Of a stretch of 64,000 nucleotides of DNA, positions 1-64,000 are shown piece by piece. The position numbers and the translations under genes are program-made. How positions within the stretch are numbered: the first letter of the stretch is position 1; each line of letters starts with the position of its first letter. This stretch comes from a virus. The DNA lies in the IMG/VR virus record IMGVR_UViG_3300028030_000007, positions 24,342 through 88,341 of that record; one strand, written 5' to 3'. The notes under the pieces are model-generated. The model did no database searches and had not been told where the DNA came from. It saw only the letters and a program-made list of their open reading frames with translations.

Positions 1-578
1 GACCTTAAGTACTTTTCATTGAAATTTGATGGATCGATAGCGTATTCAACGCCAACATCGTCTAAATATTTTTGAATTTGATCTTTTCTTAAGTGAAGGA
101 TCGGTCTGATGATCGTTATGTTTTCATCACTATTTTTATTCATGGGTGGCATGACTGAAAGACCGTTCGGACCGGATCCTCGAAGGATTCTCATGAGAAC
201 GGTTTCAGCCTTATCGTCGGCGTGATGTCCTAGAGCTAGTTTATTACGATCGTGTTGTTTGGCTATTTTGTATATTACCTTGTATCTTTCATCCCTAGCA
301 TTTTGCATAACATTTCTTGACCCATCAAAATGAATAGAAACACCGGTAAACATGAACCCGAATGATTTAGCTAATTTCCCTGCCAGTTTTACTTCATCTT
401 TTGACTCTGGTCTTAGGTTATGATCTACTGATATTACGTGTACGTTTTTATAACCCAGTTTCCCTAAGGCATAGACTAAAAGTTGTGAATCCGGCCCGCC
501 GGACGATCCAACAGCGAGTCTATCGTCTTCGTTAATTAAACCGTGTTTTTTGATGTATGATGCGATTGATGATATCAT
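1..578 (-). CDS. tilS: TilS-like tRNA(Ile)-lysidine synthetase, N-terminal part (cut by window edge)
   Basis: The reading frame starts at an ATG at 576-578 on the minus strand and runs open to base 1, so about 192 N-terminal residues are visible. It has the PP-loop SGGPDS at about residues 26-31, an LGHHADDKAET motif near 117-126, the RILRGSGPNGLSVMPP segment and a DPSN motif near 182-185, all characteristic of TilS. The family adenylates C34 of tRNA-Ile(CAU) and replaces its carbonyl with lysine, so that the tRNA reads AUA as isoleucine. The C-terminal tRNA-binding half would lie outside the window. It is divergent from the next gene. A related PP-loop ATPase such as TtcA is less likely because TtcA carries CxxC cysteines that are not seen here. 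AUA is common in this genome, which suits a codon-supply role. Confidence 0.9.
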   Translation of the reverse strand, partial: MISSIASYIKKHGLINEDDRLAVGSSGGPDSQLLVYALGKLGYKNVHVISVDHNLRPESKDEVKLAGKLAKSFGFMFTGVSIHFDGSRNVMQNARDERYKVIYKIAKQHDRNKLALGHHADDKAETVLMRILRGSGPNGLSVMPPMNKNSDENITIIRPILHLRKDQIQKYLDDVGVEYAIDPSNFNEKYLR

Positions 579-637
579 TTGTTTTTAAATCTTTTTTCTA
601 TTTTGTTTATGTAAAATTACACCTGTATGCTAAAAAT

Positions 638-1045
638 ATGAAGACATCATCTAAAATGAAACAATACTCTGGGTGGGGAGAGTATGAAAATAGTCAGCTT
701 TGTATCGATATTAAAAACGATATTATAAAAAGGGCTAGAAGGCTTGCTTCAACGTTAACGTTGGATGAAGACATTGTTAAATTTGACCCATACGCTAATG
801 AGTTTATTGATTTCATTAAAAACACTATAGATGATATTTATAATTGTGATTTGATCAAGGAGTTAAGAAAAATCCTTGAGGGTGAGTTTAAATCTGTTCA
901 TGACAACGCGTACAAATTTGAAATAAATCCTCCGACATATAAACAATCAAGTGGTTGGAAAATTTACAATAAATTCATTGGAAAGATCTACGCTATAATA
1001 TATTATACCGATAATATAGGTAAAGGAAATAGAACTTATTCATGA
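638..1045 (+). CDS. Hypothetical protein (135 aa)
   Basis: Function not recognised. The ATG at 638 (MKTSSKMKQYSGW) is preferred. The frame can be extended upstream to 557, but that would overlap the divergent tilS-like gene and add a hydrophobic Phe/Tyr stretch that looks like noncoding translation. The protein is mixed-charge and mostly predicted helical, with a basic RARRLAST segment near residue 30 that resembles a short motif in other small proteins of this window. Its TGA overlaps the next ATG (ATGA), so it is probably translationally coupled to the 1042 gene. No clear Shine-Dalgarno site is seen. Confidence 0.6.
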   Translation: MKTSSKMKQYSGWGEYENSQLCIDIKNDIIKRARRLASTLTLDEDIVKFDPYANEFIDFIKNTIDDIYNCDLIKELRKILEGEFKSVHDNAYKFEINPPTYKQSSGWKIYNKFIGKIYAIIYYTDNIGKGNRTYS

Positions 1046-1614
1046 AAAAGTCGGACGGAATAAGGTCAAAAATAATTGACGCGGTTGTAAAGAGCACACC
1101 GTCAGTAATAAATAGAATACTAGTTGATGGACATGTAATAATAGATGGTACAGAAATTTCCGCGTATAAGAAGAAAGATGGTATCATAATAGAGATAGAG
1201 GTTCCGACAGACTCAATAAAAATTTCCGGGAAAGATGACAATAAACCTGCTAAAAAAAGAATAGAAACCGCTAGGGAAATATACGAAAAGAATCAAGATA
1301 TAATACACGGCAGAAAAAATGTCAGTCGAGGGACTAAGGGGAAAGTAGGCGTTAGCAAAGCATATGCATCAAAGAATTTCAATCCAACAACGAAAAGAGA
1401 CGTTAGACAATTGTCTAGAAAACAGGTTGAATATAACGTTGATATTGACGATGAAGTAGAAGTATTCATTGAAGACAATGGTAAAGTTATTAGTGTGAAT
1501 TCCGATAAACAAAGGAATGACATACTAAACAAATACTCTGAAAAGATAACTAAGGTTATAACTAAATCACTCTCTGAACATATTGAAAAACTGATCGGTG
1601 AAAGTAAATTATGA
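1042..1614 (+). CDS. Hypothetical charged protein (190 aa)
   Basis: Function not recognised. The protein is rich in Lys, Ile, Asp and Glu. It has a basic central region (about residues 85-130, including GRKNVSRGTKGKVG) and an acidic stretch after it (VDIDDEVEVFIEDNG). There is no signal peptide or membrane segment. The start overlaps the previous stop (ATGA) and its own stop overlaps the following ATG, placing it in a coupled run of four small genes (638-2602) upstream of the actin-like gene. A nucleic-acid-associated or virion-internal role is possible from its charge, but that is a guess. Confidence 0.6.
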   Translation: MKKSDGIRSKIIDAVVKSTPSVINRILVDGHVIIDGTEISAYKKKDGIIIEIEVPTDSIKISGKDDNKPAKKRIETAREIYEKNQDIIHGRKNVSRGTKGKVGVSKAYASKNFNPTTKRDVRQLSRKQVEYNVDIDDEVEVFIEDNGKVISVNSDKQRNDILNKYSEKITKVITKSLSEHIEKLIGESKL

Positions 1615-2231
1615 AAGCTTACAAAATAACAAATAACTCAAACATGAACATAAGAATAGAAGATATCGGTGTTCAGATAAACTCTAAATGTTCTTGTATC
1701 GTATCTCAACAACAACTCGGTTCATCGAGTGATATAAATAGATTTTCAGATTACATAACAGTAAATGAAATAGTAGTAAATAACCCGTCATCAATACATA
1801 AACCGAGTTTTATAAAAAAGCATGGTCAGATAATATTCAATCCGATCATGGAAAAGAAAGAAAGTCATACCGAAGAAAGAATAGACGATATAAACAAACA
1901 TTTAGTCGGGCTTAACAAATCGATAGAAGAATTGAAGAGTCTAATAAATGAAAGAGCAAGATTGATTGAAGAAAGTAAATCGATCATAAAGTATGAAATA
2001 GAGAAACAACCGGGGTCAGAAAGTAAAATTGATGAAGATCCGGAAAGTATGATAGTTGTTGGTGAACTTGTTCCGACACCTAAAGAAACACAGATCAATA
2101 TTAGGTCAAAAGAAACTGAGTCAGAATCGTTTTCTTCTGCTAGAAAGGCGTTGAAAAACGCTAGGAAATCCACTAAGAAGCCGTCAAGAAAATCAACCAA
2201 GAAACCCGCCAGGAAATCAACTAAAAAATGA
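1611..2231 (+). CDS. Hypothetical protein with basic Ser/Lys/Pro repeat tail (206 aa)
   Basis: Function not recognised. The first half is beta-prone and uncharged. Residues about 85-125 form a charged helix, probably coiled coil (HTEERIDDINKHLVGLNKS onward). The last about 30 residues are a basic tail built on repeats of (A/S)RKSTKKP. That tail resembles histone-H1-like and other DNA-binding tails, and the end of the 3712 gene is similar. It overlaps both neighbours by ATGA-type junctions. DNA or RNA binding through the tail is inferred from composition only. Confidence 0.6.
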   Translation: MKAYKITNNSNMNIRIEDIGVQINSKCSCIVSQQQLGSSSDINRFSDYITVNEIVVNNPSSIHKPSFIKKHGQIIFNPIMEKKESHTEERIDDINKHLVGLNKSIEELKSLINERARLIEESKSIIKYEIEKQPGSESKIDEDPESMIVVGELVPTPKETQINIRSKETESESFSSARKALKNARKSTKKPSRKSTKKPARKSTKK

Positions 2232-2602
2232 ATAAAAAACAGTTTTTATTGCAACTAGCGGATCATCACTCTAGACTGGCGGCATCATTCAATAAGATCG
2301 CTCGCGATGAAGAGTGTCGTACATTATTGGACACTGCAAGCACACTTATAAAAAAGTCCATACAATACTCATTTATGAGTAGACTTGATAATCCGATGTT
2401 GTATGTTCAACAGTTTAATAATATATTAAATAATAATCTTGATAAACTCATTGAATGCGGGATCACTAAAAGTTATATGTTACAACTTGTTCAAGATTTG
2501 ACTAGATATGAAGTTGATAGAGCGTCAAAAGTATCCGATAACAAATTTCATGAAAATGTATTAAGAAAACTAATACAAGTTGTAACCCGTCAAAATTGGT
2601 AA
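2228..2602 (+). CDS. Hypothetical protein with FLxxLxxHHxRLAxSF N-terminus (124 aa)
   Basis: Function not recognised. The protein is small and predicted all-helical. Its N-terminus (MNKKQFLLQLADHHSRLAAS) closely matches that of the 5685 protein (MNKVEFLMSLSKHHERLASS): both have MNK, a hydrophobic FL pair, HH, then RLA(A/S)SF and Lys, while the rest diverges. It is the last gene of the coupled 638-2602 run and is followed at once by a perfect inverted repeat at 2606-2650. The shared N-terminus suggests a common targeting or binding segment, or an ancient duplication. Confidence 0.6.
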   Translation: MNKKQFLLQLADHHSRLAASFNKIARDEECRTLLDTASTLIKKSIQYSFMSRLDNPMLYVQQFNNILNNNLDKLIECGITKSYMLQLVQDLTRYEVDRASKVSDNKFHENVLRKLIQVVTRQNW

Positions 2603-2605
2603 AAA

Positions 2606-2650
2606 CGTAGGCGGCTGTTGTATTGTATTGTTATTCAATGACCGCCTACG
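2606..2650. promoter_or_regulatory. 9-bp perfect inverted repeat before actin-like gene
   Basis: CGTAGGCGG at 2606-2614 is exactly complementary to CCGCCTACG at 2642-2650, with a 27-base loop. It lies between the stop of the 2228 gene and the start of the actin-like gene at 2670, whose ribosome site (GGAG) follows directly. It is GC-rich in an AT-rich setting. No T-run follows, so an operator, an RNA-processing hairpin or a weak terminator are all possible. A binding site for the downstream product or a partner, as in plasmid parMRC systems, is speculation. Confidence 0.45.
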
Positions 2651-2669
2651 AAAGTATTTGGAGATACTA

Positions 2670-3653
2670 ATGGAACCTGGAGTTGGACTAGATTGTGGAA
2701 CAATGAACTTTGTCTCTGCCAGAAGAAATGGCAAGAAGATATCTACATCGAGACTTCGGGATGTGTTCATTGATCTTCCTAAAGAAAATAAAAGGATGCT
2801 TAAACTATCAAAAACCTCATACATAGAGTATGACGGAAAATTGATAGTAATAGGTGATGAAGCTATACAAACGGCGAACTTGTTTAATAAAGAGGTTCGT
2901 CGTCCAATGAATAACGGAATAATTTCATCAGGAGAGATTGAAGCCAGAAGCGTCATGGCAATAATGATGAAACAGCTTCTAGGCGATCCGATAGCAGAGA
3001 ATGAAAAATGTTGTTACTCTGTTCCGGCGAAGTCCATAGATAACAATTCTGACATTATCTATCATAGAGCGATGTTAGGAATGATACTCGAAGAAATAGG
3101 GTATGACCCTGAGCCAATAAATGAATCTCTGGCCGTTATCTATTCTGAGTGTGAAAAAGATAACTTTTCAGGGATCGCGCTTTCATTTGGGTCCGGGATG
3201 ACCAACGTTTGTATGTCGTATAATGCTATGAGCGCTATGGAGTTTTCCCTAGGTAGAGGCGGCGATTGGGTTGACAATGGAGCGGCGAAGGCTGTTGGAA
3301 GTACATCAGCTAAGATGTGCTCAATAAAAGAAAAGGGTGTGAATATTAAAGCACCTAGTAGTAGAAATGAAGAGGCCATAGCGCTTTATATAAGGGAACT
3401 CATCGATTATTCCATTAAGGGAATCATTAAAGAGTTTTCATCGAATGATAACATAATGACGATCCCAACATCTATCCCGATCGTTATATCTGGTGGTACG
3501 TCACTCGCTGATGGTTTCGCTGATATGTTCACTGAGAGATTCGAAAAATTTAAGGATAAGTTTCCTGTTAGCGTGTCAAACATCAGGCAGGCTAAGGATC
3601 CACTTACTTCTGTCGCTAATGGTCTTTTGTTAATATCATCACTTGATGATTAA
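2670..3653 (+). CDS. Actin/Hsp70-fold ATPase (ParM/MreB-like)
   Basis: The protein has about 327 residues. It shows the fold's signatures in order: a phosphate-1 loop GLDCGTMNF near the N-terminus, a mid-protein NESLAVIY segment, a phosphate-2 loop written LSFGSGMTN, a GRGGDWVD segment, and an adenosine loop VISGGTSLADG near the C-terminus. Members of this superfamily bind ATP, and ParM, AlpC and MreB-like proteins polymerise into filaments that move or position DNA. The Asp that normally opens phosphate-2 (DxGGGT) is Ser here, so hydrolysis may be altered. The ATG at 2670 is chosen because GGAG lies 6-7 bases upstream; an upstream TTG at 2628 has no such site. Whether it forms filaments, or serves segregation or virion assembly, is not shown. 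Confidence 0.75.
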   Translation: MEPGVGLDCGTMNFVSARRNGKKISTSRLRDVFIDLPKENKRMLKLSKTSYIEYDGKLIVIGDEAIQTANLFNKEVRRPMNNGIISSGEIEARSVMAIMMKQLLGDPIAENEKCCYSVPAKSIDNNSDIIYHRAMLGMILEEIGYDPEPINESLAVIYSECEKDNFSGIALSFGSGMTNVCMSYNAMSAMEFSLGRGGDWVDNGAAKAVGSTSAKMCSIKEKGVNIKAPSSRNEEAIALYIRELIDYSIKGIIKEFSSNDNIMTIPTSIPIVISGGTSLADGFADMFTERFEKFKDKFPVSVSNIRQAKDPLTSVANGLLLISSLDD

Positions 3654-3711
3654 GATTTTTTTATTTGATTAAGTTTAGACAATTTCTAAACCTAACGCAA
3701 GGAATATATCG

Positions 3712-4020
3712 ATGGCGAAGATAATGTACAAGGGTGTTACTTTTGTAGTCGGAGATCCGAAAAAGCCTGAGCCCAAGAAGGTTGAAAAGAAGGCCGAAAA
3801 GAAGGCCGAGCCAAAGAAGGCCGAGCCAAAGAAGGTTGAAAAGGTTGAAAAGGTTGAAAAGGTTGAAAAGAAGCCTGAGCCCAAGAAGCCTGAGCCCAAG
3901 AAGCCTGAGCCCAAGAAGCCTGAGCCCAAGAAGCCTGAGCCCAAGAAGGAAGAGCCTAAGAAGGTGATCACCAGAAGGGCTACAAGAAAAAAGTCAACTA
4001 GAAGGTCATCAAAGAAGTAG
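3712..4020 (+). CDS. Low-complexity Lys/Glu/Pro repeat protein with basic tail (102 aa)
   Basis: After a short N-terminus (MAKIMYKGVTFVVGDP) almost the whole protein is repeats: KKAEP and KVE units, then five perfect KKPEP units, ending in a strongly basic tail (TRRATRKKSTRRSSKK). An AAGGA ribosome site lies upstream of the ATG. Such chains are extended and disordered. The Pro/Lys/Glu part resembles TonB-like spacers, and the tail resembles DNA-binding tails such as that of the 1611 protein. A role as a virion-internal or DNA-associated protein is inferred from composition. It sits between the actin-like gene and a structural gene. Confidence 0.65.
   Translation: MAKIMYKGVTFVVGDPKKPEPKKVEKKAEKKAEPKKAEPKKVEKVEKVEKVEKKPEPKKPEPKKPEPKKPEPKKPEPKKEEPKKVITRRATRKKSTRRSSKK
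3832..3942 (+). repeat. Two tandem coding repeats (9 bp x4 and 15 bp x5)
   Basis: Four perfect copies of AAGGTTGAA occupy 3832-3867 (encoding KVE). They are followed by five perfect copies of AAGAAGCCTGAGCCC at 3868-3942 (encoding KKPEP). Both periods are multiples of three, so gain or loss of units keeps the frame. The identity at DNA level, not just protein level, points to recent slippage or recombination, and the copy number is likely to vary between isolates. Confidence 0.95.
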
Positions 4021-4027
4021 ATGATAA

Positions 4028-5170
4028 ATGATATCATGGATATCAAACCCAATAAAGAAACGGGTAGTTGAATTATTAAAGAATATACTATCCGAAAATC
4101 CTAAGTATGCACAATATTCCGATAATATTCTAAATAAATTTTCATATAAAGAGAGACAATCTGTCGGAATAATAGTAAACTCCACATCATCAAATAAACT
4201 TCACATGTCAGCGGATAACTTCCTAGGGAATTATTATTCGTTTGTCATGTTATCATCGGTCGATGGTTACTCATCAAAATCCATTGAGTGGGTGAAAGAA
4301 GACAGGTATAAACTTCTTCAGTTATCGTCAAAGGCCGATAACTTCCCTACAAAGCCAGGATCATACGTCGTTGAGATAACGAAAGTTCCGGACCAAACAC
4401 CCGGTACTTTTGTTATTTACAGTTATCTCGATGTACGCAGTGAACAGTTAATTCTTGTAAATACCGGGTCATCTGTGGAGGCCCAACTTCCAGCGACCGA
4501 TATCGTTGAAAATTCTGTTGATCTGTACTATGATGACAAATATGCGTTAATTAATGGAAGTGATTACACAATAGATTATGAGTCGGGTCTTATAACGTTC
4601 ACAGAATTGACCGCTGATGCTAACGTAACCGCGTCATACCGTTATTATAGTGGTAAATCGTCCGAGTATGAGTATGAATATGACAAATACAATAACACGG
4701 CTTTACCTGGTGTTATAATAGCATTTGGTGAGTATTCACAACTAGGTGATAAACAAGTAATAACAGTCACGGATGAGAGACTTCACGTTTATGATACATA
4801 TGGTGGGAGATTTGAAACTGATTTTGGATTAACTTTATTCACTAAAGATCCAGAAGAAAGAGAAAGACTGACAGATTATATAATACTAAAGATACTTCAA
4901 TCACAAAGTAGTCTAGCTGATGAGGGAATAGAAATTCTTAACGTAGGTCATGGCGGGGAAGACGAAGAAGCTTATAACTCAGAAACTGATGAGTATTACT
5001 ACGAATCAAACGTAAGTTTGCAACTTCGCGTTGATTGGATGATTTACAAGCCAAAGGTTATAACTTCAATAGGCTACAATTTGAATGATGATAATCATCC
5101 AGAAAAAGCTAGCACAGTTATAAATGTGTGCAATGTATACAGAAATACAACAATACCGATGATGAGATAG
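4028..5170 (+). CDS. Probable phage structural protein, neck or tail region (380 aa)
   Basis: The exact role is not recognised. The middle (about residues 150-205) carries a beta module ending NGSDYTIDYESGLITFTE then a (V)TASYRYY strand, a pattern that recurs in the sheath and baseplate proteins here. The C-terminal part (LPGVIIAFGEYSQLGDKQ, then YDTYGGRFETDFGL and a helix ERERLTDYIILKILQ) has the flavour of tail-terminator or neck proteins, but this is a weak impression. It starts seven bases after the preceding stop. It lies in the same transcription direction as the tail operon. A virion role is likely; the specific assignment is open. Confidence 0.6.
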   Translation: MISWISNPIKKRVVELLKNILSENPKYAQYSDNILNKFSYKERQSVGIIVNSTSSNKLHMSADNFLGNYYSFVMLSSVDGYSSKSIEWVKEDRYKLLQLSSKADNFPTKPGSYVVEITKVPDQTPGTFVIYSYLDVRSEQLILVNTGSSVEAQLPATDIVENSVDLYYDDKYALINGSDYTIDYESGLITFTELTADANVTASYRYYSGKSSEYEYEYDKYNNTALPGVIIAFGEYSQLGDKQVITVTDERLHVYDTYGGRFETDFGLTLFTKDPEERERLTDYIILKILQSQSSLADEGIEILNVGHGGEDEEAYNSETDEYYYESNVSLQLRVDWMIYKPKVITSIGYNLNDDNHPEKASTVINVCNVYRNTTIPMMR

Positions 5171-5178
5171 TGTATAGT
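5171..5178 (+). promoter_or_regulatory. TGTATAGT box, candidate -10 element
   Basis: TGTATAGT occurs immediately after the stop of the 4028 gene and 34 bases before the ATG of the FmdB gene. TATAGT differs from the sigma-70 -10 consensus by one base, and the same octamer appears in front of the 13533 and 41906 genes. No convincing -35 was seen. A phage-specific or relaxed late promoter is an inference. Confidence 0.35.
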
Positions 5179-5212
5179 TATATATGTTAACCCACTACAA
5201 GGAATCACTATA

Positions 5213-5659
5213 ATGCCGATATATGAATACTACTGTGAAAAATGTAACTATTTGTTTGAACAGTTACTAAATAGTTCTGAAAAAGAAGAATATAAAGACG
5301 GTTATCCATGCCCACAATGCGGTAAGATCGCCACAAAGTTGATATCAAAGTCTAATTTTGTTTTTAAATCAGACACTCCCGGTAACTCTGGAGTCCATGA
5401 TCTGGACTACCCATCGGTTGATAAAGCCGTAGGACGTTCAGCCAATAGAAAGTGGAAAGAAATACACAAACAACAAGAAGCTAGGGACAAGGTAAGGAAA
5501 GAAACCGGTAAACAAGCACTGTCTACCGTATCAATAGCTGAGAATAAATACAAGCCAGCTAGCAAGGACATACTAGAAGACAGAAAAAAACTAAACAAAA
5601 AACTATCCAATATACCAGAATCTAATTTCATTAAATACGAACCATCAGTGAAAAAATAA
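5213..5659 (+). CDS. FmdB-type zinc-ribbon protein (148 aa)
   Basis: The N-terminal 40 residues match the FmdB/CxxC_CXXC_SSSS zinc ribbon: MPIYEYYCEKC, then YPCPQCG, with Cys 8, 11, 33 and 36 as the likely metal ligands. The remaining about 100 residues are charged and helical with no recognised domain. A ribosome site AGGA precedes the ATG. FmdB ribbons are common in phage genomes, often near structural genes, but their biochemical role is not settled; binding of nucleic acid or protein is the usual suggestion. The gene is flanked by short spacers, so it may have its own promoter (box at 5171). Confidence 0.8.
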   Translation: MPIYEYYCEKCNYLFEQLLNSSEKEEYKDGYPCPQCGKIATKLISKSNFVFKSDTPGNSGVHDLDYPSVDKAVGRSANRKWKEIHKQQEARDKVRKETGKQALSTVSIAENKYKPASKDILEDRKKLNKKLSNIPESNFIKYEPSVKK

Positions 5660-5684
5660 AACTACTATAAAGTTTGTTATACAA

Positions 5685-6149
5685 ATGAATAAAGTAGAAT
5701 TTTTAATGTCGCTGTCAAAGCATCATGAAAGGTTAGCCTCATCGTTTAGAAAAGAGGCTTCACTCATTAGTGATGATGTTGATCAGTATGGTCCCCAGGA
5801 AGACTCTATTGACATTTGGAAGTTAATTCCCATTGTTGATAATGAGGTTGTCGGCATAGGTGATATGCTGGAGGACCTTAGAGAGACCATCATGGGCGAG
5901 TACAATGGTACACGCTCTGTTAACGATATACTATCTGTATTCTACACTATATATGACATGATTTCTCATCTTGCAGAAAGTGTCAAGGAAATCGATAAAG
6001 CTATTGGTGGCGATGAATACACGAAAAAGTACAGGTCAAAGCTTTTGAACATGATCCATTTTTCTGAAATGCCTAATAAAAAGTATGCATGGATGAAGAG
6101 TGAACTTGCAGAGTTTATCGGTGAAAAGCTTTCATCAAATTTGTGGTGA
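5685..6149 (+). CDS. Hypothetical helical protein, N-terminus shared with 2228 gene (154 aa)
   Basis: Function not recognised. The first about 25 residues (MNKVEFLMSLSKHHERLASS) match the start of the 2228 protein almost position by position. The rest is acidic and helical (DNEVVGIGDMLEDLRETIMG). There is no membrane segment. It follows the FmdB gene by 25 bases and precedes another small helical gene. The conserved start combined with unrelated bodies suggests a recruitment tag used by several small proteins of this phage. Confidence 0.6.
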   Translation: MNKVEFLMSLSKHHERLASSFRKEASLISDDVDQYGPQEDSIDIWKLIPIVDNEVVGIGDMLEDLRETIMGEYNGTRSVNDILSVFYTIYDMISHLAESVKEIDKAIGGDEYTKKYRSKLLNMIHFSEMPNKKYAWMKSELAEFIGEKLSSNLW

Positions 6150-6179
6150 TAAGACTGGCGTACGGTGGCGCATGGTTAA

Positions 6180-6578
6180 ATGTCAATTCTAAGAAAAGTT
6201 AGCCATCGATATAGAGTCGCCGCATTTACTAGAACAATACCTAATAACAGTGAATATTATAAAAATCAAATAACATACGATAATGAAAAAATCAAATCAT
6301 TAATACTAGAAGCCAACGAAAAACTTAATGACCTGAGAGAATCACTAAACAACGTAGGTAGTGTTATCACACCTCCGTCATTGATGATATACAGGATAAT
6401 CAATATAGCTTACATATTACAGTATACAAATATGTTTAGCAATGATATATTAATGGACTATATGTATGAAATAATGATTGTACTAAATAGTTCATTACCA
6501 AAAAGTTCACCCATTAGATTTAGATTGATCGATAAATTGATGTCCGCTGAGTCATTTTATCGATCTAAATTTAAATGA
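6180..6578 (+). CDS. Hypothetical protein (132 aa)
   Basis: Function not recognised. The N-terminus is basic (MSILRKVSHRYRVAAFTR) and contains RVAAF, similar to the RLA(A/S)SF segment of the 2228 and 5685 proteins. The rest is helical, with several aromatic and Met-rich stretches (IINIAYILQYTNMFSNDILM) that are not long or hydrophobic enough to be clear membrane spans. It is the last gene before the noncoding stretch that precedes the tail sheath. Confidence 0.6.
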   Translation: MSILRKVSHRYRVAAFTRTIPNNSEYYKNQITYDNEKIKSLILEANEKLNDLRESLNNVGSVITPPSLMIYRIINIAYILQYTNMFSNDILMDYMYEIMIVLNSSLPKSSPIRFRLIDKLMSAESFYRSKFK

Positions 6579-6645
6579 TATAAACAAAACCATACCGAGT
6601 AATTTACAAAAACCATGTCAGTTAAAAGTTTTTTAGGGAATCATA

Positions 6646-6682
6646 CATGTAAAATATGACTATACGTCACAAATTTTACATG
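6646..6682. promoter_or_regulatory. Nested inverted repeat in the sheath leader region
   Basis: CATGTAAAAT (6646-6655) pairs perfectly with ATTTTACATG (6673-6682). Inside the loop TGAC (6657-6660) pairs with GTCA (6666-6669) around TATAC, so a near-continuous hairpin can form. It sits in the 162-base gap (6579-6740) between the 6180 gene and the sheath gene. No gene is seen in this gap. An AT-rich ACTATTATAAGTATTTG stretch at about 6691-6708 could hold a -10 element for the highly expressed sheath, and GAGG lies just before its ATG. The hairpin could end upstream transcription or be an operator. Confidence 0.5.
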
Positions 6683-6740
6683 AGATATGAAACTATTATA
6701 AGTATTTGTTAACAGATAAAAACATCTAAGAGGTTATAAC

Positions 6741-9700
6741 ATGGGTATCGGACCTTACACCACTTATGCTCCCCCTGGCGTATACACTAGAACGATTAAC
6801 GAACCAACCGGTGGAGTTTCTACCGGTGGAGTTAGAATCCCCGCTATCATCGGAACTTCTGTAGAATACATTTCACAGTATAACTATGAAATGATCAGAG
6901 GTTCCTCGTCTGTTGCAGATACTCAAGTTTTCAATGAAAACGTTGCATACAGATGGGTTACTGGCGGAACTGATGATAACCCAAAGTTTGGACAGCAAAA
7001 CGGATCACTCACTAAGTTTAGAGTGGCTAACTACCCGATCGTTGATGGTAACGGTTCTGGGACTGTGGCTATTAACTCTTCATCAATATCAGTCACTGTT
7101 AACGGTGAAGAAGTTCCGGTTCAATCAGTTAACGGTAGCTACGGAATAGTTTCCCTTGTTGCTCCTACTACGACTACTGATGAGGTTCTCGTAACTTATT
7201 ACTTTGATCGTAAAGATACCCAGATCACTGATGATGTATCTGACCAGGTTACGTCAGGTGTTGCTTCATTGACCTCTAGTAAAGCCGAGTCATACGAGAT
7301 AACTAGCGGTACGAATGAAAACCTCTACGTTAAGGTTGATGACACCACTGATGTTACGATACCGCTTACTGCTGGTACAAGATCTGCTCAACAGATCGTT
7401 GATGATATTAATCTAGTCTCAGCTACCACTGGGTTATCAGCAACCGTTCACTCTGATAATAACAATGAAAACAGAGTGAAGCTCGTTGCCACAAGTAATA
7501 TAGAAATTCTGAGCACGACCAATAATGCGGCTTTCGCACTTGGTTTCACCTCAGGTCAATATTCTGGCAGAAACCTCGTTTTCACTGTTTTCAACGGTCC
7601 GATCGTTGATGGTTCAGACGGTGGTATTACCACGACTGATCCGACTAAGGTCACAGTGACGATTAACGGATCCACTGTTGCAGCTTCTGAAGTTAACGGT
7701 TCTACTAGAGCGGTGACGCTACCCTACGCCCCGGCTTCCGGGTCTACGGTTAAAATTACCTATTACTTCAATACCTTCCAGGATACGTTTGACTATCTTC
7801 CAAATTCAAACATCCTTACTATCAACTCAGTAGGTATCGCTCCTGATAACACTGATTATACTGAGGGTAACGATTTTGTCATAGTTAATGATGGTGATCA
7901 GTCCTACATTAAGTGGGGGACTAGCGCTCTTGTTTTTGAGGGGACCACAACTGGAACCAAGCCTTTCAACACGCAAGAGACTATTAATCTTATCGATGAT
8001 AGAATCTACATGGAACAGTGCTCTGATTACACTGATCCATCAACGAATACGGTTTCATTGGTTAAGTTCTCTCTTCAGTCAATCCCCACTACCGGTAATG
8101 GAAGAGACACGGTACTTGATTCATCTACCTATAATTCAGTCTCGAATGGTAGAATTGGGCTGACGACTGATAATCCCGGTCTTATCAAGGCTTACGTCGG
8201 TAAAGATGTTATCGACGCGATGTCACGATCTAACGTGACAATTAAGAGTGTTGATGGGTCTAACGGGATCATTGAGCTTGTTGACGCCATACCGAGTGGT
8301 AGTAAGGTATTCGTTACTTACTGGTACAATAGAATATCTGACGATGAGTACACACTTACTTGTACTACGTCCGGAGCATCTGGTATTGGTAAATACAAGA
8401 TCACCGATAAGTCTGGTAACACGATATACACCACGAAGTTTGGTTCAAAGTCTGGAATGTCAAAGGATGTGAACTGGCCCTCCGGCGTTGAGTCAACCCC
8501 TGATGCGTTCCACTCTGGTGGGAACCCGGTGAATGAAACCGTTACGGTAACGTTCGATAACACGATTTATCCTGCTACTCACGCTACCATAACGACTGAT
8601 CCTGGTCCATTTGATATTTATTCAACAAAATCAATCTTCGGACCGATTCTTGTTGATAACGCTACGGTTGCTGGTGCTAATCTTGGACATGGATCAGTAG
8701 CTACATATATTGGTGATCTTGTTGATAACCCTGGATCAATGTCGTTCACTGCAAGTGACTATCTTTCAATAACAGTGGATAGCATTGATATCGATCCAAT
8801 AGCACTGTCATCAGCTACATCACTTGCAAATGTTGCTGCATTGATCGATACTGCCATTTCTAATGACACTCAGACTCATAGTGATGGATCCGACATTTTC
8901 GCTGCAGGAACTGTTGCAACATTAGTTACAGCGGTGAATGAGCTTAAAGCTAATTACAATCATCACGTGAGTAATGAGGATAATAGTGGTGGTCACGCTA
9001 CACCAGCAAATGATTATCATAACAACCTAGGAACTGCAATATCTACTGCAGATGCTACTGATTGGGCCACTGCTAAAGCTTTGATAGATGAAATAGCAAC
9101 GGCTTATGAGTTACATAGAGTTGATACTCCTACTTTGCATGCCGCAGCTGATAATACAAATAAATTGGATCTAACATTAACATCAGATACTCCATACGAT
9201 GCAGTTGACAAATTAAATGATATAATAAGTAAGTTTAATAGTCACATTTCAAATGATTCCGGTGTATCTGGTTATCATACAAATGCTGACACATTCAACG
9301 GAGTGATAACAACAGCGGTGTTTTCACCTAACAATCTTGTAGATAGCATTACTTATGGATCACAAGGATTCTTGGTGATCAAGAGCAATGAATCATCAGG
9401 ATCAGATTACTACGTTAACGTAAAAATTAATAAGCCATCAGGCAGTGGACAGTCAGATGCTTCTGCTAAGGTTGGACTTGACACTACCAGAGAAGCTAAC
9501 GCGTATGATTGGTTAGCAGTCGATTATCCTGCATTTGTTTACGGAACGAAAACCCCGAGCTTTAACATTCAGTCACTCGTTAGCGATTCACTGAGTCTTG
9601 GTATCGATGGACTTTCGTTCTCCGTTCCTCTTGTTACAGGATCAGCTAGATCGATAAGATCAGTTGTTGATAGGGTTAATGCATCATTTGTTGGTGCAAC

Positions 9701-11801
9701 TCAATCATCAACGATCCAATTGATGGCATTGTCCTCACTCATTCTTACATTAAACAATGTAAAGAGCGTATACAATGTGCATGAGGCTAGCGTAACATAT
9801 CATAATGCACCCGGTGGAACAAACCCGGTAACAGCTGCAAATGCCACTGATTTAGCTACATCTATTACGCTAGTTAATGACATCAAGTCTATGTTTAATA
9901 ATCATATAGTTGAAGCTGGCATTCACAAAACTGATGATTTGAACTCAATAACAACAGCTGATGCAACAGATCTTGGATCTGCTTGGCTGCTTGCCGCTGA
10001 AATAGTTGAATTATACAGTACACATATTGTATTAACAGTATATCATACTAATCCTGACACTACTGATGTCGTGTCTGTCTTCCTTGGTCAGTACGTAGCA
10101 GAAATTGGTGTACATGCTCATGATAACATGCTGAAATTAACATCACTAACGGATTCTGTTGAATCACAAGTTTATATCGGTAGTGGCCTAGCCAATGATG
10201 TCCTTGGTTTAACACAGGGTACTTATAGTAGACATCAACCTACTGCTGATGATATTATTAATTACCTTGATCCTAGTTCAAATATCATTTATCCTAGGGT
10301 TATACTTGGAACGAATGGCAAGTACATCGAGATTAACTCACTGACAACAGGAACATCATCGGCTCTCACCGTTAACTCTTTCGCTACATCAGCGTTCACC
10401 GATGAGTCCGGAATTGGATTCGTGCAAGGATCAACGAGTGATATTGGTGAAAACGCCACAATGGCCTACAACGTCGGATCATCTGACGCGGCACATGGGT
10501 CATCTGGTGTTGGCATTCCCGACCAGACTTACAAAGATGCAAGAACCGGTCTTACGTTTACCGTTCTCAAGCCTTCAACCGGTGATTACACGAACGGTGG
10601 ATCATTTACACTGATAGTGTCAGACACCGCTACTACTGACGCGGCGATCCCCGTTAAGTCAATTGCTGGTGTTGAGATGACGGTATCTGACACCACTGAT
10701 GTCGCGTTGAACTCAACGGCTATCGTTAAGACCTACAAGAAGAGTGGGTACGAGCCCGACATAGGCGATATTTACTACATCTCCTATGATTATGAAAAGA
10801 CTGACATGAGCCCGACTCTTGTTAATAGCACGAGCCAGATTCAATCTCAGTTCGGATCATCAGACACTACGAATCAACTTTCGTTAGCTGGTTCAATTGC
10901 TATGGCTAATGGGGCCGAATTAGTGGCGTTGGTTCAGGTTCAAAAATCGACCGGTTCAGAATCCGCTCCTTCAACGGCGTTCATGGCAGCGATCGATGAA
11001 CTTAACAAGCCGATCGATGGTTACAACAAGGTTGATGTGATCGTTCCTATGTCAACCGACACGTCGGTTTACAGTTACTTGAGCCGAAATTGTTCTGTGA
11101 TGTCATCGCCTAGAATGGCCAGTGAAAGAACCGGGATAATCGGCGTTGCAGCTGGAACCTCAGAATCAACAGTTAAGGCGCTTGCCAAGTCAATTAAGTC
11201 AGAGCTGATCACCCTGGTTTACCCGGACATGTTCATCGTAACCACTGTTGATTCCTATGGTAATCAAAGTGATAACCTAGTTGACGGAACTTACGCTGCT
11301 GTGGCAGTGGCTGGAATGTCCTGTAACCCACAGAATGACGTTGCCACACCGTGGACCAGGCAACGAATTTCTGGATTTAAGGGAATAGGAAGGTACATTG
11401 ATCAGGTTACTGCTAATAGCATAGCGGCAACCGGAATTACTGTTATCGAGGATAGCAGTAGCGGAATGATCATAAGGCATGGTCTTACGACTGATGTAAC
11501 TACTATTCTGACTAGAACTCCGACTGTTATCACGACGAAGCATTTCGTTCAGATTAAGCTGCGAGAAACCCTGGATCCTTACATAGGCTTGAAGCTTGAT
11601 GGATCGCTTCTGTCATCCGTTGATCGCTCAGTTAGGGATTTGTTTGAATACCTGATGTCGTCAAAGATCGTTAACACTACTGAGACGATAAACGTCGGTA
11701 TTGATGAATCGGACCCAACGATAATTATGGTTGAGGTGATATACTCACCTGTTCTTCCTGCTGAGTACATTGTTGCGACAATGCAGATTAAAACTAGGTA
11801 A
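6741..11801 (+). CDS. Tail sheath protein, very large (1686 aa)
   Basis: The N-terminus (YAPPGVYTRTINEP) is the classic start of contractile tail sheath proteins, and the last about 300 residues (CNPQNDVATPWTRQRISGF through the final KTR) match the conserved sheath C-terminus. Sheath subunits stack around the tube and contract to drive it into the cell. T4 gp18 is 659 residues; this one is 1686. The excess includes three beta modules (about residues 95-158, 282-343 and 470-532) and a His-rich helical repeat insertion (about 729-1134). The insertion (about 8700-10290 in DNA) uses more A/T-ending codons than the flanks. A GAGG ribosome site lies before the ATG. The next genes (11888 onward to the tube) fit the usual sheath-tube order. 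Confidence 0.93.
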   Translation: MGIGPYTTYAPPGVYTRTINEPTGGVSTGGVRIPAIIGTSVEYISQYNYEMIRGSSSVADTQVFNENVAYRWVTGGTDDNPKFGQQNGSLTKFRVANYPIVDGNGSGTVAINSSSISVTVNGEEVPVQSVNGSYGIVSLVAPTTTTDEVLVTYYFDRKDTQITDDVSDQVTSGVASLTSSKAESYEITSGTNENLYVKVDDTTDVTIPLTAGTRSAQQIVDDINLVSATTGLSATVHSDNNNENRVKLVATSNIEILSTTNNAAFALGFTSGQYSGRNLVFTVFNGPIVDGSDGGITTTDPTKVTVTINGSTVAASEVNGSTRAVTLPYAPASGSTVKITYYFNTFQDTFDYLPNSNILTINSVGIAPDNTDYTEGNDFVIVNDGDQSYIKWGTSALVFEGTTTGTKPFNTQETINLIDDRIYMEQCSDYTDPSTNTVSLVKFSLQSIPTTGNGRDTVLDSSTYNSVSNGRIGLTTDNPGLIKAYVGKDVIDAMSRSNVTIKSVDGSNGIIELVDAIPSGSKVFVTYWYNRISDDEYTLTCTTSGASGIGKYKITDKSGNTIYTTKFGSKSGMSKDVNWPSGVESTPDAFHSGGNPVNETVTVTFDNTIYPATHATITTDPGPFDIYSTKSIFGPILVDNATVAGANLGHGSVATYIGDLVDNPGSMSFTASDYLSITVDSIDIDPIALSSATSLANVAALIDTAISNDTQTHSDGSDIFAAGTVATLVTAVNELKANYNHHVSNEDNSGGHATPANDYHNNLGTAISTADATDWATAKALIDEIATAYELHRVDTPTLHAAADNTNKLDLTLTSDTPYDAVDKLNDIISKFNSHISNDSGVSGYHTNADTFNGVITTAVFSPNNLVDSITYGSQGFLVIKSNESSGSDYYVNVKINKPSGSGQSDASAKVGLDTTREANAYDWLAVDYPAFVYGTKTPSFNIQSLVSDSLSLGIDGLSFSVPLVTGSARSIRSVVDRVNASFVGATQSSTIQLMALSSLILTLNNVKSVYNVHEASVTYHNAPGGTNPVTAANATDLATSITLVNDIKSMFNNHIVEAGIHKTDDLNSITTADATDLGSAWLLAAEIVELYSTHIVLTVYHTNPDTTDVVSVFLGQYVAEIGVHAHDNMLKLTSLTDSVESQVYIGSGLANDVLGLTQGTYSRHQPTADDIINYLDPSSNIIYPRVILGTNGKYIEINSLTTGTSSALTVNSFATSAFTDESGIGFVQGSTSDIGENATMAYNVGSSDAAHGSSGVGIPDQTYKDARTGLTFTVLKPSTGDYTNGGSFTLIVSDTATTDAAIPVKSIAGVEMTVSDTTDVALNSTAIVKTYKKSGYEPDIGDIYYISYDYEKTDMSPTLVNSTSQIQSQFGSSDTTNQLSLAGSIAMANGAELVALVQVQKSTGSESAPSTAFMAAIDELNKPIDGYNKVDVIVPMSTDTSVYSYLSRNCSVMSSPRMASERTGIIGVAAGTSESTVKALAKSIKSELITLVYPDMFIVTTVDSYGNQSDNLVDGTYAAVAVAGMSCNPQNDVATPWTRQRISGFKGIGRYIDQVTANSIAATGITVIEDSSSGMIIRHGLTTDVTTILTRTPTVITTKHFVQIKLRETLDPYIGLKLDGSLLSSVDRSVRDLFEYLMSSKIVNTTETINVGIDESDPTIIMVEVIYSPVLPAEYIVATMQIKTR

Positions 11802-11814
11802 TAGAAAGTTAATC

Positions 11815-11853
11815 TACCCGGTTTAGTAGGAATTAAAACTACTAAACCGGGTA
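11815..11853 (+). terminator. Strong 15-bp hairpin after the sheath gene
   Basis: TACCCGGTTTAGTAG (11815-11829) pairs perfectly with CTACTAAACCGGGTA (11839-11853) around a 9-base loop. It lies just after the sheath stop. There is no T-run after it, so it may be a factor-assisted or partial terminator, or a 3' stabilising and processing hairpin that sets sheath mRNA apart from downstream messages. Confidence 0.65.
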
Positions 11854-11887
11854 TGGTTATAAAGGCTATAACATTTCAGGAAATAAG

Positions 11888-12550
11888 ATGAAAAGAAGAA
11901 ATAAAAGAGTTTCATGCGGTGATTGGTACTCAGGTATGGGTCAGGGTCCTATGATGCCTCCCCGTGGTGGTAAAAGAGCCCCTGGTATGGGTCCTATGAT
12001 GCCTATGCAAGAAGAGCAGGTTCCAGAATTTCAGCCCGATCCTGATTATAGCAAGATCATGCAGCACGGACCGTTTGAGGCTGAGTCAAAGGGTGAATAC
12101 GCTGAGGTCAATGGCGAGCCTGTTGTGAATGAATTGGAATACAAGGATTCATTCGGAAATTACGAAGAGGGTCCTATGGTTCCTGAATTCCAGTCAATCG
12201 GTCCGGTTTCTCCCCTATCTGATAGACATGATTATGGATCCGACCCGATCGGTGACATGATGGTCGTGGCTTCAAGGGCCGCTAGAAATTATAGAAGAAT
12301 TGCTAGCGTGCTTTCAAAGCTCTATCAAATCCGCAAGTCAACTAAGGGCAATCGACGCATGGCTTCCGATGTCAGTAACATGACGAAAAAGGTTGCTGGC
12401 CTTTTCTCCCTTATAGACACTGTTGATGACCTTGATCGTCCGTTGGATGAAATCGAACGCGCCGTTCATTCAATGTATGGAGATCAGTCAAAGAATTCGA
12501 CTTTTTACCTCAAGAGAAGAGGTAAGGGTCATCTTGAAGACAAGGAATAA
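11888..12550 (+). CDS. Hypothetical virion-associated protein (220 aa)
   Basis: Function not recognised. The N-terminal 60 residues are rich in Gly, Met and Pro (GQGPMMPPRGGKRAPGMGPM), suggesting a disordered segment. The middle is acidic, and the C-terminal half is a helical basic region with AARNYRRIASVLSKL, similar to the short RLAxSF-type segment of other small proteins here. An AGGAAAT ribosome site and many C-ending codons, as in sheath and tube genes, suggest high expression. Its position between sheath and tube suggests a structural or tail-assembly role; a cargo or scaffold function is only a guess. Confidence 0.65.
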   Translation: MKRRNKRVSCGDWYSGMGQGPMMPPRGGKRAPGMGPMMPMQEEQVPEFQPDPDYSKIMQHGPFEAESKGEYAEVNGEPVVNELEYKDSFGNYEEGPMVPEFQSIGPVSPLSDRHDYGSDPIGDMMVVASRAARNYRRIASVLSKLYQIRKSTKGNRRMASDVSNMTKKVAGLFSLIDTVDDLDRPLDEIERAVHSMYGDQSKNSTFYLKRRGKGHLEDKE

Positions 12551-12556
12551 ACTCTG

Positions 12557-12784
12557 ATGGACTTGAATGAATCAATAAAAAACCTTGATAAATTCAAGTT
12601 AAACCCTGGTTTGGCTCTTCACCATTATGACAAAGAGCCAAACTGGAGGCCAGAGTCTATCCCCGCTCCTTTTGTTGACGATTACAAACCAACAAAGCTA
12701 TCATATATTAATAGTGAGCCTTTTGTTGAATTTGAATACGAAGGAGACATATGGGCGCAAAAGTTGCCTAACGAACAGCTCTAA
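12557..12784 (+). CDS. Hypothetical small protein (75 aa)
   Basis: Function not recognised. The protein is acidic, Pro/Tyr-rich and probably extended, without membrane segments or Cys motifs. It starts six bases after the preceding stop and ends 18 bases before the tube gene, so it belongs to the same message. Codon use is similar to its neighbours. Short genes between sheath and tube are seen in some large myoviruses, but I cannot link this one to a family. Confidence 0.55.
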   Translation: MDLNESIKNLDKFKLNPGLALHHYDKEPNWRPESIPAPFVDDYKPTKLSYINSEPFVEFEYEGDIWAQKLPNEQL

Positions 12785-12802
12785 AATGTAAAAGGGAACG
12801 AA

Positions 12803-13501
12803 ATGAGAACACAAGACAAATCCTACATCTACTACAAAGGCGCATCACCTAACACTAGGGTAGCACTTTCACAAAAAAACAAGATTTACTCAAAGCCTTA
12901 TGGCAGTAGTAAAATCTTGCAGATAGGCGTAGTTTCTTCATTCAGTTATAATGAGTCAAGAAACATCAGCCCAGTGAGAGGTGTCGGATTTGGCGATCGT
13001 CTTCAGGATCTTGTCCCCTCAGTGACTGAGCCTGTTAACATTTCGATGAATCGAACCCTGCTTTACACTTCTTCCATCGCTCAGGAAGTTGGTTATAAGG
13101 GCGGCTCTGACGGTATTGTTCGTTCCCTTCGTCATCATAAATGGCCGTTTGACATAAGGTCTGAGCTTGTTTTCTCAGAGCTTGTTATGAACACTGACTA
13201 CAATGACATGGACCCGTCATTCAAATCAAAGTCATTCGCTACGGACTCTGATCAGATGGCAGGGAACAACATCGGTGGTGGCGTGTTAGCCATCATAACT
13301 ATGCTCCATACTTGTTGGTTCAGTTCCCTTAGCGTTAACTTCACGTCAGACAATAGCACTGTTGCTGAAGACGCTAACGCTGTCGCTATGGATATCACCG
13401 ATGGCGTGACATCAATCATTGAATACAACGATCTGCTCGAATCCGGTAATAACCCATTTAATGGGGATAAAGCTTACGCCGGTTGGTACAAGCAGTCATA
13501 A
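12803..13501 (+). CDS. Probable tail tube protein (232 aa)
   Basis: It lies just downstream of the sheath and upstream of the chaperone-position genes and tape measure, where the tube gene sits in contractile-tailed phages. The sequence is beta-rich with few charged helices. It contains RGVGFGDRLQDLVPSVTEPV followed by a strand NISMNRTLLY and later SELVFSELVMNTDYND, the style of gp19-like and other tube subunits. The product would polymerise into the rigid inner tube through which DNA passes. A good ribosome site (AAGGGAACG) and C-rich codons suggest strong expression. The size is ordinary for a tube protein. Confidence 0.75.
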   Translation: MRTQDKSYIYYKGASPNTRVALSQKNKIYSKPYGSSKILQIGVVSSFSYNESRNISPVRGVGFGDRLQDLVPSVTEPVNISMNRTLLYTSSIAQEVGYKGGSDGIVRSLRHHKWPFDIRSELVFSELVMNTDYNDMDPSFKSKSFATDSDQMAGNNIGGGVLAIITMLHTCWFSSLSVNFTSDNSTVAEDANAVAMDITDGVTSIIEYNDLLESGNNPFNGDKAYAGWYKQS

Positions 13502-13512
13502 CATACCTCACT

Positions 13513-13540
13513 TCAATCATGTATAGTATCACATGATTGA
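13513..13540 (+). promoter_or_regulatory. Palindrome covering a TATAGT box and a start codon
   Basis: TCAATCATGT (13513-13522) is the exact reverse complement of ACATGATTGA (13531-13540), around the loop ATAGTATC. The right arm contains the ATG of the next gene (13533-13535) and the octamer TGTATAGT lies at 13520-13527. No Shine-Dalgarno sequence is present. In RNA the hairpin would bury the start codon; in DNA it could be an operator over a promoter whose transcript begins at or near the ATG. Which of these is true cannot be told from sequence. Confidence 0.5.
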
Positions 13541-14231
13541 CATACAACTCCTCGAACAACTCGACAAATCAATTTCAAACATAGGCACATCAGTCATTTG
13601 GAAACAAAAGATTGGTGACATAACCGTTTGGTTATCTCCTATATCGTTTGAAAATCAACAAAAAATCACTAGCAGGATAAGTGAATCTGATAATACGATG
13701 GAAATCGTGTTTGATGTGAAACGTATAACACTATCTTACGCTATAGTCGGACTCAATGATGTAGACTTAACGCCATACACCAACGAAGAGCCGAATTTCA
13801 AAATTTATAATAAGAAGATAAAAAAGGACGTTAACGTTCCTCTTCATACTTATATCTATGAAAAGATAATGACCTGGTCGTCAGAGTATGTTGATAAAAC
13901 ATTTTCAGTATACTCAACTTTGTTGGATAGTTATAAGGATAAAATATCAACAGATGTTAAATTCGATGACGTAAAAGATCCACAGGATGAACTCAATGAG
14001 CTTGAGTTCAGAATCAACGAGCTTCGTTTGAAGTTAAACATGAAACCCATTAATTTCCAATCATATAACGAGCAAGAACAAGAAGACGCCACGAAAAGCG
14101 ATTTTGACCCGTTCAAGCCCGTAAATAGCAAAAAAGGCGAAGAGGCCGAGGAAGATACCACGGAAGCCAAGAACGATACCATAGAAAAACCAAACCCCGA
14201 TCAGCCGACTGAAAATATAAGATTCAAATAA
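13533..14231 (+). CDS. Putative tail assembly chaperone-position protein (232 aa)
   Basis: The sequence family is not recognised. Position between tube and tape measure is where tail assembly chaperones are encoded. The N-terminal 150 residues look globular (VIWKQKIGDITVWLSPISFE); residues about 150-175 form a charged helix (DELNELEFRINELRLKLNMK); and the tail is acidic and disordered (GEEAEEDTTEAKN). The only plausible start is the ATG at 13533, which lies inside a palindrome and lacks a ribosome site. A single TAA (14229-14231) separates it from the following gene in the same frame, so a longer fused product by readthrough is possible. Confidence 0.6.
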   Translation: MIDIQLLEQLDKSISNIGTSVIWKQKIGDITVWLSPISFENQQKITSRISESDNTMEIVFDVKRITLSYAIVGLNDVDLTPYTNEEPNFKIYNKKIKKDVNVPLHTYIYEKIMTWSSEYVDKTFSVYSTLLDSYKDKISTDVKFDDVKDPQDELNELEFRINELRLKLNMKPINFQSYNEQEQEDATKSDFDPFKPVNSKKGEEAEEDTTEAKNDTIEKPNPDQPTENIRFK

Positions 14232-14234
14232 AAG

Positions 14235-15224
14235 TTGGTCGATAAAAAAGACATAGTAATAGATATACCCGATGATTCAACTGTTGTTGGTCAAGAGGTA
14301 TGGGATGGAATCGAAGAGTATATAACTAACGGTTTTTTATACTCTAAGGGGATGATACTAGGGAAACCATTTGTAATTAAAAGTATCAATCATAATGAGA
14401 TCAAAAATATAAATCTAAGGATACCGCTTAATTACGATATAGTTAAACGAAAAAATTTACACCTTTCCATTTTGATATCATACGGGATATTTATGTATGA
14501 TGGATATAATATGCTAATAAATAGAGAAGACAATATTTATAAATTAGTTCAAACAATAAATAAACTTCCTGAAAAGTTAAAATATGAGATAGTTTTTGGT
14601 ATAAACTCTCTTAACATGAAAGCGTCAAGACTCCATCCACTTGTTGAGTTTTACGTAAAAGAAAATAGGTCAAAATATCTTTGGTATATAGTAAAGAATA
14701 ATGGATCAATAAATCAGGTTATCAATGGTATACAGGGGACTGATAATATAGGACTTAATTATACACAAATGTCATGGATAGCCTTAAATGAAATAGATGA
14801 TATAAAACAAATTAACGATGTTAACTGGGAACACTCAAAGTTTGTTGGATCATGTCTAGCCTCAGATGGCGTAAAACAAATAAACGAACAGGAAAGATCA
14901 AAAAGACAATTCGATGAACAAGAGTTTGATGACAAAAGAAACGCGGCAATAAATACGTATATGAGAAGAAAAAATAATGACCAGTTCATGCCGGTCATTG
15001 AACTTCCTGACGGTAGAACGGCGGTCGTTGAAGGAAGATACAACGCCATGAGTTCAAAGGAACTCGCTGAACAAATGAGGATGGCTTTAGTCGGTGAAAA
15101 AGACTATCATGATATGATGATACAGAAGTATATAGAGCAAAAGAGAGCCGAACTAAATAAAAAGAAAAAGAAGTCAATGGCCAGTAGAATATTCAAATCT
15201 GCTATTGATAAAATAAAAAAGTAA
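14235..15224 (+). CDS. Putative tail assembly protein, in frame after a single stop (329 aa)
   Basis: Function not recognised. The frame is the same as that of the 13533 gene and is open from the codon after its TAA. The first candidate start is TTG at 14235, with no ribosome site; the next in-frame ATG is about 40 residues in. Either reinitiation or stop readthrough would make it part of a two-product system, as chaperone pairs are, although those usually use a frameshift. The protein is helical, with a Lys/Arg-rich end (RAELNKKKKKSMASRIFKSA). It is AUA-rich: of 12 Ile codons in the first about 75 codons, 8 are ATA. Confidence 0.6.
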   Translation: MVDKKDIVIDIPDDSTVVGQEVWDGIEEYITNGFLYSKGMILGKPFVIKSINHNEIKNINLRIPLNYDIVKRKNLHLSILISYGIFMYDGYNMLINREDNIYKLVQTINKLPEKLKYEIVFGINSLNMKASRLHPLVEFYVKENRSKYLWYIVKNNGSINQVINGIQGTDNIGLNYTQMSWIALNEIDDIKQINDVNWEHSKFVGSCLASDGVKQINEQERSKRQFDEQEFDDKRNAAINTYMRRKNNDQFMPVIELPDGRTAVVEGRYNAMSSKELAEQMRMALVGEKDYHDMMIQKYIEQKRAELNKKKKKSMASRIFKSAIDKIKK

Positions 15225-15275
15225 ATATTTATAACCTTGTGTATATAGGATCAATCTGTACTGATGGGACTATAA

Positions 15276-18200
15276 ATGGCTGATAATACATCAAATATTA
15301 CCGTAGGCGTTGGATTTAATGTCGATCAGACTCAATTCAATGATATAATAAAACAAGTAAATAGTATCGGCGATGCGATGAGTAGAGGGATGTCAGATTC
15401 CCTTTCTGAATCGAGTAAATTGTTAAGTGATTTGGCTAAAGTTAGTTCAACTATGGGTCAAGTCATGAATATGGCTAAAAATATAGAACACGCTAGCGCC
15501 GCGTTCGGAAGAAGACTCGATGAAACATCACGAAAGGAGCTTGAGGTAGCTAGAAAAAAGGCCAAAGAATATGAAAAAATGGCGAAAGAGCTTCGTGATG
15601 TAGCTGAAAAAAGTTCAAAAACGAGTGATCCATCTAGAAAAGCTGAGTATGGAAGACAGATGGAACAGCTTATGAAAAGCTTGGATAAGCTCGGTAAAGA
15701 CATGAGGTTGAATGACAAAACGTTAAAGAAATTAACAAAACAATATGATAAGATGTCTCGCAGATATGGAAATCTAAAAGACGTCGTTGATAACACATCA
15801 GTCAGTAAAACAATATCGGAATCATTTAAGAAACTTGATCTAGGTAATCTTAGCTCGATGTCACCGGAAAAACTGGGCGGATTTATGAAATCCGCTGCTG
15901 AGGGTAGCGCGAAGAATATCATAAAGATGATGGGGAAGGGGAAAGTAAATAAGGTTGAAGCAGCAGGCGGTATTGAGACTACTGAGGGGGCTGCAGCAGC
16001 AGGAGAAATGAGTGGGGCAATAGAAGCATTAGGGACCGCTGTGGCTGGTTTATCGGCTGGTGTTGCTTTATTCGCGGTTTTTGTTAAGTTAGTAGCTGAT
16101 GCATCTGAATCTATGACAAAGCTTAATAAGGCTTTAGTTGAGGGTCATGGATTTGCAAGAGATATGAATGGTACAGCTCAAGATTACTCAAAGAGTCTTG
16201 AAAACATAAGAAGCGCCACGATAGCTATTAACAGTGAGCTAGGCGCTACGTTCCAACAGCAAAGTGCGGACGTAATGAAGACTGTTAAGTCATACATGGA
16301 TAAAACGTCTTCATCACTTCATGGCGTTTCTGACGCGATGGAAGAAATAGGAAGAGGGAAGGGGCAAGAGGCGTTAGAAAGAGGCATTAAATCATTTTAT
16401 ACAAAAGCCGCGTCGTATGGTATGGCTCTTGGGAAGTCTGCTCAAGATGTTGCGGCCATGATGGGATCTTTCGAAACTTCAATGGGACTGTCGCACAAGT
16501 CAGTAGACAAACTCATGAAAAAAGTTGTCATTTTCGCTAGAGATGCGAGAATGCCGATGGAAAATTTTATGGACATATTTAAAAATGTCATACCATCAGT
16601 CGATCTTTATAGGAACCGACTCGATGAACTTACTGCTACGATCGTTAACCTATCAAGAAACATGAGCCCTGATGCAGTAAAACAGTTCATGGACGCATTT
16701 GCCAATGGTTTTAAGGGACAATCGTTCATGGAACGTCTTCATACAGTGTTTACAGCTGGACCTAAAAATGTTCAAAGTGCGTTAACTGAAGATGTAAAAC
16801 TTAAAGCTCAACATATAAGTAATGACATAAAAGAATTAATAAAAGGAAAAAAAGGAGATCAATTCGCAGTAGCACTAAAAAAAGCTATAGAAAGTGGTAA
16901 TGCGAAAAGAACAAGGGATGTGATAGCACAGATACAAGATTCAACAAATGGTAAACTTAATGGGGCGATGATAGAAAAAGCTACGAAAGCTACATATTAT
17001 GCTAAAAATGTTGCATCTGGCAGTCCACTTAATATGGCCACAGCAATGAAAGATACCGGCATGTATGGTATGTATAAAATACTTGAGAAAAAAGCTGGTA
17101 ACTTTGGTGTAAACATTGAAAACATAGCTGGTTTGAATGAACATGTTTTGGACAAACTTGGTATTAACAAACAAATGCAAGAAGCTCTTCAAAATTTCAG
17201 AAGATCCGTTCTTCAGTATAAGGAAAACATATCAACAGCAGGAACAACAGGAAGCAAATCTCTCAACGAGATGATACTTAAGGTGATGAAAGATAGAGGG
17301 GCTAAAAATATTGATTTGAGTAAAGCTACCGTCGATGATATAACAAAAGCAACATCAATGTCTCAACAAGACTTAACAGAAAGGCAGCAAAGAGCGGCGG
17401 CAGAGGCTAAAGATTTCTCAAGAGAACAAACAAATGCTTTAAACTCAATAATGGATATGATCAAGAATCAAATCACATATATGTTGGAAAAAATGTATGG
17501 CGTACTTAATCAGATAGCTGAATGGGCCAAAGGTATATTCTCATGGTTTAGTAGTGATAAAAGTAAACAAGAAGAAATGAGAAATCAAAAAAAGTCACTG
17601 GATGACTATTTTGGTGGTATTAAGAATGCAGTCGGTGGTGATCAAAATGCAATTCGTAGAGCTGAATCTATAAAATCATCACTTACAGATGATATTAACT
17701 CTGGCATGAGTAAGGATGAAATTTTATTTAAGCATAGAGGGATAATTAAAAAGTCAATTGCATCTAAAAGTGATGAAGAATTATTGAAAGACTATAATAG
17801 ACTTAGAAAAAGTAAGGGTGAAACATTATTAAAAAATACAAAAGAGATGAATAGAAAGGGTGCAATAAAAGAGTTAAATAAATCAATAGATAGTGGCAAT
17901 GAAGATGTATTAGGTAAAGTATATAACGCTGGTGATTTGTTGAATATGTATATGTATGATAAAAATGGTTTGACTCCTGATATGGCTGAAAAGTTAAAGG
18001 ATAGAACAACATTTAAAAGACCTGGCGCTAAGAGTATCAAGGAACATGAAAAAGGTCCTGAAGGTTTAGGCAAAGGATCTGATAGGGATGATAGTGATTG
18101 GAGAGGAACAGGAACTGGACTGGATGAGATCACTAAGGCAAAAAGTGCTACAGGATCAGCGACAGTAACACAAAAAGAACTTAAGACACAAAGCGTTTCA

Positions 18201-18761
18201 GGTGGCGCGCTGAATGCCCAACCGGCAACTCAGTCAAGAGCGGAAGAAACCGGTAAAAAGTCACTTGAAGAGTCAAAGAAGACTAAAAAGATAAATGAAA
18301 AACAAGAAAAGCATCTGAAGAAAACTCAGGATGCTATGGTTAGTTTGAATAAAAATATAAATAAAATAATGTATAGTAGTGTATATGCTGCTGTTAGCAA
18401 AGCATTACAGGAATATCTAGTAATGAAATTGGCCGCAGAGGATGAAAATAGTCCGATAAGAACATATATAAATGAAAATTTTGAGGCTTTGCAAACAGAT
18501 CCTACATACAAGGGATGGTATAAATCTGCAAATCAGGCTATGTCAAAACCTAAAGATAGTAAAGATGGTGGTGGTATAATTCCAGAAACTGGTTTATATA
18601 AATTAAATAAGGGTGAAAAAGTTATAACACAAATGGGTGCTGGTTATGGACAGAGTAATAATGTTAATGTTACTATTCACGTTAACGGCGCTCAGGACCC
18701 GACTGAGGTGTCAAGACAAATAAAGAGCACACTACTCAACATTTCATCTAAGGGTAACTGA
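15276..18761 (+). CDS. Tail tape measure protein (1161 aa)
   Basis: Length, position after the chaperone-position genes, and sequence style all fit. It has long charged coiled-coil stretches (about residues 60-185), an Ala/Gly-rich hydrophobic segment near 240-275 (GTAVAGLSAGVALFAVFVKL), more helices, and a C-terminus with ETGLYKLNKGEKVITQM then NVTIHVNGAQDPTEVSRQIK, which is typical of the family. The tape measure sets tail length, plugs the tube and may reach the membrane during ejection. Part of the C-terminal third (about 17700-18130) is more AT-rich than the rest. The upstream gap (15225-15275) contains GTGTATATAGGA and a GGGA-type ribosome site. Confidence 0.9.
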   Translation: MADNTSNITVGVGFNVDQTQFNDIIKQVNSIGDAMSRGMSDSLSESSKLLSDLAKVSSTMGQVMNMAKNIEHASAAFGRRLDETSRKELEVARKKAKEYEKMAKELRDVAEKSSKTSDPSRKAEYGRQMEQLMKSLDKLGKDMRLNDKTLKKLTKQYDKMSRRYGNLKDVVDNTSVSKTISESFKKLDLGNLSSMSPEKLGGFMKSAAEGSAKNIIKMMGKGKVNKVEAAGGIETTEGAAAAGEMSGAIEALGTAVAGLSAGVALFAVFVKLVADASESMTKLNKALVEGHGFARDMNGTAQDYSKSLENIRSATIAINSELGATFQQQSADVMKTVKSYMDKTSSSLHGVSDAMEEIGRGKGQEALERGIKSFYTKAASYGMALGKSAQDVAAMMGSFETSMGLSHKSVDKLMKKVVIFARDARMPMENFMDIFKNVIPSVDLYRNRLDELTATIVNLSRNMSPDAVKQFMDAFANGFKGQSFMERLHTVFTAGPKNVQSALTEDVKLKAQHISNDIKELIKGKKGDQFAVALKKAIESGNAKRTRDVIAQIQDSTNGKLNGAMIEKATKATYYAKNVASGSPLNMATAMKDTGMYGMYKILEKKAGNFGVNIENIAGLNEHVLDKLGINKQMQEALQNFRRSVLQYKENISTAGTTGSKSLNEMILKVMKDRGAKNIDLSKATVDDITKATSMSQQDLTERQQRAAAEAKDFSREQTNALNSIMDMIKNQITYMLEKMYGVLNQIAEWAKGIFSWFSSDKSKQEEMRNQKKSLDDYFGGIKNAVGGDQNAIRRAESIKSSLTDDINSGMSKDEILFKHRGIIKKSIASKSDEELLKDYNRLRKSKGETLLKNTKEMNRKGAIKELNKSIDSGNEDVLGKVYNAGDLLNMYMYDKNGLTPDMAEKLKDRTTFKRPGAKSIKEHEKGPEGLGKGSDRDDSDWRGTGTGLDEITKAKSATGSATVTQKELKTQSVSGGALNAQPATQSRAEETGKKSLEESKKTKKINEKQEKHLKKTQDAMVSLNKNINKIMYSSVYAAVSKALQEYLVMKLAAEDENSPIRTYINENFEALQTDPTYKGWYKSANQAMSKPKDSKDGGGIIPETGLYKLNKGEKVITQMGAGYGQSNNVNVTIHVNGAQDPTEVSRQIKSTLLNISSKGN

Positions 18762-18762
18762 G

Positions 18763-19299
18763 ATGTCGCAGTCTATAATAACTAACGTACAGGACGGGGT
18801 AGAAGACGCCAGAGGTTATATAATGATGGCGTTCCAATTAGCGAAGATTGGAACAGTAACGGAACCGCTTTCACCATATACTCTGATACTAAAAGCATCA
18901 CCTAACTCATTCTCAGAGTCCATGTCAAAATCAAAGAGTGTTGCTGTGACAAAGGGAGGGTACGTTGAATTTCTTTGGGCAGATGAACTCGATTCAGTTT
19001 CCGCTTCCGGTAGTACTGGGGCATTTATAGGTCCCGAGTTTGGCTTAAACAACGTCCACAAAAATGAATCGATAGCATATAAGAAATACAAACAATTGAT
19101 AAAAATTTATGAAAATAATGGTCAAATATTTAATAATAATGGTACACCAACTATAAGAACATCAGTAATAATGATATATGATAGAGGTATATATAACGGT
19201 CATTTTAAGAGTTTTGACGTATCTGAAGATTCAAACGTTCCCTATGCTTTTAATCTGAGTTGGACATTCGTTATAGATAATCATAGGATGTATAAATGA
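18763..19299 (+). CDS. Tail/baseplate protein, paralogous to the C-terminus of the next gene (178 aa)
   Basis: It directly follows the tape measure (ATG one base after its stop) and overlaps the next gene. Its last about 45 residues (VIMIYDRGIYNGHFKSFDVS to the end) resemble the end of the next protein (AVIIYDNVAYFGKFDQLSID), so both carry the same C-terminal beta domain. Genes in this position in myoviruses often encode small proteins that cap the tube end at the baseplate, some with LysM-like folds. No catalytic motif is seen. The assignment to the tail is firm from context; the exact part is not. Confidence 0.7.
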   Translation: MSQSIITNVQDGVEDARGYIMMAFQLAKIGTVTEPLSPYTLILKASPNSFSESMSKSKSVAVTKGGYVEFLWADELDSVSASGSTGAFIGPEFGLNNVHKNESIAYKKYKQLIKIYENNGQIFNNNGTPTIRTSVIMIYDRGIYNGHFKSFDVSEDSNVPYAFNLSWTFVIDNHRMYK

Positions 19300-21086
19300 A
19301 TTTTTACCAGTTATTAAGCAAAGTAAAAGCGGGAGGTTATAATAACATAATTCAGATGTTATATTACTATAAGGATAGAAAACCTAATGAATATAGTATA
19401 TCAGGCGATACGAATTATGCGAGTGTAGCATCATCAGCTAACCCATATCCTATGCTAATAGGATTAGTTTCACCGGACAATACCGCTGATTTCGTCCCAT
19501 ATAGACCGATAATGAATGTAGTTAGTCCAAGATTGTCAGCACTTCATACGGGGTCTGGAGGTGGAAAAACAGAAGTAGTTAAAATGGAGTATGAATTTGC
19601 TCGTTACACTGATATAGTAAACGAAATATCAGCAAAGGTATACGCTTGTACAGAAAGCAGACCTAGCCAAGCAACTATAAAATTGTTACTAGCTCAAATA
19701 ATGATAGAAAATGGAGCTATAAGGAAATTTAACCCGAACGGTGGTATACAAGTACCAAATTATAACATGGCGTCGATACATGCTGGTAAACCAGGATCAT
19801 TTCATGAAACTCTTACATGTGGTATCCATGGTGACATTAGTACAAGAGGTGTAGCTAACGCCAGACAAATTAAAAAATGGTTTGACTCCGGTGAATGCCC
19901 TAACTTATTTAATGATGCACTACCAGTTAAGTTAAAAGGCGCTGCTAAGGATGCTTTAAAAGAAAAAGAGAAAAAGTTAATTGATAAGTATAACAGTGAG
20001 ACTGATGCTAAAAAAAAGAAAAAGATAGGTGAAGAACTTGATCAAGTAAAATCTGACATTGAGTATAGAGACCAGATGAATACATTTGGATCATCTAGTA
20101 GTAATAATCAAAGTGTTGATGGCACAGGTAGCATATCAAAACAACCGAAACCAGTCGGAAAAGCTTTTCTTTCTATAGACACACAGGGTGCTAAGGCTTA
20201 TCCAACGTATTTTAAATCATTCGATAGTCTTGGCGATGGTATGGCATATTATATTAACCTACTGTGTAATGTATACCCTGACGCCATGAAGGCTACATCT
20301 TCAGATGAATTTGTTGAAGGTTTAGTTAACGGTAAAAAGACTAAAGATGGTAGAGCACGAAGTTATATGGATGCTGGTGCTAAAAACCATTATAAGCAAT
20401 CAATAGATATAAGATTAGAAGAAATAAATAAAAATATTGATCAGTTAGGTATATCTGATGGTAATACAACGATGGAAAGCGCTACATTAATAACTAGTGG
20501 TGAAAATGCTACGAAATTAACTGGTGATGGTGATAGAGCTTGGCTAGATAGTAAAATAGCGACAATTGACATGGATAGGGTACTGGTTGAGGCTAATAAC
20601 AATCTGTGGATAAATTCTCAGATAAATATAATAGACAACACTCCATTTTTACGTTTGTTGGTTAACCCAGATCGAATATCAATAGCTAGGGTGTCTAATG
20701 TTAACCCAAATATTAAAACTAGGTATGGAAACATAATAGCGACATGGTTTGATCAACCAATAAAAATACAAGCTAATGGTCAAACGGCTACTCAGTATAT
20801 AATAACAGAAGATTTAAGTGGTGGAATTACTACAAGATATAGGGTACATACAATAAGTTATGCTAATTTAATGAGTTTGATTAGGATATATAGAAGTAAT
20901 GGAATAATATACTCAAAATCAGATCCACCGATCCCAGTAGCTATCGGTAATGCGGTTATTATATATGATAACGTAGCTTATTTTGGGAAATTTGATCAGT
21001 TATCGATCGATGACGACGCCGAGAACACGGCAAACATGAAGTATAGTTTTTCGTTCACTGTGAATTATACCCTTCAAAGTCAGTAA
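19296..21086 (+). CDS. Baseplate/tail protein with lysozyme-like (peptidoglycan hydrolase) domain (596 aa)
   Basis: Residues about 100-380 look like a lysozyme-superfamily glucosaminidase or transglycosylase domain: IKLLLAQIMIENGAIRKFNP (candidate catalytic Glu138) and, later, AYPTYFKSFDSLGDGMAYYI, the FxxFDSLxxG pattern typical of GH73-like enzymes. A Lys-rich insertion (about 215-265) splits the domain. The C-terminal about 150 residues form a beta domain shared with the 18763 protein. Such tail lysins cut the cell wall locally while the tube penetrates. The gene overlaps its upstream neighbour (ATGA), and its 3' end overlaps a reverse-strand gene by 32 bases. Confidence 0.7.
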   Translation: MNFYQLLSKVKAGGYNNIIQMLYYYKDRKPNEYSISGDTNYASVASSANPYPMLIGLVSPDNTADFVPYRPIMNVVSPRLSALHTGSGGGKTEVVKMEYEFARYTDIVNEISAKVYACTESRPSQATIKLLLAQIMIENGAIRKFNPNGGIQVPNYNMASIHAGKPGSFHETLTCGIHGDISTRGVANARQIKKWFDSGECPNLFNDALPVKLKGAAKDALKEKEKKLIDKYNSETDAKKKKKIGEELDQVKSDIEYRDQMNTFGSSSSNNQSVDGTGSISKQPKPVGKAFLSIDTQGAKAYPTYFKSFDSLGDGMAYYINLLCNVYPDAMKATSSDEFVEGLVNGKKTKDGRARSYMDAGAKNHYKQSIDIRLEEINKNIDQLGISDGNTTMESATLITSGENATKLTGDGDRAWLDSKIATIDMDRVLVEANNNLWINSQINIIDNTPFLRLLVNPDRISIARVSNVNPNIKTRYGNIIATWFDQPIKIQANGQTATQYIITEDLSGGITTRYRVHTISYANLMSLIRIYRSNGIIYSKSDPPIPVAIGNAVIIYDNVAYFGKFDQLSIDDDAENTANMKYSFSFTVNYTLQSQ

Positions 21087-21738
21087 GTTTTACTATTGTT
21101 TTCTTTCTGTCTTTGATTATGCTAATAGTATTGCCATCCCCTGTTAATACTGTATCGACAGGATCATGTGATGTATCAAACAGTGAATAGCCAACATTTC
21201 CTTTATGCGTGTGTCTATATAGTATAAGATTTTCTTTTGACCTTTTCCTTATGATAAAGATTCCTCCATTGTTCATTGAGTATACATTACCATAATAAAA
21301 TGACAGTCTTTTAACGTCAACGGAAAATACGCTTCTGCTCACGCTTTTGAAATCAACGATTCCTACTTTTTCCCATCTTGTGTTGTCAAGCTTATGTAAG
21401 TACAGTCCCAATTCTGAGTACAGTTCATGATACATAAGCCCCCATCCATTCAAATCATCATATAGTCCGGACAGTTGTGGCCTGATGTCGTTTTTTACAC
21501 AGATTTCCTTATACTTTCCCTTCGGGATATTGGTTAATGATGGTGATCTTAAGGTATTTCCGTTTACGTTATATCCTAACCTATTGTTTGGCTCGTTAGC
21601 GAACTTAAACCACAGTAATTTTAGTCTTTCATAGCTATGATTTGAATTCGTAATCCAGCTTCTTCCCTCTTTTGATCGCATAAACTCAGTGAAAAACTGT
21701 TCTTTATTGATCGACAACTTTTCTTTAGATTTTTCCAT
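21055..21738 (-). CDS. Reverse-strand hypothetical protein inside the tail operon (227 aa)
   Basis: Function not recognised. It is a basic, Ser/Tyr/Asn-rich protein without membrane segments or Cys motifs. The N-terminus is charged (MEKSKEKLSINKEQFFTEFM) and the rest looks alpha/beta. It is transcribed against the tail operon: its end overlaps the lysozyme-domain gene by 32 bases and its start is divergent from the hub gene across a 74-base gap. The coordinates fit a real gene because nothing on the plus strand fills this 700-base space. It may be an independently expressed cargo gene (moron). Confidence 0.75.
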   Translation of the reverse strand: MEKSKEKLSINKEQFFTEFMRSKEGRSWITNSNHSYERLKLLWFKFANEPNNRLGYNVNGNTLRSPSLTNIPKGKYKEICVKNDIRPQLSGLYDDLNGWGLMYHELYSELGLYLHKLDNTRWEKVGIVDFKSVSRSVFSVDVKRLSFYYGNVYSMNNGGIFIIRKRSKENLILYRHTHKGNVGYSLFDTSHDPVDTVLTGDGNTISIIKDRKKTIVKLTDFEGYNSQ

Positions 21739-21812
21739 AACGTGTACATTACATTTAAATACCGGGTTATTATGGACTGTTTAATGTGTATCGTTTTGTT
21801 GAAGGTTAAAAA

Positions 21813-24800
21813 ATGAATAGACCGTTCATATCGCTCGCTCCAGACGCCTACATATCACTTCAAGGAAGCACAGACACGGTAACGTGTGGGAAGTGTCAAG
21901 TAAAAGTAGACTTCAATAAATTTGTTACAAGTATATCAACAGATTGTGATGTAAACTCTCCTCCAGGGTCGGCATCCATACAGATGCAAATTCCTGATAC
22001 AGAACTAAATCAGTTCATGATTGATGATGAGTTTATAGTAAAACCTATGATGGAGATAGAAATATTTGGCAAGGGATACTATAGCATAGGTGGAACGCCA
22101 CGTTATTACAGGATCTTTTGGGGTCTTGTGATGAATATAAATAAAAGTTGGTCAAATGGCGTAACAAATATAAGTATATCATGTAGTGATATGTTAAAAT
22201 GGTGGGAACTTACATATGCTGTTATGAATCCTGCGTATATCACCCCAGAAGGATCATCGGCTGGAAACTTTCAATTTTGGGGTAACAAATTAGCGGGAAT
22301 GAACCCGTATGCTGTTATAATAGCCATGGCAAAAGATAGCATGAGCGATTTTTTGCTTACTACCGGATCTTTTACATCATATAAGCCTGAAATAGGTCCG
22401 GAAAAAAGAGCTATTGGCAAGTATATGCTTGAGGCCATGGAATATTGGCAACTTAAATTTGGAGAAATATGGAATAACCTGGTTCTTTATGGCGTATCCG
22501 GAACCCCATATCAATTTACTGATAGTATGATAGGTAGGTCGCCTGTTTTCCTATCAAAGAGTATATTTGAAAATGAAATGAGCCATACCCTTTTCAATAG
22601 AGAGACAACGCGATTTAGAATACAGCCTACGGAAGTAGCAGCGTATAAAAGAGAATTGGCTCGTGTTGTTGATATTAAATTTTTTCAACAAGAAGCTCAA
22701 ACCAAACTTCAAATAGCTCAAACGGCTCGCGATCAGATAATGTACGAATTTTATCAGGATCCAAATGGGACAATAATATTTAAACCACCGTTTTATAACA
22801 TGAACGTAATACCGAATAAACCAGTATCATGGATCAATGATTTCGAAATAATGCAGGAACAAATAACAGAGTCAGGAAATGAGGTATATACACATGTTAC
22901 GTCAAATGGTCATGCATTTGGCGGAATTATGGATTATGGGATGAATGATGAAATTTTGACACCAAATACAGGAGTGATCGATTATCATCTTCTAAAACAA
23001 TTTGGGTGGAGAAAGACTAACGTAGTTTGTGAGTGGTGTGGAAATCCAAGAAAACTTTTCTATTATCTACTAGATTATTTGGATCGCCAAAATTCAAAGA
23101 GAGTTTCCGGATCTTTTACTATTCCGATGAGACCTGAACTTCGACCCGGTTTTCCAATATGGGTTCCTTCGCATGATGCATTTTATTACATACGATCGAT
23201 TTCTCATGCTTATTCTATAGGTGGACAGGCTACTACTACAATAAACGTGATAGCTAAGAGGGGTAAATTTATAGCGCCTAAAAATATAGGAATGATGACA
23301 TCACACGTTATTCATAAACCTCCAGAGAAAAAACTTAGCAGAAGAGAGGAAATGGAAAAGGCCAAAAGGGAAAAACAAAAAACAAATAGGATGTCCGGCA
23401 ATAAATATTTTGCATATAATAAGGAAAAACAAAGAAAAGCTAGGTGGGCGAAAGAAAAGCATGAAGCTAGAGGAAATAATCTAGCATTTAAAATTACGTT
23501 TCCTGAAGACGTTGGATCATCGATCGGTTTCACATCTGGAGACAAATCATCTGGTGACGCTAACGCTCCCATGATAATAAGGGATCCTGAAACCGGAAAG
23601 ATAATGGGATATCCGAATGTTGTTATGGTATATAGAAGGTCGCTTGACAATGTAAGAAGAGCCAGACTAAAAGAAGAAACACAGCTTAAAACATACGGAA
23701 AAAGTGCTAAATTTAAGGGACAGAAAAAGTATTCATTACCAAATTATACATATGACGCTACTGTTGGTAGAACAGCCAGAATGATAGCAACAGATAAAAA
23801 AGAAAAAATAGTAGAACAGTTAAGAAATAATAGATATGAAATAGGGTTTGATAATTCAGGACTCTATGATTATGCAGTTGATAAATCAAAGATCATAAAT
23901 GAAATCACAGTAGTTAACGCTTCATCAGTTACATGGGGTGATGAAAGTGCGGCTCCTCAGGGATATTCATCATATAGTGATCCAAAATTAAAGGAGATGA
24001 AGGAGAAACTATCAAAAAGAAAGAACGATATAATACAAGAGATTAAACTAGCTAAAAAACAAAAATCCGCACTTGAAAAACAAAAATCTAAGGCATACAG
24101 AAATCTAGCAATAGTAAAGGGTAAATGGAAAGGCTTACGTGATGAGAAAAAAATTGCGGAAAAACCAGATGTTAAAAAAGCTAGTGAAGATGTTAAATCA
24201 ATAAGTGATAAAACAAATGATATAAATGATAAATTAATAAAACTAAAAGAAGAATATAGTGACATAATGTTTAGCTTAAGTAACGTGGGTTATGGAGCTA
24301 AAGATATAAACATAGTGATAAGACCAGTTTCGGATGAATTTGGATTCGAGGTTATAGGACATAATAGATACGGAAGAGGATCATTCATAGATATAGGCAG
24401 ACTTCGCGTTGAAAGTTTGGATGAAAGTAATGGATCTAGCAAGCCAAGTACGGAAGAAGTGAATAATATTAGAATACAATTTGCAGCCGGATCATCCATG
24501 GCTAGTATGTCAGATCCCATGACGTCCCATAATTTTTCCGCTGTTAAATCGGCTGAAATGTTGAATGAACTTCAACCATCAGATTACAAAACAGGGGCGT
24601 CAGCGTACTCTGGAGATAAGATAAACTTCACAAATAGCAGAACGTACACAGATCAAATAAACAGAGAGCGAACGTACGCCGGTAAAGTTATCTATGCAGA
24701 CGTTGACTCAATAATGAAAGCTAAGGGCTTAGATCAACTAAAACCGACAATAAATAAAGATATTTATATGACAGCCGATTGTGATTGTGGGATGATGAAG

Positions 24801-25142
24801 AGAGGTATTCTTGACATATTGCCCAAGTCAACGATAAAACAAATCTTGACTAGAAAACCAGAACTTAACGATAGTGCGATAAAAAGTTTGAAAGCAGAAA
24901 AAGAACAGCTTAAAAAAGAACTTGAAGATGCAAGAATAGAGGGTTGTATAATTGAAGATGGTGGAGTTGAAGATGCGTGTACAATAATAGAAAAACAAAT
25001 AGCGATAATAGATAAAAAGATAAGAGATAACACCACACAAAGTGTAACGTCAGCAGTAGTGACACAGAAGAGTTTCGTGGACGCGATCAATGAACATCTA
25101 ACGCGCGTTCTAGAACAAGCAGCGAAAAAGGCTAATAAATGA
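21813..25142 (+). CDS. Probable baseplate hub protein with long charged C-terminal extension (1109 aa)
   Basis: The N-terminal about 500 residues have the look of gp27/gpD-type hub proteins: a beta-rich start (GKCQVKVDFNKFVTSISTDC), a FWGLVMNINKSWSNGVTNIS strand pair, and later SGSFTIPMRPELRPGFPIWV then YYIRSISHAYSIGGQATTTI, as in hub domains that sit above the spike. The rest (about 500-1109) is unusual: Lys/Arg-rich segments, a coiled coil near 720-815, and a C-terminal acidic coiled coil. It follows the lysozyme-domain gene and precedes PhoH and the spike. An AAGG ribosome site lies before the ATG. Confidence 0.72.
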   Translation: MNRPFISLAPDAYISLQGSTDTVTCGKCQVKVDFNKFVTSISTDCDVNSPPGSASIQMQIPDTELNQFMIDDEFIVKPMMEIEIFGKGYYSIGGTPRYYRIFWGLVMNINKSWSNGVTNISISCSDMLKWWELTYAVMNPAYITPEGSSAGNFQFWGNKLAGMNPYAVIIAMAKDSMSDFLLTTGSFTSYKPEIGPEKRAIGKYMLEAMEYWQLKFGEIWNNLVLYGVSGTPYQFTDSMIGRSPVFLSKSIFENEMSHTLFNRETTRFRIQPTEVAAYKRELARVVDIKFFQQEAQTKLQIAQTARDQIMYEFYQDPNGTIIFKPPFYNMNVIPNKPVSWINDFEIMQEQITESGNEVYTHVTSNGHAFGGIMDYGMNDEILTPNTGVIDYHLLKQFGWRKTNVVCEWCGNPRKLFYYLLDYLDRQNSKRVSGSFTIPMRPELRPGFPIWVPSHDAFYYIRSISHAYSIGGQATTTINVIAKRGKFIAPKNIGMMTSHVIHKPPEKKLSRREEMEKAKREKQKTNRMSGNKYFAYNKEKQRKARWAKEKHEARGNNLAFKITFPEDVGSSIGFTSGDKSSGDANAPMIIRDPETGKIMGYPNVVMVYRRSLDNVRRARLKEETQLKTYGKSAKFKGQKKYSLPNYTYDATVGRTARMIATDKKEKIVEQLRNNRYEIGFDNSGLYDYAVDKSKIINEITVVNASSVTWGDESAAPQGYSSYSDPKLKEMKEKLSKRKNDIIQEIKLAKKQKSALEKQKSKAYRNLAIVKGKWKGLRDEKKIAEKPDVKKASEDVKSISDKTNDINDKLIKLKEEYSDIMFSLSNVGYGAKDINIVIRPVSDEFGFEVIGHNRYGRGSFIDIGRLRVESLDESNGSSKPSTEEVNNIRIQFAAGSSMASMSDPMTSHNFSAVKSAEMLNELQPSDYKTGASAYSGDKINFTNSRTYTDQINRERTYAGKVIYADVDSIMKAKGLDQLKPTINKDIYMTADCDCGMMKRGILDILPKSTIKQILTRKPELNDSAIKSLKAEKEQLKKELEDARIEGCIIEDGGVEDACTIIEKQIAIIDKKIRDNTTQSVTSAVVTQKSFVDAINEHLTRVLEQAAKKANK

Positions 25143-26422
25143 AGAAAAACTACGTGATCGATACTAACGTTCTTATTCATGACCCTGACTGTATATACAA
25201 ATTTGAAGATAATAACGTATACATACCGATATACGTTATTGAAGAAGTAGATAATTTCAAAAAAGAGTCTTCTGAGAGAGGAAGAAATGCAAGAAGGGTA
25301 ATACGGATCATAGATGGTATGTTATCATCGAATGATAGACTAGAAAACGTTAGTATAAATGATGGACAACTTTTCCTTTATGTTCCTGATTTTCTAAATT
25401 TCGATACAAAGGTTGCTGTAGACAGTAATAAATATGACTATAGAATATTACAAACTGCTATTGAAATAAAACAAAAATCAGATTTGAAAACCATAATGGT
25501 ATCTATGGACGCTAATCTAAGGGTTAGAGCCCAAGCTATGAAACTTCCATCACAGAATTATAAAAATAACTCTGTTAGTGTGAATTCAATAAAGAAAGAT
25601 TATGAAATACACTATGTTGATGATAATACAATAGATCTTCTTTACTCAAAACAAACAGTTAACATTCCCTCATTGCAATTAAAAAACAATGAGTATGTAA
25701 AACTCATATCATCAGAAAACGGATCTAAAACGGTCCTTTGTAGAAATCTTCCTGGGGGACAATTATCAAGAATACAAACAAGTTCCGAAATTTGTGGAAT
25801 AAAACCACTTAATATGGAACAACATTTTGCACTTGACGCTTTGCTAGATCCGGCGGTAAACTTTGTAACGCTGATAGGGAAAGCTGGAACAGGAAAGACG
25901 TTGTTGGCTCTAGCTGCAGCTTTTCAAGGTGTAAAAAGAAAGCAATATACATCAATACTCGTAGCACGACCGGTAATCCCTATGGGTAAAGATATAGGAT
26001 ACATACCGGGGGATATCAATGAAAAAATGCAGCCGTGGATGCAGCCTATTTATGATAACATTGACATATTATCTATGAATGATAATGAAGACTATAATTT
26101 GTATTTCAATGATGGAACGATAAAAATAGAGCCTCTTACCTATATAAGAGGTAGAAGTATACCGAATCAATACATGATAATAGATGAGTCACAGAATCTT
26201 ACCCCTCATGAGGTAAAAACAATACTAACTAGGGCTGGTGATGGGACTAAAATAGTTCTTACCGGCGATCCAAATCAGATAGACAACCCATACATGGATT
26301 CAACATCAAACGGTCTTTCCGTTACGATGAAAAAGTTTTTAGGGAATGAAATATTTGCTAGTGTCGTTTTGCATAAGAGTGAAAGAAGTAAACTAGCCGA
26401 TATTGCCGCTTCCATTCTCTAA
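25139..26422 (+). CDS. PIN-PhoH family ATPase/RNase (427 aa)
   Basis: Two domains are clear. Residues 1-150 form a PIN nuclease domain (YVIDTNVLIHDPD with acidic residues, later MVSMDANLRVRAQA). Residues about 215-427 form a PhoH ATPase with Walker A GKAGTGKT (near 247-254), ARPVIPMGKDIGYIPG, Walker B YMIIDESQN and a TGDPNQID sensor. PIN-PhoH proteins (PhoH2) are ATP-dependent RNA-unwinding RNases in bacteria. Many phages carry phoH, but its role in infection is unclear. Here it sits between hub and spike genes and overlaps the hub stop (ATGA), so it is expressed with the tail operon. Confidence 0.92.
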   Translation: MKKNYVIDTNVLIHDPDCIYKFEDNNVYIPIYVIEEVDNFKKESSERGRNARRVIRIIDGMLSSNDRLENVSINDGQLFLYVPDFLNFDTKVAVDSNKYDYRILQTAIEIKQKSDLKTIMVSMDANLRVRAQAMKLPSQNYKNNSVSVNSIKKDYEIHYVDDNTIDLLYSKQTVNIPSLQLKNNEYVKLISSENGSKTVLCRNLPGGQLSRIQTSSEICGIKPLNMEQHFALDALLDPAVNFVTLIGKAGTGKTLLALAAAFQGVKRKQYTSILVARPVIPMGKDIGYIPGDINEKMQPWMQPIYDNIDILSMNDNEDYNLYFNDGTIKIEPLTYIRGRSIPNQYMIIDESQNLTPHEVKTILTRAGDGTKIVLTGDPNQIDNPYMDSTSNGLSVTMKKFLGNEIFASVVLHKSERSKLADIAASIL

Positions 26423-26725
26423 CTTTTTTAGTATGATGTCTATAGCGTTGTCTGGTGATATAAGCATAACATTTGTCTCTATGTTCCCATTTTCTCTTAG
26501 CATATGACTCACAGATTCTATCTTTAGTTTAATTATTATATTTTCATCTATGCTTATATTCTTTGGATGTTTCTCATTTATGAACGCTAACATTTTCTTG
26601 TCATCTGTTTTAAACTCCGTGTAAAAATCTTCACCGATGTGTACGTTATATAGATCCTTCACTGTCCATGAAAGCCCATTCACTATCGTACCGTTTGTAT
26701 AACACACGTTTACAGTAGTTTCCAT
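26393..26725 (-). CDS. Reverse-strand hypothetical protein (110 aa)
   Basis: Function not recognised. A small acidic alpha/beta protein with a start like METTVNVCYTNGTIVNGLSW and a C-terminal helix (NAIDIILKKLENG). It converges on the PhoH gene, overlapping its end by 30 bases, and is divergent from the spike gene. It is the second gene of this type in the tail operon (compare 21055-21738). No metal ligands, signal peptide or catalytic motif are visible. The 82-base gap to the spike gene contains TGTACAGT, one base from the TGTATAGT box. Confidence 0.65.
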   Translation of the reverse strand: METTVNVCYTNGTIVNGLSWTVKDLYNVHIGEDFYTEFKTDDKKMLAFINEKHPKNISIDENIIIKLKIESVSHMLRENGNIETNVMLISPDNAIDIILKKLENGSGNIG

Positions 26726-26807
26726 TTTTAACCGACCTAACTAAAAAATTATTATTCAAAGTTACTATACATTAGTTATGATGTGTGTACAGTAGGGTAA
26801 GTATATC

Positions 26808-29006
26808 ATGAATGACGCACCGTTTATTGTAACAGATGACTTTGAATTATACGACAGATTAAGTAATAACCCAAAGCAGTTCATAACAAGTGGTTTCATA
26901 ACGTATATAGATAATGAAACCATGAAATGTTCTGTACGAATGGATGACAATAATGAGTATATAGGTGTTCCAATATACATGTCCGGGGCTGGTCCTAGGT
27001 CTCAGTTTACTTTGATGCCAGAATTGGGGTCTAAGGTACTCGTTGGATGGAAACAGTCAGGAAGACGCCTTGTCGAGCCAGTAATACTAGGTTATGTGAA
27101 TACCGGTATTTATCAATCTAAAGATTTTAAACCATTTTCTGTCGGATCACCTGAAGAAATTAAAAATATACTGAATGAATTCCCTGATTTAGGTGACATA
27201 GGTGCTTTGAACCTAGGTGTTACTCGTCTAAAATCTAAAAAAGTAAACTCCGGTGACGTGTTAGCACTGTCGTCGAAGGGGTCAGATCTTACGTTAGACA
27301 AAAATTTCTATTTGTCATCCAGAGACGGGCAAGAGATTTTCACAACAGACGATTCTGTAATTCATCGGATTAAAAATACGTTCGTTTCTGGATCTCATGG
27401 ATATGAACGAAAGGGAATTATAAAAAGGTCCGGGTTTAATCTACCACCCGATTTAATAATGTCTGGTCAGGAGACCGATGGAGAGATTAACGGAAAAGAT
27501 ATCGAAGATTATATAAATGAAAATATAGACGGTAATGGTGAGTTTAATGTAAAAAAGATTGATATAAACTCTCCGGCATTCAGGAAACTCTCCCAATTTG
27601 GTTTAGTGGATACTGAGGGAAATGTACTAATAGATTATGATAAAGAGCACAAATCATATCCATATGTTACAACTCCGTCAGGAAATCGAGTATCATATGT
27701 TCATAATATGTTCCCAGATTCTGAGTATGATGATACTAAAGAAATGTATGTGGAGAATAGGCTAGAACTATTTCATACAGATGACGGTTCCCTGAAAGTC
27801 AACGAAGAGACTGACGGATTTCAAATTGACCATCCCCTGCAACGTGTGTTTATAACAGATGTGGTAGGCACGGTAGTCGGAAACGACGCTTATTCAAAAC
27901 AAGGGAGACAACTTTATAAGAAAATATTGTCGGCTTCACTTTTCACTGATCCCAGTGGATGGGTTAGCCCTGATAAAAAACCGGCGTTGGAACCGATTGA
28001 CATGATACACCACAAAAGTTGGTGTGATTCAACCGCATTAGCTAAATACTTTAGTATAAAAGCTCCGGAAGATTCATCAAATGAATATGTGTTTGGTGTT
28101 ACAAAAGAGGGTAGGGTATTCCTTCACGTTCCAAAAAGTAAAACAGGGAACGTGGATCAGATAGGCAAATCCGTTGATATGACAGTTTCCGGGCTCATTA
28201 ACGCGGTGATAGGAAGTGATACAGACGGTAAATCACTTCGAATGAAAACGTCAGGTGGTATGGAACTTGACATAGGAACGTTTAAAGACGATGAAAATAA
28301 AAACATCTCTCTTGACGTTAAGCTTAGGGGAAGGGTAAATTTAGCCTATCTTGGGGCGGAAGCTGTAGAAACCACATACGGCGGTGATAACGTAAACAGC
28401 GTCGCTGGTAGAAGTGCTAACATTGTTGGTGGCGATAGCATAAACATAACATCAGCAAGACATGTGATTCAAGCTGAAAGAATAGAAAATAACGCCAGTA
28501 GTATGGCTTCCATGATCGGCGGATCTACGCATTTAACGGTGCTTGGCAATGCAAATCAATACTACGGTATGCAAAAATCAACGACTTTAGCGTTAGGTCG
28601 TTCAGAAAAAATGCTAACTGGAACAGACTCTCAGATAATACTTGCCGGTGCAAAATCACTTAATATGATAAGTGGGTCATTCTCAGAAAACATAGCCGCA
28701 GGGTCTAAAACAGTTAATGTTGGAACTGGTAATTTTTCAGCTACAGTAGGAGCTGGTAATCTGTCGATGACAGTAGGAGCCGGGTCACTTTCCCTTTCAA
28801 CTGGTGGAGGATCTTCAAGTATACAATCTGCAATTATGACAAACGTAACAAGCGGAGCAGTAACAAACATAACATCGCCGCTTGTTAGAATAGGAATGGT
28901 AGGATCGTTTGGATCTGTTTCTGGCATCCCAGGCCCTCCTGGTCCACATATTGATTATGTAACTGGAGTTCCAATAATGGGTATGTCAACAATACTCGTT
29001 GGTTAG
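26808..29006 (+). CDS. Baseplate central spike protein, OB-fold plus beta-helix (732 aa)
   Basis: Residues about 25-120 look like the gp5/gpV/VgrG OB-fold domain (ITYIDNETMKCSVRMDDNNE, then GSKVLVGWKQSGRRLVEPVI). The middle is a less clear globular region. Residues about 520-700 are short Ser/Thr/Gly/Ala repeats (for example GNFSATVGAGNLSMTVGAGS), as in the triple beta-helix of spikes. The end carries a collagen-like GIPGPPGPH and a small hydrophobic tip. Such trimers form the needle that pierces the outer membrane. No lysozyme insert is seen, which fits a separate lysozyme-domain protein upstream. Confidence 0.82.
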   Translation: MNDAPFIVTDDFELYDRLSNNPKQFITSGFITYIDNETMKCSVRMDDNNEYIGVPIYMSGAGPRSQFTLMPELGSKVLVGWKQSGRRLVEPVILGYVNTGIYQSKDFKPFSVGSPEEIKNILNEFPDLGDIGALNLGVTRLKSKKVNSGDVLALSSKGSDLTLDKNFYLSSRDGQEIFTTDDSVIHRIKNTFVSGSHGYERKGIIKRSGFNLPPDLIMSGQETDGEINGKDIEDYINENIDGNGEFNVKKIDINSPAFRKLSQFGLVDTEGNVLIDYDKEHKSYPYVTTPSGNRVSYVHNMFPDSEYDDTKEMYVENRLELFHTDDGSLKVNEETDGFQIDHPLQRVFITDVVGTVVGNDAYSKQGRQLYKKILSASLFTDPSGWVSPDKKPALEPIDMIHHKSWCDSTALAKYFSIKAPEDSSNEYVFGVTKEGRVFLHVPKSKTGNVDQIGKSVDMTVSGLINAVIGSDTDGKSLRMKTSGGMELDIGTFKDDENKNISLDVKLRGRVNLAYLGAEAVETTYGGDNVNSVAGRSANIVGGDSINITSARHVIQAERIENNASSMASMIGGSTHLTVLGNANQYYGMQKSTTLALGRSEKMLTGTDSQIILAGAKSLNMISGSFSENIAAGSKTVNVGTGNFSATVGAGNLSMTVGAGSLSLSTGGGSSSIQSAIMTNVTSGAVTNITSPLVRIGMVGSFGSVSGIPGPPGPHIDYVTGVPIMGMSTILVG

Positions 29007-29013
29007 AATAAAT

Positions 29014-29595
29014 ATGCCGATTAGCCTTCCAACATTTGTTTCTTCATTTGAAACATCATTAAGATCTAGTGGACTTAATGGTTCAATGATTTCACAAATG
29101 TCTACTGCATTAGGTAGTGGTATGGCATCTATTATGGCAACGTCTGTTCAAGTATCTACCGTCGATGCAGGAACTAGTGGTGTTGGGACCGGTTATATGG
29201 TGGGAATAATAACAACAAAGAAAACAGATTATACACAAATGGTATCAAACCTTCATTCAAATGGAGTGAGTGGATCGTACGCTAATAATCTAGCTAATGC
29301 ATTGAGTGATGGTGTATTAAAAAATTTACTTTCTTGCGCTGTTAGTACTACGCATCCTATTGTTGGTAGTGGAAGTGGCACTGTTAAATTTACTATGAAT
29401 CCACTGCAGGCGTTACCAATACTTCAGCAGTCTATGGCTAGTAGTGGTATTAATGGTGAAAGTTCAATGAAAATTGCTAACGCTTTTGTTTTCTCTCTCA
29501 GTTCCATACTGAGTTTAACCTCTATGATCATTCCAATAGTTGGTCCAACCGGTGGCGTTTCGTTTACTGGAATTGGTAGTGGAAAAATAGTATGA
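29014..29595 (+). CDS. Tail-associated protein with three internal repeats (193 aa)
   Basis: Function not recognised. Three related segments are visible: SSGLNGSMISQMSTALGSGM, SNGVSGSYANNLANALSDGV and SSGINGESSMKIANAFVFSL, each a short helix pair with Gly/Ser turns. The composition is low in charge and rich in Ser, Gly and Met. The ATG at 29014 is chosen over an in-frame TTG at 28999, which lies inside the spike gene. The stop overlaps the next ATG. A structural baseplate part is likely from its position between spike and a giant baseplate protein. Confidence 0.65.
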   Translation: MPISLPTFVSSFETSLRSSGLNGSMISQMSTALGSGMASIMATSVQVSTVDAGTSGVGTGYMVGIITTKKTDYTQMVSNLHSNGVSGSYANNLANALSDGVLKNLLSCAVSTTHPIVGSGSGTVKFTMNPLQALPILQQSMASSGINGESSMKIANAFVFSLSSILSLTSMIIPIVGPTGGVSFTGIGSGKIV

Positions 29596-32500
29596 AATTA
29601 CTTGATGGAATAAGATACGGTGACTATAACAATGTTAATACATTTCCACCAAATGTGGAAAAATATGCGACAATAAATGAACAACAACAATACTTGATGG
29701 TCGTTGATGGGCCTGATAAAAATTATGATATAGGATCTGAAAATTTAAGATTCCTGATCTCAAAGTCAAACTTCAAGTATGAAAATTCGTCCGGTCGTTG
29801 GGTTGTAAACGCCGGTATATTTGAAGAAACTAACAGTAAATTCGCTGACGTTGGTAAGGACCTAACATTAGACCCGATACCACCTGATGGGTCTTATCCA
29901 ATAGTTAAATTTTGCAATGAACTAGGTCTAACTCCTGTTCAAATGACAGATGAAACGTTGTCTAAACCATCAAGCGGAAAAGTTGCGTGGTCAGTAGATT
30001 CAGGGAAAATCTTACTTAATGACGATGACGTTTCTAAACATGAAGGAAAACAGATATCGTACGACGGTTATTATGATGACATAATGTCATTTGCTAGGAG
30101 CAAGATACAACACCCAGAGACTGACGCTAGTGTTGTATTTGATAAGATAAATAAATCTATATATGTGTTTGGAGTAAAGTCTGGATCACCGAATTACTAT
30201 TTTATGACAGAGTGGAAAGATGATCACAATCCACCAAAAGATTATGCATACATAGATCCAGATACTGGCGCGTTGTACATAAACCAGGATAGCGTTTCAC
30301 AACTAAAATCCGATGGATATGACATATACTATGTTATAGCATCACTTAAAATTGATGGAGCTATAACTTACTTTTATAGAAGTTCAAACAATACAAACGG
30401 TGAACCTGAGGTTCCCGATTTCACTATGATAACGAGCTTCACCGATGAAATGATCGTAAGTGAACTCATTCCATCACATACTGTAAGTCTTAGCCCTGTT
30501 CCATTGACATACAGCTTAACGGTAGAAATAAAAGACAATCCGAATAACAATAATGATTATACCGGGCAACTTTCTAGTGCTTACAATCCGAAATACAGGT
30601 ATAATTATGTGATTGATTGTTTAACGTCACAGCTTAGCATGTATGAAAACAAAAAGATGCTAAAAGTGATGGAGAAAGACTCGCCATTCATAAACTTAGA
30701 TGATTCGTATTTGTTTGGATATAACTCATATGTAAAGAAAAACGGTCAATTCCTGGTAAGTGATCAAGATTATTTTTTGAACGCTCAAGCCGGAATAATT
30801 GAGTTTATAAAACCGATGGGTGTCGGTAGTGCTTACTCACACATGGATGAGAAAGCATATTTTAATGGAACAATACTATCATTAGACAATATAGTATTTA
30901 CTGATAGTTATGTTGGATACTATGTTAGAAATGGATCTGAATATTATAAAATACTGTCTGTTACTAATGGACTAGCTACTATAGACTCTAACGTTACCAG
31001 CGGGGAAGCTACAGTAGATATAATAGACGGTTATGAAGTATCAGTTGAAAACGTTTTATATAAATTAAACTCAATACCTAAAAAATTCAATATGGTCATT
31101 GAAAACTCTGGTAACTCACTTGTTGTTGAGTGGTCAGACATAACGGTGAATGCTCAAGCCGGGCAAATAATGTTATCATTTAGGCTAAAACCCGGTGATA
31201 AAGTAACTACAACATATACTTATGTTGAAAGTGACGGATCCGAACACACAACAACAGAAGTCGCTGAGTGGGAAAATAGTGAAGTCGCCTCGATTTCTAA
31301 CGGAATAATAACATTCAATGAGCATGGAAATGAACTTGTACACACGTCAATAGACGTGTACGTTGGTGGCAGAGAATACGTATCGGGAATATTAATTAAA
31401 GACAATAGTCACATACAACTGTTGGAAAAAGTTGACGAAAGTAAAAATATAAGGATTAGATACAGCACGTATCAATCCAATGGCGGTCAAGGTGTTGTTC
31501 AATTACAAAATGAAAACGTTTTAGTCGATGAACTTAAAACAAACAAAAATACGAATAAAATAGTCCTGAACGGTAAATATGATATACCTAATAATGCAGC
31601 AATATTGATAGATAATATGGAATGCATAATTGAAACAGCGTCATCATATGACTCCAGCAATGATGAAACAACAATATACATGGCACGAAATCCAACGATA
31701 GAATCTGACAACATTATGGTGTCGGATTCTAAGATTGTGTTTGACGGGGTAGTCGATGAATCTCTCGTTGAATCAATAGCTAAAAACTCAAACTCAGTCA
31801 GTCTAACTGGACAGTTTGACATACCGCCGAATTCAATAATAACTGTTGGTGGTGACTCGTACATCGTATCTCATTCAGAGTTCGCAGATGGAAAAACCAA
31901 GGTAACTGTCAAACAATCATTCATAAAAAGCTACGTGGTATCTTCCTTGCTCTTTACGACTCTTCCGGTATATCAGGAAGGTGACAGTGTTCTGAAGCCA
32001 GGAAAACCCATCCACGGGCCTTCAGGACTATATGTTATAAGAAATGGTCAAAAACTACCATCATCTGATTATTCATACTCAGACAGTAGTGATGTTACTC
32101 TGAATAGTCCAATAGGGAAGGGTGACAAGATACAACTTCTTTATGCATACCATAACATGCAACACGCAGGAGACATGTTTGAAGTTGATTATCTTTATGG
32201 AATTATACCATCAAATGACAATGAGATACTAGGTCAATCCCTTGTGATGACGTTTGATGTTTATTCACCGGACACATTCTTTTATAGAACTATAGAAGAC
32301 GAAAAATTTAAGCCAGATGTCATAAGTTTTATAAATTCACTCTCACCTAGTAGAACAGCAACCGGACCCGTTGTGATGAAGTCATCCTCGGTATCAAATT
32401 ATGATAGTGGAATACCGGGGTTTTATTACAATCTAAAATTTTTGAATAATTGTGACTATTTTGTGGGAACGGCACTACTTTACTATTGTGACATTATAGA

Positions 32501-34277
32501 CGTACTTGATAATATAGTATCCAACTGTGACGGAACAGTTGTTGGTGGGTCTGATGGGAAGTTTAGGTATGACGGTGAATACAGGGTAGCAGATACTATT
32601 AAAGATGTGAAAAATGATATAAACGATGATCTAAGGTATAAATTAACATCTTCAATATCATCGATGACTCCATACACAATATCATATGAGTATGAATACA
32701 AACGAATGTATGAAACGTTTTCATACAGTAGAATTTATCCACAACTTGTTACTATTGATTGTCCAATAAATGATAAAACAGGGAAAGATGACGCTGGGGA
32801 AATAATAGGATCAACCGGATACGCGAATGTTACTGACGTGTATGAACTCGTTGAATCAAGACCTAGAGTAATTTTCACTAGTACCGTTGAAACATCTGGT
32901 CAAACTAACATGTTTGTCTCATACGATGACAATGAGCCAATACTTCATATAAAATTTGGTGATGAAATAGATGTATATGATGGATATGGAAACAAGTTCA
33001 ATAGTTATCCAGTTGTATATGCAGATGATGATCGTGTAATAATTAATGGTGTGTTACCATTTACATCAGGATCTGTACAAAAGAAAACCATAACTCAAGA
33101 TTATGTGATAGGCGCGAGTTATGTTATAAACTCCGAGACCGGTGAAATTAAAAATGCTTATTGTAAAGGATGTGATTCATACTTCAAGGCCATAGATGAA
33201 AACTCAGTCGTTAAAGTGACTCTGGCGTTTAATAACTCTGACACATCACCACTCAGATTACCGGCTTTGTTCAGTAGTCCCCATTGCGACGATGGAAATT
33301 TACCGGAACCGTTACTTTTCCGTGATAATGAAATTTCGTTCATTGAACAAGAAAAGTACACAATGAACAAGATTGGGTTTGGGAAAGTAGACTCTATAAC
33401 AAATAAGATATATGACGCTAATGGAATGGTAGTAGCGGGTGATACGATAAAATTTGTAAATGGTCCGAACTCAGGTCAGACAGCTAACGTGTTGTCAACG
33501 ACTGGCTCTAGTTTTATTGTTGATAAGTACTTTTCAAATGCAGATCCTACCGGAAGTGATTTCATTTTATCAGATTTAGTATACAAAGTGTTAGACAGTG
33601 AAATTGATATAATATCAACAAATACTTATTCTAGTGGGAACGTTGATCATCTAGCCTCACAATTCCAACAATTTGATGATTTTGTTTCTAAAATTAGTGA
33701 CATCGTAGCGTCCGGCTCATATACTGTAATAAGTTCGAATTCAATAGGAACAAATGGAGTTGGAGATGCGAAATCCGGTGACGTTCTATATATGAGAACT
33801 AACGGTGGTAGTAGATCCATCTATATGATAAAGGAAGTTAACGGAACGTCAATAACAATTGATGGTAATCTAGACTTTCCTGTAGATGGAACATTTCAAG
33901 TGGCTCGTATGAGTATGATAACGTCAACGACGTTGATCGTTGCATTAAACGATTTCATGGTTTCTACATCAAACTTCCTTGATGATACGCAAGCGTGGAA
34001 GGCTTCTGTATCGTATAGTGGCATATCGGGTCGAATGATAAAATTCAATGAAAGAAGATCTGATATCGAATCATTTCTGACTTCAATAAGACAAACGCTC
34101 AAACAACTCAATGAGGAGAGATATCTGTGGGTAAAACTAAAGACGGACAAACTGTCGGGAATAACAATACTGATAGGAAGAGAGGAAGAAAGTATAGACG
34201 ACGCGATCAAAGAGCTGCAGCAAAATCAAAAAGTACAACTTTTAATGGAAAAAATGAGTGGTCTGACTGGAACATGA
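29592..34277 (+). CDS. Giant baseplate/tail protein with repeated beta modules (1561 aa)
   Basis: No single family is recognised. Several segments repeat a beta module found across this operon: a strand with NG, a (S/D)DY turn, then a G-D-x-(V/I)-x-x-x-Y-x-Y strand. Examples are VIRNGQKLPSSDYSYSDSSD with GKGDKIQLLYAY and, earlier, LKPGDKVTTTYTYVES. The C-terminus turns helical (RRSDIESFLTSIRQTLKQLN). It is transcribed between the spike and baseplate wedge genes and overlaps both neighbours (ATGA). Likely a baseplate scaffold or a long protein linking hub and wedge. The length and modular build suggest growth by module duplication. Confidence 0.7.
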   Translation: MKLLDGIRYGDYNNVNTFPPNVEKYATINEQQQYLMVVDGPDKNYDIGSENLRFLISKSNFKYENSSGRWVVNAGIFEETNSKFADVGKDLTLDPIPPDGSYPIVKFCNELGLTPVQMTDETLSKPSSGKVAWSVDSGKILLNDDDVSKHEGKQISYDGYYDDIMSFARSKIQHPETDASVVFDKINKSIYVFGVKSGSPNYYFMTEWKDDHNPPKDYAYIDPDTGALYINQDSVSQLKSDGYDIYYVIASLKIDGAITYFYRSSNNTNGEPEVPDFTMITSFTDEMIVSELIPSHTVSLSPVPLTYSLTVEIKDNPNNNNDYTGQLSSAYNPKYRYNYVIDCLTSQLSMYENKKMLKVMEKDSPFINLDDSYLFGYNSYVKKNGQFLVSDQDYFLNAQAGIIEFIKPMGVGSAYSHMDEKAYFNGTILSLDNIVFTDSYVGYYVRNGSEYYKILSVTNGLATIDSNVTSGEATVDIIDGYEVSVENVLYKLNSIPKKFNMVIENSGNSLVVEWSDITVNAQAGQIMLSFRLKPGDKVTTTYTYVESDGSEHTTTEVAEWENSEVASISNGIITFNEHGNELVHTSIDVYVGGREYVSGILIKDNSHIQLLEKVDESKNIRIRYSTYQSNGGQGVVQLQNENVLVDELKTNKNTNKIVLNGKYDIPNNAAILIDNMECIIETASSYDSSNDETTIYMARNPTIESDNIMVSDSKIVFDGVVDESLVESIAKNSNSVSLTGQFDIPPNSIITVGGDSYIVSHSEFADGKTKVTVKQSFIKSYVVSSLLFTTLPVYQEGDSVLKPGKPIHGPSGLYVIRNGQKLPSSDYSYSDSSDVTLNSPIGKGDKIQLLYAYHNMQHAGDMFEVDYLYGIIPSNDNEILGQSLVMTFDVYSPDTFFYRTIEDEKFKPDVISFINSLSPSRTATGPVVMKSSSVSNYDSGIPGFYYNLKFLNNCDYFVGTALLYYCDIIDVLDNIVSNCDGTVVGGSDGKFRYDGEYRVADTIKDVKNDINDDLRYKLTSSISSMTPYTISYEYEYKRMYETFSYSRIYPQLVTIDCPINDKTGKDDAGEIIGSTGYANVTDVYELVESRPRVIFTSTVETSGQTNMFVSYDDNEPILHIKFGDEIDVYDGYGNKFNSYPVVYADDDRVIINGVLPFTSGSVQKKTITQDYVIGASYVINSETGEIKNAYCKGCDSYFKAIDENSVVKVTLAFNNSDTSPLRLPALFSSPHCDDGNLPEPLLFRDNEISFIEQEKYTMNKIGFGKVDSITNKIYDANGMVVAGDTIKFVNGPNSGQTANVLSTTGSSFIVDKYFSNADPTGSDFILSDLVYKVLDSEIDIISTNTYSSGNVDHLASQFQQFDDFVSKISDIVASGSYTVISSNSIGTNGVGDAKSGDVLYMRTNGGSRSIYMIKEVNGTSITIDGNLDFPVDGTFQVARMSMITSTTLIVALNDFMVSTSNFLDDTQAWKASVSYSGISGRMIKFNERRSDIESFLTSIRQTLKQLNEERYLWVKLKTDKLSGITILIGREEESIDDAIKELQQNQKVQLLMEKMSGLTGT

Positions 34278-34393
34278 GAAATGATGATTTTGTACAAAAG
34301 CTCAAGAATCTAAAAGGTATACTTGAAGCGTCTATGGAGAAGGAAAAGAAAAAAGTAAGAATCATACAACAAAAAATAGAAAAGTATAAATAA
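34274..34393 (+). CDS. Small coiled-coil protein (39 aa)
   Basis: A short frame begins at the ATG overlapping the stop of the 29592 gene (ATGA) and ends directly before the ATG of the next gene. The product is highly charged and predicted as one helix (EKEKKKVRIIQQKIEKY). The frame can be traced back to a GTG at 34127, which would give 88 residues with a basic N-terminal part, but that would overlap the upstream gene by 150 bases. The short form is favoured by the junction pattern used throughout the operon. Confidence 0.5.
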   Translation: MRNDDFVQKLKNLKGILEASMEKEKKKVRIIQQKIEKYK

Positions 34394-36781
34394 ATGTCTG
34401 AAGAGAAACAAAGTTGGCAAAATGGTATTATAAAGTTTAGTGGTTTTGACACAGAACCACTAGATAGTATCATAGACGCTCTTCAATCTGTAGAAGATGC
34501 TCTTCAAGCTATCATAGACATTTTGCAAGCATTTATGATCGATGTTAATCCGTTTAGCATCGGTGGTATCATAAATGCTTTTATCCAAGCTATAAAAGAT
34601 TTTCTTGAACAAATAACTAACTCAGGATTATTTATACTACCGATCATTCCTGATATGTCAAGGGATGACCTTCAATCAATCATTGAATCAATACACGGTG
34701 GATATGATAAGTTTGAGTCAAAAGTAGTTGGAAAACTTTTAGATGAAGCTGATATAAATCGTCCTGAGTTTAATACTAAGATGAGCGTGGCTATGATGGT
34801 CATGTATATGGGTGCTGATTATCCATACGAACTCATTAGAGAAATAATGGCATTGATGCAGCTTCTTAATGTTGCTAACAAAGAGCTGTTTCTTCCCGCC
34901 CCAATAAATGTAAAAGTAAATCAAATAAAACAAAGTGGAGATGTTGTCGGAAGTTTCAAAGAACTTTTTGACTCTGATGATGAACTGAATAATTCTTCCC
35001 TTGTCGTTGAGTGGACTATGGGAAGTGCGTCTGCTAACGTTGAGGGAGCGATAATAAATAGAGTAACGTCAATGATATCTACCTATAGCTATCCGAATTT
35101 TCTTATTGAAAGATTTGAAAGTAAGAAAAAGACAATTGTTAAATTAGACTCACCGGGCGGGACGTTTGTAAGCAAGGCAAATGAATCAATAAAGGTATAT
35201 ACAGAAAATTCAAACCCACTAGTTACCACTAAGGTTTCATTAAGAGAGAAGGATGGGTCAATATTTAATGTACCTAATAAGGTAATGTTTTATGATAGTT
35301 CTGATGGTACGTCAAATATTATAGATAACATAACAGATAGTTTTAAATTCACTGATAGTAATCTAGAACCAGAAACCAGTTATTATTACAGGGTGAGAGC
35401 TTGTTTTGGTGACCCAAGCAAGTATATTGAGGCTGTTGACGATTTCAATAGCGGTAATGACAAAGCCTTTGATAATTATTATAAGAAAACTCCTGCAAAT
35501 GAATGCATACTTGAATTCGGTGGTGACTTTCATATGGGAAGATCATCACTTATGGTTGATGGTAAGATAGTAGACGCGATAACAAAGGTCCCAGGATCAT
35601 TGTCTAGTGATAATGATTTATATAATCAGGTTCATACTGTTATACTAGCCGGTGCTATACTTGGGATGGACATGCAGCCGTATAGACAGTATGATGATGA
35701 TTACCTTGTAAAAATGAAGACAGGATTTGGACTATTATCTAGTCTTCATAGCGATCTTCAAATGCTTAGGGGTGTTGAAAAATACTCATATGGATTTGCT
35801 AGGAGTAAATTAGTCTCAATATCTGTAAGAAAGTTAGCCAATAAAATAGTTGAAAGTCTGATAAATAATTATGAATTTAGGAATGATGTAGTCTATAAAC
35901 TCAGTGAAGCGTTCGAAATAGCAAGTACAATAACACATAGTAATGTAAGCTACATGTTATTCTATGATAAAACAGCGTCAGTTGGAATACAAAATGACGT
36001 GTTACTCGATGAATACCTAAGATTACCACTAAAGGATCCATTCAGAGTTGAGTATGCTCAGATAACGTCAGATAAACAGATACGTTTAGATTTCCCAATA
36101 CCACTTGAGCACGTTTCATATGAGTCTAGACAAAAGATAGCGGACGCTATAAATCAAATGATGGTATTAGACTCGTACAATAGTGGATATTTACAGTGGA
36201 GGTCAATAACTGTTGGGGACCTGTTTAATACAATAGTGCCATTCGTTATGGATCTGATTAATTATCTAGACTCACTCATGCATGCTTTAAAGAGTATACT
36301 ATCTAAAATAATACGTTTGTTAGAAAATCTTAAACAAAAAATAAATGATCTTAAATATATCATAGAAGCGATAGAAGCAATAATAAAGATGCTCGTGTTA
36401 GACATTAACGTATCGCTTCTAACCTATAGTGGTGATGCTACAAATCAAGATTTGGTTGATATAATGAGAAATTCTGACAATAAACCAAGTCTAAACTCTA
36501 ATAATAACTGTCATTCGGGTATTGTGTTCTTAGCTGGCGGTCCTGGGTCTGGTGCCGTTCGAGCGGTGGAAACGTTGGCGTTTTTACTAACGTTAGGGCA
36601 GATGAAACCGGAGTCAGGAGTTAACCCACAAATTGATAAATTGTTAGAATCATACGATGACACAAAAGAAAAGATCGATGAAACGTATGATGATATATTT
36701 GAACCGGATGATATATCAGAAGATGAAGAAAAGAACAAGAAAATAATAAGAGGCGATATTGATAAACTTTCAAATCTTTAG
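34394..36781 (+). CDS. Baseplate-region structural protein (795 aa)
   Basis: No family recognised with certainty. The N-terminus is helical (SIIDALQSVEDALQAIIDIL). A segment near residues 300-340 (FTDSNLEPETSYYYRVRACF) reads like the end of a fibronectin-III-type domain. A helical region near 610-670 (LDSLMHALKSILSKIIRLLE) is amphipathic and may be coiled coil. The C-terminus is acidic. It lies head-to-tail between giant baseplate genes and has no gap to its neighbours, so a baseplate role is likely. A Gly-rich hydrophobic stretch near 715-735 (GIVFLAGGPGSGAVRAVETL) is not a proper Walker A. Confidence 0.65.
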   Translation: MSEEKQSWQNGIIKFSGFDTEPLDSIIDALQSVEDALQAIIDILQAFMIDVNPFSIGGIINAFIQAIKDFLEQITNSGLFILPIIPDMSRDDLQSIIESIHGGYDKFESKVVGKLLDEADINRPEFNTKMSVAMMVMYMGADYPYELIREIMALMQLLNVANKELFLPAPINVKVNQIKQSGDVVGSFKELFDSDDELNNSSLVVEWTMGSASANVEGAIINRVTSMISTYSYPNFLIERFESKKKTIVKLDSPGGTFVSKANESIKVYTENSNPLVTTKVSLREKDGSIFNVPNKVMFYDSSDGTSNIIDNITDSFKFTDSNLEPETSYYYRVRACFGDPSKYIEAVDDFNSGNDKAFDNYYKKTPANECILEFGGDFHMGRSSLMVDGKIVDAITKVPGSLSSDNDLYNQVHTVILAGAILGMDMQPYRQYDDDYLVKMKTGFGLLSSLHSDLQMLRGVEKYSYGFARSKLVSISVRKLANKIVESLINNYEFRNDVVYKLSEAFEIASTITHSNVSYMLFYDKTASVGIQNDVLLDEYLRLPLKDPFRVEYAQITSDKQIRLDFPIPLEHVSYESRQKIADAINQMMVLDSYNSGYLQWRSITVGDLFNTIVPFVMDLINYLDSLMHALKSILSKIIRLLENLKQKINDLKYIIEAIEAIIKMLVLDINVSLLTYSGDATNQDLVDIMRNSDNKPSLNSNNNCHSGIVFLAGGPGSGAVRAVETLAFLLTLGQMKPESGVNPQIDKLLESYDDTKEKIDETYDDIFEPDDISEDEEKNKKIIRGDIDKLSNL

Positions 36782-36790
36782 GACGTAGTA

Positions 36791-37447
36791 ATGTTTAATT
36801 TCAATGGAGTATTTACAGATAAACAATGGGAAGCTTTCAGAGCTTTCACACTCGTTCAAAGAGTTGATATAGAAAAAAGAATGACGTGGCTAAAAAGGGA
36901 GATACTGAAAACAGGCATATTCACTGCTGAGTATGAGGGAAACTTTCCTAAAAAGTTTTCGGTTTTTCCGTTAGATTCTTATGGTGCTAAATTACTTGAC
37001 GCATACAGAATGTTAGGTGGTGTACCTGAGAGGGACATGCTACTTCGTAATAAAGAGTACCCAGCGTATTTACAAAAGGGTACACAGTCAAGTATGGATG
37101 GCGACGCTACTAAATCGTTTGGATCATCATTCTCTGACGGATTTCAAATAAAGAGTGAAAACATAGACGATAGAGATACAGCTGGTGTCATAATGAGACT
37201 TAAAAGTTGGCAGTCTGACGTGATACAGGCTAAAAGAGAAGCCATTCAATATAGAATAAAAAAAGCGATGGACATGTCAGATCAAATAATTAATGAATAC
37301 GAACTTTTAAGTAAATCATTGAAAGACCAAATAGATCATGATATTGTAATAATATCTATGTATGTATATGATCCAAATAACATACAAATATATGAGGGAG
37401 ACCGATTCGGTCTAGAGAAATTTGAGCATGAAGATCCTCTTACATAA
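36791..37447 (+). CDS. Baseplate-region hypothetical protein (218 aa)
   Basis: Function not recognised. It is mostly helical, starting with FTDKQWEAFRAFTLVQRVDI and containing a long helix near residues 140-190 (RLKSWQSDVIQAKREAIQYR). There are no Cys or membrane segments. It follows the 34394 gene by nine bases and precedes the gp25-like gene. Small helical wedge-associated proteins occupy similar positions in other myoviruses. The assignment is from context only. Confidence 0.6.
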   Translation: MFNFNGVFTDKQWEAFRAFTLVQRVDIEKRMTWLKREILKTGIFTAEYEGNFPKKFSVFPLDSYGAKLLDAYRMLGGVPERDMLLRNKEYPAYLQKGTQSSMDGDATKSFGSSFSDGFQIKSENIDDRDTAGVIMRLKSWQSDVIQAKREAIQYRIKKAMDMSDQIINEYELLSKSLKDQIDHDIVIISMYVYDPNNIQIYEGDRFGLEKFEHEDPLT

Positions 37448-37473
37448 ACCTTTAGTTTACGGTTGTTTGTAAG

Positions 37474-38592
37474 ATGTCTTATGACTTTAGAACACTTAGA
37501 CCGTGCAAGCATAGAGTAGAAAGAGCACAAGCTGTTCTTTCAGTTGATGGGCTCGGTCTTGTATTCGATGATGACGTGGCGTCAACGTCATCGGTAAAAC
37601 TTTATTATGATGGTACGGAAGTCCCCAGAGATGGTCTTTATTCGACGCCACAGCATTTAATAAAAAGTAAACTATCATATAGATTCACATCATCATGCAA
37701 TAAGTTTAAAATAAAGGTTAGTGGTAGTCCGGAAAGAGTTGTGCAACTTCCGATAAAAACAATGCTGACTGCTGACCTATATAGTGTACTGCGATCAAAT
37801 CTGTCAGATATACTGTCAGTGTCACTAGTTGACAATGGGATATTATTAAAATCAAAATCAATAAATCAATCGATAGCATTTATAGATCCTAGATCAACCG
37901 ATAAAGGTGAACTGTTTGATATAACTAAAAATATGTTGTGCACATTGAATACTATCGGTGTTACACCCGGAAGAGTAGCTAAAAGGAAACTGATCGTACC
38001 TGGATGGGACGCTGTAAAATCACCGAGTAACGTCTCCGTGCACACATACATGTTGATGTTTAGGTCAACATTTAAAAGTAAATCGGCTTTGTTTGAACTT
38101 TCGTACAACACAACACCGAGTTCTTGTAGAAGATGTTATGGACTCGGATACGAGTTTGACTATGGGAGACAAAACGATTCATATGAAACTGTTAATGGAA
38201 GGAACTTACTTGTTCAAGAATTTGACAAATTTCTTTATACAAAGTATGGATCGCATTTCAAGTGGCGCTGGTTTGGAACTCAAATCCTGGATAGGATAGG
38301 CGCAAAATCCGTTGGGTATATGATCCAGTCTGATGTAAATAAAGCATTTGATATTTATAAGGATATAAAAACACAACAGATGCATAGTTTCTTGTTTCAA
38401 AATGTGTCTGACGCTGAATTCCCTCAAAACTTAGATGATATATCGGTTTCAATAGATCCAAACGACCCAACTATAACAAAACTTAACATAGTAGTCTCTA
38501 ACTCAACATACGAATCTATTGATCTGTACAAACAAATCAATTCTAACCTTGGAGTTGTCATGTACGACAACTCTTACCTGCTTCGTGGATAA
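37474..38592 (+). CDS. Baseplate protein with gp25-like C-terminus and Cys pair (372 aa)
   Basis: The C-terminal about 150 residues (LVQEFDKFLYTKYGSHFKWR, a helical core, then FPQNLDDISVSIDPNDPTIT and a final strand pair) fit the gp25/Mu gp46-type baseplate wedge fold. That protein sits next to baseplate J in contractile tails, as here. The N-terminal half is beta-rich and of unknown type. Residues around 215-230 hold CRRCYGLGYEFDYG, and an early CKH is present, so a metal site is possible. The direct neighbour downstream is the baseplate J-like gene, which supports the call. Confidence 0.6.
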   Translation: MSYDFRTLRPCKHRVERAQAVLSVDGLGLVFDDDVASTSSVKLYYDGTEVPRDGLYSTPQHLIKSKLSYRFTSSCNKFKIKVSGSPERVVQLPIKTMLTADLYSVLRSNLSDILSVSLVDNGILLKSKSINQSIAFIDPRSTDKGELFDITKNMLCTLNTIGVTPGRVAKRKLIVPGWDAVKSPSNVSVHTYMLMFRSTFKSKSALFELSYNTTPSSCRRCYGLGYEFDYGRQNDSYETVNGRNLLVQEFDKFLYTKYGSHFKWRWFGTQILDRIGAKSVGYMIQSDVNKAFDIYKDIKTQQMHSFLFQNVSDAEFPQNLDDISVSIDPNDPTITKLNIVVSNSTYESIDLYKQINSNLGVVMYDNSYLLRG

Positions 38593-38597
38593 AACCT

Positions 38598-41500
38598 ATG
38601 GCTTCTACTCCTGTTGTATCAGTTTTTGATAATAATTATGTGGAAAGCTTGAGCTTTTACACGAATAGCCAGGATGTGTTCATTCATGGAATCATAGATA
38701 GTAATGCTGTTGATGTACAAGTTTCAATAGATGGAGGTCAATACACATCAGACAGTTCATTAGTTAAAATTGATGGAACGTCAATCACGGTTCCTAACCC
38801 AGATAGTTTCCAAGATGGCTATGAACTTCATGACGGGTCGAATGAGATAAAAATAAGGTCAATAGACATAAACGGATCTGCGAGTCAAGCGGCTGTTGTG
38901 TCTATCAATTATATATCATCATCCCCTACCATGTATTACCCACCGTCTGGTGTTTATGTAAAAAGGAATTCGAATGACGTTGAGGTTTTCTGGTCAATAA
39001 CTGGAAACGTATCAAAACTTGTCGGGTTTAACGTCTATGCGTCAACATTGCCCGGTGGGCTAGGTTCTGGATATTTGAAACTTAATCTAAACACCGTACC
39101 TAGTGATTCAATATATGATACTAAAGCACAATATGATGAAATAGACTCAATATCATACACTAGTATTGACACTACTAACGGATATTTAAATATAAAATCA
39201 TCAGTTAGTAGCCTGATTAATCCAACAAATGAAACTACAAAAACAATAAATTCTATAGATGTATTGGATTATAGCGCTGTAAAACTTGACGTTACTGTAT
39301 CTGAAACTACGCTAACTAACGTATATAGATTTGTCCATGATAGGTCTGGTCTTGCGTCAAAAGGGATCTTAAACAGTGACACGTTTGACGCCGTTAACAC
39401 TGAGGATGATATATACTATGTTGTTACGGCACTATATAAGGATTCAAATAATAACGTGTATGAAAGCGCATACTCTATCGAAATATCAGGGAAACCACTT
39501 AATATGGACTCAACGATAGTTGGTATAGACATAAGATCCGATAGTGATATATCGACTAGCTACATTCAATATATTCAATCAACGAATCCAGAACTTTCAT
39601 TGATTCCCGGATCGACGATAAGAGAGATTCACATTGAACCGTTGGCTAATGAGGTTCAAAAAGTTTATTTCCTGGCTGACTTCGTTCATCGATCGAAATC
39701 ATTCCATGCTTTACTTCAGATTGATGATCCGAATAGAACAGGGCAGTCAATACCGGTCGATAACTCACAGTATAAGATAAGTTTAAGGAACGCTCTTAAC
39801 ACATCAGATAACGTAGCGGTTCAAACTTTGATAGACGCGGCGTTTTCTTCCCTATCAGAAAACTTCGGAGTGACAAGGGGTGGCAAGACCGCCGCGTCTG
39901 TTATCCAAACGTTTTACACTACCACAAGACCCACGAAAGATATCAAAATATCCGTTGATACGATAGTCGGTTCATCGTCATCACCACAGTCCCCTAGATT
40001 CTATTCTAAGGGAGTGTACTATATGTATTATTCAGATATTGATAGCTATTATAATTCTGATGAAGATAGATATGAAATCGATGTTGAAATGTACGCGGAG
40101 TGGCCGGGATCATCTGGGAACCTGCCAGCCGGTGCCATAGACTCAGTGCTGTCGAATGATATCGGTTTTAAGACCGTGAATAAAAACGCGGCGTATGGCG
40201 GCGCAGATGAGATGACAAACACGCAGCTCGCTGAAGCGGCCATGAGAAAGCTAACGTCCCTTGATACCGGCACTATAGGCGGGTATATGGACACCGCCGC
40301 GTCTGTTCCTGGAGTGACTGACGTGATAGTCGTAGAGTCCGGAAGCGACTATATGATGCGTGATTGGGATGAAGTTAGGGGAAAACACATTGGAGGGAAA
40401 GTCGATGTGTACGTTCGCGGGTCAATAGATAGAACGATCACCCAAATGTTCGCGTTCAAGTCCATGGAGGCTAAGTCCATGAGGTTTGACGTGATCGACC
40501 CGGTAAATCTTATCTTTAGATCATTCGATACTAACTTAAACTCTAATAATACAATAGTAAAACTAATTAGTCTAACAAATAACACAGTATCATCTAGTTA
40601 TGATATAGTTGGATACAAGATACTTGACTACAATACTATCCAACTATCGAGCACTGTGTCTCAACCAGTCACCACAGTGGATGATTTTGTTGTTGGCAAT
40701 TACCTATATAGTGTAAATAAATATATTCCAACTATTCAGCCTATCGAAAGAATAGTGTCACTTACTGGTGAGATCACCGGTCAATTGGAAGAGGATATTG
40801 ATTATAAGCTATATAAATCAGAGGATCTGCTTCTTTTGGGTGGTAGTACGAAAGCGTCAGACTACGTTTCTGTTACGAATTTGAATTCCCAGCAAATTCA
40901 CGTATCTGACGAGAGCCACGTTCTCGTCGATTTGTTTGAACAACCGTTAGGGAAGGTTGGTGTAGACGTTTCTTCTGTTGTTGTGACAGATTCTGGGTCG
41001 ATCACCACATACAAGGGATACGGTTATCCAGACCCGGATTATGAGGTCGATGATACAGGGAATCGAGTAACAATAAGAAGAACGGTCGGGTCTGCTATAC
41101 CGAATGGGTCTACTGTTTTAATATCATATGACTATAATGAAAACTTTGTTATCGAATACGTAGTTAACGATGTTGTTCAACGAGTGGATGATGAGATACA
41201 GAAAATGCGTCATACAACAGCGGATGTTGTAGTAAAGTCGGCGTTTGAAAACTATGTGGATCTGGCTTGCACTGTCATTTTGCGCCAGGGAGCTTCAAAA
41301 TCTGAGGTCGATAGTCAGATAAGAACTGAGCTTACAACACTTTCTACGTCAAGAAAAATCGGTGAGCCAATATATCAATCAGACATTATAGGACGTATGG
41401 AAAACGTTACCGGTGTTGACTTTATCGTCCAACCACTGCAAAGATTTACGTTAGGCGATGGATCGATGAGATTCATGGAAACCGTCATGGAAACCATGAT

Positions 41501-41882
41501 CTACATACCTCAACTTTCTAAATATAACAATAAAGTTTATATGTCATCGGAGCCACTTATATATTCAACCGTTGAGTATGGGTCAAATGATGGACAATTC
41601 TCGGCGGTTTATGTTGATGATATCATGATGACAATGGTAACTAATCTTAATAAAATAGGAGAGAGTAACAAAAATTGCTATATCTCCGGTAGTGATGGTG
41701 TTACTATAAGTGGATACTCAGGTGATACATCAAACAGAGCGTTCATATCAATAAATGACGATGATGAGCACGAATACAGATGTACATATGTCATATACGG
41801 TGATACACAAACCATAGACATAGACACATCAGATATGGAGTACATAGTGCCAGGTAATGTATCGATTACCTATACATACTAA
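38598..41882 (+). CDS. Baseplate J-like wedge protein (1094 aa)
   Basis: The core near residues 505-640 has the baseplate J (Mu gp47/T4 gp6) signature: AGAIDSVLSNDIGFKTVNKN, then GGADEMTNTQLAEAAMRKLT, then VPGVTDVIVVESGSDYMMRD. The wedge dimer surrounds the hub and opens during contraction. The N-terminal about 280 residues contain Ig- or fibronectin-like modules, and near 800-860 is a beta module (NGSTVLISYDYNENF) shared with the sheath and the 29592 protein. A C-terminal extension of about 150 residues is beta-rich. At 1094 residues it is much longer than T4 gp6. It starts six bases after the gp25-like gene. Confidence 0.85.
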   Translation: MASTPVVSVFDNNYVESLSFYTNSQDVFIHGIIDSNAVDVQVSIDGGQYTSDSSLVKIDGTSITVPNPDSFQDGYELHDGSNEIKIRSIDINGSASQAAVVSINYISSSPTMYYPPSGVYVKRNSNDVEVFWSITGNVSKLVGFNVYASTLPGGLGSGYLKLNLNTVPSDSIYDTKAQYDEIDSISYTSIDTTNGYLNIKSSVSSLINPTNETTKTINSIDVLDYSAVKLDVTVSETTLTNVYRFVHDRSGLASKGILNSDTFDAVNTEDDIYYVVTALYKDSNNNVYESAYSIEISGKPLNMDSTIVGIDIRSDSDISTSYIQYIQSTNPELSLIPGSTIREIHIEPLANEVQKVYFLADFVHRSKSFHALLQIDDPNRTGQSIPVDNSQYKISLRNALNTSDNVAVQTLIDAAFSSLSENFGVTRGGKTAASVIQTFYTTTRPTKDIKISVDTIVGSSSSPQSPRFYSKGVYYMYYSDIDSYYNSDEDRYEIDVEMYAEWPGSSGNLPAGAIDSVLSNDIGFKTVNKNAAYGGADEMTNTQLAEAAMRKLTSLDTGTIGGYMDTAASVPGVTDVIVVESGSDYMMRDWDEVRGKHIGGKVDVYVRGSIDRTITQMFAFKSMEAKSMRFDVIDPVNLIFRSFDTNLNSNNTIVKLISLTNNTVSSSYDIVGYKILDYNTIQLSSTVSQPVTTVDDFVVGNYLYSVNKYIPTIQPIERIVSLTGEITGQLEEDIDYKLYKSEDLLLLGGSTKASDYVSVTNLNSQQIHVSDESHVLVDLFEQPLGKVGVDVSSVVVTDSGSITTYKGYGYPDPDYEVDDTGNRVTIRRTVGSAIPNGSTVLISYDYNENFVIEYVVNDVVQRVDDEIQKMRHTTADVVVKSAFENYVDLACTVILRQGASKSEVDSQIRTELTTLSTSRKIGEPIYQSDIIGRMENVTGVDFIVQPLQRFTLGDGSMRFMETVMETMIYIPQLSKYNNKVYMSSEPLIYSTVEYGSNDGQFSAVYVDDIMMTMVTNLNKIGESNKNCYISGSDGVTISGYSGDTSNRAFISINDDDEHEYRCTYVIYGDTQTIDIDTSDMEYIVPGNVSITYTY

Positions 41883-41893
41883 GACATTTTTAG

Positions 41894-41901
41894 TGTATAG
41901 T
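41894..41901 (+). promoter_or_regulatory. TGTATAGT box abutting a start codon
   Basis: TGTATAGT at 41894-41901 ends four bases before the ATG of the 1947-residue gene, where a Shine-Dalgarno site would be expected but is missing. If TATAGT is a -10 element, transcription would begin at or just within the start codon and give a leaderless mRNA. The same arrangement is seen at 13520-13533 and, as GGTATAGT, at 48668-48681. Confidence 0.35.
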
Positions 41902-41905
41902 TTGT

Positions 41906-44900
41906 ATGGCTAGCTCATATGATATAATGTCCATGTCGGACAGAACAATATTTGTAAATGAAGGAACGATAGTTAAAAAATCAGAGGCTATAATAACAGG
42001 ATCATCGTTTGATATAGTAAGCCCAAATACAATCGATCTTAATACAACCGTGGGTAGTGTTGACGGTTATTCAATATATATAGCTACGTTAGGCGAAACA
42101 GAAATCCTAGCCGCTTCTGGTAGTCAGTTAATACTAGATACAATACTAAATATAACCGATGAATATGCTACCCAATCTAACCTAATAAATAGCACAAATT
42201 CCCTTGTAAATTGTTTAAACTATCACTTAAATGACATCTCGTCCCATGATAATACATGTGATAGCATATCAGGAACATGTAATAGTTTATCGACATGCGT
42301 CACTCTGTTAGGTCAGATTCAACAGGCTCTAATAGATCATATAAACAATAAGAATTGTGAGTGTCATTGTGTCGTATCAACAATCCCTGTTTTCAACTCG
42401 ATACAACCTACCCTAAATTCCTGTGAATATGCATATAAGGAAACGTTGAAAGCTATAAACGACCACTTGGACGATTCAACGTGCCATCTGTTTCTTGACA
42501 CGACAGCACACACATACTTAGTTGATTACTCTCACGTGAACGTAACGTCCATGTCTCACAACTGGACGATCTACAATATGCACACCGGACAATGGGCGGA
42601 CAGCCCATCGGACGTCACGGTAAAGATAAACGGAACTGAGGTTACAGCCCAGTATGTGTTTGGGAAGATAGGGGCCGTTGTTCTTCCCTCAAAGCCTGCT
42701 CCTACAGATACGGTAACGATTACATACTGGTATTTAGTTAACGGCGGTTCCTACCTTCAAACATGTGAATGGGAATCGCAGACCAATCAGTGGGAAAACT
42801 TCGCCAAATCTGGAATTCCATCCCATAAATACAGACTCCGTGGATACTTAGTTGATCCGTCAAATAAAACAGAACTGTTGGCATCACCGATTGAGCCAAC
42901 ATCCGTTGGATGGAAATACAAAGCGATAGAAAAAGAATACGCGGCTGTTTTGAATGATCCAACATCTCTCATTCAAAACATGTGGGACGGTGCTTATACG
43001 GCTTTGGATGAAACTATAAAAGAGTACACAACAAAGGTCAACAATAAAACAACGTCCGGTGATTATAAAACTATAAATCTGCCTATTTACACCGATAGCG
43101 TAGTGTCAGTAGCGTGGAGAAATCGAATAACCTCGGTTAATCTTACCGGTGATTTTACAGGGGTGTCAGTTCTTGTAGTAAATGAGAGTCGATGCGCACT
43201 GTTTGGATATTTACAGGCAGAGCCTAGTAACCTAAAAACAGCAATAAGGACGGCTAATGATATAAAACACGCATTTAATGCGCACATTCTTGAGTCGGAC
43301 TCGCACAAAAAAGTAGACACCACTGATACGTTAATTTATGCTGACGCTAGTGATCTAGACTCTCTTGTTCGTCTTGTCGATGAACTTACAACAAAACTAC
43401 CAGCGCACTCAATTAACACAGATTATCATGTAAACGCGGATCCCACTCCAACGTCTTATGGACCGGTAACGGATCTGCAGTCATCTATAGACAACCTGGT
43501 GCTACTTCGATCAAGATTCAATGATCATATGTCGGTGAATCTTGTTCACATAGTTCAACCAATTACAGGTCAAGTTGATAAACCGACTTCAATCGGTATG
43601 TTAACAAATAAAGATCGTCTAGAGTATTCAGACGGATGGGACTTGTATCCCATTGATTTTGATGAAGAGACATCATTTCGTACATATAGCATAGATGGAA
43701 AAATATATCTATATAAATCCGGTGATACACAACCTATAATTTCAGGAAACATTAATACAGATATTTCAGATATCCCGATACAACTCGATGAACTACATCA
43801 GTTAGTATATGGATCAATCATGGGATCTTCTGTGTCGGAGTGGACGTTGGTAATGACTAACGTAAACCCGGTAGTAGATACCAACATACTAAAGACTAAA
43901 TCCGTTACATACGATGGTAGCATTAAACCACAAGAAAGCGATCCTCCGTGGTTTAACTTTGGACATTCTGATCATATCATAGATTCCAGTGAATTATCAA
44001 TTCTAAACTCTTATATAGATGAAAATCTTGACCTAACATCTTATGGATACTTCAGCGGTTATTATCGATTTGAACCAATAATAAATGAAAAGGCAAACGT
44101 AGCCATAGAAGCTGAAATCTCAGTTCCATGGAACGCTTCAGGAATCAGTAATAAATCAAACGGACTGTATATAAACAATCGTGACATCTATACATCACTT
44201 AACTTCTTATATTATGACCCAATTTCAGCGTCAGTAACAGGAACGGTCCCTAGCTCTTCATTTATAAATGTTAGCACATATGACAAACTATCAATTAGGA
44301 TCGATGATTCATATATAGTAGACATAGTAAATGGTGGCCCGGCAATAACATCGTTAACTAGTCTAGTTAGTTTTATAAACTCTGAATACGGTGACACGAT
44401 AGCGTATTCAAAAACTGTTGGGGCTAACACATACTTAAACATTAGATCGACCACAAAAGGGCACAACTCTAGAGTTTCAATATATCAAAGTGAAATAGCG
44501 TCGAAAACTGGTCTTGCCGTTGGTGATTATTATGGACAAGACTTTGAGACTATCCCACAATTTTCATACTCACCGTTTAAACTACCAACAGATCTTGGAT
44601 GGACTAAAAACGGGTCTCAACAGTCATACGTTAGATCTGAGTCCTTAGTATTGAATGACACATCAGATTCCGACTATATTAGCTATGCTAACTATATCCC
44701 AACACAAGTAGATAATATATTTGAAAGTAATATATCATGGTCTATAGGATTCATGATAAACATTGAATCGTATACAGCTGGCGACACTGTAGCTCCCGGT
44801 GAAGATCTTCTCGGTCCGATCGTATCGATAGATGAAGGCTCGTCCGGAATAACCGTTGATTTTGCGTTTACTACAAACGGTCTTTCCATTCTATCATATA

Positions 44901-47749
44901 ATAGCGCGACAAGTTCTGTTGATTATATAGGAACAATAACAGCGGACGTGACAAATGGATTTCATTCAATTGAAATCATGTCCAATAAATCATCACATAT
45001 AATCTTAATAATAATAGACGGTGTTGCATCAGCTCCGTTACCACTATGGTTATTAAATAGTGGGGTTGGTCCAAGAATGATATCGTTCGGTAGCGGAATG
45101 TCAACTATTGGCGGTATTGATTTCAGTAAATCAAAATCCGTGTCAAAATTTAGAAGTATATACGCATTCGATAACACTAACTTTGCGTACTCAAGTTATG
45201 TGGATAAACTTTACGTCGGGCTATATAAAGGCGGAAATCCGTCATATCTAGATTCATATCATTACATGAAATTTGACTATACGTCAAATCATACGTATAG
45301 ATTAGTCTTGTCACCAATAAAGACAGTTGATTTGTTCATTGACGGATCTGACGTCCCCTCACTCTCCATACAGTATGATAAAATATCATTCACACCATCC
45401 AAGTACGGAATACTAAACTTTGTATCTGGAGTGGATAGATATGTTGCGTTTGGATCATTTGACAACACAACAGTATCAAAAATGGTGGTATCTAGCGTCA
45501 AATACTCTGTCGGAATACTTAATGATTATAACTTCACACCACAAAGAGATCATTTACTAAATTATGCTAACATTATAACATCTCCTGACCATCTGTTTAC
45601 TACAGTATCACACGGTCATTACAACACAAGCATAATATCAAACGGAACTCCATCGGATGAGTTTTTATCTGATAATAGTGTAGATTCCTATATAAATTTG
45701 ATGAAAGGAACACCAATAATAGAAAAAACTCAAAGTCTTGAGTATAGAGGTGGGTTAAAAAAGACAGTAACAAAAACATCAAGTGCACTACCTGAAAACT
45801 TTATCTACAGTGGCGGGTACATACGAAACTTTGTTAATGATTCGTCAACGGTAAGTTGTACAATAGACACCGTTTCTAACGTTCAAACGTCTCTCCAATC
45901 AGAGGCTAATGCATTGAAAGCCGCATATAACATTCATATACCAGATACAACCTATCATAATGTAGCTGACGGCCTTAATAGCATAACATCCCCTAATAGC
46001 ACAAATCTAGCTAGTTTAATAACACTATTGAATGAGATGAAGGGTGATATTAATAATCATATATCAGATACAACTTATCATTATTTTATAGATAGCATAT
46101 CAATTACAAGCCCGAACGCTACTGATTTGTTGTCATGTATAACACTATTCAATGATATAAATGAGGTTTATACACGTCACATAGACTCCGGTAAAGTGCA
46201 TAATTATGATGACATTTCAGACACAATAACAACTCCTAACGCGACATCAGTTCAAGAGGCGGCTGTTTTAGTGCAGTCGATGCTAATTCCGTTTAGATAT
46301 CACGGTGATGAAACCTTAACCGGTTTCGCGTGGCACCACAAGCAAAAAGATTTAAACACCGGAATCGGTAATAGCATAATCGGTCTTGGACAATTTAGAG
46401 TGTACTCTACGTCACATCTTGATATGATATATGTTTATGAAATGAATCTGGATGTTGGTGATGTTATCAGACCGATAGATGGTGTAAACGCTGGCACTAC
46501 ATTTACTATATCACAAGTTATTGACGCTAGCGCGCGTCTGTATAGACTATCATCAAGTATGGTGCATGAAGCTTCAAATAGATATTTTGAGATATACAGT
46601 GGGTCTGTTTCATCTATACAGAAATCGTCTATTATTACCATATTGAAAAAATTGATCAAGGCTTATGATGACCATTATATCAATGAAAATTATCATTATA
46701 ACCCACACGGAATCCATGTAGATGACATTGATTTTATAACAGACTCGGACATCATAAATAAATCGAACGAGCTTAAATACGCGTTTAATGAACACCTACT
46801 ATATAATCTAGAGCATAAACAAAAAGACACTACTAACGTAGGGTCGTCCATAGTATTCAATGATCCTGTTCAAAACGGTATTGATTGTGCGAATTCCCTT
46901 AAAACCGTGTTTAATGAACATTTAGGGAACACAAATTCTCACGTTTTATCTGATTATGTGAATGTCATTGATGACACATGCACAAGTTCTAACTTCATAT
47001 CATTTGTAAACAATTTCAAGAAGTTACATAACCAGCATTTATCACAAGTCATAGATGAATCGAATGTTCACGTAACGAATGACACGACGAACATCATATC
47101 AACCGTAGATGCGACAGATAATGATACCGCACTAACATTACTTAATGATGTATATCACAAATTACTGACGCACTTCACACAATCAGGTGTCCATGGATCG
47201 TCAGTGTTTATCAGTTACTCACTGCCATCAAGAATACTGTATGATAGAATAAAAATATGGGAAAAGGAAACCGGTGACGGAGCCGATTTGTCAACAATAA
47301 GCGATGATGACACACTATACATGAATGGACAGTTCTTTAATACAACACAGACTGTTACTTATGGAATATATGAAGGTGCGGATTTTAACACTGAGTTCGA
47401 ATACTCAGATGATCATGGTGCGTATACATATGATCATAAAATACAATCAACATCATCATTTGAATTTACTGTTGTGGTGTCACCAGATGAATCTGAACTT
47501 GAGTATGGGTTCACGATGGATAATGGGAAGTTCATTAAGTTAAAGTTAGGTATCACACAGTTGGAAATTCCTGTTGTAAGATTACTTGACGCCAATGATA
47601 AAATATTGTATGAAGAAGTGTTTGAATGGTGGATGGGTACTTATATATATACAATAGATTATAATAGTAATGATAATACAATAGGCTTAACAATAAATAA
47701 ATCTTATGGTGATGACGGTGGTAAAGGTGATGACGGTGGTGGAAAATGA
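41906..47749 (+). CDS. Giant distal tail/baseplate protein with His-rich helical repeats (1947 aa)
   Basis: The largest gene in the window. At least four stretches (about residues 100-205, 435-555, 1325-1475 and 1575-1770) repeat a unit of the form L-x-N-D-(I/L)-K-x-x-F-N-x-H-(I/L) followed by YH, D and a T-(N/D)-A-T-(D/S)-L turn. The sheath insertion has the same unit. The first stretch is also rich in Cys (CECHC). Between them are beta domains, including one (about 240-280) with NGTEVTAQY and VTITYWY like the sheath modules, and LamG-like or carbohydrate-binding-like sandwiches (about 950-1250). The C-terminus is Gly/Asp-rich (GDDGGKGDDGGGK). Likely a fibre-like or baseplate-peripheral protein that may bind host or metal; no enzyme motif is seen. 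Confidence 0.75.
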   Translation: MASSYDIMSMSDRTIFVNEGTIVKKSEAIITGSSFDIVSPNTIDLNTTVGSVDGYSIYIATLGETEILAASGSQLILDTILNITDEYATQSNLINSTNSLVNCLNYHLNDISSHDNTCDSISGTCNSLSTCVTLLGQIQQALIDHINNKNCECHCVVSTIPVFNSIQPTLNSCEYAYKETLKAINDHLDDSTCHLFLDTTAHTYLVDYSHVNVTSMSHNWTIYNMHTGQWADSPSDVTVKINGTEVTAQYVFGKIGAVVLPSKPAPTDTVTITYWYLVNGGSYLQTCEWESQTNQWENFAKSGIPSHKYRLRGYLVDPSNKTELLASPIEPTSVGWKYKAIEKEYAAVLNDPTSLIQNMWDGAYTALDETIKEYTTKVNNKTTSGDYKTINLPIYTDSVVSVAWRNRITSVNLTGDFTGVSVLVVNESRCALFGYLQAEPSNLKTAIRTANDIKHAFNAHILESDSHKKVDTTDTLIYADASDLDSLVRLVDELTTKLPAHSINTDYHVNADPTPTSYGPVTDLQSSIDNLVLLRSRFNDHMSVNLVHIVQPITGQVDKPTSIGMLTNKDRLEYSDGWDLYPIDFDEETSFRTYSIDGKIYLYKSGDTQPIISGNINTDISDIPIQLDELHQLVYGSIMGSSVSEWTLVMTNVNPVVDTNILKTKSVTYDGSIKPQESDPPWFNFGHSDHIIDSSELSILNSYIDENLDLTSYGYFSGYYRFEPIINEKANVAIEAEISVPWNASGISNKSNGLYINNRDIYTSLNFLYYDPISASVTGTVPSSSFINVSTYDKLSIRIDDSYIVDIVNGGPAITSLTSLVSFINSEYGDTIAYSKTVGANTYLNIRSTTKGHNSRVSIYQSEIASKTGLAVGDYYGQDFETIPQFSYSPFKLPTDLGWTKNGSQQSYVRSESLVLNDTSDSDYISYANYIPTQVDNIFESNISWSIGFMINIESYTAGDTVAPGEDLLGPIVSIDEGSSGITVDFAFTTNGLSILSYNSATSSVDYIGTITADVTNGFHSIEIMSNKSSHIILIIIDGVASAPLPLWLLNSGVGPRMISFGSGMSTIGGIDFSKSKSVSKFRSIYAFDNTNFAYSSYVDKLYVGLYKGGNPSYLDSYHYMKFDYTSNHTYRLVLSPIKTVDLFIDGSDVPSLSIQYDKISFTPSKYGILNFVSGVDRYVAFGSFDNTTVSKMVVSSVKYSVGILNDYNFTPQRDHLLNYANIITSPDHLFTTVSHGHYNTSIISNGTPSDEFLSDNSVDSYINLMKGTPIIEKTQSLEYRGGLKKTVTKTSSALPENFIYSGGYIRNFVNDSSTVSCTIDTVSNVQTSLQSEANALKAAYNIHIPDTTYHNVADGLNSITSPNSTNLASLITLLNEMKGDINNHISDTTYHYFIDSISITSPNATDLLSCITLFNDINEVYTRHIDSGKVHNYDDISDTITTPNATSVQEAAVLVQSMLIPFRYHGDETLTGFAWHHKQKDLNTGIGNSIIGLGQFRVYSTSHLDMIYVYEMNLDVGDVIRPIDGVNAGTTFTISQVIDASARLYRLSSSMVHEASNRYFEIYSGSVSSIQKSSIITILKKLIKAYDDHYINENYHYNPHGIHVDDIDFITDSDIINKSNELKYAFNEHLLYNLEHKQKDTTNVGSSIVFNDPVQNGIDCANSLKTVFNEHLGNTNSHVLSDYVNVIDDTCTSSNFISFVNNFKKLHNQHLSQVIDESNVHVTNDTTNIISTVDATDNDTALTLLNDVYHKLLTHFTQSGVHGSSVFISYSLPSRILYDRIKIWEKETGDGADLSTISDDDTLYMNGQFFNTTQTVTYGIYEGADFNTEFEYSDDHGAYTYDHKIQSTSSFEFTVVVSPDESELEYGFTMDNGKFIKLKLGITQLEIPVVRLLDANDKILYEEVFEWWMGTYIYTIDYNSNDNTIGLTINKSYGDDGGKGDDGGGK

Positions 47750-47758
47750 GGAGGCAGT

Positions 47759-48088
47759 ATGATAATACTAGGAACTAGATGTTGTTCGATACCGATTTCT
47801 TCTATAGCCGCATCATCATCGACTCCAGGAATGATGTACACCACGGAGCCGGGAATACTGTTAGTAACGTATCTGGCCAATGACACATACGAAACCGGCG
47901 AAAAAAGAATGGAGACAAAACCGTTTATCGTTGGACCACCAACAGCGGCCAGAAACTTCCCTCCAAATTTTGATATGACACACTATATGCCAATAACAAA
48001 TTCTGATGAGTATGGTATAATAAATACTAAAACTGGAGTTGAAGGAACGTTAGACGACGGAGTTACAATAACAAAACTTGTTGTTTAG
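47759..48088 (+). CDS. Hypothetical small structural protein (109 aa)
   Basis: Function not recognised. It is preceded by a strong ribosome site (GAGGAGGCAGT before the ATG), so it is well translated. The protein is beta-prone, with two adjacent Cys near the start (GTRCCSIP), a hydrophobic N-terminal half and Pro/Asn-rich middle. The first 35 residues are too polar for a clear signal peptide. It lies between the giant distal protein and another small tail protein and probably belongs to the distal tail or its attached fibre. Confidence 0.6.
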   Translation: MIILGTRCCSIPISSIAASSSTPGMMYTTEPGILLVTYLANDTYETGEKRMETKPFIVGPPTAARNFPPNFDMTHYMPITNSDEYGIINTKTGVEGTLDDGVTITKLVV

Positions 48089-48097
48089 GAAACTATC

Positions 48098-48667
48098 ATG
48101 AACATAGAAAGATTCATTCCCATAAAAAAGGGTGAGATTTTTTGGACGTTAACACTACCGGACGGTAGTGAAAAATCCGGGAAGTTAATAAACAAAGTAA
48201 CGTTGGACTCATCGGTCGTCATCGCTAGGCTTATGAGCGGGGCGTCAACTAACGGTGTTGTAGCTTTAGCAGTAGGAACGGGTGATGGGGCTTGGGATCC
48301 GCTTAACCCACCGGCGGCTACTAAGTATCAAAGATCACTCTATAATGAGATTTCAAGAAAAGCATATAGTTCAACGCAATTCATAGATTCGTCAGGTACG
48401 GTGTCTGTTGTCCCCACTAATATCGTCGATTACATTTTTACCTTCGGCGCTTCAGAAGCCGTAGGTCAACTAACTGAAATGGGTCTTCTCGGTGGTGATA
48501 TAAACTCAAACATGGCCATTACAAACCCGATAACACCCCCTAACGGGTCATACGATCCAACGGTCGATATAACAGGGAAAGACGCTTTGATTAACTACAT
48601 CACGTTCCCTGTGATCACTAAACCAGTCGGATCAACACTTTCGTGGACATGGAGACTTACTTTCTAG
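48098..48667 (+). CDS. Small tail/fibre-associated structural protein (189 aa)
   Basis: The sequence pattern is familiar from phage tail and fibre-base proteins: an early GVVALAVGTGDGAWDPLNPP, a paired Asn/Arg helix (YQRSLYNEISRKAYSS), then IVDYIFTFGASEAVGQLTEM and GLLGGD, with a final strand. In other phages these motifs occur in short proteins whose C-terminal part forms the beta domain of a distal tail component. No receptor-binding motif is seen. It is the last structural gene of the operon; a TATAGT box and an unrelated gene follow. Confidence 0.6.
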   Translation: MNIERFIPIKKGEIFWTLTLPDGSEKSGKLINKVTLDSSVVIARLMSGASTNGVVALAVGTGDGAWDPLNPPAATKYQRSLYNEISRKAYSSTQFIDSSGTVSVVPTNIVDYIFTFGASEAVGQLTEMGLLGGDINSNMAITNPITPPNGSYDPTVDITGKDALINYITFPVITKPVGSTLSWTWRLTF

Positions 48668-48675
48668 GGTATAGT
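48668..48675 (+). promoter_or_regulatory. GGTATAGT box before the cysteine-cluster gene
   Basis: GGTATAGT ends five bases upstream of the GTG start of the 48681 gene and begins just after the stop of the 48098 gene. It has the same spacing as the boxes at 13520 and 41894. No Shine-Dalgarno site is visible. A TGGACA lies about 20 bases upstream, which is too far for a standard -35. Candidate promoter for a leaderless message. Confidence 0.35.
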
Positions 48676-48680
48676 TTCAT

Positions 48681-49265
48681 GTGAATGATCTCAACGTACT
48701 AGTAATCGAATCCGAATCAATAATCAAAAGAATAGTAGGCTCCTGCAGTATTGAGGCTATAAAACAAGATAGCCCGTGCATGAGTTGTAACAAATCATAC
48801 TGTTGTAAAAGAAATATTACTATAACACTTCTTGAGGGACTTGTAATAGTAAAATATCTTAGACAATCAGGAGATTTGCCACGTGTTATAAAAATATGTG
48901 AGTCATACTTGAAAAAATATAAGAACGTGAATGACTTGGCGTGGTTTACCTCCGAGATACCGTGTCCTCTACTCAAAGACAGTAAGTGCTTGGCTTATGA
49001 GGTTAGGCCAATTGAATGCGCGTCTCATCTTGTAAGGTCAAAACCGTTTTTATGTACACCACGATCTTCCGATGAATACGAACGAATAAACATGGAAGAC
49101 GTTATATATAAGGATGTCCTTGAATTGTTAAAATTAACAGAAGATAGAGCACTAGTAGCACAATTACCACTTTATGAGGCTATACTAATATCATCATATA
49201 TAATGAAGTATATATCAATAAAACCTGATACTGATGATTCTATACTATCTAATTTTAATCTCTAG
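48681..49265 (+). CDS. YkgJ-type cysteine-cluster protein (194 aa)
   Basis: Cysteines at 33, 36, 41 and 42 (CMSCNKSYCC) and 95, 103 and 113 (IPCPLLKDSKCLAYEVRPIEC) match the YkgJ/CxxCxxxxCC family, which is thought to bind zinc or an iron-sulfur cluster; its function is not known in detail. The RP just before the last Cys is the family's hallmark. The start is a GTG at 48681; an ATG four bases on is out of frame. There is no Shine-Dalgarno site. The gene converges on a minus-strand J-domain gene, overlapping by 21 bases. Confidence 0.72.
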   Translation: MNDLNVLVIESESIIKRIVGSCSIEAIKQDSPCMSCNKSYCCKRNITITLLEGLVIVKYLRQSGDLPRVIKICESYLKKYKNVNDLAWFTSEIPCPLLKDSKCLAYEVRPIECASHLVRSKPFLCTPRSSDEYERINMEDVIYKDVLELLKLTEDRALVAQLPLYEAILISSYIMKYISIKPDTDDSILSNFNL

Positions 49266-49547
49266 TACCTTTGGCTTATTCAATTTTTTGATGGCTTTAT
49301 CAGTTTCACTTTCAATGAATTTGATAGATTGAGACACTAGTTCATATCTTTTTCTTAATTGTTCATTATAAGTGTCATTCATGTCCGGATGGTATACACG
49401 CATAAGGGCTTTAGCTACCTTTTTAGCGTATACAAGGTCAAACATAAGTATTTTAGCCCTATCGTCATTAGTCTTGCATGACTTGATGATCTTTATGACA
49501 TCATCAGGATCCCTCCCTAACGCTATCCATGCAGTTCTAAAGTCCAT
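49245..49547 (-). CDS. J-domain (DnaJ-like) protein (100 aa)
   Basis: Residues about 40-90 resemble helices II and III of a J domain: AKKVAKALMRVYHPDMND with the HPD motif at 53-55, then NEQLRKRYELVSQSIKFIES. J domains stimulate the ATPase of an Hsp70 (DnaK) and deliver clients. The N-terminal 40 residues do not match helix I clearly. The protein ends soon after the J domain and has no zinc-finger or client-binding region. It could help recruit host DnaK for tail or replication assembly, or redirect it; this is inference. It lies between plus-strand genes. Confidence 0.7.
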   Translation of the reverse strand: MDFRTAWIALGRDPDDVIKIIKSCKTNDDRAKILMFDLVYAKKVAKALMRVYHPDMNDTYNEQLRKRYELVSQSIKFIESETDKAIKKLNKPKVLEIKIR

Positions 49548-49632
49548 ACTATTAATGATCTAAAAAAATTTAAATAACAAATGTAATATATTTATGCAAT
49601 TTTGTATTCAATCTTCCGGAGGGACTGTTGAC

Positions 49633-50181
49633 ATGGAACCAGAGATATCGATGGGAATAAACGTTGAACAAAAAATGGAGGATATTAAAAAGATTGTGTA
49701 CAAATACTTCCATGTCCCTAACATTCCTATGGATGATCTTGTTCAAGAGGTGTATGTAGCGATACTGCATAAGAATAATGGGAAATCCGCGCATAATCCA
49801 ACGAAATCATCGTTCGGTCATTATGTGTATATGGTAGCAAATAACGTATCAACTAATATGGTAAATAGAAATAGAAGAAAATTTGGTAATACACTATCAC
49901 TAGATTATGTATCGTCAGATGAAAAACCGATGATAGAATCCATAACGTATGAAATGAACATGATGGACTCAAGCCACGTGGACTCGATAGAAAAGTCTCT
50001 TATGGAGATGGGAGAGTGGGAACTCGCTAGGTATGTAAGATCCGTAAGATCCGGCGCTAAACAAGCGGATATAAGACGAGCGATGAGTTATAATGGTATT
50101 GTTATGGATAAGATAAAAATAAGAAAAATTCGTTCAAGGATTTCTAAGATGCTAGAAAATGGGATGATAAAACTGTCATGA
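49633..50181 (+). CDS. Sigma-70-like factor, region-2 type (late sigma candidate)
   Basis: About 182 residues. IPMDDLVQEVYVAILHKN followed by SSFGHYVYMVANNVSTNMVN and RNRRK fits sigma region 2 (DLxQEV core binding, then the FxxYxxxxAxN -10 recognition helix and basic end). The C-terminal half (SGAKQADIRRAMSYNG onward) is helical and could be a reduced region 4. Its size resembles T4 gp55, which directs late transcription. The ATG at 49633 is favoured because GGAGGG lies nine bases upstream; an in-frame ATG at 49594 lacks a ribosome site. It may read the TATAGT-type boxes in this window. Confidence 0.7.
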   Translation: MEPEISMGINVEQKMEDIKKIVYKYFHVPNIPMDDLVQEVYVAILHKNNGKSAHNPTKSSFGHYVYMVANNVSTNMVNRNRRKFGNTLSLDYVSSDEKPMIESITYEMNMMDSSHVDSIEKSLMEMGEWELARYVRSVRSGAKQADIRRAMSYNGIVMDKIKIRKIRSRISKMLENGMIKLS

Positions 50182-50654
50182 AAAAAGATTTCATACAACA
50201 GTGCATGCAAGAGACAATGAGCGCCGCCAAATCGACCATACCGATCAATGAATTTACTATGGCGTTCTGTTCAAAGTGTTTCAATCCGGATTGTACAAGA
50301 AGCATGCACGGAGATACAAAATTCGATTATAGAACCCAAAATTGGGAATCAATACTGTTTAAAGATGCAAAGATAATAGACAAAACAGATCCACTGTTTG
50401 ATCAGTTAACTAACCCGAATTTCATCCCCATAGGAGCGTCGCCTAAAAAACCTAAAGCACCTAACAAGGGATTTGTCAGTAAAGAACCAAAAAAGAAAGA
50501 AAACAAGCCGATCGAAATCGAAAAACAAGAGGACCTCATTGAAAAAACAATGATGAACACGCCCCTTCAAGAGAAAATTATAATACAAGATAGTGAAAAA
50601 GATACTGAAGAAATAACAATAAAACCAGGACAAACATTTAAGTTTGGTGAGTAA
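50178..50654 (+). CDS. Cys-motif protein with charged disordered tail (158 aa)
   Basis: Function not recognised. Residues about 31-39 hold FCSKCFNPDC, a plausible zinc site with a nearby His (MHGDTKFDY). The second half is Lys/Glu/Pro-rich and likely disordered, ending in an acidic stretch and GQTFKFGE. It overlaps the sigma-like gene (ATGA) and is followed two bases later by the 50657 gene. A role as a co-factor for transcription or assembly is a guess from its neighbour. Confidence 0.6.
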   Translation: MKKDFIQQCMQETMSAAKSTIPINEFTMAFCSKCFNPDCTRSMHGDTKFDYRTQNWESILFKDAKIIDKTDPLFDQLTNPNFIPIGASPKKPKAPNKGFVSKEPKKKENKPIEIEKQEDLIEKTMMNTPLQEKIIIQDSEKDTEEITIKPGQTFKFGE

Positions 50655-50656
50655 CG

Positions 50657-51427
50657 ATGTCTAATCTTTTATCTAACAGAACAATAAATGACTCTCTGAA
50701 AAAATTCGATCCGCAACTCGTGAAGTATGTTAGATCTCAATTTGAGATGCATCCACTTGTTGCGTCACTCCTTCGTGATTACACGGATAACGTGAGTGAA
50801 ATCAGTGAACACATCAAGAACATAATATCGAGAACATCACATATAAATGTTAAATATGAGATAAATAATATCGTTGACTTGTTATTACAAGAGTATGCAG
50901 TTCTAAAAAAGGATCCAGGAGTATACTTAGTAAATGATAGCGGTCTGATAGAGACTAAGATTAATGAGTCAAAAGATTTGATTCATACCGGTGATGGTGA
51001 GGTAAAGCTGTCGCCTAAGTTCATGGTCAAATTCATGGTCGATAGGCAACAAGCAACGAGAATGCTTAGCTTATACGAAAAATATAAAAGAGGTGGACAA
51101 GACAAGTTTGCGTTTTCTCATCTTTTTGATATAGATAAGCTTACGTTTAACATACACAGTAAGCTCAAGGAATCCGGAGTTGAGGTTGATTGTAGCGTTG
51201 AATATTCAATGACATCTTCTATCGTATTCGGTGAAGAGTCATATGAGGGTATTTTTCAATCAAATAACTACATGTTTCATAGAATAGAGCTTCTTCCACA
51301 AATAGTAGCGAAAAAAGTTGAAGTTTCTGGGATTGAAAAATGTTGTATCGAAAACGTTCGGTATGAAAAAACCGGTGATATAATGAAGTATGTAGCAGAT
51401 ATTAAGTTTATAGAGAAATTGAAGTGA
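50657..51427 (+). CDS. Hypothetical protein (256 aa)
   Basis: Function not recognised. An N-terminal helical part (LKKFDPQLVKYVRSQFEMHP) is followed by a mixed alpha/beta body with a late pair of Cys (IEKCCIENVRYE). There is no signal peptide. It sits in a tight run (50178, 50657, 51424) with short overlaps, so these products are probably made together, downstream of the sigma-like factor. A virion or assembly function cannot be excluded. Confidence 0.6.
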   Translation: MSNLLSNRTINDSLKKFDPQLVKYVRSQFEMHPLVASLLRDYTDNVSEISEHIKNIISRTSHINVKYEINNIVDLLLQEYAVLKKDPGVYLVNDSGLIETKINESKDLIHTGDGEVKLSPKFMVKFMVDRQQATRMLSLYEKYKRGGQDKFAFSHLFDIDKLTFNIHSKLKESGVEVDCSVEYSMTSSIVFGEESYEGIFQSNNYMFHRIELLPQIVAKKVEVSGIEKCCIENVRYEKTGDIMKYVADIKFIEKLK

Positions 51428-51660
51428 ACATCTGTGAATTTTGTGGGAAACCGACTGAGAACGTTGTATTTGAAGACGATAGATACGGAAAATCGTACAT
51501 ATGTGAGTCGTGTTTTAGTCTACTTAAAGACCCGGAAATGGGAGGAAATCTTATAAAGAACGCTCTTTATAACTCACTCCCTGATGACATGAACCCGCTC
51601 ATTAAAGATTTGATAGCCGATAATATGATTGAACTGATAACAGGAAAGTCAGACAAGTAG
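51424..51660 (+). CDS. Small zinc-finger protein (78 aa)
   Basis: The N-terminal 35 residues carry CEFCGKP and, after about 20 residues, CESCFSLL, a C4 zinc ribbon of the ClpX/treble-clef style. The rest is helical and acidic. The start is a GTG overlapping the previous stop. A protein-binding or DNA-binding adapter is likely but not shown. Its 3' end overlaps the minus-strand 51649 gene by 12 bases. Confidence 0.65.
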   Translation: MNICEFCGKPTENVVFEDDRYGKSYICESCFSLLKDPEMGGNLIKNALYNSLPDDMNPLIKDLIADNMIELITGKSDK

Positions 51661-52146
51661 GGAAACCGACTCAGCCAAAGCAAAGTTAAGTTCACCGATA
51701 CCAATTTCATTTATCTTTTTCAATCCCATCATTACGTATTTCATATCATCGAGCCCAACTTTATAATTGAACTCGATGAACACACCTATCGGTATCATAA
51801 ACGACACCGATTTAGGATCATTTATAACCTTTAATATATCATTAATACTATTTACATAACTATTCATGTTTACATCAATTATCTCATTGAGTTTTATATG
51901 AAAATCAGGTTGTTTTTCAATGAACTCGTTTTTGATGTCGTCTTTTTCAAATTGTGGTTTTATCGCATGAAGCGGGTAAATAACATTCAAATCATTTATT
52001 AACCCATACGCTAGAATTATAGGTAGAATTGCTTGAAATGATATGTTAGGTATTGATATATGATATGAAATATGTCTTAATTGTTCATCGAATACATCCA
52101 CACGAACTGTGCCATAACTAAGAACTTTCTTTTCGAACAGACTCAT
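51649..52146 (-). CDS. Hypothetical protein downstream of DNA polymerase (165 aa)
   Basis: Function not recognised. It starts within the stop of the polymerase gene (TTATGAG junction), so it is coupled to it. The protein is alpha/beta with hydrophobic stretches (ISFQAILPIILAYGLINDLN) that are not clear membrane spans. The coupling suggests a role in replication, for instance a polymerase-associated factor, but nothing in the sequence proves this. Confidence 0.6.
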   Translation of the reverse strand: MSLFEKKVLSYGTVRVDVFDEQLRHISYHISIPNISFQAILPIILAYGLINDLNVIYPLHAIKPQFEKDDIKNEFIEKQPDFHIKLNEIIDVNMNSYVNSINDILKVINDPKSVSFMIPIGVFIEFNYKVGLDDMKYVMMGLKKINEIGIGELNFALAESVSLLV

Positions 52147-54851
52147 AACCCAAACATTCTAGAGAGAACTTTAAACGTTGGGACGTCAACCTTATATTTG
52201 CTACCGTTGACTAAAACCTGTCCATCGATCATAATCTTTATCGGTGTATCTCCCTCAGACAGTATTAGTACCGCATTAATCTTTTTGATGAGATATCTGT
52301 TAGGAGTGGATGTCAAATTATAGACGAATATACTATTAGGTTTATCGGTTTTTAACTCAATCTCTTTTTGAACCGGTTGCTCAATTTTTTCTGGGATTGA
52401 TTGTTTAGTTTCTTCCTGAACCGGTTGTTTGGTCTCTTCCGGTATATCGCTTTTGACGTTTTCACCGAAGCTATCGACATCTACGGATTCCGGTATGTTC
52501 TTCTGGGCTTCCTTGGCCTCTTCCTTGGCCTTTACTGCCTCATCTGCTACGCTTACATTTTCTTCTGTCTCAGGCTCTTCCTTGGCCTCTCCTGTGTCAG
52601 GAATGATGTAACCCTCTAGAAAATCTGGGACTTTTTGATAAAGACGACCGTTCTTTATGTACTGATCGGACTTTAACTTCTTCTTTAACGTCCCGTCTTT
52701 GTTAAAATCGGTTTCGTGAAGCGGAACGCCGTGAACCATCATCGGAAAATCATAACGAGCCTTCCAGTTTTGATCGATGCCCGGCTCTGTCTCTAGGGGA
52801 ACGTCCCACTGTCTCCCATACGCTTTTTGAATTTTCCACGGACTACACATCCACTCATCGATTTTGGGAACCGCTTCCATGAGAAGATGCGGGCGAATCT
52901 CAAACACGATTTCATCATGAACCGTCATCACGTACCTGACGTCATCTTCCCACCCGTTATCACGAATTCCCTTATCGATTAGAACGAGAGCGATCTTCAA
53001 AACGTCAGCACTAGTGGCCTGAATAGTGAAGTTCGGTGCTTGTCTTTCCGCTTTTTTCCTTAATCCACGGATTTCAGAGTCTGTATTACTAATCGGGATT
53101 CGTCTACCGAAGGCCGTGTAAATACACTTATGTTTCATCGCGTATGATTTGCGACCATCAATGTACTTCATCAAAACGGGGACGGATTTCTTTAGTTGAT
53201 CCATCTTTCGTTGTCCCTCTTCAATGGAACAACCGATATTTCTTGCGATAGACCCTGCCCCACCCCCGTAAATGAACGCGAAGTTACAAGCTTTCCCCTT
53301 ACCGCGTTCTTGTTTGGTGATGTTATACTTCCCAAAGAGCGCTCTGGCCGTGATTGAGTGAACGTCACCGTCTTTATTCAAGAATGAGTCTGACCAAACA
53401 GGATCTCCTGACATGTTTGTAGCTACGCGGAGTTCCTCTCCGGCGTAGTCAAGCTTCACCATCACAAACCCTGGACGAGGTATTATGCACTCACGGATTT
53501 GTTTGAATAGTTCTGGCTTATCGGTATCAGAATCTCGTGGAATTCCCTGAAAGTTAATCCCTGAATATCCGTGTTTGATTTGTCCGGCTTTGGACGATAG
53601 ACGTGAAGTGCTGGTTCCGATTTGTTTATAACTCGGTCTAACGTCACCGTTTTTGTCAATTGAAAGCTCAAACTTCCCTGTATATGACCCGATAATCTTT
53701 TCGTAGTGTCTATACTCTGTGATCCACTTGAATATAGACATTTGTTTATCATCAATCGTTATTTCATAATTTTTTCCGTATCGATCATCAAGAAGTTTCA
53801 GCATATCATCGGCAAGACTATACTGAATTACCTTAGTTGACTCAGGATCATATTCATTTCCGTCCAACATCTCTTTTAGTGGACGCATTTTGAATCCGGA
53901 TCTATCGGTGAAGAATAAAGTTGAAAGTTGAGTCGCCGATCCGACATTAAGTGAAGACCAGTCGCCATCGGTTTTTTCATTTGAGAAGTTTACGATAGCC
54001 TCCGTTATCGTACTCATGTGATGCTTTGCTTCTTTATTGATATACCTGACTTTGTCGATGTCAATGTGTACACGATTCCTTTCCATTTTTTGGATCGTAT
54101 ACATGAATGCCTTTTCGAGCTTGTATATTTCTTTATCTGTATCGGACAGTTTTTCTATCAGTTTATGATAAAGTTTATAAGTGAAAATGCCGTCAGATGA
54201 ACCGTAGATCACGCCCTCTTTCGGGTGTAATAAAGAGAAGTTAAGCCCCTCTTTGTACATGTTCATTTCTTTCCTTTTCTCATCTGAGAAAAGTTCATGA
54301 AGCTCAATTTGATCGATGCCAAAGTTAGATTTCGTTAGCTGTTTTAGACCGGCTGAAACTGATAGGTCCGGGTTGATCACCTTGGCGATGATCATTGTAT
54401 CTTCAAACTCTTCCGGTGAAAATCTTCCCTTACCGATCAGAGGGTAGATCATTTCAATATCATATCGAGCGTTGTGAAATATTATTCGTGTATTATCTAC
54501 AACATCTTTGATTATTTCCCATGATTCATCCCATGGAAGATTCCCGCTATCCGGTGGCTTATGACCTAGCGGTATGTAGTATCCGTTTTCACCATCGTAT
54601 GAGATGCAAACACCGACCACCTTATCGACTGTTCGAATTCCGTATTTTGTTTTTACTCCGTCATCGAAGTATTCATCCTTATAAATTCGGCTATCTAGTC
54701 CTGTAGTTTCTGTATCTAGGGCTACAAGACCACTTTTTTTACAGATGTTAGCTAAAACTTTTAGTTTGTCGATAGAGTCTACTAAATGAAACTTGTACTG
54801 GTCATACCAATCTTTCTCGATCTCTATCTTGTCATCCATCGGTTTGAACAT
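52143..54851 (-). CDS. polA: DNA polymerase, family A, with C-terminal extension (902 aa)
   Basis: An N-terminal 3'-5' exonuclease is shown by ALDTETTGLD (Asp46 and Glu48) and FHNARYDIEM. The polymerase motifs are A (KLDYAGEELR, near 465), B (RGKGKACNFAFIYGGG, near 517, with the Phe of the family A O-helix) and C (MTVHDEIVFE, near 645). The normal family A end (VPLETEPGIDQNW) falls near residue 710. Beyond it are about 190 further residues: a linker rich in Pro, Glu, Lys and Val with repeats such as EETKQPVQ and EKIEQPVQ, then a compact about 60-residue domain (FVYNLTSTPNRYLIKKINAV on). It replicates the phage DNA. No 5' nuclease domain is present. The start is an ATG divergent from the 54910 gene. 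Confidence 0.93.
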   Translation of the reverse strand: MFKPMDDKIEIEKDWYDQYKFHLVDSIDKLKVLANICKKSGLVALDTETTGLDSRIYKDEYFDDGVKTKYGIRTVDKVVGVCISYDGENGYYIPLGHKPPDSGNLPWDESWEIIKDVVDNTRIIFHNARYDIEMIYPLIGKGRFSPEEFEDTMIIAKVINPDLSVSAGLKQLTKSNFGIDQIELHELFSDEKRKEMNMYKEGLNFSLLHPKEGVIYGSSDGIFTYKLYHKLIEKLSDTDKEIYKLEKAFMYTIQKMERNRVHIDIDKVRYINKEAKHHMSTITEAIVNFSNEKTDGDWSSLNVGSATQLSTLFFTDRSGFKMRPLKEMLDGNEYDPESTKVIQYSLADDMLKLLDDRYGKNYEITIDDKQMSIFKWITEYRHYEKIIGSYTGKFELSIDKNGDVRPSYKQIGTSTSRLSSKAGQIKHGYSGINFQGIPRDSDTDKPELFKQIRECIIPRPGFVMVKLDYAGEELRVATNMSGDPVWSDSFLNKDGDVHSITARALFGKYNITKQERGKGKACNFAFIYGGGAGSIARNIGCSIEEGQRKMDQLKKSVPVLMKYIDGRKSYAMKHKCIYTAFGRRIPISNTDSEIRGLRKKAERQAPNFTIQATSADVLKIALVLIDKGIRDNGWEDDVRYVMTVHDEIVFEIRPHLLMEAVPKIDEWMCSPWKIQKAYGRQWDVPLETEPGIDQNWKARYDFPMMVHGVPLHETDFNKDGTLKKKLKSDQYIKNGRLYQKVPDFLEGYIIPDTGEAKEEPETEENVSVADEAVKAKEEAKEAQKNIPESVDVDSFGENVKSDIPEETKQPVQEETKQSIPEKIEQPVQKEIELKTDKPNSIFVYNLTSTPNRYLIKKINAVLILSEGDTPIKIMIDGQVLVNGSKYKVDVPTFKVLSRMFGL

Positions 54852-54909
54852 AACTTAACATTACAGTTGTAGTTTACAAAACGGATAAATTTTTCCCGAG
54901 AAACGTTAT

Positions 54910-55485
54910 ATGATGGAACAAATTCACACATATATAAATAATTTCATCAACTTTTTGACAGTATGGAAGGTACTGATAGTCGCGATACAATCAACAGCTA
55001 TTATATTGATTTATAAGTTTTTTCGATCTTCATATAGATTAACAAAAAGTAGACACATGACGATAGATATCATGGACAGCATTACCGGTAAAGTGACGGT
55101 AATTAACATCGATATCATTTCTGGCAAAATAAGCGAAGAAATGTCTCAAGTTGAGTATGGTATCGGCGGATGGGGATATGAGTTTTACACTAGAAAAATC
55201 GATGGTAAAGTATATAGTAGAGCGATTTTTCCTGAAAAGATATCGATTGAAATCACGTCGAAACTTGAAGCCTTTGAACATTACAGTGTGATACACCTGA
55301 TGTCAACCTGTTGGCTTCCCGTAAACGATAAACTTTCTGATATTATAGGTAAAATCATAAGTAACGATAAATGTGCATATTCATTTGATACAGTGTACGA
55401 TGAAGAAAAGTTTAATGAGATTTCAAAACTTTTACCGGATAACATCAGACAAGATGTGATTGATATGATAAAGAGGATAAAATGA
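54910..55485 (+). CDS. N-terminally membrane-anchored hypothetical protein (191 aa)
   Basis: Residues about 17-38 (TVWKVLIVAIQSTAIILIYK) form one hydrophobic span followed by basic residues, indicating a signal anchor with an inside-positive or inner-membrane orientation. The soluble part is alpha/beta with no recognised domain. Two adjacent ATG codons exist, and no ribosome site decides between them. It opens a plus-strand run of four genes divergent from DNA polymerase; the 58-base gap (54852-54909) must hold promoters in both directions, but I see no clear boxes. Confidence 0.62.
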   Translation: MMEQIHTYINNFINFLTVWKVLIVAIQSTAIILIYKFFRSSYRLTKSRHMTIDIMDSITGKVTVINIDIISGKISEEMSQVEYGIGGWGYEFYTRKIDGKVYSRAIFPEKISIEITSKLEAFEHYSVIHLMSTCWLPVNDKLSDIIGKIISNDKCAYSFDTVYDEEKFNEISKLLPDNIRQDVIDMIKRIK

Positions 55486-55868
55486 TAGCTTTTGTTGATA
55501 ACGTTATAAGCGTTCCCTATATCTACAAGTCTGTTTATATTGAAATCGACGGATCATTTCAAAAACTGTACGATGAGACAGAAGACGGATGTAGTATTGA
55601 CGGTGTGATAAAAGGAACAAAAAACTGTGTTCAGATTGAATGTGAAGAGTATAAAAAAGACCACAAGCTAGTGTTCGACGGTTTTATGAACATATGGGTG
55701 AAAGACACCGTGTCGTGGGGAAGGGAAACGTTCAAAAAATGGGTAGATAGAGCGGAAACCAACGACCCGGTAGAGTCCATAAATCGCGTTGAACAGATAT
55801 TTGAACTTTTACAAACTACTACACCTATTGAAACAGCACTGAAAGTATACTCTGAAGGAAAGAAATGA
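55482..55868 (+). CDS. Hypothetical protein (128 aa)
   Basis: Function not recognised. A beta-rich first half (SVYIEIDGSFQKLYDETEDG) and a helical C-terminal end (SINRVEQIFELLQTTTPIET). Three Cys are spread without a recognisable metal motif. It overlaps the genes on both sides by ATGA, so it is translated together with the membrane protein and the HD hydrolase. Confidence 0.6.
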   Translation: MIAFVDNVISVPYIYKSVYIEIDGSFQKLYDETEDGCSIDGVIKGTKNCVQIECEEYKKDHKLVFDGFMNIWVKDTVSWGRETFKKWVDRAETNDPVESINRVEQIFELLQTTTPIETALKVYSEGKK

Positions 55869-56461
55869 TTAAAGAAATTTTACAATGTGACGTGCATCGG
55901 ATCAATTATACTAAAAGGTATCAGACGATCCCCACTATGATACATGAAAACGTTCCAACCCATACGTTTTGGGTTTCATATTACGCTATGTCATTTCAAA
56001 TGCAACATGGATGGTGTCATAGCGTAATGAACAAAATCATGATGTATAGTTTAGTGCACGATATAACTGAATCTGTTACAGGGGACGTGGTAAGGACTTT
56101 CAAACATTCAAACAAAAAACTGAACCGAGTGATCTCAAAAAACGAGTCCAAACACTTCAAGTCTTCAGTGTCTGATTTGTCGAACGCTGTCGTTGAAGAA
56201 GTAATGTCCCGTGTTGATAAATACACAAAGGCTGTAGTAAAACTCGCTGATTTCATGAGTATTTACAAATATTTGTCAACCGAATACGAAATGGGAAATC
56301 GAGTTGTTGTTCCCTTCATTAAAAAGGCTATTGAAGATTTGGATAAGATGTCCAAGGGGGATACCAGCTACATATTTAAATGTGGAGACAAACCGGTTGT
56401 CGTAAATCTAAAGCCAGAATACGAAGAAATGCGCGATATGCTAAAGGAATTGATCCAATGA
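55865..56461 (+). CDS. HD-domain phosphohydrolase, YfbR-like (198 aa)
   Basis: The pattern VPTHTF (His33), SLVHDITESVTGD (His65-Asp66, Glu69) and later KLAD, with a basic region before them, fits the YfbR-like HD family, which removes phosphate from deoxynucleoside 5'-monophosphates. The metal-binding His and HD pair are intact. In a phage this would reshape the nucleotide pool alongside the MazG-like gene that overlaps it. An exact substrate cannot be read from the sequence; other HD hydrolases are possible. Confidence 0.72.
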   Translation: MIKEILQCDVHRINYTKRYQTIPTMIHENVPTHTFWVSYYAMSFQMQHGWCHSVMNKIMMYSLVHDITESVTGDVVRTFKHSNKKLNRVISKNESKHFKSSVSDLSNAVVEEVMSRVDKYTKAVVKLADFMSIYKYLSTEYEMGNRVVVPFIKKAIEDLDKMSKGDTSYIFKCGDKPVVVNLKPEYEEMRDMLKELIQ

Positions 56462-56946
56462 TTGACACTAGTAACATAAAGACAAAACAACAAGCCAGTG
56501 CTGTTATTTCTGTGTTAGAACAGCTAAATCGCTCTTACGATGTTGAGAGCGCACTAAGTGATGTAAAGAAAAAGTTCAATGATCTTCCGTCTAGTATTGA
56601 ACAGAGCGTGATTCAGTCTCATATGGCGATCTGTAAAGCTAAAAATATGAAACCAAATGATGCCTATGGATGGGATCCATCAATTTACTACTCATCCGCT
56701 ATCGCCGGTGAAGCGGGAGAAATGGTGAATGGGATCATAAAAGAGATGAGAAAAGAGGGCAGGAACTCACCGACCATCAAGGATCGTCTTATTGACGCCG
56801 TTAAAGACGAACTTCCTGATGTGATTATCTACTCGTATATTCTAGCTTATATTCTAGGGATCGATTTAGAGAGTATCGTACAGGATAAGGTCAAGATCGT
56901 AATAAATAGGGCTGAGGATGGTTATTATGGAGGGAAACTAATTTAG
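56458..56946 (+). CDS. MazG-like NTP pyrophosphohydrolase (162 aa)
   Basis: IAGEAGEMVNGIIKEMR (Glu85 and Glu88) and DELPDVIIYSYILA (Glu118 and Asp121) form the ExxE...ExxD metal site of the all-alpha NTP pyrophosphatases. A helix near 80-130 is typical. The ATG at 56458 overlaps the HD-gene stop (ATGA) and is preferred over an upstream start that would lie inside the HD gene. MazG-like phage enzymes hydrolyse (d)NTPs or affect ppGpp. Its neighbour is a dNMP-type hydrolase, supporting a nucleotide-pool module. Confidence 0.8.
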   Translation: MIDTSNIKTKQQASAVISVLEQLNRSYDVESALSDVKKKFNDLPSSIEQSVIQSHMAICKAKNMKPNDAYGWDPSIYYSSAIAGEAGEMVNGIIKEMRKEGRNSPTIKDRLIDAVKDELPDVIIYSYILAYILGIDLESIVQDKVKIVINRAEDGYYGGKLI

Positions 56947-56949
56947 TTT

Positions 56950-57402
56950 CTACTCTTCCTCTTCCTCGTTTTCTTCTTCCTCGTTAAACTCTTCTTCCGG
57001 CTCCTCTTCCTCTTCCTCTTTGCCTTCTTCCCACCAATCGCACGCGTATTCATCGGCGTTTTCGGGGATTGCGTCTATTCCGTTCCAATCAACGAAATTT
57101 TCGTTCGTACAGATGTCATCGCCATCCTCTTCTTTGTAATATTTACAGTTAACGCATGACATACCGCCTACGGGAACCTTCCTACCGGCTAGATGCTCTT
57201 TGGGGAGGCTAAACTTTTTACCGCCGTAGTTTTCATCGGCCTCTTCTTCGGCCTCTTCATCAGACTCTTCCTCTTCCTCGTCAGATTTGTCCTCTTCCTC
57301 TTTACCCTCTTCCTCAAGGAAATCCTCAAAGTCAAAATCGTCATCATCTGACGCTGACGTTATTATCGAGGCTGCTATTCTTTTTATTTGGTTATTGTTC
57401 AT
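56950..57402 (-). CDS. Very acidic protein with central Cys cluster (150 aa)
   Basis: It starts with a short basic segment (MNNNQIKRIAASIITSAS) that resembles the RLA(A/S)SF segments elsewhere, followed by Glu/Asp-rich low-complexity regions on both sides of a small domain: MSCVNCKYYKEEDGDDICTN, then EYACDWWEEG. That domain has four Cys and could bind a metal. The Glu-rich ends are likely disordered and could mimic nucleic acid or bind a basic partner. It is convergent with the MazG-like gene, only three bases apart. Confidence 0.65.
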   Translation of the reverse strand: MNNNQIKRIAASIITSASDDDDFDFEDFLEEEGKEEEDKSDEEEEESDEEAEEEADENYGGKKFSLPKEHLAGRKVPVGGMSCVNCKYYKEEDGDDICTNENFVDWNGIDAIPENADEYACDWWEEGKEEEEEEPEEEFNEEEENEEEEE

Positions 57403-57889
57403 TGTTTATTACCTGCTTTGTTTTCCTTAGTTTCTTTGTCGTTTTCACTATCTCATGAACGTACGACGAAAGTGGTCCACCTAACGCTAAGATTATTGAC
57501 TGCCAAAATGTCATCCCCAGCCCCATGTTAGAAACAACAAATATCACTATTGATAGAGCCGCGATCGACAAATGAAGGTAAAGTTTCCCCTTTTCACTCT
57601 TGAAAAGGTCTTCCTTCCATTTTTGAGCAAGTGAGATCAAAATCTTAAGTCCAACAGCTATGGAAGCCATCATTCCGATGAATTTTTCATCGGTTTTTTC
57701 GGTTTTTCCCTGAGCTTTATTTAGCTGTGTCCTAAGTTGAGTTACTTGATCGCATAGTTGTTTTGGACCGTTACATGACGTTGACTGAGCCGCCATGGCA
57801 GCTTGATCATAAGACGCATGGGACTCTGTTATATAAAATCCCGCACTAATTGACAAAAGGAAAACAATTATTGTTATGAAATATTTCAT
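57392..57889 (-). CDS. Membrane protein with signal sequence, possible holin (165 aa)
   Basis: The N-terminus (MKYFITIIVFLLSISAGFYI) is a signal sequence or anchor. A polar region with two Cys and a coiled-coil-like helix follows (residues about 38-65), then at least two hydrophobic spans (near 72-88 and 104-150, including LHLSIAALSIVIFVVSNMGL), and a basic end. Size and topology fit a holin or other phage envelope protein, but this is not diagnostic. The stop overlaps the next gene. The strong hairpin at 57928-57978 lies upstream. Confidence 0.55.
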   Translation of the reverse strand: MKYFITIIVFLLSISAGFYITESHASYDQAAMAAQSTSCNGPKQLCDQVTQLRTQLNKAQGKTEKTDEKFIGMMASIAVGLKILISLAQKWKEDLFKSEKGKLYLHLSIAALSIVIFVVSNMGLGMTFWQSIILALGGPLSSYVHEIVKTTKKLRKTKQVINNEQ

Positions 57890-57927
57890 TATTGAGTACC
57901 TCTATCATAATTTTTTATAAATAGTAT

Positions 57928-57978
57928 ACACTAAAAAGGCCCTAACCATATTTGAAATGACTAGGGCCTTTTTAGTGT
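57928..57978 (-). terminator. Strong 17-bp hairpin, probable intrinsic terminator
   Basis: ACACTAAAAAGGCCCTA (57928-57944) is exactly complementary to TAGGGCCTTTTTAGTGT (57962-57978) with a 17-base loop. Read on the minus strand, the second arm contains CCTTTTTAG, so it should end transcripts of the Rad50-like gene 57994-59220. It also works in the other direction. On the minus strand TGTATACTAT and TTTATAAAA just beyond it could be a promoter for the membrane protein gene. Confidence 0.85.
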
Positions 57979-57993
57979 GTTATACACAACGTA

Positions 57994-59220
57994 TTACAAC
58001 GGTCTACCGCACGTTTCGCATACAGGAATAGCGCTTATTTTTTCATCAAGCTGCGAAATGTCGTCATTAAGTTTTATTAACTTGTTTGACTCATCGTATA
58101 TCTCTCCATCAAGTTTCATGAGTTCACTTGATAACTGTTTTATAATTCCCAGATCATTGTTAACTTCGATATTCACATCAACGTCAATAGGGTCTATCTG
58201 TTCAATGAAAGTATCAAGCCGGTCTAGTTGTTCACTGAGTTTTGTGACCTCAACTATCTGATTTACCTCATCTTCGTTCAAATCAGGAATCTTGATGTCA
58301 TTAGACAGCAACGTTGTTAGTGGTAAAACTTGATCTAGTTGTTCACTGAGTTTTGTGACCTCAACTATCTGATTTACCTCATCTTCGTTCAAATCAGGAA
58401 TCTTGATGGCGTCTAAATCAATAGTCTCAAGTAATGAGTCTATCTTTTGGATGTCATCCCTGAAATGAACGGTTTTAATGAATGACTCGTAGATTTTATC
58501 GTCGATTGATGGAACGTCTTTTTCAATCGATATGGCATCTATGATCATGTCAAGTTTTATCAGATTAGATCTATGATCGGAAATTATGTCGAGTTCGTCA
58601 GTATCTCTTTTTGCCGCTTTTTTCTGTTCATTTATTTGTTCGTTGAGCTGTTTTAATTTATCAAAACCATCAAACGCTGAGATCTTACTTTCTAGTTTAT
58701 CGACCTCATCCTTTTCAATAGTCCTTTTCATTGACATGATTTTTATTCTGCCAATTGAAATTCTGATAGCGTTTTGGATCGTATCCAACCTCGTTATATT
58801 TGACATAAACTCAGTCAAATACGATCCATGAGAGTCTAGCAAAAACAGCGGGTTCCACTGAGAAGCATACCACGGATACACCTTCTCATTCATGACTGAC
58901 AAACTTCCAAATCCGATTTCAGAAATCTTGTCTAGCTTTCCTTTTACTTTTTCATACGATTGTCCATCAATCACATAGTCACTTTGTCCGTTGAACTTTT
59001 TAGTCCAAAGAATGTCATGATCGCCCGATATGTGAACTATTACCGGTTTTGACTTATCACGAATCGTAGACTTTACGCTTTCATTTGAAAGAGCCGAAAA
59101 TATGGCTCTCATGATGGCGGTTTTTCCGATGTTAGTTTTCCCTGATACTACCGTAAAACCGTCAATCTCAAAGTCAATTCGATCAATGGATTGGAAATTT
59201 TCTATATGAACTTTCATCAT
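57994..59220 (-). CDS. Half-length Rad50/SbcC-like ATPase ending in a zinc hook (408 aa)
   Basis: The N-terminus has MKVHIENFQSIDRIDFEIDG and Walker A GKTNIGKT (27-34), as in Rad50/SbcC/gp46 and RecF-type SMC-like ATPases. A long coiled coil fills about 170-395. The protein ends with a zinc-hook-like CETCGRPL. The Walker B, signature motif and second coil arm that normally follow the hook are missing. Dimerisation at the hook with a partner, or an SMC-like fragment used with host SbcD, are possibilities. A 111-bp tandem duplication lies in the coil. It overlaps recA at its start (ATGA) and is followed by a terminator. Confidence 0.75.
   Translation of the reverse strand: MMKVHIENFQSIDRIDFEIDGFTVVSGKTNIGKTAIMRAIFSALSNESVKSTIRDKSKPVIVHISGDHDILWTKKFNGQSDYVIDGQSYEKVKGKLDKISEIGFGSLSVMNEKVYPWYASQWNPLFLLDSHGSYLTEFMSNITRLDTIQNAIRISIGRIKIMSMKRTIEKDEVDKLESKISAFDGFDKLKQLNEQINEQKKAAKRDTDELDIISDHRSNLIKLDMIIDAISIEKDVPSIDDKIYESFIKTVHFRDDIQKIDSLLETIDLDAIKIPDLNEDEVNQIVEVTKLSEQLDQVLPLTTLLSNDIKIPDLNEDEVNQIVEVTKLSEQLDRLDTFIEQIDPIDVDVNIEVNNDLGIIKQLSSELMKLDGEIYDESNKLIKLNDDISQLDEKISAIPVCETCGRPL
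58223..58408 (-). repeat. 111-bp-period direct duplication in the coiled coil
   Basis: Bases 58223-58297 and 58334-58408 are identical over 75 bp, with a period of 111 bp (37 codons). In protein the segment IPDLNEDEVNQIVEVTKLSE occurs twice. It keeps the frame and the heptad pattern is almost maintained (37 residues is not a multiple of seven, so a phase shift is expected). Perfect identity indicates a recent event. Confidence 0.97.
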
Positions 59221-60617
59221 AGATCACTATCAATATCAGCGTCGATATCGGTAAGACTGTTTAAGATGTCATCATCAAGACTATCATCTAGTTTTATGAT
59301 TTCACCGTTGTCGTCCACCGTGTAACCTTCAACCTCATTACCGTTTTCATCGATGATCTTTCCATCGACAACCGCCATAATAATATCTTCGGTGTTTGAA
59401 GTTATGGTATCCTCCACATCAGCACTAACTTTTGTAATCACCGCCTTCTCAGCGAGCTTTGAAAGCTCATCGTCATCAATGTTTTTGAACCCCTCCATGA
59501 TCTTCTCTTTACACATGGAAAACATTTCTTCCATATGACCGAGTTCCACCATCTTATGTCGGAATCTTTCTATTCCAACGTATTCAACCTTTTTACCAGT
59601 TGATGGTGATGTGTACGAGAACACGTCACGTCTTTGTTTATTCTTAGTCTTTTTGACGATACCGTAAGCTTCTGCTACGTTAAGCATCGTTCTTACCTCG
59701 TCGATACCAACACCGTATCGAATAGTGATAAGACCAGAGTGCCCCTGTTTTGGCGCGATCTTATTCTTGATCATTTTAACTTCGATATCAGTGCTAATTT
59801 GAATGTCCTCATTCTTCTTAAGGATTGGATTATAGATCTTCGCTTTGGCAGACATCCTCGGTTTTAGCATCATCCTAATGACAGTCCAGAACTTCAAAGC
59901 GTTACCACCTGGAGTGGTCTTTAACGTTTCCTCGGCTTTAGCAAAAGAAGACGCCCTTAGGTTATCCCTTGTTTGATTGAGAAACAGAACAACAGTTCCA
60001 CTTCTTTTAATCACAGCTTGAAGTTTGGGGAGCCACGTGCTCATAAGACGTGGGATCTCAGCCATACCGACTTTGTCTTTTTCGTCCATTGAATCTCGAC
60101 TGGCTTCCTTTTTTGAAACTAGCCCGGCAACAGAGTCAATAACGATCATGTCAATCTTAGCCATAGCAGCGTTCATGACAGCCGATTCCGTTTCCTCGAA
60201 CGTACGCGGTGCGATTCTCATAGCCTGACCAGTTCCGCCCATTGACGGTGGACGAAAATCAACACCGAGTTTCATCGCGTAAGTGTCAACAACCGCGTGC
60301 TCTAGGTCAACATAAAGGCCAACCCCGCCTCTTTTAATCTCTTGTCCCATAGCAGTAAGAGCGATCGTCGATTTCCCTGATGATTCTCTACCATAAATTT
60401 CAACCATATGCCCCTTCGGCCATCCAGGGCATACCATAGAACCGTCAGAAAGTTTTGATCCGCCGATAAGCATATCAAGGACCGTACTTCCTGTTGGCGT
60501 ATAGTCCATTTTCAACGATGGGGTTACATACACATCATCAGAAAGTCCCTTGGCCTTTGCTAGTGCCATGAACTTCTTTAACTTCGCATTGAGCTTTGTC
60601 TTTACCTTAGCCATCAT
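59217..60617 (-). CDS. recA: RecA-type recombinase (466 aa)
   Basis: Walker A GRESSGKST (76-84), YVDLEHAVVDTYAMKLGVD (close to the cellular RecA form), Walker B with MIVIDSVAGLV, and VVLFLNQTRDN are all present. It carries out strand exchange in recombination and recombination-dependent replication. The C-terminal about 90 residues are strongly acidic (DSLDDDILNSLTDIDADIDS), longer than usual for RecA. A GGAG ribosome site lies two bases from the first ATG and five from the second (60614), so the second is perhaps the real start. It overlaps the RuvC-like gene, and the Rad50-like gene follows. Confidence 0.93.
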   Translation of the reverse strand: MMAKVKTKLNAKLKKFMALAKAKGLSDDVYVTPSLKMDYTPTGSTVLDMLIGGSKLSDGSMVCPGWPKGHMVEIYGRESSGKSTIALTAMGQEIKRGGVGLYVDLEHAVVDTYAMKLGVDFRPPSMGGTGQAMRIAPRTFEETESAVMNAAMAKIDMIVIDSVAGLVSKKEASRDSMDEKDKVGMAEIPRLMSTWLPKLQAVIKRSGTVVLFLNQTRDNLRASSFAKAEETLKTTPGGNALKFWTVIRMMLKPRMSAKAKIYNPILKKNEDIQISTDIEVKMIKNKIAPKQGHSGLITIRYGVGIDEVRTMLNVAEAYGIVKKTKNKQRRDVFSYTSPSTGKKVEYVGIERFRHKMVELGHMEEMFSMCKEKIMEGFKNIDDDELSKLAEKAVITKVSADVEDTITSNTEDIIMAVVDGKIIDENGNEVEGYTVDDNGEIIKLDDSLDDDILNSLTDIDADIDSDL

Positions 60618-61297
60618 ATCTCCAGAAATTTTGATACATCGGTAGCTTTAGGAAGCATAATTTCATCTTTATCGACTTTTGAAAAGCGGTAGTATCTCTT
60701 GTTTTCTTTGAACAAGTGGGCTGTCCTAATAGTCTTTTTACCGATGAGAGTCTTCCTTGTACGCTTCCGCTCAAGGAAAACATGTTTTTGTTGTTTAGTC
60801 AATTCATCCACACTAATGGATTCGTTCGCAAATAGGTAGAATTGTGATGCAAACTTAGCGATACAATACGCGTCTGCTTCGTCATTTCCAATAATCTCTA
60901 ACATCGAGGTATCTTCTTTGACGTAGTTTTGCATGTATTTCTTATCTGCTTTTGCATTCCCTGCCAAATATTTGACAGTGGTTGGATCAAATAATACACA
61001 ATCTATTCTATTATTGAACACAGATTCCATGCTGTATATCATTAGTGCAAAATGATTTTCACTGTAGTTGCCTCCGCCATATGCTGGCGATTCGATCCCC
61101 ACAACGTCCGGTTTTATTCTTTTTAGTATTTCATCGATCGCATTTCGAATAATAATGAACCTCATCACCGGGACCATCTTCACATTCGTGTTGATGGTCC
61201 CGGAGTCGAGGAGTTTAAGTTGAGGGACTTTTGAGTTGCCATCGTAGGCTGCCCATCCGAAACTTCGTAACGATGGGTCTAAACCTACTGAAATCAT
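60614..61297 (-). CDS. RuvC-like Holliday junction resolvase (227 aa)
   Basis: Three acidic clusters of the RNase H-like RuvC fold are visible: GLDPSLRSFG (Asp7), GIESPAYGGGNYSE (Glu69) and GNDEADAYCIA (Asp139, Glu140, Asp142). It would cut four-way or branched DNA before packaging. The last about 60 residues are Lys/Arg-rich (KRTRKTLIGKKTIRTAHLFK) and probably bind DNA; they make it longer than cellular RuvC. It sits between probable SSB and RecA, a recombination operon. Confidence 0.83.
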   Translation of the reverse strand: MISVGLDPSLRSFGWAAYDGNSKVPQLKLLDSGTINTNVKMVPVMRFIIIRNAIDEILKRIKPDVVGIESPAYGGGNYSENHFALMIYSMESVFNNRIDCVLFDPTTVKYLAGNAKADKKYMQNYVKEDTSMLEIIGNDEADAYCIAKFASQFYLFANESISVDELTKQQKHVFLERKRTRKTLIGKKTIRTAHLFKENKRYYRFSKVDKDEIMLPKATDVSKFLEI

Positions 61298-61303
61298 TAT
61301 TGA

Positions 61304-62167
61304 CTATTTAGTGAACATATCATCATAAGATGAGACAAGTTTAGGTGCCTCTTCCTCACCAGATTCACCGACCGAAAGACCGAGCTTTTCGATGAGTTCT
61401 TCCTTTTTCATTCCATAACCTAGATTATAGGGAACGCTCTTATGAAGCTTAAGCCCCATTTCTAGGATCCACTTTCGAATCTCTGGATCCACATTCTTTT
61501 TCGCCCAAGCGGCGGTGCCAGCGGACTCGATGATCTGCTTTTGGTATCTTGGATCGCCATCCAACGTGACCCTCATGTCAACAGTGGTCTTACCGTCACT
61601 TCTCGCGTCAGCGTAGGTTGACTCAAGTTGCTTGAACTTCTTAGGGGAGAACGTCCAAACGTAGAATTTGGTGTACTTCTTTTTCATCAGAAGTTCCATG
61701 TCAACCTGTCCACGATCATCGACAGGATAGGTCATGATGACGGTGCCGATCTTTTGTGATGGTTCACCGATATGCTTGCAGCAAATCTCTTCTTCCACAA
61801 GAGTGCTGCCCTCATACTTGGACAAGCACTTGATCGTTCCGATTCCATCCTTGTAGTGGGTGAAAGAAAACGAGAACCTAGGGGACCTGATGTCAAGACG
61901 ATCGGCGTCAGTAAGTTCACTCACCGGCTTTTCGAGTTCGTCCGCGATCTTTTGGTCGATCTTTTCAAAAAGCTCTTTCTTTTCGTCCATCGACAGATCC
62001 GCTCCGCGTTCTCTTACCTTTCGAGCCAGAACGATGTCATGGTGCGTTTTGAACGAAATGATAGAAACGCGGTGACGCTCACCGGGCTTCGACTGTTTAA
62101 ACAGCTCAACGCTCTTAGTTTTTACGACGTTAGCATCATCAAATCCGAAATCAATTACTTCACTCAT
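61304..62167 (-). CDS. Probable single-stranded DNA-binding protein (287 aa)
   Basis: No sequence signature is decisive. Support comes from context (first of the SSB-RuvC-RecA-Rad50 run), from a beta-rich centre suited to an OB fold (RFSFSFTHYKDGIGTIKC, then GTVIMTYPVDDRGQVDMELL and KFYVWTFSPK), and from a C-terminus with acidic residues (GEEEAPKLVSSYDDMFTK), as SSBs use to bind partners. Codons are C-rich, suggesting high expression. The leader carries six exact seven-base repeats. Another early DNA-binding protein is the main alternative. Confidence 0.5.
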   Translation of the reverse strand: MSEVIDFGFDDANVVKTKSVELFKQSKPGERHRVSIISFKTHHDIVLARKVRERGADLSMDEKKELFEKIDQKIADELEKPVSELTDADRLDIRSPRFSFSFTHYKDGIGTIKCLSKYEGSTLVEEEICCKHIGEPSQKIGTVIMTYPVDDRGQVDMELLMKKKYTKFYVWTFSPKKFKQLESTYADARSDGKTTVDMRVTLDGDPRYQKQIIESAGTAAWAKKNVDPEIRKWILEMGLKLHKSVPYNLGYGMKKEELIEKLGLSVGESGEEEAPKLVSSYDDMFTK

Positions 62168-62193
62168 TTTGTTTTTACCTGTGTTATCTGTGT

Positions 62194-62247
62194 TGTGGTT
62201 TGTGGTTTGTGGTTTGTGGTTTTATTTGTGGTTTGTGGTTTGTTGTT
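62194..62247 (-). repeat. Tandem 7-base repeats in the leader of the probable SSB gene
   Basis: On the plus strand TGTGGTT occurs exactly four times in tandem (62194-62221), then after a short break twice more (62227-62240), with a variant TGTTGTT at 62241-62247. On the sense (minus) strand this is AACCACA repeated in the leader before the ATG at 62167. The sense-strand leader has almost no G and cannot form strong hairpins. The 130-base gap 62168-62297 holds nothing else recognised. It may be a cooperative binding site for the encoded protein, or just slippage. Confidence 0.9.
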
Positions 62248-62297
62248 TTATGTCATGTTGCTCCTTTATGTGTTATATACACACTACATTCGTTATT

Positions 62298-62963
62298 TCA
62301 TAGTTTATCGAATGCAGTTGTAGGAAGTTTGACCTCTTCTTCATCGTTATCGCCCTCGTCTTTTTCTTCAACGATAGACACCTGATAACCGAAGATTTCT
62401 TCAATAGACCCACCATCATTTCTAACCGGGGTTGAAACGTTTCCATCAGCCATTCTAGGATCTGACCCCTGTCCGTCATACATGAAGGTCTGTTTGTCTT
62501 CTTTAATGATCTGTCTTTGCGTTTTTATGTCTGAGTTGGTTCTTACAAGATTTTGATGCTGCATCTTGATGATCTTATATACGTCTTCAAATGACTCCAT
62601 GTTCTGTTTTAATTCAGAGATCATAGAAAGTTCATCGTGAAGATATGTCATCGCTAACGCTTTTCTGTCCTCAAATGACGATCGTTGCTTTACAGATTCG
62701 TCATTTGCTAACAAATCGCTAAACTTCATATCATAATCAGTTTGAGCCAGTAAAAGTTCTCTTTTAACCGCTCTTATTTGAATCTGAAGCTTTTGCATAT
62801 AATAAACGATTCTATTCGTATATGACCGGCATTGACTTAGCCTTTCGTTTATATAAAGATTCCCTAAACTTGGAAGTGTCGGATCTTCCTCTAGTTGAAC
62901 TTCAAACCCTGACACCTCTTCAAGAATTTCATCGAGTTGTTCTTGTGTATATCTACTTTCCAT
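62298..62963 (-). CDS. Coiled-coil hypothetical protein (221 aa)
   Basis: Function not recognised. Residues about 30-160 are helical and charged with heptad-like spacing (YMQKLQIQIRAVKRELLLAQ), followed by a polar segment and an acidic end (EEKDEGDNDEEEVKLP). It could be a scaffold or adapter for replication proteins. It overlaps the stop of the Dam gene by 11 bases and is separated from the SSB-like gene by the repeat leader. Confidence 0.65.
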   Translation of the reverse strand: MESRYTQEQLDEILEEVSGFEVQLEEDPTLPSLGNLYINERLSQCRSYTNRIVYYMQKLQIQIRAVKRELLLAQTDYDMKFSDLLANDESVKQRSSFEDRKALAMTYLHDELSMISELKQNMESFEDVYKIIKMQHQNLVRTNSDIKTQRQIIKEDKQTFMYDGQGSDPRMADGNVSTPVRNDGGSIEEIFGYQVSIVEEKDEGDNDEEEVKLPTTAFDKL

Positions 62964-63762
62964 TACTAACTATAATCTCTGTGAATTTTTGCTTATAATC
63001 AGATGGGCCGCCTATTGTGCGAACCCCATCAGTGTATTCGATCTTATAATCAGAGTACATTTGTATGACGAATGGGTTATCAGAGTTAGATAGTGCCAAG
63101 CCACAGCCTATGTCGTTTAACCTGTCAAACTCTATGTAAAGTCGCGCGTGATCCTTTTTTGTAAAACCGTCAGACGTATAGCTCGTAAACTTTGAAGTTT
63201 TAGACAGCGGGAAGTATGGCGGGTCTAAATAAACGAAGTGATCCTTAGTCGCTAGTTTTGTAGTTTCGATGAAGTCACCACGAACTATGTCAACTTTTTG
63301 TAAAGCTTCAGAGCACTCTCTTAGGTTACGTTCCCTTAAAATCGTCGGGTTTTTACGATTCCCAAATGGAACGTTGAACGCGCCGCTTTTATTGACTCTA
63401 TAAAGACCGTTGAAAGACGTAGCGTTCAAATATAAAAACAGCACAGTTCTTTCTGTCGGATCCGTTGTGTTATTGAATCGACTTCTATTTTCCAGGTATT
63501 GTTCTTTACTTGTCTGATCAACAAGCTCATTGAGTCCATCGATTACATCATTAATGTTATGCTTGATGTTAACATACGCATCGATTAAATCATCACATTT
63601 ATCGGATATCGTGGCGTGGTCTATCTTTCCCTGTTCAATGAGTGAGAAAACAATAGATCCACCTCCGATAAACGGCTCTATGTAATCCTTCCTGTTTACT
63701 TTACTTATTATTTTATTGGCGATTTTTCTTTTACCGCCAACCCACTTAACGAATGGAGTCAT
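62953..63762 (-). CDS. dam: DNA adenine N6-methyltransferase (Dam/D12 class) (269 aa)
   Basis: FVKWVGGKRK (4-13), EPFIGGGSIVFS (29-40), a central recognition region (LYLNATSFNGLYRVNKSGAF) and catalytic DPPYFPLS (180-187) match the D12 class of adenine methyltransferases, to which Dam belongs. It would methylate GATC or a related site. GATC is frequent in this window, so the phage does not avoid the site, consistent with self-methylation to resist restriction or to mark replication. No restriction partner gene is near. Confidence 0.9.
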   Translation of the reverse strand: MTPFVKWVGGKRKIANKIISKVNRKDYIEPFIGGGSIVFSLIEQGKIDHATISDKCDDLIDAYVNIKHNINDVIDGLNELVDQTSKEQYLENRSRFNNTTDPTERTVLFLYLNATSFNGLYRVNKSGAFNVPFGNRKNPTILRERNLRECSEALQKVDIVRGDFIETTKLATKDHFVYLDPPYFPLSKTSKFTSYTSDGFTKKDHARLYIEFDRLNDIGCGLALSNSDNPFVIQMYSDYKIEYTDGVRTIGGPSDYKQKFTEIIVSNGK

Positions 63763-63770
63763 ACTCTATA

Positions 63771-64000
63771 TTACAATCGTACGTATCCTAGTATCATATT
63801 GACAAAGTGTTTATTTGAAAGCGCCCAGCTTCCTCTTTTGTCTCTTATAAGATCAATAACAAATCTCGGGTCTAAACCGAATCCTTTCACTAACGTTAAG
63901 GCAGTGACAACACCAGATCGGTTTCTACCCTCCATACAGGTGATCAAAACTTTCTTTCCATCCATAGCGTCTTTTATTGCGTAATCCGACGCTTCGTTTA
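63771..64000 (-). CDS. Dual-specificity/tyrosine phosphatase, C-terminal part (cut by window edge)
   Basis: The frame is open to the window edge and ends at 63771. VLITCMEGRNRSG holds the CX5R active-site loop (Cys, then Arg and Ser) of the protein-tyrosine and dual-specificity phosphatases, and the following helix (VVTALTLVKGFGLDPRFVID) fits the family. An internal Met at 63963-63965 could be mistaken for the start, but the frame continues upstream with plausible sequence (DYAIKDAMDGK). The substrate, protein or RNA 5' end, is unknown. It follows directly upstream of Dam on the minus strand. Confidence 0.75.
   Translation of the reverse strand, partial: NEASDYAIKDAMDGKKVLITCMEGRNRSGVVTALTLVKGFGLDPRFVIDLIRDKRGSWALSNKHFVNMILGYVRL

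Follow-up and report, generated by a model that had tools for sequence, protein, structure and literature searches.

Small fibres on phage heads are the closest described relatives of the sequences considered here. The head fibre protein gp8.5 of phi29 forms a homotrimeric helix-turn-helix supercoil (PMC6542822, PMC7602432), gp45 of phage B2 was found to be a homotrimer by cryo-EM (PMC11654681), and gp21 of crAss001 is a trimer with a C-terminal domain that resembles gp8.5 (PMC10172136). The head fibres of phi29 aid contact with the cell (PMC7602432). The trimeric fibres of T4 (gp37) and of R-pyocins contain six-His iron sites with the motif HxH (PMC6116203). Ig-like domains are promiscuous and shared by proteins of phage heads and tails, sheaths among them, and extra sheath domains are known to be positioned away from the tube (PMC9230969). 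The present analysis concerns a His-rich repeat in two tail proteins of one virus and finds that each copy makes up a third of a new domain, widespread among phages and probably displayed on their surface.

The window, which is the whole stretch of 64,000 nucleotides that was analyzed, comes from an IMG/VR record (IMGVR_UViG_3300028030_000007) of an 88-kb virus with the gene set of a contractile tail. Its tail genes encode a sheath protein, a baseplate-J protein (38598-41882), and a giant protein (Table 1). The C-terminal 350 aa of the sheath match the phrog_2839 tail sheath family (E 2.5e-27). Eight proteins of other viral contigs are orthologous to the giant from end to end (26–29% identity over 1556–2001 aligned residues), and these nine giants are colinear. 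No match to the whole giant was found among named phages by tblastn, and a search of viral_contigs with the whole giant or the whole sheath as the query found nothing. The longest giant (L085, 858-8780, minus strand) has 2641 aa, and 26 units were detected in it, 15 of them in a single unbroken run. A gene for a PhoH-like protein (25139-26422; phrog_2765, E 3e-103) lies inside the tail gene region. Near the 3' side of the giant gene, a 189-aa protein (48098-48667) has homologs with 55–60% identity downstream of three other giants (L089, L038, and L036) and is better conserved than the giant itself.

Table 1. Features of the sheath and giant genes in the window. Units are named by the residue number of their first His.
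Feature	Coordinates	Strand	Description
Tail sheath protein, 1686 aa	6741..11801	+	phrog_2839; relatives in LR745208, Tunturi_5
Sheath module S1 (site 1)	8892..9302	+	units 742, 792, 835; common to L022, L026, L088 only
Sheath module S2 (site 2)	9708..10070	+	units 1014, 1055, 1095
Conserved sheath core	10746..11789	+	phrog_2839 match
Giant distal/baseplate protein, 1947 aa	41906..47749	+	directly after baseplate-J gene
Giant module A	42152..42511	+	units 107, 145, 187; residues 83-202
Ig-like domain common to giant and sheath	42578..42805	+	hhalign vs sheath copies 7056-7208, 7623-7883
Giant module B	43217..43570	+	units 460, 501, 541; residues 438-555
Giant beta-rich region, partly ConA/LamG-like lectin fold	44222..45172	+	residues ~773-1089; AlphaFold, Foldseek
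Second giant-sheath domain ('IN-like')	44261..44608	+	sheath copy 7305-7577; hhalign 93%, E 4.3e-7
Giant module C	45863..46225	+	units 1344, 1385, 1425; residues 1320-1440; AlphaFold model has three helices
Giant module D	46229..46840	+	unit 1466, inserted beta domain, units 1590 and 1630; residues 1442-1645
Beta-strand insert of module D, between first and second helix	46385..46600	+	residues ~1494-1565; AlphaFold strands between helices of units 4 and 5
Giant module E	46847..47218	+	units 1672, 1711, 1756; residues 1648-1771

The first-pass annotation of this DNA had described a His-rich repeat common to the giant and the sheath, placed at least four blocks of it in the giant at 42200-47215, and suggested a profile search with a composition check. 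Reciprocal profiles confirmed the sharing, with 15 units of about 40 aa in the giant (four blocks of 3, 3, 4, and 5 units at 42152-47218) and six units in the sheath. A profile built from the giant alone scores the sheath at 73.0 bits (E 1.8e-23) and one built from the sheath alone scores the giant at 64.6 bits (E 1.1e-20), far above the best scores of shuffled sequences (at most 9.6 and 11.5 bits over 6000 sequences shuffled globally or locally). None of the other open reading frames of the window exceeds 7.1 bits with the unit profiles. Moreover, a tblastn search of the giant against its own record matched the sheath independently (E 1.1e-18, 35% identity). The first-pass annotation had offered no family name; no Pfam domain scores above its gathering score in the giant, and none was found for module C of the window. 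DUF1722, DUF2460, SPOR, and other Pfam entries gave low scores below the cut-offs, a sequence search of the PDB returned chance matches only (e.g., triosephosphate isomerase), and a literature search for the repeat found no description.

Among 256 non-identical units, the consensus is DATDLATAITLANELKAKYNAH-x6-H-x3-D-x2-N, such that a helix is followed by H-x6-H-x3-D-x2-N, and the spacing of tandem units is constant at about 41 residues. The paired His at fixed spacing on helices that had been proposed from the letters alone are thus present, as an H-x6-H pair at the helix end. Local alignments may conceal mismatches, and the first His (H1) was recounted with a profile limited to positions 1–20, which includes no His column; by this count, H1 is at the expected place after the helix in 156 of 162 units. 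The six exceptions comprise two units with a His a few residues later and four single-helix proteins of the head-fibre type, which have Ile. The second His (H2) is most commonly found at +7 (106/162 units) and at +2 in one unit. Of the aligned units, 206 of 211 have the Asp and 153 of 158 have the Asn. A 932-aa protein of another contig (L181, 8894-11689, minus strand) has 18 profile matches with odd spacing (about 26, then alternately 49 and 58 residues) and perhaps represents a divergent form of the unit.

Three repeats, rather than one, are the unit of function and evolution, a feature that the first-pass annotation missed. Relatives were gathered in two sets, one with the repeat consensus and alignment, and the other with DNA patterns of one helix, which are blind to unit number. 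Among complete proteins with at least three units, the unit number is a multiple of three in 35 of 43 proteins of the first set and in 45 of 49 proteins of the second set, 39 of which have exactly three. The corresponding P values (1.3e-10 and 1.5e-17, calculated as if the proteins were independent) overstate the certainty because orthologs are not independent, although the second set is diverse. All 11 proteins scored as having two units were found by eye to have a degenerate or frame-split third unit, and the true exceptions are a few proteins with 4, 5, or 7 units. A three-unit protein of L163 (4017-4519) is encoded in two overlapping frames with one and two units, perhaps because of a frameshift. 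Five small proteins of 79–112 aa (in L102, L103, L118, L119, and L160) have a single unit.

The same rule applies within the giants. Modules A and B consist of three units each in every giant, and the blocks of four and five units in the window correspond to an unbroken run of nine in the orthologs L042 and L083, which lack the split of module D; the beta domain in the window lies between units 4 and 5 of this run. The arrangement of 3 + 3 + 9 is retained even where a beta domain interrupts the last run. Module A of the window differs from the other modules in being unusually rich in Cys (nine among its 120 residues), and these Cys could possibly form disulphides or act as additional metal ligands. 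Among the 12 modular sheaths, which share 43–47% identity with that of the window, gain and loss involve whole three-unit modules. Site 2 has His modules in all 12 sheaths, and the layouts are a single module of three units at site 2, one such module at each site, or six units at site 2. By eye, the two sites are alike in that each comes after the helix of a small domain, and the two domains are similar. The first module of the L043 sheath is split by two inserts. No modules occur anywhere in the genomes of LR745208 and Tunturi_5, which have related sheaths.

Over 100 non-identical proteins of the environmental phages collected carry these modules. The carriers include sheaths, giants encoded next to the baseplate-J gene, a neighbor of the giant in other phages, and small proteins. 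The neighbor is a module-bearing protein of 800–931 aa, encoded directly upstream of the giant in relatives; in the window record no such gene was found, and the baseplate-J gene abuts the giant instead (38598-41906). A modular sheath and a modular giant occur together in the phage of the window and in eight other viral contigs (9/9 contigs with a giant). Small module proteins are encoded directly after the major head protein gene in L010 and L029, and five other contigs (L028, L031, L033, L045, and L081) have module genes within the head region, close to genes for a major head protein, portal, or protease. Module proteins of head gene clusters also occur on contigs in which no modular sheath or giant was seen. 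The modules are present on tails and probably on capsids. Because they are found among head genes as well as on tails, the property common to these proteins looks, most simply, like exposure on the virion surface.

An AlphaFold model of one module (C), based on 66 aligned modules, is compact and confident (pLDDT 91, pTM 0.85), with helices at residues 5-26, 50-69, and 90-109, linkers that are also ordered with confidence, and no strands. In these 66 modules, five His are invariant (the H1 of every unit and the H2 of units one and two) and the Asp of the first two linkers is near-invariant; H2 of the third unit is often absent. A Foldseek search with the module against the PDB and the BFVD viral models gave nothing below E 1, a result that may owe something to the poor performance of Foldseek with small helical folds. 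Had the module been an ordinary up-down three-helix bundle, matches to known structures would probably have appeared, and a parallel bundle with return linkers is therefore the likely arrangement. H1 lies 11–38 degrees from the center of the hydrophobic face at 100–103 degrees per residue, and 64 degrees at 97. A run of 1151 residues of the giant gave low overall confidence (pLDDT 55, pTM 0.32) and was relied on solely for the helix positions and the beta-rich region. Across most of its length, the latter has a pLDDT of 64–86 and matches CBM40 and legume lectins in Foldseek (E ~1e-5), which is a likeness of fold only and is consistent with a role of the giant as an adhesin. Neurotoxin binding domains were also matched, but these reflect the common ConA/LamG fold and give no information on toxicity.

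On balance, we consider it reasonably probable that the module is a compact, single-chain pseudo-trimer with a cluster of H1 residues on its axis, a bound metal, and an accessory job as an exposed surface attachment. Three consecutive units would fold together, each contributing a helix of about 20 residues and a linker of about 20 residues that brings the chain back so that the next helix starts alongside. The three helices would form a closed, roughly three-fold bundle, the single-chain counterpart of the trimeric head-fibre helix. H1 appears to occupy the core position held by Ile or Leu in that helix, such that the three H1 residues would converge on the axis at one end of the bundle, with H2 and the Asp of the linkers nearby. 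It is plausible that this cluster holds a metal ion that would pin the bundle. Tandem helical repeats with constant spacing, in runs of up to 15, could also be read as an open-ended solenoid with units in a row and a free unit number, as in HEAT or TPR proteins. We regard this as highly improbable, given that the unit number is far too often a multiple of three, that a three-unit piece folds confidently by itself in AlphaFold, and that the sheaths gain and lose units by threes. The leading rival instead keeps the three-unit domain and dispenses with the metal. Under this explanation, which we hold to be possible but not favored, the His, Asp, and Asn are purely structural, with H1 capping the helix and hydrogen-bonding the returning linker, and H2 and Asp pinning the linker. 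The confident order of the linkers fits such a role, as does the distribution of these residues: H2, Asp, and Asn sit in the linker, the strict His is found only in linker-bearing forms, and in the linker-less head-fibre forms the position of H1 is occupied by Ile. However, the His is conserved at a core-facing position more strictly than helix capping usually needs. In helix capping, Asn or Ser would be expected as substitutes for His.

The first-pass annotation had also proposed module exchange inside the phage, and as a general claim this is not supported: the identity between giant and sheath modules is 0.309 within a phage vs 0.307 between phages, and the sharing is therefore old. In a tree of 62 modules, those from corresponding positions of the protein mostly cluster together, whichever phage they come from. 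The giant and sheath further share an Ig-like domain (hhalign 95% and 94% with the two sheath copies, E 3.9e-8 and 1.3e-7) and the second, IN-like domain, which indicates ancient domain sharing that is wider than the His module. Module C of the window is a particular case, with an identity of 0.34–0.36 to sheath modules compared to 0.287 to modules C of other giants, and it groups with module S2 of the window sheath (37% identity). The tree support for this group is low (0.62); recent exchange between giant and sheath in this phage lineage is rather improbable, and only module C may, faintly, be suspected of derivation from a sheath-type module. Mutual binding of the sheath and giant, or binding of both to a third component (for example, a fibre or a sugar on the cell surface), might instead explain why both carry the module, and the constant co-occurrence of the two modular proteins and the lectin-like domains of the giant are in line with this. 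Such an explanation is unlikely, although slightly less so than recent exchange, considering that the module is found in head-cluster proteins on contigs without a modular sheath or giant in sight, that giant-sheath similarity shows no excess within a phage, and that the sheath relatives LR745208 and Tunturi_5 lack the module. The pseudo-trimer explanation would make the modules stiff, self-contained surface attachments, set into loops of the outer domains of the sheath, between the Ig-like and lectin-like domains of the giant, and in stand-alone proteins of the head cluster. Their accessory job would probably be adhesion to a cell surface or stabilization of the virion surface, rather than linking of the sheath to the giant.

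The closest relatives by sequence are small phage head fiber proteins. Of the 66 modules, 18 match the family phrog_6994 ('head fiber protein', 67 aa) at E<=0.01 (best 1.9e-6), and the unit aligns with its members from Pseudomonas and Microbacterium phages (hhalign 96%, 63% identity over 24 aa). The module helix corresponds to their C-terminal helix, in which Ile takes the place of H1. The head-fibre protein also gave weak ankyrin-type matches, which involve chiefly its N-terminal part rather than this helix. The link continues from phrog_6994 to B2 gp45 (E 4e-4) and from B2 gp45 to PF11133 (E 3e-10). The former match is weak, and the bridge from the modules to the solved trimeric fibres is indirect; a direct hhalign comparison of the unit with the B2 gp45 group fails (9%), and PF11133 (Phage_head_fibr) is not among the Pfam hits of the 66 modules. 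One and three are the common unit numbers, as expected of a trimer and its tandem version. A fuller statement, which we offer tentatively and judge a little short of even, is that this undescribed and widespread domain is a single-chain pseudo-trimer with a metal site of five or six His that arose by tandem triplication of a head-fibre helix and was moved as a whole over the capsid, sheath, and baseplate of large environmental phages. This would provide a possible case of evolution from oligomer to tandem repeat, and would connect homotrimeric head fibres to single-chain tail modules in a way that can be tested. The analysis also names a recurrent, uncatalogued part of phage virions, together with a rule for reading it (units in threes), and indicates that very large sheaths also carry additional domains that are not Ig-like.

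Compared with the known systems, the modules resemble the phrog_6994 head fibres of Pseudomonas Otagovirus and Microbacterium phages in having a helix of about 22 residues, and the phrog_6994 genes lie in the head gene cluster, as do those of several small His-module proteins. Unlike the modules, these fibres are single short chains with one helix, no linker, Ile at the H1 position, and no His pair, whereas the giant and sheath modules have three tandem units. The PF11133 fibres (phi29 gp8.5, Shigella phage B2 gp45, and crAss001 gp21) are helical, three-fold, and located on the virion surface, as proposed for the modules, and are related via phrog_6994; however, they are homotrimers of separate chains, have no direct profile match to the modules, and, in B2-type sequences, lack the His motif. 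Ig-like phage domains resemble the modules in occurring in capsid-cluster, sheath, and baseplate-region proteins and in being inserted as whole domains, but they are beta-sandwiches, whereas the modules are helical. The HxH fibres share with the proposed module architecture the placement of paired His from three equivalent segments on a three-fold axis. In those fibres, the His are two residues apart and come from three separate chains, whereas in the modules the second His is mostly at +7, at the helix end, and the three segments belong to one chain. If a metal is bound, the modules would represent a second, unrelated solution to the His-metal pin of phage fibres.
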